DNA of 36,968 nucleotides, from the NCBI GenBank assembly GCA_013214695.1, contig JABSRX010000083.1, positions 1 through 36,968 on the forward strand, read 5' to 3'. Below, piece after piece: positions 1 through 36,968 of the stretch (its first letter is position 1; the number at the start of each line of letters is the position of its first letter). Position numbers and translations under genes: made by a program. Under the pieces are notes generated by a model. The model saw nothing but the letters and a program-made list of their open reading frames with translations, ran no database searches and was not told the DNA's origin. The DNA comes from Rhizobiaceae bacterium. GTDB lineage: Bacteria; Pseudomonadota; Alphaproteobacteria; Rhizobiales; Rhizobiaceae.

Positions 1-215
1 AAGCCCTGATTCCGTGCCAGCGCATCTGCCGTCCGAAACCCAATGCCCCGAATGTCCTCAGCCAAGCGATACGGCTCGTTCGCAACGACCGCCTGCGCCG
101 CATCGCCATTGGCAACATAATTGACGCACACCGCAGCGCCCTGTTCGGCGGCAAGGCGTGCAACAGCGGCGCCAATGCCCCGACTGCCTCCGGTTATCAG
201 ATAGACCGGCGCCAC
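1..215 (-). CDS. Partial SDR-family oxidoreductase N-terminus running in frame into a RecD2-like helix-hairpin-helix segment (runs off left edge)
   Basis: Reverse strand from GTG at 215 reads (V/M)APVYLITGGSRGIGAAVARLAAEQGAAVCVNYVANGDAAQAVVANEPYRLAEDIRGIGFRTADALARNQG; TGGSRGIG is the SDR Rossmann motif. Starts 3 nt after the sucB stop. Confidence 0.75.
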   Translation of the reverse strand, partial: MAPVYLITGGSRGIGAAVARLAAEQGAAVCVNYVANGDAAQAVVANEPYRLAEDIRGIGFRTADALARNQG

Positions 216-218
216 AGC

Positions 219-1748
219 CTACAGGTCCAGCACGAGACGCTGTGGATCTTCCAGGCTTTCCTTAACCCGAACCAGGAAGGTCACCGCTTCCTTGCCGTCG
301 ACGATGCGGTGGTCATAGGACAGGGCCAGATACATCATCATTGCCGTCGTGATCTGACCGTTGCGCACCACCGGACGTTCCTCGATTTTGTGCATGCCAA
401 GAATACCGGATTGCGGTGCATTCAGGATCGGCGTCGACATCAGCGAGCCATAGACACCACCATTGGAGATGGTGAATGTGCCGCCCTGCATGTCGTCCAT
501 GCCGAGCTGGCCATCGCGCGCCTTGCGACCCAGATTACCGATTTCCTGTTCAATCTCCGCAATGCTCATCTGATCCGCATCGCGCACGACGGGAACCACG
601 AGACCTTTGTCAGTGCCAACCGCAACGCCGATATGCGCGTAGTTTTTGTAGACGATGTCGGTGCCGTCGATTTCCGCATTAACCGCCGGAATTTCCTTCA
701 GCGCATGGCAAACCGCTTTCGTAAAGAAGCCCATGAAGCCGAGCTTCACACCGTGCTTCTTCTCAAACAGTTCCTTGTAGCTTTTCCGCAGTTCCATCAC
801 CGGGCCCATATCGACTTCATTGAAAGTCGTCAGCATGGCGGCGGTGTTTTGAGCATCCTTGAGGCGGCGAGCAATGGTCTGACGCAGGCGTGTCATCCGC
901 ACGCGCTCCTCGCTTACTTCATCTTCAGCCGCCGATGGTGCCCGAGGCGCAGCGGCTGGAGCTGGTGCGGGAGCCGCAGAGGCTTTTTCGAGCGCCGCGA
1001 TGACATCGCCCTTCAACACCTGGCCGCGCTTGCCGGTGCCTGCAACAGAACCCGCGGCAACATTGTTGTCAGCCATCATCTTTGCCGCAGCTGGCGATGG
1101 AGCAGTGGCTGTCGCTGGGGCAGCGGCAGCGGCGGCGGCAGGAGCCGGGGCTGGTGCAGCACTCGCCGCAGCACCGGCACTGGCACCAGCTCGGATACGG
1201 CCAATGACGTCACCTGGTGCAATCACAGTTCCGGTTTCGGCGAGGATCTCCGCCAGAACGCCGGTGGCAGCAGCGGGCACATCCATGGCCGCCTTGTCGG
1301 TTTCCAGCTCAACCACCGGATCATCGATCGACAGCGCATCGCCAACCGCAACATGCCAGGTTCCTACTTCTGCTTCGGTCACCGATTCCCCGGCACTCGG
1401 GGCAATCACATCAATCAAGTCACCCGCAGCGCCCTCGGAGGCCGCAGGTGTGGCAGCAGCGGCAGGAGCAGCAGCGGCTGGTGCAGCGGCGGCGACGGCG
1501 GCGGCGCCACCCCCTTCACCCAAGGAACCCAGCAAAGCATCGACGCCAACCGTTTCACCTTCAGCAGCGACAATCTCTGCCAGCACTCCATCAGCCGGCG
1601 CCGGCACTTCCATGCTCACCTTGTCGGTTTCCAGTTCAACCAGCGGTTCGTCTGCCTTGACCGCATCGCCAGGCTGTTTGAGCCATTTGCCAATCGTCGC
1701 CTCGGTGACCGATTCGCCCAGGGTAGGAACGCGTATTTCAGTAGCCAT
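219..1748 (-). CDS. sucB: 2-oxoglutarate dehydrogenase E2, dihydrolipoyllysine succinyltransferase, with two lipoyl domains
   Basis: Two ETDK lipoyl motifs, Ala/Pro linkers, peripheral subunit-binding segment, C-terminal catalytic domain with [13 protein letters not shown]; directly downstream of sucA. Confidence 0.95.
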
Positions 1749-1821
1749 TATGCCAATCCCGTATGGTAATTTCTTTTGAGTCCGGCGCTGTCCCGCCGAT
1801 TATGGTTGGTTGAATTTCGTC

Positions 1822-4818
1822 TTATTCCGGATCGCCCAGGGCTTCCTCCAGGAAGGCCTCGAGTTGTGCCAGATGTTTTGACATCTGCCCCGTCGCCGGT
1901 GACGCAGCAGCCGGACGCCCTGCATAACGGGCGCGGACATGTGTGGCGCCGATATGCGCCAGCACCCACTCGACGTAAGGCTCGATGAAGCTCCATGCAC
2001 CCATGTTCTTAGGCTCTTCCTGGCACCATACGATTTCCGCCTGCTTGAAACGCGACAGTTCATTGATCAACGCCTTTGCCGGGAACGGATAGAGCTGTTC
2101 GACCCGCATCAGATAGATGTCGTTGATGCCCCGCTTCTCACGTTCTTCATAAAGGTCGAAATAGACCTTACCAGTACACAGCACGACGCGACGGATCTTG
2201 TCGTCCTTAACCAGTTTGATCTCTTCACCCTTAAGGACTTCGGCATCGTCCCACAGCAAACGGTGGAAAGTGGTATCCTCGCCGAACTCATCCAACCGCG
2301 AGACGGCCCGCTTGTGACGCAGCAGGCTTTTTGGCGTCATGATGACCAGCGGCTTGCGGAACTCGCGGCGTAACTGACGGCGCAGAATGTGGAAATAGTT
2401 GGCGGGTGTCGTGCAGTTGGCGACCTGCATATTGTCTTCCGCACAGGATTGCAGGAAGCGCTCCAAGCGGCCAGACGAGTGCTCAGGCCCCTGGCCTTCG
2501 TAGCCATGGGGCAGCAGCATGACCAAGCCGCACATGCGCAACCACTTACGCTCACCAGATGAAATGAACTGGTCAATCACAACCTGAGCACCGTTGACGA
2601 AGTCACCAAACTGGGCTTCCCAGATGATCAGACCATTCGGCTCTGCCAGCGAGTATCCATATTCGTAGCCCAGCACAGCTTCCTCCGAGAGCATCGAGTT
2701 GATGACCTCATAACCGGCCGCGCCCTCACCAAGATTTTCCAACGGAATATAACGGCTCTCATCTTTCTGATCGTAGAGCACGGAATGGCGCTGCGAGAAC
2801 GTACCGCGTTCGCAATCCTGACCGGACAAACGCACCTTGATGCCTTCCATCTGAAGCGAGCCAAAAGCCAGCGCTTCACCGGTTGCCCAGTCAAGACCGT
2901 TACCGGATTCGATCATCTTGGCGCGGTTTTCCATGAAACGCTTGATGGTCCGGTGGACTTCAAAATTTTCGGGCACCTTGGTGATGGCCTGACCGATGGT
3001 CTTCAATTCCTCGAGCGGCACACCGGTCTGTCCGCGCCGGGCCCCATCAGGACCATCAGCGACCTTCAGGCCCGACCAGGCGCCGTCGAGCCAGTCAGCC
3101 TTGTTGGGCTTGAAGTTTTCGGCTGCCTCAAAGTCGGCATCCAGCTTGGCGCGGAAGGCCGCAACCTGCTCGTCCTTACCGGTTTCGCTGAGCAAGCCTT
3201 CCTGCACCAAACGATCGGCATATTTGGTCAAGGTCGACGCATGCTGCTTGATTTCGCGGTACATGATCGGCTGGGTGAATGCCGGCTCATCGCCTTCATT
3301 GTGGCCGTAACGACGATAGCAGAACATGTCGATGACAACCGGCTTGCCAAATTTCTGACGGAACTCGACAGCTACCTTGGCCGCGTAAACAACGGCTTCG
3401 GGATCATCACCATTCACATGGAAGATCGGCGCCTCGATCATCTTTGCCACATCGGACGGATAGGGCGACGAGCGTGAGAAGCGTGGGTTGGTCGTAAAAC
3501 CAATCTGGTTGTTGATGATGACGTGGATCGAACCGCCGGTAATGTGACCTTTCAGCCCCGAAAGGCCGAAACATTCAGCGACAACGCCCTGGCCTGCAAA
3601 CGCCGCATCGCCGTGCAGCAAGAGCGGCAACACGCCGGATCGATCGCGGGTACCGTCCTCGCGCTTCGGCTTGAGCTGATCCTGTTTCGCCCGGGCCTTG
3701 CCCAGAACCACGGGATTGACGATTTCCAGATGCGACGGGTTGGCAGTCAGGGACAGATGGACACTGTTGCCATCAAACTCGCGGTCCGAGCTGGCGCCGA
3801 GATGGTATTTGACGTCGCCGGAGCCCTCGACCTCGTCGGGCTTGAACGAACCGCCCTTGAATTCATGGAACACAGCCGTGAACGGCTTGCTCATCACATT
3901 GGTCAGCACGTTCAGGCGCCCACGGTGGGCCATGCCCAGGATGATGTCTTGAACACCCAGCTGGCCGCCGCGCTTGATGATCTGCTCCAGCGCCGGGATC
4001 AACGATTCGCCGCCGTCCAGACCAAAGCGCTTGGTGCCCTTGTATTTGACGTCAAGAAACTTCTCGAACCCCTCGGCCTCGACCAGCTTGTTCATGATCG
4101 CCAGCTTGCCGTTTTTGGTGAATTCGATGCTCTTGTCCGGGCCTTCGATGCGCTCCTGAATCCAGGATTTTTCCGCCGGGTTGGAGATGTGCATGAATTC
4201 CACGCCGAGGGTGGAACAATAGGTGCGTTTGAGAATTTCCAGCATTTGCGGGATGGTCGCAAAATCCATACCCAGCACTTTGTCGAGGAAGATCGGGCGA
4301 TCGTAGTCTTCCGGCGTGAATCCATAGGAAGACGGATGCAATTCGTTGTGGTCTTCCTTGTTGCCGGCAATGCCCAGTGGGTCCAGATCGGCATGAAGAT
4401 GACCGCGCATGCGGTAGGCACGGACCATCATAATGGCGCGGATGGAATCCCGGGTGGCCTGCTGAACATCGACTGCAGGCGTCTGGCCGATTGTACTCGC
4501 TGCCGCGGCCTGTTTGATGCGGGCCTCGACTTTGGCGTCTGAGATAACCTCATCATCCGCCCAATGGCCGTCCAGCGCTGAAACCAATTCACCATTTGCG
4601 GCAATCGGCCAGTTCTGTTTCTTCCACGAAGCGCCCTGTGCGTTCTTGATGATGTCGTCGGCTTCGTCGCCAAGACCCTCAAAAAAGTTCTTCCAGTCGA
4701 CACTTACCGAAGCCGGATTGTCGCGATACTGGGCGTAAAGCTCCTCAATATATCCGGCGTTGCCGCCATACAGAAAGGACGTATTGGCAAAAGCTTCGTT
4801 TGCTTCTTGTCTGGCCAT
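1822..4818 (-). CDS. sucA: 2-oxoglutarate dehydrogenase E1 component
   Basis: 998 aa; GMAHRGRLNVL, HGDAAFAGQGVVAE, GYEGQGPEHSSGRLERFLQ motifs typical of OGDH E1. Confidence 0.97.
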   Translation of the reverse strand: MARQEANEAFANTSFLYGGNAGYIEELYAQYRDNPASVSVDWKNFFEGLGDEADDIIKNAQGASWKKQNWPIAANGELVSALDGHWADDEVISDAKVEARIKQAAAASTIGQTPAVDVQQATRDSIRAIMMVRAYRMRGHLHADLDPLGIAGNKEDHNELHPSSYGFTPEDYDRPIFLDKVLGMDFATIPQMLEILKRTYCSTLGVEFMHISNPAEKSWIQERIEGPDKSIEFTKNGKLAIMNKLVEAEGFEKFLDVKYKGTKRFGLDGGESLIPALEQIIKRGGQLGVQDIILGMAHRGRLNVLTNVMSKPFTAVFHEFKGGSFKPDEVEGSGDVKYHLGASSDREFDGNSVHLSLTANPSHLEIVNPVVLGKARAKQDQLKPKREDGTRDRSGVLPLLLHGDAAFAGQGVVAECFGLSGLKGHITGGSIHVIINNQIGFTTNPRFSRSSPYPSDVAKMIEAPIFHVNGDDPEAVVYAAKVAVEFRQKFGKPVVIDMFCYRRYGHNEGDEPAFTQPIMYREIKQHASTLTKYADRLVQEGLLSETGKDEQVAAFRAKLDADFEAAENFKPNKADWLDGAWSGLKVADGPDGARRGQTGVPLEELKTIGQAITKVPENFEVHRTIKRFMENRAKMIESGNGLDWATGEALAFGSLQMEGIKVRLSGQDCERGTFSQRHSVLYDQKDESRYIPLENLGEGAAGYEVINSMLSEEAVLGYEYGYSLAEPNGLIIWEAQFGDFVNGAQVVIDQFISSGERKWLRMCGLVMLLPHGYEGQGPEHSSGRLERFLQSCAEDNMQVANCTTPANYFHILRRQLRREFRKPLVIMTPKSLLRHKRAVSRLDEFGEDTTFHRLLWDDAEVLKGEEIKLVKDDKIRRVVLCTGKVYFDLYEEREKRGINDIYLMRVEQLYPFPAKALINELSRFKQAEIVWCQEEPKNMGAWSFIEPYVEWVLAHIGATHVRARYAGRPAAASPATGQMSKHLAQLEAFLEEALGDPE

Positions 4819-4887
4819 TGTCTTTTTCGAGGTTTCCCTCGCCTCCGCATCTGGCCGAGCCGGCTGCGCCGTCCCGGCCGTTTTGAT

Positions 4888-5793
4888 TTAGTCGTTCAAC
4901 AGGGCAATCAAAGTTTCACCAAGCTTGGCAGGTGACGGCGAAACGCGAATGCCGGCCGCTTCCATCGCTGCGATCTTGTCGTCAGCACCGCCCTTACCAC
5001 CGGAGACCACAGCACCGGCGTGACCCATGGTGCGGCCTGGAGGTGCTGTGCGACCGGCGATAAAGCCGACGGTCGGCTTGGAGCGGCCCTTCTTGGCCTC
5101 GTCGATCAGGAACTGAGATGCATCTTCCTCTGCAGAACCACCAATCTCACCGATCATGATGATCGATTCGGTTTCGTCGTCAGCAAGGAACATCTCCAAT
5201 ACGTCGATGAACTCGGTGCCCTTGACCGGGTCGCCGCCGATACCAACGGCCGTTGTCTGGCCGAGACCGGCATTCGTGGTCTGGAAAACAGCTTCATATG
5301 TCAGTGTGCCGGACCGTGACAGAATTCCGACATTGCCCTTCTTGAAGATGCTGCCCGGCATGATGCCGATCTTGCATTCATCCGGGGTCAGAATACCCGG
5401 GCAATTGGGGCCGACCAGGCGTGAATTCGACTTGATCAGCTTTTCCTTGACCCGCACCATATCCAGTACAGGCACGCCCTCGGTGATGGCGATGATCAAA
5501 GGAATTTCAGCATCAATGGCTTCTTCGATGGCCGCAGCGCATCCAGCCGGTGGCACGTAAATCACCGAAGCATTGGCGCCGGTGACTTCCTTGGCCTCGG
5601 CAACAGTCGCGAAAATCGGCAGATCGCCGGTTCCGTTGGACGCAGTCCAGGTCTCGCCACCCTTCTTGGGATGGGTTCCAGCAACCATCTGGGTGCCGTG
5701 ATAAGCCAAAGCCTGTTCGGTATGGAAGGTGCCCGTTTTGCCGGTCAAGCCTTGCACGATGACTTTGGTGTCTTTGTCGATAAGGATGGACAT
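4888..5793 (-). CDS. sucD: Succinyl-CoA ligase (ADP-forming) alpha subunit
   Basis: [49 protein letters not shown] and [18 protein letters not shown] motifs. Confidence 0.97.
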
Positions 5794-5818
5794 CTTTGAG
5801 ATGACTCCGTTTGTTCAG

Positions 5819-6387
5819 TTATCTTTGAATAATGGTGACGTTCAGCAAACCGCCCTTGTTGGTCGGCGGTGCCTTGGCGAACAGGAAGACTTTCAGATCG
5901 TCATTGCCGCCGGCCCAGGTTGTTGTCCGCAACAAACCTTCAGGAACGTCAGTTGAAATCGGCTGCTTGCCAGCCAGACGCTGCATATTGGCCATGAATT
6001 CGGTTGCATCCTGCTGGTCATCAAGAACCATGGAGCAGGACGTCGCTGTGCCGTTTGCCAGATCCGGGAAAGATTCTTTCATCTTGTCCGTAAGACCCGC
6101 CTGGGTGATCCCAACGCGGAACAGGCGTTCGCCGACCTGAACGTCCCAGCCGCGCAAAACCGACGGGTTTTCGTAGCTTCTGAATTCGGTCAGCTCTTCA
6201 TCGGTGATCGACTTCCAGGCCAGCTCCAAAGCCATTTCCTGAATGGCATCCAGATTGGGGACCTGTGCATAGCAAATGCGGTTGAAGACATAGACCGGAT
6301 CCGGGTTTTCATCATTGGCAAATGACGGGCTTGCCGAAACACTGGCGAGCAGGACGCCCGCCGCCAAAACTGATTTCATCATCGACA

Positions 6388-6388
<1 letters not shown>
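5819..6388 (-). CDS. Secreted/periplasmic protein of unknown function between sucC and sucD
   Basis: 189 aa with a Sec-type signal peptide ([26 protein letters not shown]); start ATG overlaps the sucC TGA (TGATG). Confidence 0.85.
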
Positions 6389-7581
<1,193 letters not shown>

Positions 7582-7652
7582 GAAGGTTTTCGCTTTCTCC
7601 CAGCGACCCGGATTGGGATCTTTAATCCGCCATCGGGCCAGTTCTTGTAGAG

Positions 7653-7683
7653 TGTCAGGCAAGCGGCTGACGCCTGCCTGACA
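7653..7683 (-). other. Stable inverted repeat in the mdh-sucC intergenic region
   Basis: TGTCAGGCA (7653-7661) and TGCCTGACA (7675-7683), perfect 9-bp arms, with an inner GCG/CGC extension; no U-tract follows on the minus strand. Confidence 0.7.
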
Positions 7684-7695
7684 ATATTCGTTGGG

Positions 7696-8685
<990 letters not shown>

Positions 8686-8879
8686 TTAAAGGGTTTTGCC
8701 CCCAATTGTCAGGAAAAGGTCTTACAACAGAATCCAAAAATGACAACATTGCGCGTCGTTAAATTTGCCCCCTGGGTCGCATTTGAAGGGATAATTCGGC
8801 GATTCGCCCCAACGATTACGTGAATAGCCCGTGACGACTGGTGTGAGACTGATCATTTGGGGACGGCGATTTGGCCGGT

Positions 8880-10100
8880 TCAGGCCAGATTCTGGCGATC
8901 CAGCCATTCTTCGCTCTGCATTTCGCGCAATCGGGAAATTGTACGCTCAAATTCGAACGCTTCGGTACCGTGATCGACATTATAGAGCTTCGACGGCCGT
9001 TCTTCTGCGCTGACGATGAGAATTCGCCCCTGATCATAAAGGGTATCGATTAGTGCGATGAAGCGTTTGGCGGCGTTCTTGTCGGCGAACTCCATGACCG
9101 GCACATGTTCCAGGAACAGAGTATGGAAGCGTTCCGTCAATGCCAGATAGTCGCCCGCCCCCAGCGGACGCTTGCACAGGGCATCAAAGCTCTCCCGCAC
9201 CAAACCCCCGCAGGTTTGGGCGAAATCCAGCTGGCGACCCGCCACTTCGATGCTGGCCGGCTCGACGATCAGTCCATCTGTCATCTCGCGCCAAAGTCCA
9301 TCGAGCTGAGCATCCGCATCATCACCAACCATATAAGTACGGTGGTTGCCCAGCAGCTCCATGCGGTAATCGGTTGCGGAGGCAAGTTCCATCACCACCA
9401 TGCGTTCCTTGACCAAGGCGATGAACGGCAAAAAGAAGGAACGGTTGAGGCCATCCTTGTAGAGCCCGTCGGGCTGGACGTTTGACGTTGCAACGACAGT
9501 TACACCGTGACCAAACAGGCCGGTAAACAGGCGGCCCAGCAACATGGCATCAGCCACATCGGTCACCGCAAACTCGTCAAAACACAGAAGTTGCGATTCC
9601 TTGGCCAATTCCGCGGCCAACGGGGGAATGGGATCAGCTGAACGCTCCTTGGCGGTCTTCTGCTGCTGTCGCCAGGCGTGAATGCGGGCGTGAACGTCCA
9701 GCATGAAAGCGTGGAAATGAACCCGCCGCTTCGGCGGCGCCCCTTTACCGGCCGGCGCAAGATCGAAGAAACGGTCCATCAGCATGGTTTTGCCGCGGCC
9801 AACCCCGCCCCAGAGATAAAGACCACGCACAGAATCATCCGCCACACGCGGCTTCTTGCCAAACAACCAACCAAGAGCGCTTTTCTTGTTGCCCAGTTTG
9901 GGGGCGTGGAGTTCATCCAAGATGTCGTCAAGCGCCTCAATGGCCTTGGCCTGGGCAGTGTCGGGTTTTAATTGCCCCTGCTCTATGGCAGCGGCAATCT
10001 CGCCGGACAGGCGGCGCTGTTTAGATGCATGGTTGGGATTTGCAGCCGGATTGGAAACGGCTGCATCCGGCGACGAAGACGCGTGATCATCCGTTGTCAT
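8880..10100 (-). CDS. zapE: AFG1/ZapE family ATPase
   Basis: Walker A LWGGVGRGKTMLMD, FHAFMLDVHARIH, LLCFDEFAVTDVADAMLLGRLF motifs. Confidence 0.93.
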   Translation of the reverse strand: MTTDDHASSSPDAAVSNPAANPNHASKQRRLSGEIAAAIEQGQLKPDTAQAKAIEALDDILDELHAPKLGNKKSALGWLFGKKPRVADDSVRGLYLWGGVGRGKTMLMDRFFDLAPAGKGAPPKRRVHFHAFMLDVHARIHAWRQQQKTAKERSADPIPPLAAELAKESQLLCFDEFAVTDVADAMLLGRLFTGLFGHGVTVVATSNVQPDGLYKDGLNRSFFLPFIALVKERMVVMELASATDYRMELLGNHRTYMVGDDADAQLDGLWREMTDGLIVEPASIEVAGRQLDFAQTCGGLVRESFDALCKRPLGAGDYLALTERFHTLFLEHVPVMEFADKNAAKRFIALIDTLYDQGRILIVSAEERPSKLYNVDHGTEAFEFERTISRLREMQSEEWLDRQNLA

Positions 10101-10168
10101 GGGTGGAAATTGCGACCTTCGCGCCTAATCTTCGCCAAGTCGGTTTACCCGACCGAAACAGTGTCCAA

Positions 10169-10801
10169 TCAGCGTGTGAACGAAATGGCCCCACCGCCGT
10201 TGGTGGATCCGTCATAGCGCTGATCGCTGGAACGATAAAGCGTTGCAGCCGTTCCGCCCGCAGAATTCACCAACACAACCTGTTTGTCTTTCACATCCCA
10301 GGCCTGAACGTCCGAAATAGCAGGCGCCGAACAGCCGCGGGAAGCAGCACGATAGCCGCCAGACCACTTGGTTAAGGCCAGGAAGATCTGACAGTTCGAG
10401 CCCGCTGTGCTCACCGTCCATGCACCGACCATGGCTTGTCTTGTCACAGGTTGGGCATTGGCTGGCGGCTGCAGGCTGGCAACCTGGTTGTTGTTTTCCT
10501 GGCCAGGAAGCACGGGAACCCCGTTCGCATCGACATTCGTGCCGTCAGCGTTTGGCGTTACCGGTTGCAACTCACCCTGCTGCACTGGTGTCAGTGGCGC
10601 GGGTTCCAGCGAGATCGGCTGCTGCTGTCTGGGCAAGCGGTCACCAGAATAGAAGCCGGACGTGCGCTGACATCCGGTCAGCACCAGGGCTCCCATCAGT
10701 ACAAGCGGCGCATAGCGCAACACCGAGCGTGTCAGGCCACGCCCCATTGCGCCTTCACCCATGTGATCCATGGTCATTTCTTGTTTCATCTTAACCGCCA
10801 T
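10169..10801 (-). CDS. Lipoprotein with AprI/Inh-type protease inhibitor domain (Omp19-like)
   Basis: Lipobox LTGC; C-terminal MVGAWTVSTAGSNCQIFLALTKWSGGYRAASRGCSAP...WDVKDKQVVLVNSAGGTAATLYRSSDQRYDGSTNGGGAISFTR resembles the Inh fold pattern. Exact start uncertain (several in-frame ATGs). Confidence 0.75.
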   Translation of the reverse strand: MAVKMKQEMTMDHMGEGAMGRGLTRSVLRYAPLVLMGALVLTGCQRTSGFYSGDRLPRQQQPISLEPAPLTPVQQGELQPVTPNADGTNVDANGVPVLPGQENNNQVASLQPPANAQPVTRQAMVGAWTVSTAGSNCQIFLALTKWSGGYRAASRGCSAPAISDVQAWDVKDKQVVLVNSAGGTAATLYRSSDQRYDGSTNGGGAISFTR

Positions 10802-10967
10802 TCAGTCCATTCCCGACCTACTCATATTCATGAAAAACGTGAATATTGAGGCCAATCCCTCTCGCTTAGTCCATTAATTCGACATTTTCCTAACTTTCAG
10901 AAACTGAATATAGGGTGAACATCTTATTAATAGGTGAATGCGACGCCAATGATCGGCAGTTTGGCAG

Positions 10968-11007
10968 GGAATAAACAAATTGGCCAGAACCTTTCGATTC
11001 TGGCCAA
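10968..11007 (-). terminator. Rho-independent terminator downstream of msrA
   Basis: Minus strand TTGGCCAGAA-TCGAAAGG-TTCTGGCCAA followed by TTTGTTTATT; perfect 10-bp stem. Confidence 0.85.
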
Positions 11008-11034
11008 CCAGCGGATCGTACAGGGTATTTGCGA

Positions 11035-11628
11035 TTAGCTGCCGTAGTTGACGCCCGTGTAAGCCTGGTCACCCCACAATGCCTTGACGCGCTGATCGCG
11101 GCCACAGCGATAGCGGTAGTATTTGTAGCGGATCGGGTTCTTTTTATAGTAATTTTGGTGATAGCCCTCTGAATCTGTCCAGAACGAGGCCATTTTGATC
11201 TCGGTTGCAATGGGCTGGTTCAAATCAGCCGCAGCCTTTTTCTTGGAGACCTGAGCAGCGCTCAACTGATCACCATCGACGGCATAGACCGCGGTTGAAT
11301 AGGCAAAGCCGCGATCGCAGAACTGGCCGCCGTCATCGGTTGGGTCGACCGTGCGCCAGAAAATGTGCAAAAGCTGATCATAGCTCACCTTGCTGTCATC
11401 ATAGGTGATCTTCACCGCTTCCCGATGGCCCTCATGGCTACGATAGGTAGGGTTCTTTTTAGAACCACCGGTATAGCCGGACACCACGTCCAGCACGCCG
11501 GCGACATGTTCAAAGTCCTTTTCAATGCACCAAAAGCAACCGCCGGCAAAAATGGCGGTTTTTTCTGCGGCCTGGGTAACCGGCGCGAACAAAGAAAGGG
11601 AAAAGGCAGCAAGCAATAGGCGTTTCAT
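11035..11628 (-). CDS. msrA: Peptide-methionine (S)-S-oxide reductase, secreted
   Basis: Catalytic motif AIFAGGCFWCIEKDFEHVAGVLDVVSGYTGG plus N-terminal signal peptide. Confidence 0.95.
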   Translation of the reverse strand: MKRLLLAAFSLSLFAPVTQAAEKTAIFAGGCFWCIEKDFEHVAGVLDVVSGYTGGSKKNPTYRSHEGHREAVKITYDDSKVSYDQLLHIFWRTVDPTDDGGQFCDRGFAYSTAVYAVDGDQLSAAQVSKKKAAADLNQPIATEIKMASFWTDSEGYHQNYYKKNPIRYKYYRYRCGRDQRVKALWGDQAYTGVNYGS

Positions 11629-11807
11629 GCAAATTCAACTCCAAAATATGGTTGTTGAGGCTAATTGACCACAAAAACGGGCCGTCTCAAGGCCACGCCA
11701 GAGCAAATCGAGTCACCATGACGTGATCAAGTGTCCCAATTGACGCAAGCCCAAAATTTCTGCTTGGTGCCCCAACGACCTAAACGGGCGGCTTTAAGGC
11801 AGGCAAA

Positions 11808-12833
11808 ATGACCAAAGTCTTGGTGACCGGGGCGACGGGGTACATCGCAAAACACATCGTGCTGCAACTGCTGCAGGCCGGCTACCAGGTCTGCGGATCC
11901 GTGCGTTCCCTTGCCCGTGTTCAAGAGGTTATGGATGCGGTTCGCCCGCATCTGGAACCGACATTTGAACTTGATCAGCATCTCAGTTTTGTCGAACTCG
12001 ATCTCACCGTCGACGCGGGGTGGGATGACGCCATGCGCGGCATCGATGTGCTGCTGCACACGGCTTCCCCCTTCCCAATGTCACCGCCCAAACAGGAAGA
12101 CGATTTGATTCGACCCGCCGTGGACGGCACGTTGCGGGCGTTGAAGGCGGCCCAATCAGCAGGCATCCGGCGGGTTGTGCTGACGTCCTCGACGGCATCC
12201 GTCATTTACCGCGCTTTGCCACCGCAAGGGGAGATGTTTGACGAAAGTCATTGGACGGATGTCGACTACCCAACCTGCTCCCCCTACGCCAAGTCGAAGA
12301 CGCTGGCGGAACAGGCGGCCTGGGACTTTTTCGACAAACACGCTCCGGAAATGCAATTGACCACCATTAATCCGGGCTTTGTGCTGGGCCCGCCGCTGGA
12401 CGATAATTTCGGCACCTCGATGAAAACCATCAAGCGGCTTCTGTCAGGCAAAGACCCAGCCCTGCCGCAGGTTGGATTTGCCAGTGTCGACGTTGCCGAT
12501 GTTGCCGCCGCCCATGTTGGCGCCATCGACAATCTGGAAACCCATGGATGCCGGATCCTGGTGGTTGAGCGCTTCATGTGGTTTGCCGATATAGCGCACG
12601 CCATTGGCAACGCGTTTCCTGATCGAAAGATTGTCACACGCCTGGCGCCCAACTGGCTGATCCGGTTTCTGGGTTTGTTTGATCAGCAGATCCGCACCAT
12701 TGCGCCATTATTGGGGCAAAAATTCGGGGTTTCCAACGGCCGCGCCAAGGACCTGCTGGCCCTCAATTTCAAGGATACCCGCAACAGTGTCGTGGAATCG
12801 GCACGCTATCTCATCGACCGCAAATTGGTGTGA
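11808..12833 (+). CDS. NAD(P)-dependent epimerase/dihydroflavonol-reductase-like extended SDR
   Basis: VLVTGATGYIAKHIVLQLLQAGY nucleotide-binding motif, YAKSKTLAEQAAW active-site motif. Confidence 0.9.
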   Translation: MTKVLVTGATGYIAKHIVLQLLQAGYQVCGSVRSLARVQEVMDAVRPHLEPTFELDQHLSFVELDLTVDAGWDDAMRGIDVLLHTASPFPMSPPKQEDDLIRPAVDGTLRALKAAQSAGIRRVVLTSSTASVIYRALPPQGEMFDESHWTDVDYPTCSPYAKSKTLAEQAAWDFFDKHAPEMQLTTINPGFVLGPPLDDNFGTSMKTIKRLLSGKDPALPQVGFASVDVADVAAAHVGAIDNLETHGCRILVVERFMWFADIAHAIGNAFPDRKIVTRLAPNWLIRFLGLFDQQIRTIAPLLGQKFGVSNGRAKDLLALNFKDTRNSVVESARYLIDRKLV

Positions 12834-12963
12834 CCATTGATCCCATCTTCTGCTCGATTAGGACGTGATAAGGCGTATTTCTTAGCATAAGGTACCCTTT
12901 TATTAGCTGGGTGCTTTGAGTAAGGTGGCAGGCGAACAGAACGGAGCCCTCTGTCGAGACAAT

Positions 12964-13374
12964 ATGACCGAAACCACATCCTCAACGGGCGCTGCAAAGC
13001 CGCGGCCGCTTTCGCCACATCTATCAGTTTATAAAATGATCCCTACCATGGCGATGTCGATCATTCATCGCATCACCGGATCAGCCCTGTATTTTGGAAC
13101 CATCCTTGTCGCCTGGTGGCTGATCGCCGCTGCCACGGGTGAGGCAGCGTACGAAACCGTCAACTGGTTTTTCGGCACCCTCATCGGTCGTCTGATCTTG
13201 TTTGGCTATACCTGGGCGCTGATGCACCACCTGCTGGGCGGATTGAAGCATCTGATGCAGGACACCGGCGCAGGTCTTGAAAAACACTTCACCACACGCA
13301 TGGCGATTGTCCAGCCATTCGTCTCCATTGCCTTGACGATCCTGATTTGGGTCATCGGCTACGCAGTACGATAG
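12964..13374 (+). CDS. sdhC: Succinate dehydrogenase cytochrome b556 subunit
   Basis: [38 protein letters not shown] motifs; ATG at 12964 preferred over the TTG ORF start at 12916. Confidence 0.95.
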
Positions 13375-13385
13375 GGAGACAGAAC

Positions 13386-13775
13386 ATGGCACCTCAAAAC
13401 GATATGCGCACCCCCCTGTCACGTGTTCGCGGACTTGGCTCCGCCCGTGAAGGCACTCAACACTTCTGGCACCAGCGGCTGACGGCGATTGCCAACATTC
13501 CGCTGATCGGCTTCTTCATTTACGTGGTGGTCAGCCTCAACGGCGCCTCCCATGCAGAAGTTGTTGCCTGCCTTTCAAAGCCCTGGGTTGCCGTGATCAT
13601 GCTGCTGGTAATGGGATCGGGCATCTACCATATGAAATTGGGCATGCAGGTGGTCATCGAAGACTACGTTCATGGCGGCATGGGCAAGGCCCTGCTGATC
13701 GCCAACACATTCTTTGCAATCATCATGGCAGCCGCCTGTGGATTTGCGATTTTGAAACTCGGCTTTGGAGGCTGA
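13386..13775 (+). CDS. sdhD: Succinate dehydrogenase membrane anchor subunit
   Basis: [40 protein letters not shown]; located between sdhC and sdhA. Confidence 0.95.
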
Positions 13776-13782
13776 CACGGCA

Positions 13783-15606
13783 ATGGCTAAGGCAACTGAA
13801 AACAAGAAGGCCACTCAGGGCACCTACGAATTCATCGATCATACGATTGACGTCTGCGTGGTCGGTGCTGGTGGCGCCGGTTTGCGCGCAACACTGGGCG
13901 CAGCTCAAGCAGGCCTGAAAACGGCATGTATCACCAAGGTTTTCCCAACCCGCTCACACACTGTTGCAGCGCAGGGTGGGGTTGCTGCCTCGCTGGGCAA
14001 TATGGGCAAGGACAACTGGCAGTGGCACATGTATGACACCGTCAAGGGTTCCGACTGGCTCGGTGACCAGGACGCGATCGAGTATTTGTGCCGTGAAGCG
14101 CCGAAAGCCGTTTACGAACTGGACCATTTTGGCGTGCCGTTTTCGCGCACCGAAGAAGGCAAGATCTACCAGCGCCCATTTGGCGGCATGACAACCGAGT
14201 TTGGCGAGGGCCCGCCAGCCCAGCGCACCTGCGCCGCAGCTGACCGTACCGGCCACGCCATGCTGCACACCCTGTATGGTCAGAGCCTAAAATACGATGC
14301 CGAGTTCTACATTGAATACTTCGCCATTGATCTGATCATGGAAGACGGCGCTTGCCGCGGCGTGGTCGCCATGGACCTGGCGACAGGTGACATTCACCGC
14401 TTCCGCGCTCACAAGACCATTCTGGCCACCGGCGGTTACGGCCGGGCCTACTTCTCCTGCACATCAGCCCATACCTGCACCGGCGACGGCAATGCCATGG
14501 TATTGCGGGCCGGCCTGCCGTTGCAGGATATGGAGTTCATCCAGTTTCACCCCACCGGCATTTACGGTGCGGGCTGCCTGATTACCGAAGGCTCCCGTGG
14601 TGAAGGCGGTTATCTGGTCAATTCCGAAGGCGAGCGCTTCATGGAGCGCTATGCACCGTCGGTGAAAGACCTTGCGCCGCGCGACATGGTTTCGCGCTCG
14701 ATGACCATGGAAATTCGCGAAGGGCGTGGCGTAGGTCCGAAGAAAGACCACATCTTCCTCCACCTGGATCACCTCGACCCGGAACTGCTGGCCGAACGCC
14801 TGCCGGGCATTTCTGAATCGGCGAAAATCTTTGCCGGCGTCGACGTGACACGCGACCCGATCCCGGTCATTCCAACCGTTCACTACAATATGGGTGGTAT
14901 CCCGACCAATTATCACGGCGAAGTGCTGAACAAGGTCGATGGCGATCCGGATCAGGTTGTGCCAGGTCTGATGGCCGTCGGTGAGGCTGCCTGTGTTTCC
15001 GTGCATGGTGCCAACCGGCTTGGTTCCAACTCGCTGATCGACCTCGTGGTCTTCGGCCGCGCCGCTGGTCTGCGCTGTCAGGAAACCGTTCAGTCGGGTC
15101 AGAGTCATGCTCCCCTGCCTGCCGACGCGGGTGAGATGGCGATTTCACGTCTCGATCACTTCCGTTACGCCAAGGGCAGCACGCCAACCGCACAGCTGCG
15201 CGATGCGATGCAGGAAACCATGCAAACCAATTGTGCCGTGTTCCGCACCAATGAGATCCTCGAAGAGGGTCAGAAAAAGATCGCTGATGTGTGGTCCAGC
15301 TCGGACGACATTTCCGTTGAGGATCGCGGGCTGATCTGGAACACCGATCTGGTGGAAACGCTGGAGTTCGACAATCTGATTTCACAGGCCGTTGTGACTG
15401 TTGAATCAGCCGCCAACCGTAAGGAATCCCGCGGCGCCCACGCTCATGAGGATTACCCAGATCGCGACGACAAGAACTGGATGCATCACACACTTGCCTA
15501 TGCTGATGACGACAATCGCAAGGTGACCCTGGATACCCGTCCGGTGCACACTTACACGATGAGCAACGAAGTCAGCTACATCAAGCCGAAAGCGCGCGTG
15601 TACTAG
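13783..15606 (+). CDS. sdhA: Succinate dehydrogenase flavoprotein subunit
   Basis: [58 protein letters not shown] motifs; MAKATENKK start at 13783. Confidence 0.97.
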
Positions 15607-16187
15607 GCAAGCAAATCTTCAAGGATCATACGGACATCGACCGGCTTCTTGCCGGTCGGGTCGACCTGGTAGCTCGGTTTTTCAACCGGAAATTCCAGCA
15701 CTGTGCCGTCGCTTGACCAGATCCCGTCGAAAAACAGGTCCCTCTCACGTTCCCGGCGCGGAATGATCTGCGGAGGCTTCCGCCAGTTCATGAACGAGTC
15801 CCGCGCTGCCTCGGTCTCACCGCGTTTCCATTCCTCAACCCACGTCGCTGTCGCGATGGCGCCCGTATTGTAATGAAACGATAACGCTGCGCCGAACTGG
15901 TGTTCGGTCAGGTCCTGATCCCCAAAACATGCCAGCACAGCCGGCGCATAGGTTTCGCGCAGCAGGCGCAGGTACATTTCAAGACACCAACGCAACGTCT
16001 GAGGCCGGTCGACATAGCGCGGGCAGACCGCGTGGCCTGATGCTTCGGTGACCCCCACACCCCAGGTCCAGACCCCGACAACATCGCGATAGGCCTCGCG
16101 CACAATCGCCTCATGGGACAGCAATTCCAGTGCCACTCGTGCCGTCAACAGTCTCAAAAACAGTCTCCGATTTCGCCCAACAACCAC
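15603..16187 (-). CDS. Phage-type lysozyme / endolysin-like glycoside hydrolase (GH24-like)
   Basis: [23 protein letters not shown] shows E-X8-D-X5-T, the T4-lysozyme-type triad spacing; [21 protein letters not shown] and [13 protein letters not shown] match C-lobe motifs. Start codon uncertain. Confidence 0.85.
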
Positions 16188-16304
16188 AAATTGTCGCGGT
16201 TACCACAAAAAACTCCCTACAACCTTCAGCCAACTTGCCAAGAGCGGTCTGTATTGGCATGAACATAGCCAACCAACAGGTTCAAACAACAGGTTATCGC
16301 CGGA

Positions 16305-17090
16305 ATGGTCGAACTTACTCTGCCCAAAAACTCCCGCATCGAAGACGGAAAGGTCTGGACGAAAATCGCGTCAGACGAAAAGGCAGCCTCTCGTGAATTC
16401 AAGATTTACCGCTGGTCTCCCGATGACGACGGCAACCCGCGGGTCGATACCTACACAGTGAACACCGACGATTGTGGCCCGATGATCCTCGACGCGTTGA
16501 TCTGGATTAAGGCCAATGTCGACCCGACGCTGACTTTCCGCCGTTCCTGCCGCGAGGGCATTTGTGGCTCATGCGCCATGAACATTGACGGCACGAACAC
16601 CCTGGCTTGCACCAAGGGCATGGACGAGGTTCAGGGCATCATCAAGATCTATCCTTTGCCCCACATGCCGGTGGTCAAAGACCTGGTGCCGGATCTGACG
16701 AATTTTTACGCACAGCACCGTTCGATCGAACCTTATCTGAAAACGGTCACTCCAAAGCCTGAGAAAGAATGGCAGCAGAGTCCGGAAGATCGTGAAAAGC
16801 TCGACGGTCTGTACGAATGCATTCTGTGCGCCTGCTGCTCGACATCCTGCCCCTCCTATTGGTGGAACGGCGATCGCTATCTTGGTCCGGCAACTCTGTT
16901 GCAGGCCTATCGCTGGCTGATCGATTCCCGCGACGAGGCAACCGGAGAGCGGCTGGACAATCTGGAAGATCCTTTCAGACTGTACCGCTGCCACACCATC
17001 ATGAACTGCGCCCAGGCCTGCCCGAAGGGTCTCAATCCTGCCAAGGCGATCGCAGAAATCAAAAAGATGATGGTGGAGCGGCGCGTCTAG
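16305..17090 (+). CDS. sdhB: Succinate dehydrogenase iron-sulfur subunit
   Basis: [53 protein letters not shown] cluster motifs. Confidence 0.97.
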
Positions 17091-17195
17091 CACTGCCTGC
17101 GAAAGCCTGTTGTCAAATCGGCCTTTGGCTTTACCAGCCAAGGTGGGATGATTTAGCCTTGATCCATCGATATTCTTCGCGGAACAGGTGAAACC

Positions 17196-17453
17196 ATGGG
17201 CATTACAAGTCTGATCATTTTTCTTTTCGTTGGTGCTGTGGCCGGCTGGCTTGCTGGTCAGTTGATGAAAGGCGCTGGCTTCGGGCTGATCGGCAACATG
17301 GTTGTGGGTGTCATCGGCGCATTTGTTGCCGGATTTGTTCTACCAATCATCGGCATTTCCATCGGCGGTGGCATATTGGGCTCGATCCTGCATGCGACAA
17401 TCGGCGCCGTCATCCTCCTCTTTGTGATCTCTTTGGTGAAGAAGGGCCGTTGA
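17196..17453 (+). CDS. GlsB/YeaQ/YmgE family stress-response membrane protein
   Basis: 85 aa, GAVAGWLAGQLMKGAGFGLIGNMVVGVIGAFVAGFVL glycine-rich TM pattern. Confidence 0.9.
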   Translation: MGITSLIIFLFVGAVAGWLAGQLMKGAGFGLIGNMVVGVIGAFVAGFVLPIIGISIGGGILGSILHATIGAVILLFVISLVKKGR

Positions 17454-17523
17454 ATCCAGCAGCCACGGATGCAAGACTGCGGCCTTATTCGAAATCCGCT
17501 GCCAGGAAGGGCCCGCATTCAAA

Positions 17524-18006
17524 ATGTTGGATCAACTGAAATCGCTGTTTGGGCTGGACGATGATCAAGCTGCAGCGCCGCGCCCTGCGATGGACAAGAA
17601 TCTCGCCGCTGCCGCGCTGATGGTCCACGTGATTGCCGCAGACGGCGAAATCACACCCGAGGAAGAACACAGACTGGAACAGATCCTGCGCGATCACTAC
17701 TCGGTCACCGAGGCCGAAGCCTTGGCCCTGTCCAACGCCGCCAAACTAGCCCAAAGCGACGCGGTCGACATGTACCGCTTCACCAGCATTTTGAAGGCCG
17801 AAATGGAGGAGCATGAGCGCCTCGCCCTGATCGAAGATCTTTGGGAGATGGTCTATGCCGACGGCGAAATCCACGAATTTGAGGACAATGTTGTCTGGCG
17901 GGTTGCCGAATTGATCGGCATTCAATCCCGTGAACGCATGGTTCTGAAACAGCGGGTTCTCAACCGGCGCGGTGCAGGTACCTCTGAAAACGGGGATGCT
18001 TCTTGA
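17524..18006 (+). CDS. TerB-family protein
   Basis: LAAAALMVHVIAADGEITPEEEHRLEQIL and LWEMVYADGEIHEFEDNVVWRVAELIGI, the duplicated DGEI pattern of TerB domains. Confidence 0.85.
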   Translation: MLDQLKSLFGLDDDQAAAPRPAMDKNLAAAALMVHVIAADGEITPEEEHRLEQILRDHYSVTEAEALALSNAAKLAQSDAVDMYRFTSILKAEMEEHERLALIEDLWEMVYADGEIHEFEDNVVWRVAELIGIQSRERMVLKQRVLNRRGAGTSENGDAS

Positions 18007-18767
18007 CTTCCCGAATCACCAGACCCCGCATTCTGATCATCCTGCACCAGGAAACCTCGACACCTGGCCGCTTGGGTAGACGGTTGATTGAGCGCGGTTT
18101 TGATCTGGACATTCGCCGCCCTCCGCTGGGTGATCAACTACCGGAAAGTCTCGACGAGCACGCAGGAGCGATCATGTTTGGCGGCCCGATGAGCGCCAAC
18201 GACACGGACGAATTTGTCAAACGGGAAACCGACTGGCTGGCGGTTCCATTGAAAGAAAACCGGCCGTTTTTTGGCATTTGCCTGGGCGCACAGAAGCTCG
18301 TTCGGCACCTCGGTGGCAAGGTCGAGGCCCATCCAGAAGGCCAGGTGGAAGTAGGATATTACCCGCTGCATGCAACACCAGAAGGCGCCGCCCTGCTCGA
18401 ATGGCCCTCGATGATCTACCAATGGCATCGTGAAGGGTTTGATTTGCCCGATGGCGCTGTTCATCTGGCCTATGGGGACACCTATCCCAACCAGGCCTTT
18501 CGCTATGGCGACCGCACATATGCAGTGCAATTTCATTCCGAATTGACCCTGGCCATGATGTGCAAATGGTCGGTCAAAGGGGCCCACCGTATGGAGCTGC
18601 CCGGCGCCCAGCAGCGCAAGCAACATCTCGATGGCAGATTGATCTACGACGAGCCGGTTCAGCGCTGGCTGGATCAGTTTCTCGATCTGTGGATCGGCCG
18701 GGCCGATGATCTGGCAGAAGGCCGCCCAGCGCCACCCATCAGTGTTGAGCGGAAAATGTCCGCTTAG
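18003..18767 (+). CDS. Class I glutamine amidotransferase (GMP-synthase-like)
   Basis: FFGICLGAQKL nucleophile elbow, YAVQFHSELT His/Glu; TTG start overlaps the upstream TGA. Confidence 0.88.
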   Translation: MTSRITRPRILIILHQETSTPGRLGRRLIERGFDLDIRRPPLGDQLPESLDEHAGAIMFGGPMSANDTDEFVKRETDWLAVPLKENRPFFGICLGAQKLVRHLGGKVEAHPEGQVEVGYYPLHATPEGAALLEWPSMIYQWHREGFDLPDGAVHLAYGDTYPNQAFRYGDRTYAVQFHSELTLAMMCKWSVKGAHRMELPGAQQRKQHLDGRLIYDEPVQRWLDQFLDLWIGRADDLAEGRPAPPISVERKMSA

Positions 18768-19762
18768 ACCTGCTTTTTCAGCGTGCCGCGCTCGACCACA
18801 TCACAAAAGAACAATCGGTATTCCGGCGCCCTGTCGGGTTCGTCCATCATCGCGAGAACCAACTCGATTGATGCCTGAATGATCTGTTTGATCGGCTGGC
18901 GGATGGTTGTCAGATTGACGTTTTGCCAGCCGGCCATCTCCATGTCGTTGAGACCGATGATGCCGATGTCGTTGGGCACATTCAGCCCGGCCTGTTGAAT
19001 CGCTGCCATGGCACCGATCGACAAAACATCGTCACCGCAGAAATAGGCTTCGCAAACCTCCATTTGCAGCAGACCTTGCATTTCGTTGAAGCCCGCTTCG
19101 AAGGAATAGGCATCCGCAAAGGAGTGGCTGCTTTTGACGTTTGGATGGGCCTTCAAAACTTCCGAAAAACCGGCAAAGCGGTCCTGGGTCGACGTTGCCG
19201 ACTTCGGCCCACCCAAAAAGCCAATATTGGTGTAGCCCCTTGAAATCAGTTCCTCAGCCGCCATACGGCCACAGGCAACGTTATCGATGCCGACCAAATG
19301 CACTTTTGGCGCCTGGGAAAACCGCCCAAACGAATGCACCACCGGCATGCCAGCATCGCGAAACGCTTCGGCAAATTCAGGTGCCAGGGTCGACGATGCA
19401 ACGATGACCCCGTCGACGCTGTATTGCTGCATCATCTGGACAGACTTCTTTGGGTCCGTCTCATCAGACAGATTGACCAGAAGCGGTCTTAGATCGCGTT
19501 CCTGCAGACCCCGCGTAAAGAGATCAAAGACTTCAAGGAAGATCGGATTGTGGAAGTTGTTCGATACCAGGCCAATCATCTTGGTGCGGCGCGTCGTCAG
19601 ACTGCGGGCCAAGACGTTGGGGCTGTAACCCAGTTGCCGGGCGGCATTGTCCACACGTTGCCGCATCTTGGCAGAAACCGAGGCGCCCGGTGTGAAGGCG
19701 CGCGAAACGGCAGACGTCGAGACGCCTGCCAATTCAGCTACATCCTTCAGTGTCGCCGCCAT
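18764..19762 (-). CDS. LacI-family transcriptional regulator
   Basis: MAATLKDVAELAGVSTSAVSRAFTPGASVSAKMRQRVDNAARQLGYSPNVLARSL HTH; the supplied 413-aa ORF is N-terminally over-extended. Confidence 0.93.
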   Translation of the reverse strand: MAATLKDVAELAGVSTSAVSRAFTPGASVSAKMRQRVDNAARQLGYSPNVLARSLTTRRTKMIGLVSNNFHNPIFLEVFDLFTRGLQERDLRPLLVNLSDETDPKKSVQMMQQYSVDGVIVASSTLAPEFAEAFRDAGMPVVHSFGRFSQAPKVHLVGIDNVACGRMAAEELISRGYTNIGFLGGPKSATSTQDRFAGFSEVLKAHPNVKSSHSFADAYSFEAGFNEMQGLLQMEVCEAYFCGDDVLSIGAMAAIQQAGLNVPNDIGIIGLNDMEMAGWQNVNLTTIRQPIKQIIQASIELVLAMMDEPDRAPEYRLFFCDVVERGTLKKQV

Positions 19763-20087
19763 AATCTGCCCATTCGCTGTTTGGCATTCCTGTTTCCAGC
19801 GATTCAACATCCTTGTTGGTTCAGAAGCAAGTCGTGAAGCTTGAAAGCTGCCCAGCAGCGCAAGGCGTTCACATGCCGGGGGGGGTGCATGTTTACAATC
19901 CAGCATTCCTCCCGATCGAAATTCACCTTGTCGCGAAGTTTTTGCGCCATGGGGCCGATTTTCTCGACGGCCAGACTGTCTTTTTGGCTGGATGACCCAT
20001 AACATGCCCCGACACTGACCATGTTCTGTTGCCGGAATTCAGCCCTCAAAGGCTCGAATCAAAGACTGGGCCCAACGGAGAACCAAT

Positions 20088-20951
20088 TTGTTCAACCCGA
20101 CCTCGATCGTTGCTTCCGCTTTTGGCGATCAGCTGGCCAAGACGTATCTGGAATATTTCTCCGGTCGCAACCCGGAATATGCCGCCTATTTGAGCGGTGC
20201 CGCGCGTTTGGTTTTGGAGCGATTGGGCAATTCAGACGCGCTTTATCACAATGCAGAACACACCATGATGGTCACCCTCGTGGGTCAGCAGATCATGCGT
20301 GGGCGATTGATCACGGAAACGCTTAGGCCGGAAGACTGGGTTCACTACACCGTGGCTCTGCTGGTGCACGACATCGGCTATGCACGCGGTATCTGCAAAG
20401 GCGACACGCCGACTTCGGTGGTGATCAATGCCAACGGCGACACGGTGACACCACCCCGCGGATCGTCCGACGCCTTCCTATCTCCCTATCATATTGACCG
20501 TGGCATGATTTATGCCCGTCAGCGGTTCTCCGAGTCTCAATTGATTGACGAGGAGCGCATCGCAGAAGCGATCGACTTCACCCGCTTCCCGATACCCGAC
20601 GATCCCTATTATGCCGAAACGCAGTCGGAAAAGGCCCTGGTTCGTGCAGCTGATTTGATCGGACAGTTGGCGGACCCGTTCTACCACCGCAAGATCAACG
20701 GCCTGTTTCACGAGTTCCAGGAAACCGGCACGGCGAAGCGGCTCGGCTATACTTCCCCGATGGACTTGGTAGAGCAGTTTCCCAATTTCTTCTGGTCACA
20801 AGTCCAGCCGCTGATCGGACCGGCTTTGAGCTATCTGGAACAGACCATGGAAGGCAAACAGTGGGTGGCCAATCTGTACAATCACGTCTTCCAGATTGAG
20901 CACCGCAATGTCGGTCTTGGGCCGTTTGCCGGCCCTAAAGAAGACGAATAG
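20088..20951 (+). CDS. HD-domain metal-dependent phosphohydrolase with YHNxEH motif
   Basis: LYHNAEHTMMVTLVG...VALLVHDIGYARGI; GGAG upstream of a TTG start. Confidence 0.82.
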   Translation: MFNPTSIVASAFGDQLAKTYLEYFSGRNPEYAAYLSGAARLVLERLGNSDALYHNAEHTMMVTLVGQQIMRGRLITETLRPEDWVHYTVALLVHDIGYARGICKGDTPTSVVINANGDTVTPPRGSSDAFLSPYHIDRGMIYARQRFSESQLIDEERIAEAIDFTRFPIPDDPYYAETQSEKALVRAADLIGQLADPFYHRKINGLFHEFQETGTAKRLGYTSPMDLVEQFPNFFWSQVQPLIGPALSYLEQTMEGKQWVANLYNHVFQIEHRNVGLGPFAGPKEDE

Positions 20952-20971
20952 CTGAAAGCCAGATTCGACCT

Positions 20972-23293
20972 CTACTTCTCCGTCATCACCCAGCGACCAT
21001 CCCAATCGTCGCCGGGAGGATTGGCTTCCATATAAGCACAGCGATCAAGATAGATATCCGACAGCTTGTCGTCTGGATTGAATTCCAGACAGGCCTTGAA
21101 GGCTTGTGTTGCGTTGGACCAGCGCTGGGCGCGGAATTCATTGATGCCTTCGCGGAAAGAAGCAAGCACATTCATCAAATTGGGGAAGCTCTCCTCCGTG
21201 TGGTAATCGAGAAGCTCAAACACTTTGACCGGTTTGGTCTTGCCTTTCACCACCACCAGATCAATGTCGCGCATCCGGTAGGTGGCCTTCAGCTGATTGG
21301 CGGTGAATTCGCTCAATAGAATTTTGGCTGCATATTGCTTGCACGCACTCTCCAATCGGGCCGCGAGGTTCACCCCGTCGCCGATCATCGTGTAATCCAT
21401 GCGCTTGGGACTGCCGATATTGCCGCTCACCACCGTGTCCGTGTTGAGGCCAATCCCCATACCGACAGGCATCTGATCGTTCTTGATGCGCAGCGTGTTC
21501 CATTCATGCAGCCTGGTGGTCATGGCAATCGCCGCTCGCACACCCCGGTCGGCATCATCATCGTGGGCCAGCGGAATGCCAAATCCAGCCATGATGGCGT
21601 CGCCGATGAACTTGTCGAGCATACCGTCTTCGTCCGAAATGCATTCGACCATGATGGTGAAGTACTCGTTCAACAGGCTGACGGTACCCTGCGGTCCAAG
21701 CGCTTCGGTCAGGGGTGTGAATCCACGAATATCGGAAAACAGAACCGTTGCCTCCGCGCTCTTGCCGCCGAGCATGTCCTCGGCCCCACCCATCAATTGG
21801 TCGGCAATACCAGGGTCCATATAGCGGGACATGGTTGATTTCATGCGTTTTTCAGCGCTGATGTCCTCCAGCATAATCATCGAGCCCAGTTTGGCGCCTT
21901 CAACGCTGACGAGTGGTTGCAGGGTCAGATTTGTCGACAGAGTTTCCTCGCCGACTTTCAGCTCGGCATCCATCAGAACATCGACTTCACCCTGCTCCTC
22001 ATTGCGCTTGATGCGGTCGATTACCCAGGCATTTTCATCCTTGAAAACCTCAGAACTTGGCTTCTTCAGAACGTCTTCGGCTTTCAGTTGAAGTATGCGC
22101 TGACCGGCCGCGTTGCAGGTCACGACGAGACCGTCCTCATCGAGGGTCAAAACGCCATTGGACATGCTTTCCAGCATGCTTTCGTTGTAGTTCTTGATGT
22201 TCTGGATGTCGTCAAACAGTTTGGCGTTTTCCAGCGCCACGGCCACCTGGCTGGTGAAGGCCCGCAGACGCTGCTCGTCCTCCGTGGTAAATGCACCGCC
22301 CCGCTTGTTCAGACACTGGGTCACCCCAATGACCTTACCTTCTTTGGAAATCACCGGCACGCAGAGGATGGACCGGGTGAAGTATCCCGTCTGTTTGTCG
22401 AAGCTCGGATTGAAGCGCAGATCCGCATAAGCATGGGGAATGTTGACGGTTTGCGCCGACGTGAACACCGTGCCGGCGATGCCGACATGGTTTGGCAGAC
22501 GGATCTCCGTTGAGAGCCCTTCCCCAACCATGGCAAACAGTTCATTGGTCTTCTCGTCGTTCAGGAACAGAGTGGAACGGTCTGCGGCCAGCATGCGCAT
22601 GGCTTCACCCATGACCCGCCCAAGGATAACCTTCAGGTCGATTTCCGATGTCACATCTGCCACAACATCGAGAAACTCGCGTTCCTGATTGCGCGACTTT
22701 TCCATGCGCTCCGCAAATTGCTGGCTTTCCAGCGCAATGGCCGCCTGGCTGGTCATCGCCTCAAGAAGTTCCAGGTCGCTTTGGGTAAATTCACCCTCCA
22801 CCCGGTTGAGGATCTGCGAAACGCCGATAACCTGATTTGTCGCGGTGCGAATGGGCGCACACAGGATGCTTTTCGTGTGATAGCCGGTTTGCTCGTCAAC
22901 TTCTTTGTTGAATCGGGTGTCCGCATAGGCATCCGTGACAATTTCCCCGACCCCGGAGGTGAAAACATGGCCGGCGATACCGCTGTTGTTGAGGATTCGG
23001 ATTTCCCTTTTGATCTCTCCCTGGGCGACCCTTGAATAGAGTTCGCCCGTGGCTTCGTCATTGAGAAGGATGGACCCCCGTTCCGCCAGCATCTCCCGGG
23101 TCGTGATTTCCACCAGAATGTTGAGAATATCATCCAGTGAGTTCAGTGACGCGATCTTCTGTGACAGGCCCAGAAGCAACTCTGCCCGATAGAGACGCTC
23201 CTCAAGATCCGCGGTGTGACTTTGACCATTGCCTTTCGCGGTCCGCTTGGCGGGCGGTGCTTTTTTCGTCTTGCTGGCCGATGTTTTTTGCAT
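20972..23293 (-). CDS. GAF-GAF-PAS-class III adenylate cyclase with C-terminal TPR-like tail
   Basis: Two GAF domains (RFNKEVDEQTGYHTKSILCAPI; RFNPSFDKQTGYFTRSILCVPV), PAS segment (SMSNGVLTLDEDGLVVTCNAAGQRIL), cyclase FSDIRGFT...LDKFIGDAIMAGFG...MDYTMIGDGVNLAARLE. Confidence 0.93.
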   Translation of the reverse strand: MQKTSASKTKKAPPAKRTAKGNGQSHTADLEERLYRAELLLGLSQKIASLNSLDDILNILVEITTREMLAERGSILLNDEATGELYSRVAQGEIKREIRILNNSGIAGHVFTSGVGEIVTDAYADTRFNKEVDEQTGYHTKSILCAPIRTATNQVIGVSQILNRVEGEFTQSDLELLEAMTSQAAIALESQQFAERMEKSRNQEREFLDVVADVTSEIDLKVILGRVMGEAMRMLAADRSTLFLNDEKTNELFAMVGEGLSTEIRLPNHVGIAGTVFTSAQTVNIPHAYADLRFNPSFDKQTGYFTRSILCVPVISKEGKVIGVTQCLNKRGGAFTTEDEQRLRAFTSQVAVALENAKLFDDIQNIKNYNESMLESMSNGVLTLDEDGLVVTCNAAGQRILQLKAEDVLKKPSSEVFKDENAWVIDRIKRNEEQGEVDVLMDAELKVGEETLSTNLTLQPLVSVEGAKLGSMIMLEDISAEKRMKSTMSRYMDPGIADQLMGGAEDMLGGKSAEATVLFSDIRGFTPLTEALGPQGTVSLLNEYFTIMVECISDEDGMLDKFIGDAIMAGFGIPLAHDDDADRGVRAAIAMTTRLHEWNTLRIKNDQMPVGMGIGLNTDTVVSGNIGSPKRMDYTMIGDGVNLAARLESACKQYAAKILLSEFTANQLKATYRMRDIDLVVVKGKTKPVKVFELLDYHTEESFPNLMNVLASFREGINEFRAQRWSNATQAFKACLEFNPDDKLSDIYLDRCAYMEANPPGDDWDGRWVMTEK

Positions 23294-23296
23294 GAA

Positions 23297-23932
23297 TTAA
23301 TCCGATCTCGCCGATGTCTCAGCTTCTTCCAGCTTGTCGCGCAAGGCTTGAATTGTTTGGTGCAGTTGGATCACCTCATCGCGATGACTGGTGGCCTGTT
23401 GGTGCAGTACATCCTCGGACGTGAACTTCAATGTATCCAATTGCTCGCGCGACTTGGCAATTGTCTCATGCAATTGGCGAATTTCGGTTTCATATGTCGC
23501 GCGGGTTTGCTGAACGGCTTCTTCCATCTTCTGCCGCAGACTTTCCAACTCGTCGCGCAAGACCCGGGAAGTTTCCTGCAACTGACGCTCCTCATTGGCG
23601 CCGTCGGCAACCGCCTTTTGCACAGCGATATCTTTTTCCATGCGCAGCGCATCCAGCTCTTCACGCAAGGCGAGCGCTGTTCGTTTCAGCTGATTGATTT
23701 CGTCAAAACTCTCTGCCCGGACCTGTTGAATCTCGGCACTCTTGGTCTGTCTTTCGGCTTCCAACTCAAAACGCAGCGCCTCGATGGTCTGCTGCAGATG
23801 ACGCCGCTCGAGCTGTCCGTCCAAATGCGCCTGTTCGGTTTCGAGTGTCGCCATTCCGTGTAAACCCAACTGCCCAGATATCGCGATTGCCCCAACGAGC
23901 AAAGTATCGGGACCAAGAGGATGGTGAGTCAA
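23297..23932 (-). CDS. Coiled-coil protein with 36-residue tandem repeats, upstream of the cyclase in the same operon
   Basis: Repeat starts LQQTIEALRFELEA / LKRTALALREELDALR / LQETSRVLRDELESLR / LHETIAKSREQLDTLK / LHQTIQALRDKLEE, each exactly 36 aa apart; stop 3 nt before the cyclase ATG. Start may instead be MATLETEQ at 23854. Confidence 0.8.
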   Translation of the reverse strand: MTHHPLGPDTLLVGAIAISGQLGLHGMATLETEQAHLDGQLERRHLQQTIEALRFELEAERQTKSAEIQQVRAESFDEINQLKRTALALREELDALRMEKDIAVQKAVADGANEERQLQETSRVLRDELESLRQKMEEAVQQTRATYETEIRQLHETIAKSREQLDTLKFTSEDVLHQQATSHRDEVIQLHQTIQALRDKLEEAETSARSD

Positions 23933-24250
23933 CCTTTGATCCTATTTTTCGCGCTCCATTTGTTTGTATTTATTAACCAATTTCGAGCAGAAATTTATTC
24001 GAAACAGGCAATTAGGTTGCGACGCAATTAGCCGCCGGACGCCGTCGTCACTATCCGACGACAGCACAGTCCAAAAGGTTGATGTGCAACCCTTAAAGTA
24101 GCTAACCGGACTTCAAGGGGCACAGCACCCTGCATGAAGCACGAAAGTCCGATCCGCGGTGCGGGAGTGTCGAACATTTTCGGGGTTGAGGGACCACAAC
24201 GTGTCCGCGTGCCGTGTGACCCGCAATCCATCTTGGTGGACCGGTGATTC

Positions 24251-26311
24251 ATGCGCAAATTCAAGCTTAAGATGCAGGCAGGTGGCAATTGGTTTGCCAG
24301 GGAATTGCCAAGCTATCTTCAGGTTTGGCGGCTGCCGCCTCTGGAACGCATTGGTCCTGACCAATTCGCGGATCTGTTTCGCATCACGCCGATCGCCACG
24401 CTTGGCCAGATTATTAATGTTACCGTGGTCGCCATCGCGCTTTGCGGGCATGCCGGTTATCTGCCGATGTTCATCTGGTGGCTGACCAACCTGTTGATGT
24501 GTGGCTGGACCTACAGCCGCTGGCTCCGAAACCGACATCGTAAGATTGAAAAACTCTCCAGCCGTGCCATTCCGCGCGCTGTTATCTCCGGAGTTTTATT
24601 CGCGCTGCCCTGGGCATTGCTGGCCGGTTTTTATCTGGGATCCCTGCCCCGCCACGAAGAACTGATCATGTGCATCGCCCTGATCGGCATGGTTGCTTCC
24701 GGCAGCGTGCAGTTGTCGCGCATCTATCCGGCAGCCATTGCCTATCTGGTGACGATCTTTGCACCCGTTATTTTCAAGAGCATCTCCATTGGAGAAGGTC
24801 ACTACTACCTGCTGGCCGCGCTTGCAGTGTCTTACATTGCGTATCTGCTGACCATTGTTGCCAACAGCGCCAATGCCTCGATCGAGCGTTCCACGGCGCT
24901 GAATGACCTTGAGAAGAAAGTCGTGCTGCTCGACGAAGCCAATGATGCGCTCGAAAAGCTGGCTTCTTTTGATGATCTCACCGATCTGCCCAATCGCCGC
25001 GCCTTCTACATCCATCTGGAAGGCACGATCAATGAGGCGATGCTGTTTCGGGATCAGGTCTATGTGCTGGTGGGCGATCTGGATCATTTCAAGAACGTCA
25101 ACGACATGGCGGGACACGCCGCCGGCGACCAGCTCCTGCAGGTCATTGCCCAACGTCTCGCGGACTGCGTTGGCGAAGGGGACCTCGTTGCCCGCATGGG
25201 CGGGGATGAATTTGCGGTCATCGTGCAAAGCGCAGATATTCTAGCCGACAAGAACGCCTTCATGAAACGGCTTCTGGAACGGATCAACGAACCGGTTGAT
25301 CTCGATGGAACGTCGGTCAATCCGGGCATGAGTTTCGGCGTTTCCAGCTTCCCGGATGACGCAAAGGATGCAGAATCCTTGCTGTCTTACGCTGACATCG
25401 CGCTGCAACAGGGCAAGTCGATCTCCCGCGGCGATTGCTGGTTCTTCAACAGCAGGATGAGCGAACAGCTTGCTGCAGACAATGTGCTAGAAAAAGAGCT
25501 GCGCGAGGCTCTGGCGGCCAAGGAATTCGAACTCTTTTACCAACCCAAGGTCGACATCAAGACCGGACGCTTGCACGGCATGGAAAGTCTTGTGCGGTGG
25601 CGGCGCGCCAACGGCGACGTGGTTGCGCCTGGCGGCTTCTTTCGGGTGGCAGAAGAACGCGGCCTGATGTCGGAATTGGCCGACTACGTGCTGGACAAGT
25701 TCGTTGAAGACAATTGCCATTGGACGAATATGGGGCTGAGTCCGGGATTTGTTTCGGTCAATATTCATCCGATCCAGATTAAGGACCGCAATCGGATGGC
25801 GGCCTTTGCCGATCAGGTGGCCGAGACGGTTCTGGACAAGACCAAGCTTGTGATCGAGATCACCGAAGAGTGTGTTGTTGGCCGCGGAACGGACGAGGTG
25901 CCCAACACACTCGCTTTCATGCGCGACCAGAACTTCCGCATTTCCCTGGATGACTTTGGCACGGGCTATGCCTCGCTAACCCATTTGAAGACATTGCCAG
26001 TGGACGAATTAAAAATCGATCGCTCCTTTATTTCGGATCTGAATACGGACATGTCGGACCGCGCCATTGTGTTGGCGATGATCAAGCTGGCGGATACTCT
26101 GGGAATCTCCGTTGTTGCCGAAGGCATTGAGGATCAGGAACAGCACAACACCTTGCTGGCGATGGGCTGTGCCAACGGACAGGGCTATTTTTATGGACGC
26201 CCAATGGATGTTGAGGCCGCCACGACTTATTTGCGCGAGGCGTATTCCCGCGACCGGTCGAGAAAGGCGGTAGCCGGCGAGGCAGCCAGCCGCCACCAAC
26301 TCTCCGCTTAA
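24251..26311 (+). CDS. Membrane-anchored GGDEF-EAL protein (diguanylate cyclase/phosphodiesterase)
   Basis: N-terminal TM helices, DDLTDLPNRRAFY, MGGDEFAVI, EAL domain with MESLVRW, ISLDDFGTGYASL, VVAEGIEDQEQ. Confidence 0.95.
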   Translation: MRKFKLKMQAGGNWFARELPSYLQVWRLPPLERIGPDQFADLFRITPIATLGQIINVTVVAIALCGHAGYLPMFIWWLTNLLMCGWTYSRWLRNRHRKIEKLSSRAIPRAVISGVLFALPWALLAGFYLGSLPRHEELIMCIALIGMVASGSVQLSRIYPAAIAYLVTIFAPVIFKSISIGEGHYYLLAALAVSYIAYLLTIVANSANASIERSTALNDLEKKVVLLDEANDALEKLASFDDLTDLPNRRAFYIHLEGTINEAMLFRDQVYVLVGDLDHFKNVNDMAGHAAGDQLLQVIAQRLADCVGEGDLVARMGGDEFAVIVQSADILADKNAFMKRLLERINEPVDLDGTSVNPGMSFGVSSFPDDAKDAESLLSYADIALQQGKSISRGDCWFFNSRMSEQLAADNVLEKELREALAAKEFELFYQPKVDIKTGRLHGMESLVRWRRANGDVVAPGGFFRVAEERGLMSELADYVLDKFVEDNCHWTNMGLSPGFVSVNIHPIQIKDRNRMAAFADQVAETVLDKTKLVIEITEECVVGRGTDEVPNTLAFMRDQNFRISLDDFGTGYASLTHLKTLPVDELKIDRSFISDLNTDMSDRAIVLAMIKLADTLGISVVAEGIEDQEQHNTLLAMGCANGQGYFYGRPMDVEAATTYLREAYSRDRSRKAVAGEAASRHQLSA

Positions 26312-26321
26312 CGAAGGTCAC

Positions 26322-27119
26322 TCACTCTTCAAAGATTGCGACGGCACGGGTGAAACCGGCCGACGCTCCCTTGATGTTCCACGGAAAGCAGGAAATCTCG
26401 AAGCCCGTGGCCGGCAATTGATCCAGATTGCCGAGCTTTTCGATATGGCAATAGCCGATGTCCATAGAAGCGCGATGCCCTTCCCAGATGAGGCCTGGAT
26501 CACCGGTTTCAGCAAATTTGCGCGCCGTGTGGGCAAAGGGTGCATCCCACGACCATGCGTCGGTGCCAGTTACGCGAACCCCCTTTTCGGTCAGGAAAAG
26601 CGTCGCTTCGCGTCCGATGCCACATCCTTTCAGAAGATAGTCATCCTGCCCGTAATGGGCCCCCGCAGACGTATTCACCACCACAATGTCGAGGGGCTGG
26701 AGGTCGTGATTGATACGGTCCAGTTCAGTCGCGACGTCATCGGCAGTCACCACATAGCCATCGTCGAAGTGGCGAAAATCCAGTTTCACTCCGGGGTTGA
26801 AGCACCATTCCAGCGGCACTTCGTCGATGGTGATCGCCCGTTCACCATTGTTCATGGTGGAATGAAAATGATAGGGCGCGTCCAGATGGGTACCATTGTG
26901 GGTGGCGATTTGCAGAAACTCGATGGCCCAGCCCTCGCCACCAGGCAACTGGTCGGTCGTCATTCCCGGAAAGAACGACACCATGCCTTCGGCCGACTGT
27001 TTGTGATCCACATAGTCAATCTTCGGCAGCATCATGGGTGGATCTGAAACGATGCCCATCTCTAAAGGCACACTGATATCGACAAATCGACGCGGCAAAG
27101 CTGTCTCCAATTCATTCAC
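26322..27119 (-). CDS. Cyclase family protein (kynurenine formamidase-like metal hydrolase)
   Basis: ATHNGTHLDAPYHF signature; probable GTG start at 27119 (VNELETALPRRFVDISVPLE), the 313-aa ORF being over-extended. Confidence 0.85.
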   Translation of the reverse strand: MNELETALPRRFVDISVPLEMGIVSDPPMMLPKIDYVDHKQSAEGMVSFFPGMTTDQLPGGEGWAIEFLQIATHNGTHLDAPYHFHSTMNNGERAITIDEVPLEWCFNPGVKLDFRHFDDGYVVTADDVATELDRINHDLQPLDIVVVNTSAGAHYGQDDYLLKGCGIGREATLFLTEKGVRVTGTDAWSWDAPFAHTARKFAETGDPGLIWEGHRASMDIGYCHIEKLGNLDQLPATGFEISCFPWNIKGASAGFTRAVAIFEE

Positions 27120-27236
27120 TTGAGCCTGCTGGTCAGCATGAAGTGACGTAAGCTTCAGGCACGGCTGGCAGCTTATATTGGGCGCCAAACCTGTGGCAAC
27201 TGCATGGTTGCATCTGCGCGCAATTGGAGTTTTCTC

Positions 27237-27743
27237 ATGGCCCTTGTCCTCAAGATCCTGCAAGTTTTGGCAATAATCTGCGCCACCGTCCTGCTGGCCG
27301 GTGCTTATGACATTTTCAATTTTGGTCTCAAGAAGATGATTGCCCCGTTTGCCATCGGGCCCATCGTTCTCTTCATGTTGCTGTCCATCGTCCCGGTCTT
27401 TCTGACCCCGAAACCCAAAACACCGGAAGAGGAAGAAGCCGAGGATATTGGAGAAAAATTGGCTGAACTGCAGGCCAAGGTGAATTCGCGCCTCACCGAT
27501 GTTCAGACCAAGCTGGATTCACTTTCCGGCCAGGACAGGGAGTCGCTGCAGGAAGAAAATCGGGTTTTGAAAGAGCAGCTTGAAGCCATTCAGCAGGCCG
27601 AGCGTGACAAGGTGGCAAGCGACGCAAGATCACTGCGCCAGCGCAACGAAGAGCTTGAAAACCAGATCAAGCAATGGGCAATTGAGGCCGTTGGCAAAAA
27701 TGTTGCCAAAGAAGAAGCCGAAGCACAGTCTGACGCAGCCTAA
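27237..27743 (+). CDS. Hypothetical membrane protein with C-terminal coiled coil
   Basis: ATG at 27237 with TGGAG upstream; two hydrophobic segments followed by a heptad-like charged region. Confidence 0.8.
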   Translation: MALVLKILQVLAIICATVLLAGAYDIFNFGLKKMIAPFAIGPIVLFMLLSIVPVFLTPKPKTPEEEEAEDIGEKLAELQAKVNSRLTDVQTKLDSLSGQDRESLQEENRVLKEQLEAIQQAERDKVASDARSLRQRNEELENQIKQWAIEAVGKNVAKEEAEAQSDAA

Positions 27744-27768
27744 TCAAAACCGATAACCAAGTCGCCAT

Positions 27769-28032
27769 CTAAGCGCAGTTGGGACACTGTGTGTTGCGCG
27801 TAATATAGGCAACCCGTGTCTCGGCGCCGTGCCGTTGGATCAGTTCACGCAGATCCAGCGGCGTTTTACGCCCACATTCGCTGCATTGATAAATCAGTTC
27901 GTTTCCGCCTTCCAGCAGCTCGCGCAGGGTCAGGCTATGATTGTGCTGGGTAATCCAATCCATCGTTGCCACCATTACTTCGATGCTCCCATTAAAGCGT
28001 AACATCCAAGCTAAATTCAACAAGTGAAGCAT
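27769..28032 (-). CDS. Small putative zinc-ribbon protein
   Basis: YQCSECGRKTPLDLRELIQRHGAETRVAYITRNTQCPNCA: CxxC...CPNC. Start codon uncertain (internal Met at MVATMDW or MDWITQ). Confidence 0.65.
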   Translation of the reverse strand: MLHLLNLAWMLRFNGSIEVMVATMDWITQHNHSLTLRELLEGGNELIYQCSECGRKTPLDLRELIQRHGAETRVAYITRNTQCPNCA

Positions 28033-28279
28033 CGGTGAACCTGAAGAGATTTACTTGAACTATAAATATAATATTTCTGCAGGATCAGTGGATCATATCA
28101 AAAACACTCATTCGTCGCAGGTCGCTTAAAGAGTACATTTTAAGCGAATATGGTACGGTTTTGACCCTTTTCTGTATCAGTGCTATTGATGGAGATCAAT
28201 TTCACCCGCCACAGGCATGATAAACTGATTAAAAAATTGCCATAGAGCCAGGCCCGTTAAACGCAAAGGAGCAGAGACC

Positions 28280-29569
28280 ATGTCGGCGTTTTCCCTCCTC
28301 CAATCCTATCTCGAGCAAACCATCAAATCCGGTCGTCTGACCCTGATTGATGCCAATGGCAAAACCCACTGTTTCGGCAGCAACGATGGTGATGACAATG
28401 AAGGCGAAACCCGTCAGGTCACCGTCGAAATCACCAAGCCGTCACTCTATTGGCGGCTGGTCATGATGCCGGACCCCGCCGCCGGAGAGGCGTTCATGGA
28501 CGGCACGCTAAAGATCCATGAAGGCACAATCTTCGACCTCTTCGCGATTTTGGCGGACCAGCCAGGCCTGAAGCGAAGATCGAGATGGAATCGGATCAAC
28601 CTGGCAAAGCTTGAAGGCTTCAAGCCAAACCGGATTGGTCGTGCGCAAAAGAACGTTGCCCATCATTACGACCTCAATCGTCAGTTGTTTGAGCTGTTTC
28701 TCGACGAGGACCTGCAATATTCCTGCGCCTACTTTCAAAGCCCCGATGTTTCGCTGGATCGGGCACAACTTGCCAAGAAGCAACATATTGCCGCCAAATT
28801 GGCATTAGAGCCGGGAATGAAGGTCCTGGACATCGGCTCAGGGTTCGGTGGAATGGCCATCTATCTGGCCGAAACTTGCGATGTTGATGTCACGGGCGTC
28901 ACCCTGTCGGAAGAGCAGTTCAAGCTGGCCCAGGAAAAGTGCGCCGAGCGTGGCTTGCAGGATCGTGTGACATTTAAATTGCTAGACTATCGGGAGTTGG
29001 ATCAAAAGTTCGACCGCATCGTTTCCGTCGGCATGTTTGAACATGTCGGTGCTCAGCACTACAGCGAATTTTTTAACAAGGTTAGCGATCTGCTCACCGA
29101 CGATGGTGTCGCTCTTATCCATACCATCGGGCGCATGCATGGTCCGGTCGAAACCAGCCGCTGGATAACCAAGTACATTTTTCCCGGCGGTCACATCCCG
29201 GCGCTTTCGGAAGTGGCGCCCGTGGTCGAGAAGGTCGGCCTGATTATGAGCGACCACGAGGTATTGCGCCTGCACTATGCTTTGACCCTGCGCGAATGGC
29301 GCAACCGGTTCATGAAAAACCGTAAGCGAGCGCAATTGTTGTACGATGAACGCTTTTGCCGCATGTGGGAGTTCTATCTGGCCTCATCTGAAGCGTCGTT
29401 CCGATTCCACGATCTTGTCATCTTTCAGATGCAGCTGTCGAAGAACCTCAACACCCTGCCGCTGACGCGCGACTACATGCACCTGGAGGAAACGCGTCTG
29501 GCCGACCATTATCCCAAACTTCAACACGCCGATGGAAAGCAGAAGCGGCGGGCAAAGTCGTCCAAATAA
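28280..29569 (+). CDS. cfa: Cyclopropane-fatty-acyl-phospholipid synthase
   Basis: NVAHHYDLNRQLFELFLDEDLQYSCAYF, VLDIGSGFGGMAIYLAE, SVGMFEHVGAQHYSEFF motifs. Confidence 0.95.
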   Translation: MSAFSLLQSYLEQTIKSGRLTLIDANGKTHCFGSNDGDDNEGETRQVTVEITKPSLYWRLVMMPDPAAGEAFMDGTLKIHEGTIFDLFAILADQPGLKRRSRWNRINLAKLEGFKPNRIGRAQKNVAHHYDLNRQLFELFLDEDLQYSCAYFQSPDVSLDRAQLAKKQHIAAKLALEPGMKVLDIGSGFGGMAIYLAETCDVDVTGVTLSEEQFKLAQEKCAERGLQDRVTFKLLDYRELDQKFDRIVSVGMFEHVGAQHYSEFFNKVSDLLTDDGVALIHTIGRMHGPVETSRWITKYIFPGGHIPALSEVAPVVEKVGLIMSDHEVLRLHYALTLREWRNRFMKNRKRAQLLYDERFCRMWEFYLASSEASFRFHDLVIFQMQLSKNLNTLPLTRDYMHLEETRLADHYPKLQHADGKQKRRAKSSK

Positions 29570-29597
29570 AAAGGCCGCCAGTTTCCCGACGGCCTCT
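29563..29597 (-). terminator. Rho-independent terminator after the glnK-amtB-amtB locus
   Basis: Minus strand AGGCCG-TCGGGAAACTGG-CGGCCT followed by TTTTATTTGG; 3' of amtB (stop at 29621) and immediately 3' of cfa. Confidence 0.8.
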
Positions 29598-29620
29598 TCA
29601 AGAAGTTGAATACAGATGCG

Positions 29621-30832
29621 TTAGCGCATCATCTCGCTTTCAGGATTGGCGCTGATCTTGTGAATTGCAAGGTCTGCACCGATACGCTGATCTTCATCGC
29701 TCATGCGCAGGCCAGTGACGGCGCGCAGGATACCGTAGACGACAAGGCCAGCGATCACAGCGTAGACCACGCCGACAACGCTACCGACGATCTGGGACAT
29801 CAGGCTGACGCCGCCCATGCCACCGAGCGCTTCGGTGCCGAAGATGCCGGCGGCAATACCGCCCCACAATCCACACAGGCCGTGCAGTGGCCAGACGCCA
29901 AGCACGTCATCAACCTTCAGTTTGTTCTGACACCAGCTGAAGCCAACGACAAAGATACCGCCTGCTACCGCGCCAACGATCAGCGCGCCAATCGGGTGGA
30001 ACAGGTCCGAACCGGCACACACGGCAACCAGGCCTGCCAGCGCACCATTGTGCACAAAGCCCGGGTCGTTGCGGCCGATGAACAAGGCCGAAAGAATGCC
30101 GCCAACCATGGCCATCAGGGAGTTAATGGCAACCAGACCGGTGACACCTTCCAGCGATTGAGCTGACATGACGTTGAAGCCAAACCAACCAACGCAGAGC
30201 ATCCACGATCCCATGGCAAGCCATGGAATGGAGGAAGGTGGAATGCCCTGGATTTTACCGTCTTCGCGGTAACGGTTGAAACGTGGCCCGAGCAAAAGCA
30301 CAGCGGAAAGAGCAATCCATCCGCCAACACCATGAACCACGATGGAGCCCGCGAAGTCGTGGAATGCAGCCCCGAAGGAAGCCTCAAGCCAGTCGTTAAA
30401 GCCATAATTGCCGTTCCAGATCATGCCTTCAAAGAAAGGATAGACCAGACCAACGATAGCGACGGTGGCCAAACATTGAGGCATGAATTTCATGCGCTCG
30501 GCGATGCCACCGGAGATAATCGCCGGAATGGCGGCCGCAAACGTCGTCAGGAAGAAGAACTTGACGAGTGCAAAGCCCTGCGGCGCGAAGACCTCACCCC
30601 CGCCCGCACCGGACAAGGTGCTGGCATTGACCAGGAAGGTCACGCCATAGGCGATGAAGTAGCCGATGAAGAAGTAAGTGACGGTCGAAATTGCAAAGTC
30701 GACCAGGATTTTCACCAGGGCGTTGACCTGGTTTTTGTGTTGGACCGTGCCGACCTCAAGGAAGGCAAAGCCGCCATGCATGGCAAAAACAAGAATCGCC
30801 CCGATCAGGACGAAAAAGACATCTGCACCCAT
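29621..30832 (-). CDS. amtB: Ammonium transporter (Amt family), paralog 1
   Basis: GFAFLEVGTVQHKNQVNALVKI, DFAGSIVVHGVGGW, VDDVLGVWPLHGLCGLWGG (both pore His present); MGADVFF start at 30832. Confidence 0.95.
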   Translation of the reverse strand: MGADVFFVLIGAILVFAMHGGFAFLEVGTVQHKNQVNALVKILVDFAISTVTYFFIGYFIAYGVTFLVNASTLSGAGGGEVFAPQGFALVKFFFLTTFAAAIPAIISGGIAERMKFMPQCLATVAIVGLVYPFFEGMIWNGNYGFNDWLEASFGAAFHDFAGSIVVHGVGGWIALSAVLLLGPRFNRYREDGKIQGIPPSSIPWLAMGSWMLCVGWFGFNVMSAQSLEGVTGLVAINSLMAMVGGILSALFIGRNDPGFVHNGALAGLVAVCAGSDLFHPIGALIVGAVAGGIFVVGFSWCQNKLKVDDVLGVWPLHGLCGLWGGIAAGIFGTEALGGMGGVSLMSQIVGSVVGVVYAVIAGLVVYGILRAVTGLRMSDEDQRIGADLAIHKISANPESEMMR

Positions 30833-30960
30833 TTGTATTCCCCGTAATAAATACGCGCCCATTCGGCCGAAACCGCTGGGCAAAATTGGTTTATTGGCAC
30901 CCTTACAGATGTCTGAACCTCCGCAGAGTGGTTCAAACGGGTGCAATGCCCAATTGTTAA

Positions 30961-30975
30961 TCAAGACCCGTGCCA
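30961..30975 (-). promoter_or_regulatory. Candidate sigma54 (-24/-12) promoter for amtB paralog 1
   Basis: Minus strand TGGCACG-GGTC-TTGA versus consensus TGGCACG-N4-TTGC; single mismatch. Confidence 0.55.
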
Positions 30976-30978
30976 AAA

Positions 30979-31007
30979 TTTAAGTCGTTGATTCAAATCG
31001 ACTTAAA
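30979..31007. repeat. Inverted repeat TTTAAGTCG-N11-CGACTTAAA
   Basis: Perfect 9-bp arms between the sigma54 candidate and the NtrC-like palindrome. Confidence 0.7.
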
Positions 31008-31012
31008 CGAAA

Positions 31013-31032
31013 GCAGCGCCCAAGGGCGCTGC
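31013..31032 (-). terminator. GC-rich hairpin, possible terminator 3' of amtB paralog 2
   Basis: GCAGCGCC-CAAG-GGCGCTGC; on the minus strand followed by TTTCGTTT. Confidence 0.55.
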
Positions 31033-31036
31033 CAGA

Positions 31037-31053
31037 TGCACATAATATGTGCA
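31037..31053. promoter_or_regulatory. NtrC-type binding site
   Basis: TGCACATAATATGTGCA, a perfect palindrome matching TGCAC-N7-GTGCA. Confidence 0.6.
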
Positions 31054-31059
31054 AAGTCA

Positions 31060-31096
31060 CAGCAACCTGCCCTCAAATTAATCAGGCAGGTTGCTG
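31060..31096. repeat. Strong hairpin in the amtB-amtB spacer
   Basis: CAGCAACCTGCC-N13-GGCAGGTTGCTG, perfect 12-bp stem. Confidence 0.75.
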
Positions 31097-31145
31097 CTCG
31101 AAGGATGCACCCATATTACGGGTTTGTCTTTTTAGGGTGCCCGGT

Positions 31146-31175
31146 CCTGGCTCGCCGCAGGTGAGGCGGGCCAGG
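31146..31175. repeat. Hairpin immediately 3' of amtB paralog 2
   Basis: CCTGGCTCGCC-N8-GGCGGGCCAGG, 11-bp stem with one T-G pair. Confidence 0.65.
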
Positions 31176-31187
31176 GGATCGAGAGGG

Positions 31188-32516
31188 TTAGCTCCGTCCG
31201 AAAGCGAATTCCGGATAGGCCTCCACGCCGACCTCGCTGCGGTCAAGGCCGCCCGCTTCCTCTTCCTCCGATACTCGGATGCCGATAGTCAGTTTCAGCG
31301 CGTACCAGACGATGGCACTGAAGACGACGGTGAAGATGCCGTAGGCAACAATACCGTAGAGCTGAGCGCCGATGCTTGCGCCGTCATTGGTCAGGACAAC
31401 CGCAATGGTGCCCCAGATACCGGCAAACAGGTGAACCGGGATAGCACCGACCACATCGTCGATTTTCAGTTTATCCAGCAGCGGTACTGTGAAGACCACG
31501 ATCGCACCACCGACACCACCGATCAGAACGGCCATGAATGGGGATGGGGTCAACGGTTCAGCTGTGATCGAAACAAGACCGGCCAGAGCACCGTTGAGGG
31601 CCATGGTAACGTCGAGCTTGCCGTACATGAACTGCATGATGACCAGGGCAACAACCACACCACCGGCAGCAGCCAGGTTTGTGTTGGCGAAGATGCGGGA
31701 CACATCAGAGACGTCACCGATCGTACCCATTGCCAGCTGCGAAGCGCCGTTAAAGCCGAACCAACCGAGCCACAGGATGAAGGTACCCAGAGTGGCCAGC
31801 GGAATGTTGGAACCAACCATTGGGACAACACGACCGTCTTCACCATATTTGCCCTTACGAGCGCCGAGGATGATCGCACCTGTCAGAGCGGCCCAGCCAC
31901 CTACGGAGTGAACGATTGTCGAACCGGCAAAGTCGTTGAAGCCAGCTGCGTCCAGGAAGCCAGCACCCCATTTCCAGGAGCCGGAGATTGGATACATGAC
32001 ACCGGTCAGGATGATGGTAAAAATGATGAATGGCCAGAATTTGATGCGCTCGGCAATGGTACCGGACACGATGGAGGCTGTTGCAGCCACAAATGCCATC
32101 TGGAAGAACCAGTCAGAGGCGGTAGAGTAGTCGCCATCGGCGCCGGAACCCACAGCGTCAAACACGTAGTTGAAGCTAAACGAGCCCATATAGCCGCCGT
32201 CAACACCGGTGTACATCAGGTTGTAACCAACCAGCCAGTACATGATACCAGCAACCGAATAGAGCGAAATGTTCTTCAGGCACTGCATGGAAACGTTTTT
32301 GGAACGCACCATACCGGCTTCGAGCATGGCAAAACCTGCAGCCATGAACATGACCAAAAAGCCGCCGATCAAGAACAGCAGCGTGTTGAAGATGTAAGCC
32401 GTTTCCTTGGCTACACTGGCGGGTGTTGCGTCCTGCGCGAATGCGGAAGTTGCAACAGATGCAAGTGCGGCAGAGATTGCCACGAGCGTCGCACCCTTTG
32501 TGATTGAAATTTTCAT
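31188..32516 (-). CDS. amtB: Ammonium transporter (Amt family), paralog 2, with cleavable signal peptide
   Basis: Signal peptide ...ASVATSAFAQD; GFAMLEAGMVRSKN, DFAGSTIVHSVGGWAAL, IDDVVGAIPVHLFAGIWGT; C-terminal RVSEEEEAGGLDRSEVGVEAYPEF. Confidence 0.96.
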   Translation of the reverse strand: MKISITKGATLVAISAALASVATSAFAQDATPASVAKETAYIFNTLLFLIGGFLVMFMAAGFAMLEAGMVRSKNVSMQCLKNISLYSVAGIMYWLVGYNLMYTGVDGGYMGSFSFNYVFDAVGSGADGDYSTASDWFFQMAFVAATASIVSGTIAERIKFWPFIIFTIILTGVMYPISGSWKWGAGFLDAAGFNDFAGSTIVHSVGGWAALTGAIILGARKGKYGEDGRVVPMVGSNIPLATLGTFILWLGWFGFNGASQLAMGTIGDVSDVSRIFANTNLAAAGGVVVALVIMQFMYGKLDVTMALNGALAGLVSITAEPLTPSPFMAVLIGGVGGAIVVFTVPLLDKLKIDDVVGAIPVHLFAGIWGTIAVVLTNDGASIGAQLYGIVAYGIFTVVFSAIVWYALKLTIGIRVSEEEEAGGLDRSEVGVEAYPEFAFGRS

Positions 32517-32543
32517 CGATGAATTACCTTTTTACTAGGGGTG

Positions 32544-32882
32544 CTAAAGCGCTTCTGCGCCGGTCTCGCCGGTGCGAATGCGCATCGCTTGTTCGAGGTC
32601 GAGGACAAACAGCTTTCCATCACCGATCTGGCCGGTGGATGCTGCTTCCCGCAGGGTTTCAACAACCTGCGCCGATTGAGAGGAATCAACCGCTACTTCG
32701 AGTTTGAGTTTAGGGACGAAATGCACTGCATATTCAGCGCCGCGATAGATCTCGCTTTGCCCCTTTTGGCGCCCGTATCCCTTGACTTCAGTGACTGTTA
32801 ACCCCTGTACACCGATGGCGGAGAGGGCATCACGCACTTCGTCAAGCTTAAACGGCTTGATGATTGCCATGACAAGTTTCAT
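32544..32882 (-). CDS. glnK: P-II nitrogen regulatory protein
   Basis: MKLVMAIIKPFKLDEVRDALSAIGVQGLTVTEVKGYGRQKGQSEIYRGAEY; adjacent to amtB. Confidence 0.96.
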   Translation of the reverse strand: MKLVMAIIKPFKLDEVRDALSAIGVQGLTVTEVKGYGRQKGQSEIYRGAEYAVHFVPKLKLEVAVDSSQSAQVVETLREAASTGQIGDGKLFVLDLEQAMRIRTGETGAEAL

Positions 32883-32969
32883 TTTAAGTTCCCGTCTGAT
32901 CTAGCAGGCCAGCGAAATCGCAAGCCTTTCGTACCCAACCGCAGTGAGCGTCAGGTTGACGGAAACAAT

Positions 32970-32984
32970 TCAAGCTCCATGCCA
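32970..32984 (-). promoter_or_regulatory. Weak sigma54-like promoter candidate upstream of glnK
   Basis: Minus strand TGGCATG-GAGC-TTGA; two mismatches to TGGCACG-N4-TTGC. Confidence 0.35.
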
Positions 32985-33051
32985 GTTTTACAACTAACTG
33001 ATTTTATTATATAATATCAGGAACAGGGCTATATTATTCACTAATGTGACT

Positions 33052-33074
33052 GAAAAATAGGCAATGGTTGCCTA
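33052..33074 (-). terminator. Rho-independent terminator downstream of tesB
   Basis: Minus strand TAGGCAA-CCA-TTGCCTA followed by TTTTT, just after the tesB stop. Confidence 0.75.
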
Positions 33075-33082
33075 ATCTTAAT

Positions 33083-34006
33083 TCATGATGATTTTTTAGG
33101 CATGCCCGATTCTGGCCGCCGGTTCGGGTCCCGCGGACGAATCAGACCTTCCTGGCTGCAGGAAGCCACCAGCACGCCGTCCCGCGTGTAAAGCGAACCC
33201 CGTGTCAGACCACGCCCACCATTTGAATTGGGGCTGTCCTGGGCAAACAGCAGCCATTCGTTCATGTTGATTGGACGGTGGAACCACATCGAATGATCCA
33301 GGCTGGCGACCTGAAGATCACGGTCGAACACCTTGCGCCCGTGGGGGTAAAGCGCCGTGTCCAGAAGCGTAATGTCCGATGCATAGGCCAAGACCGCTGC
33401 CTGCAAGGCCGGATCATCCGGGATTGGGCCGGTAGCCCGCACCCAGACATATTGCTCCGGCGGCAGCTTCTTGTCCGTCAAATAATGCTCAAATGACGTC
33501 GCCCGCACTTCAATAGGCCGATCCCGCTTCCAATAGGTCTTCACCTCTTCCGACGCATATTCCATGAACTTGGCCTTCAGTTCTGCCTCGCTCATCAGTG
33601 TTTCCGGATCGGCCTGGCTGGGCATATCCATATAGAAGTCCAGACCTTCCTCGCCGATCTGGAACGAGACCGACATGGAAAAAATAGCGTGACCATGCTG
33701 AATGGCAACAACGCGCCGGGTTGTGAAAGACCCGCCATCGCGAATACGGTCCACATCGTAGATGATCGGTATCTCCGGATCGCCTGGCCGCAGGAAATAC
33801 CCATGCAGTGAATGAACCTGCCTGTCAGCCGGCACGGTACGCTGCGCCGCGACCAGAGCCTGTCCAATCACCTGCCCACCAAAAACCCGCTGCCAACCGG
33901 TTTTTGGACTGCGACCACGAAACAGATTGTGTTCCAGCTGCTCAAGGTCGAGAATGTCGATCAATTCCTCAACGGCTTTGTTGGACGAGGCTTCGGGGCT
34001 GGTCAT
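33083..34006 (-). CDS. tesB: Acyl-CoA thioesterase II
   Basis: QRVFGGQVIGQALVAAQRTV, HSLHGYFLRPGDP, LDHSMWFHRP motifs; MTSPEASS start at 34006. Confidence 0.93.
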   Translation of the reverse strand: MTSPEASSNKAVEELIDILDLEQLEHNLFRGRSPKTGWQRVFGGQVIGQALVAAQRTVPADRQVHSLHGYFLRPGDPEIPIIYDVDRIRDGGSFTTRRVVAIQHGHAIFSMSVSFQIGEEGLDFYMDMPSQADPETLMSEAELKAKFMEYASEEVKTYWKRDRPIEVRATSFEHYLTDKKLPPEQYVWVRATGPIPDDPALQAAVLAYASDITLLDTALYPHGRKVFDRDLQVASLDHSMWFHRPINMNEWLLFAQDSPNSNGGRGLTRGSLYTRDGVLVASCSQEGLIRPRDPNRRPESGMPKKSS

Positions 34007-34089
34007 AAGCGATGCGAATCTCCATATGAGTATTGATCGGCACCCTAACAAAACCCGGCCCGGCTGGAACAGGTCAAAACGGAGCAAAT

Positions 34090-35337
34090 ATGACCCAAGA
34101 TCATGCGAACTATGATTGCGTAATTGCTGGCGGTGGCTATGTCGGCCTGTCGACGGCCGTGGCGATCAAGGCCTCTGCTCCGCATCTGAAAATTATGCTC
34201 ATCGACGCCGCCCCTGAGGCAGCCATTCTCAAAGACGAGCGTGCCTCGGCCATCGCCGCTGCAGCAAGTCGGATGCTGGATCAACTCGGCCTCTGGTCGG
34301 AGCTCGTTGAACATGCCCAACCGATACATGAAATGATCGTCACGGACAGCCGCGCAGCAGATCCCGTACGCCCGGTCTTTCTAACCTTTGGCCAGGCTTT
34401 GGCTGAGGGAGAAGAAATGGTCGGCGACGAGCCCTTCGCCCACATGTTGCCAAACCGCGCTCTGGTGACGGCCCTGCGTGCCAAGGCTGCAGAATTGGGT
34501 GTCGACCTCCGGCACGAGGACGCGGTGGTGAGCTTCGAGACTGCCGATCCGGTCTCGACCGTTGAATTGTCTTCCGGTCAAGTTGTCAGCGCCCGATTGC
34601 TGATCGCCGCAGATGGCGTCAAATCTAAACTGCGGGACCTTGCCGGCATCAAGACCGTGCACTGGAGCTACGATCAGATGGGCATCGTCACGACTGTCGC
34701 CCATGAGCGTCCACACCATGGCCGCGCGGAAGAACACTTTTTGCCCAGCGGTCCCTTTGCCACCCTGCCCCTGCCCGGCAACCGTTCCTCATTGGTCTGG
34801 ACCGAACCAACGGACAACGCCAAGCGCCTGATGGCTGCTGACGACTTCACCTTCGAGTTGGAGCTCGAGCAGCGTTTTGGCCACAAACTCGGCGATATCG
34901 AAGTAGCAGGACCGCGCAAGGCCTTTCCATTGGGCCTCACGCTGGCACGTGATTTTGTGCGCCCGCGCTTTGCCTTGGTCGGCGATGCCGCGCACGGCAT
35001 TCATCCAATTGCCGGACAGGGCCTCAATCTTGGCTTCAAGGACGCCGCCGCTCTGGCTCAGGTGGTGGTTGAAACAGATCGACTCGGTCTCGACATCGGC
35101 GCCATCACGGCGCTGGAAAACTACCAGCGCTGGCGGCGTTTCGACACCGTTCAAATGGGCGTTGTGACCGATGTGCTCAACCGTCTCTTCAGCAACGACA
35201 TTGGCCCGTTGCGCATGGCACGGACCATCGGCCTCGGCATCGTCGACCGCTTGCCAGGACTGAAACAGAGTTTCATCAATCAGGCGGCAGGGCGCAGCAA
35301 CAGCAACCCAGCCTTGTTGAATGGCGAAGCCATTTAG
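34090..35337 (+). CDS. UbiH/UbiF/COQ6-family FAD-dependent monooxygenase
   Basis: VIAGGGYVGLSTAVAI dinucleotide-binding motif, ALVGDAAHGIHPIAGQGLNLGFKDAAAL; ATG at 34090 with upstream GGAG. Confidence 0.92.
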   Translation: MTQDHANYDCVIAGGGYVGLSTAVAIKASAPHLKIMLIDAAPEAAILKDERASAIAAAASRMLDQLGLWSELVEHAQPIHEMIVTDSRAADPVRPVFLTFGQALAEGEEMVGDEPFAHMLPNRALVTALRAKAAELGVDLRHEDAVVSFETADPVSTVELSSGQVVSARLLIAADGVKSKLRDLAGIKTVHWSYDQMGIVTTVAHERPHHGRAEEHFLPSGPFATLPLPGNRSSLVWTEPTDNAKRLMAADDFTFELELEQRFGHKLGDIEVAGPRKAFPLGLTLARDFVRPRFALVGDAAHGIHPIAGQGLNLGFKDAAALAQVVVETDRLGLDIGAITALENYQRWRRFDTVQMGVVTDVLNRLFSNDIGPLRMARTIGLGIVDRLPGLKQSFINQAAGRSNSNPALLNGEAI

Positions 35338-36209
35338 TTGAGATTGTCAGGCTTATTGCGGCCAAACCATATGATCGCCGCCAAAGGCAGAGATGGATAG
35401 ATAAACCACGGATCGGCCAGTCCGGTGAAGAAAACGTTGATGGCGAACAAGCCGGCAATTGTCAGCACGGCCACACGCACCCGCTTCGGCTGAGCCTCGT
35501 ACCAGGCGCGATACCAGGAAATGGTCGGCAAGGCCTGGACGTTGTCGGCGAATGTGCGGGCATCATCTGCCAGGTTGGGGGGTGCGTCCGTCGAGCGGTC
35601 TGCCCGTTTTGTCTTAGGTGCCACGTCAGGCTCAACTGATTCAGCCCGGTTTTCACCGCCCAGGCGCACCCTATAGCTTTCAATGGGCGTTTCGCCTTCC
35701 TTCGCCACATGGTTGCCGCCAAAGTCAAAACCAACCGCCAATTGCCGCGCCGCAAAATCATGAACCGACTTGGACACCATGATCCCACCGGGGTCAGCCA
35801 AGGCCTCCAGGCGCGAAGCCACATTGACCCCATCGCCATAAATGTTGTCGCCCTGATGGATCACATCGCCCAGATTGATACCGATGCGAAACTGCAGCTT
35901 GGTGTCATTTGGCAAAAGCTAATTGCGGGAACCGAGTGCCGTTTGGATCTCGACAGCACAGCGCACCGCTTCGACCACGCTGTCGAATTCGGCAATGATC
36001 GCATCGCCCCAGGTGTTGATCTCACGCCCTTCATATCGGGCAAATTGATCATTCATCAACTCACGGTACTCTTGAAGGCGGGCCAGTGTGCCGTCTTCGT
36101 CAGCTGCCATCAGCGCACCATAATGAACCGCATCTGCACAGAAGATGGTCGTCAGTTTACGCTTGGCCACGCTGCTCTCCTTGTGTCGACGGCTTCCCGT
36201 GGTGGTCAT
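35334..36209 (-). pseudogene. Class III adenylate/guanylate cyclase with C-terminal 2TM-like segment, interrupted by an in-frame TAG at 35919-35921
   Basis: ORFs 35919-36245 (RKLTTIFCADAVHYG...NTWGDAIIAEF...AVEIQTALGSRN*) and 35334-35915 (LPNDTKLQFRIGINLGDVIHQGDNIYGDGVNVASRLEAL...) lie in the same frame, separated only by TAG CTT. Confidence 0.85.
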
Positions 36210-36328
36210 TGATAACCACGTGAAGTGATCGGAAAACCACCGCATAAATGGGTATTGCCGACGGGCAAAGCCAGATGAAAATGCGAATTGTTGCCTGGGA
36301 GAGTCTTAGCCACCGCGGCGCTGCGACG

Positions 36329-36514
36329 CTAGTCCTCCAGCGGCCTTGCTTCAGAAATCAACAAAATCGGCACGCCATCGCGCACCGGGTAAGCGAGCTT
36401 GGCCTTTTTGGAGATCAGTTCCTGAGCCGCCTCGTCATAGTCGAGCGCCCCTTTGGTTTGCGGACAGACCAGAAGCTCCAGCATTTTCACGTCAAGGAGG
36501 GGGTCGTCAGCCAA
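36329..36514 (-). CDS. Trm112-family small protein
   Basis: [52 protein letters not shown]. Confidence 0.92.
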
Positions 36515-36522
36515 AAGCGTTC

Positions 36523-36968
36523 CTATTGCAATGTGCCGGAGGTGTCACCGGCTTCACGGGCCAGCATGATTTCGGTAATGGCCACCAGTGTTTCCGCGCG
36601 GGTTTTCAGATCTGGGGCCTCGAGAAGCGCCTGCTTTTCAGCGGGACCGTATGGGCTCATCATTGACAGGGTGTTGACCAGCGTCTCCGTGCCGGCTTCG
36701 CTCACGCCTTCCCAGTCGGCCTCCATGTCATTGGCTTCCAGGAACTGCTTGAAAGTACGCAACAAGCCATCGCGGTCGACGGCGCGGGCGGCCTCAACAT
36801 TCTCCACCAGATCGTCACCAAATCCGGCCACTTCGGCGACCCGATACCCGTTCACACCGGGACCCTCCTGCATGACGCGAAAACGGCAAACGCCCGCCAG
36901 ATTGACAATGATGCGGCCATCACCGGTTTCCTGAAACGCGGTTATCCGTCCCATGCATCCCACATCAC
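36523..36968 (-). CDS. Lon-protease N-terminal (substrate-binding) domain protein, 5' end truncated by window edge
   Basis: [34 protein letters not shown]; the reading frame stays open to the right edge. Confidence 0.88.

Follow-up and report, generated by a model that had tools for sequence, protein, structure and literature searches.

Bacterial class III cyclases are usually regarded as self-contained sensor–enzyme proteins. Among the closest described systems, the Anabaena adenylyl cyclases CyaB1 and CyaB2 combine tandem GAF domains with a PAS and a cyclase domain, and to our knowledge no rod partner has been described for either. Separate proteins that organize and activate a cyclase are exemplified by FimL and FimV of Pseudomonas aeruginosa, which act on the membrane-bound adenylate cyclase CyaB and are not helical repeat rods. 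Tropomyosin, a heptad coiled coil on actin, is a helical rod with a quasi-repeat of about 39–40 residues and equivalent docking surfaces along its length. Finally, FilP/Scy and other bacterial coiled coils with hendecad or mixed repeats are long, non-heptad, and close to the 3.63 residues per turn of a straight helix (PMC9858780); FilP/Scy are built mainly from hendecads and carry a DivIVA-like N-terminal domain (PMC9858780).

The window analyzed here, a stretch of 36,968 nucleotides from a Rhizobiaceae bacterium (contig JABSRX010000083.1), encodes a predicted helical rod immediately upstream of a cyclase whose domain order equals that of CyaB1 and CyaB2. Rod-bearing cyclases form a separate clade among the sequences sampled, in a tree from which CyaB1 itself is absent. 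Like FilP/Scy, the rod is long, non-heptad, and predicted to be nearly straight; unlike them, it has an exact 36-residue repeat, a cyclase partner, and no detected DivIVA-like domain. With tropomyosin we draw an analogy alone and claim no homology; the rod repeat is exact and its presumed partner is a cyclase. The proposed pair resembles FimL/FimV and CyaB in having a separate organizer of a cyclase. GcyA/GcyB/GcyC of R. centenum were also weighed as a comparison, by literature search alone, and set aside.

The rod gene and the neighboring cyclase

The two genes and the parts of the rod are as follows.

20972–23293, minus strand: adenylate cyclase gene (GAF-GAF-PAS-class III; 773 aa), which begins 3 nt past the rod stop
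23297–23854, minus strand: rod gene, 185 aa, start picked via orthologs
23855–23932, minus strand: N-terminal extension from a TTG start, probably outside the conserved protein, without counterpart in ortholog L002
23690–23797, minus strand: unit 1, LQQTIEALRFELEAERQTKSAEIQQVRAESFDEINQ
23582–23689, minus strand: unit 2, LKRTALALREELDALRMEKDIAVQKAVADGANEERQ
23474–23581, minus strand: unit 3, LQETSRVLRDELESLRQKMEEAVQQTRATYETEIRQ
23366–23473, minus strand: unit 4, LHETIAKSREQLDTLKFTSEDVLHQQATSHRDEVIQ
23297–23365, minus strand: half unit 5, LHQTIQALRDKLEEAETSARSD, and stop

The 185-aa rod thus opens with an N-terminus of 19 residues, followed by four complete units of 36 residues and half of a fifth. 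The first-pass annotation had started it at TTG 23932 (211 aa), which is probably too early; ATG 23854 is the likelier start. In the same-genus ortholog (L002, genome G009; 69% identity), the open reading frame starts with the Met that corresponds to 23854, and no standard start codon was found further upstream of that Met, so the conserved rod is probably 185 aa long. A longer, TTG-initiated form is still conceivable, given the Shine-Dalgarno-like AGGA that precedes this codon. On one further contig (L006, about 910–1466, and L040), the rod frame has no ATG, GTG, or TTG at the expected N-terminus, which may reflect a non-standard start or a sequence error.

The cyclase matches Pfam models for GAF (52–189 and 219–354), PAS (371–478), and the class III catalytic domain (513–689), and its best PDB match is the tandem GAF structure of CyaB2 (1YKD; E 2.4e-42). 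Its catalytic residues D521, K561, D565, T635, N642, and R646 are all present, with the adenylate-specifying Lys/Thr among them, and all six positions (the metal Asp pair, adenine Lys, Thr, Asn, and Arg) are invariant in 58/58 rod-clade cyclases. The NKFDE motif of the second GAF domain, LNKRGGAFTTEDE, is likewise kept in this clade: N, F, and D in all 58 members, E in 57, and K or R at the remaining position in all 58. The Arg/Thr pair of GAF2 that contacts cAMP, mapped here to CyaB2 Arg291/Thr293, also appears to be kept. Because the catalytic residues are invariant and both GAF2 features are retained, the enzyme is likely an adenylate cyclase with cAMP feedback.

An exact 36-residue repeat

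The five repeat starts originally reported (LQQT, LKRT, LQET, LHET, and LHQT) do lie exactly 36 residues apart, at residues 46, 82, 118, 154, and 190 of the 211-aa frame. Among lags of 3–109 residues, self-similarity of the window rod is by far the highest at 36 and also at 72 and 108. At lag 36 identity is 32% and the mean BLOSUM62 score is 1.32, against a maximum of at most 0.56 at any lag in 3,000 full shuffles, and of at most 0.74 at lag 36 and 0.93 at any lag in 3,000 shuffles preserving the hydrophobic/charged/polar pattern. With the open reading frames of the fetched loci as background, the strong lag-36 signals listed were rods or frames overlapping rods. Chance periodicity is ruled out by both shuffle controls together with conservation in relatives.

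Profile assignment across 62 rods yielded 342 units, 295 of them complete. Loss of the periodicity in orthologs had been named beforehand as a refutation; instead, the 61 relatives fetched repeat the pattern of the window rod, and 278 of 279 successive spacings equal 36. The sole off-phase spacing, of 141 residues (4 x 36 minus 3), lies mid-rod in a Marinimicrobia protein (L050, 5953–6927). Repeat number, which the first-pass annotation had suggested surveying, ranges from 2 to 13 units per protein, and since it differs between genera, no fixed rod:cyclase stoichiometry is implied. Most rods are 150–300 aa long, stop about 14–28 residues into a final partial unit, and are acidic (median net charge about −10). 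The family consensus reads L-[KR]-x-T-[AIV]-x-A-L-R-[DE]-E-L-[ED]...F17...V-Q...D-E-I-x-Q, with L1 conserved at 95%, T4 at 82%, L8 at 89%, R9 at 99%, F17 at 46%, Q24 at 79%, E33 at 93%, and Q36 at 79%; the other consensus positions are K/R2, A/I/V5, A7, D/E10, L/M12, E/D13, V/I23, and I34.

Tandem Repeats Finder detected no DNA-level tandem repeat in the window rod gene, so its units are old and diverged rather than recently expanded. Recent DNA tandem duplication was rejected for the same reason and because only 43 of the 295 full units are closest to a unit of their own rod; L052, L071, and other long rods account for most of those 43. The L052 rod (5776–7356; Desulfonema magnum) has 526 aa and 13 units, scores higher at lag 72 than at lag 36, and contains some units that are 100% identical, which suggests that two-unit blocks were amplified recently.

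A predicted straight helix with a second conserved face

Hydrophobic periodicity of the rod peaks at 3.60 residues per turn, with a power of 2.89 versus 0.15 at 3.5 and 0.21 at 3.67, the value of a hendecad-dominated rod. The peak is a matter of arithmetic, since an exact 36-residue repeat leaves a helix 3.6 as the sole helical harmonic. Even so, it means that the hydrophobic stripe stays in phase over the entire length of the rod, and because 3.60 is close to the 3.63 residues per turn of an undistorted helix (PMC9858780), the rod should be nearly straight. The AlphaFold2 model of the 185-aa protein is a single continuous helix spanning residues 2–184 (183 residues; mean pLDDT 91.7). Together, periodicity and model agree with the original proposal of a near-straight helical rod with a regular stripe, 36 residues making ten turns of 3.6.

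On a helical wheel drawn at 100 degrees per residue, the core falls near 60–160 degrees, while K/R2, R9, E/D13, F17, and Q24 gather at 180–260 degrees. This outward face exceeds the face at 280–20 degrees in conservation (mean KL 1.57 vs. 1.03). Plain coiled coils seldom have an outward face that is conserved and partly aromatic, and we infer that the 180–260-degree face is a candidate docking surface.

Linkage to a single cyclase clade

When 84,980 bacterial and archaeal genomes were scanned with nothing but the rod alignment as query, 39 loci emerged, and in 39/39 the next gene, on the same strand, encodes a GAF-GAF-PAS-class III cyclase, with about 55–86% identity over the aligned part. The loci belong mostly to Rhodospirillales and other alphaproteobacterial metagenome-assembled genomes, plus Algimonas arctica; the remaining labels are Bryobacteraceae, Burkholderiales, Rhodoferax, Planctomycetaceae, Marinimicrobia, Desulfonema magnum, and Nitrospinota. 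Two more families within the order also have the rod ahead of the cyclase, and the alignment is nearly gapless. As first described, the window rod stops 3 nt before the cyclase start (TAA, then TTC, then the cyclase ATG). Elsewhere the two genes commonly overlap by 4–11 nt, with cyclase starts at −11, −8, or −4 nt from the rod stop in many loci, or otherwise lie within about 10 nt, a spacing consistent with translational coupling. In L025 and L052 the rods lie 276 and 407 nt, respectively, from the listed cyclase start.

For the reverse test, 385 alphaproteobacterial genomes were queried twice, once with the cyclase and once with the rod profile. Rods occur in 32, and all but one of these (G696) also carry a rod-clade cyclase. 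In G696, the rod (L099, 877–1841) is followed by a cyclase fragment ending after the first GAF domain, which could be a decayed copy or a rod–GAF-only variant. Every rod-clade cyclase of the class sample (at least 55% identity) with upstream DNA on its contig has a rod. Two others, L067 and L082, lie at contig ends with no rod on the same piece, and their genomes carry one on another contig, also near its end (L100 and L101). A partial cyclase running off its contig (L102) is uninformative for pairing, and a match to the catalytic part only, inside a longer open frame (L103), was excluded from the count. No rod was found upstream of the 17 cyclases that share less than 50% identity, for a few of which the upstream sequence is short. 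The search for plasmid copies gave only weak matches to part of the cyclase, on four plasmids of Rhizobium.

Rod-bearing cyclases are monophyletic in the tree (58/58, with L067 entered as rod-bearing by clade membership), with no rod-less member in the clade and a node support of 0.70; the phylogeny thus gives them a single origin. Absence of co-occurrence had also been named as a refutation of the first-pass claim; co-occurrence is almost complete both ways, in the rod scan and in the reverse test. The linkage of rod and cyclase is nearly absolute across several phyla, in both directions, and within one clade. This is as strong as gene-neighborhood evidence usually gets; operon pairing by itself falls short of proving contact.

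A rod outside the curated families

The original remark that no described family has this layout is borne out by Pfam, NCBIfam, and PDB searches, which give no curated or convincing match. Pfam returned nothing for the 211-aa frame at E <= 0.01, only a below-cut-off match to Mis12 for the 185-aa form, and scattered weak coiled-coil matches for the relatives; all NCBIfam matches to the rod were below cut-off, and those in the PDB, at E >= 0.0049, were to unrelated helices. General profile searches of Pfam and NCBIfam found no DivIVA match in the window rod at the thresholds used. Within the literature library searched, we found no paper on a 36-residue coiled-coil repeat or on a rod–cyclase pair. 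Since no curated family, convincing structure, or paper matches it, the rod is probably an undescribed element beside a known enzyme, and the pair appears to join a CyaB-type cyclase to a dedicated repeat-rod partner.

Possible roles of the rod

As the rod lies directly before this cyclase in relatives across phyla, it is probably a cyclase partner that organizes or controls the enzyme, in keeping with the first-pass idea of a scaffold or signaling rod. We lean, by a modest measure, toward a helical scaffold or regulator that would be dedicated to the cyclase, coupled to it in translation, and bound to it through a repeated surface. Such a rod would be a soluble, continuous alpha-helix of about 5.4 nm per 36-residue unit and about 27 nm in total, presumably associating, in whatever oligomeric state, through its straight hydrophobic stripe, and its second conserved face (K/R2, R9, E/D13, F17, and Q24) would recur at 36-residue intervals, always pointing the same way. 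Made together with the cyclase through translational coupling, it would bind cyclase dimers, probably at the tail before the first cyclase helix, which is variable and often Lys/Arg/Pro-rich, or at the conserved helix directly before GAF1 (LRQADRKLKQAEMLL...). Positions whose conservation is confined to rod-bearing cyclases are dispersed and form no cluster that would mark a single docking site. Binding would set the clustering, spacing, or placement of the cyclases and thereby tune cAMP output, with GAF2 presumably providing feedback as in CyaB1 and CyaB2. A stricter and distinctly less probable version would make the 5.4-nm repeat a ruler with one cyclase docking site per unit, such that 2–13 units would set the number of aligned cyclases in a linear cAMP-producing array of genetically encoded length.

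The linkage data also fit an allosteric input subunit, which would sense a signal or structure elsewhere and switch the cyclase by a helical twist or shift passed through its N-terminal helix and GAF1. Conservation of that helix and retention of the C-terminal half unit in most rods agree with this possible, if less probable, role; however, Pfam and NCBIfam recognize no sensory domain on the rod, and one would not expect a fixed signal lever to vary from 2 to 13 units. Because unit number varies and phase does not, we prefer a scaffold to a lever. The long unbroken predicted helix, non-heptad repeat, and variable length also recall filament-forming or cytoskeletal proteins of the crescentin or FilP/Scy kind, with the cyclase as cargo or merely co-regulated, yet this seems unlikely: in the rod scan every rod is accompanied by the cyclase, most rods measure only 150–300 aa, and the window protein matched no profile of an intermediate-filament or DivIVA-type family.

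Tight coupling with the rod translated first would suit an assembly or stability factor that aids co-translational dimerization or protects the cyclase from degradation and has no later role. We regard this as quite improbable, because chaperoning by itself would hardly account for the repeat number, the exact phase, and the conserved outward face, and sister cyclases of equal domain order do without a rod. The weak, scattered matches to many unrelated coiled-coil families might still suggest an ordinary low-complexity coiled coil, spaced by chance and adjacent to the cyclase by accident; this reading is refuted, as shuffles stay below the observed periodicity throughout and every relative, in several phyla, keeps both the periodicity and the neighbor.

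If the favored scaffold reading is correct, a rod linked to one cyclase clade across phyla would constitute a genetically encoded second-messenger scaffold, and its 36-residue lock would make it a natural ruler or array element. The 36-residue profile provides a practical definition of the family, and cultured rod-bearing hosts are known in Algimonas arctica and Desulfonema magnum.

Other neighboring genes

Beyond rod and cyclase, no neighbor is common to all loci examined, and there is thus no third conserved gene; an upstream protein family is shared by 17/40 loci and a DNA polymerase IV-like gene by 15/40, and the rest differ. In the window, the gene at 20088–20951 (plus strand), convergent with the cyclase, is similar to HD-domain metalloproteins of the Npun_R2479 family (E 7.8e-94; 314 bits, under the curated cut-off of 400), and such a gene is not prominent among the shared neighbors of other rod–cyclase pairs. 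The divergent neighbor of the rod, at 24251–26311 (plus strand), encodes a GGDEF-EAL protein, so that cAMP and c-di-GMP genes adjoin in the window.
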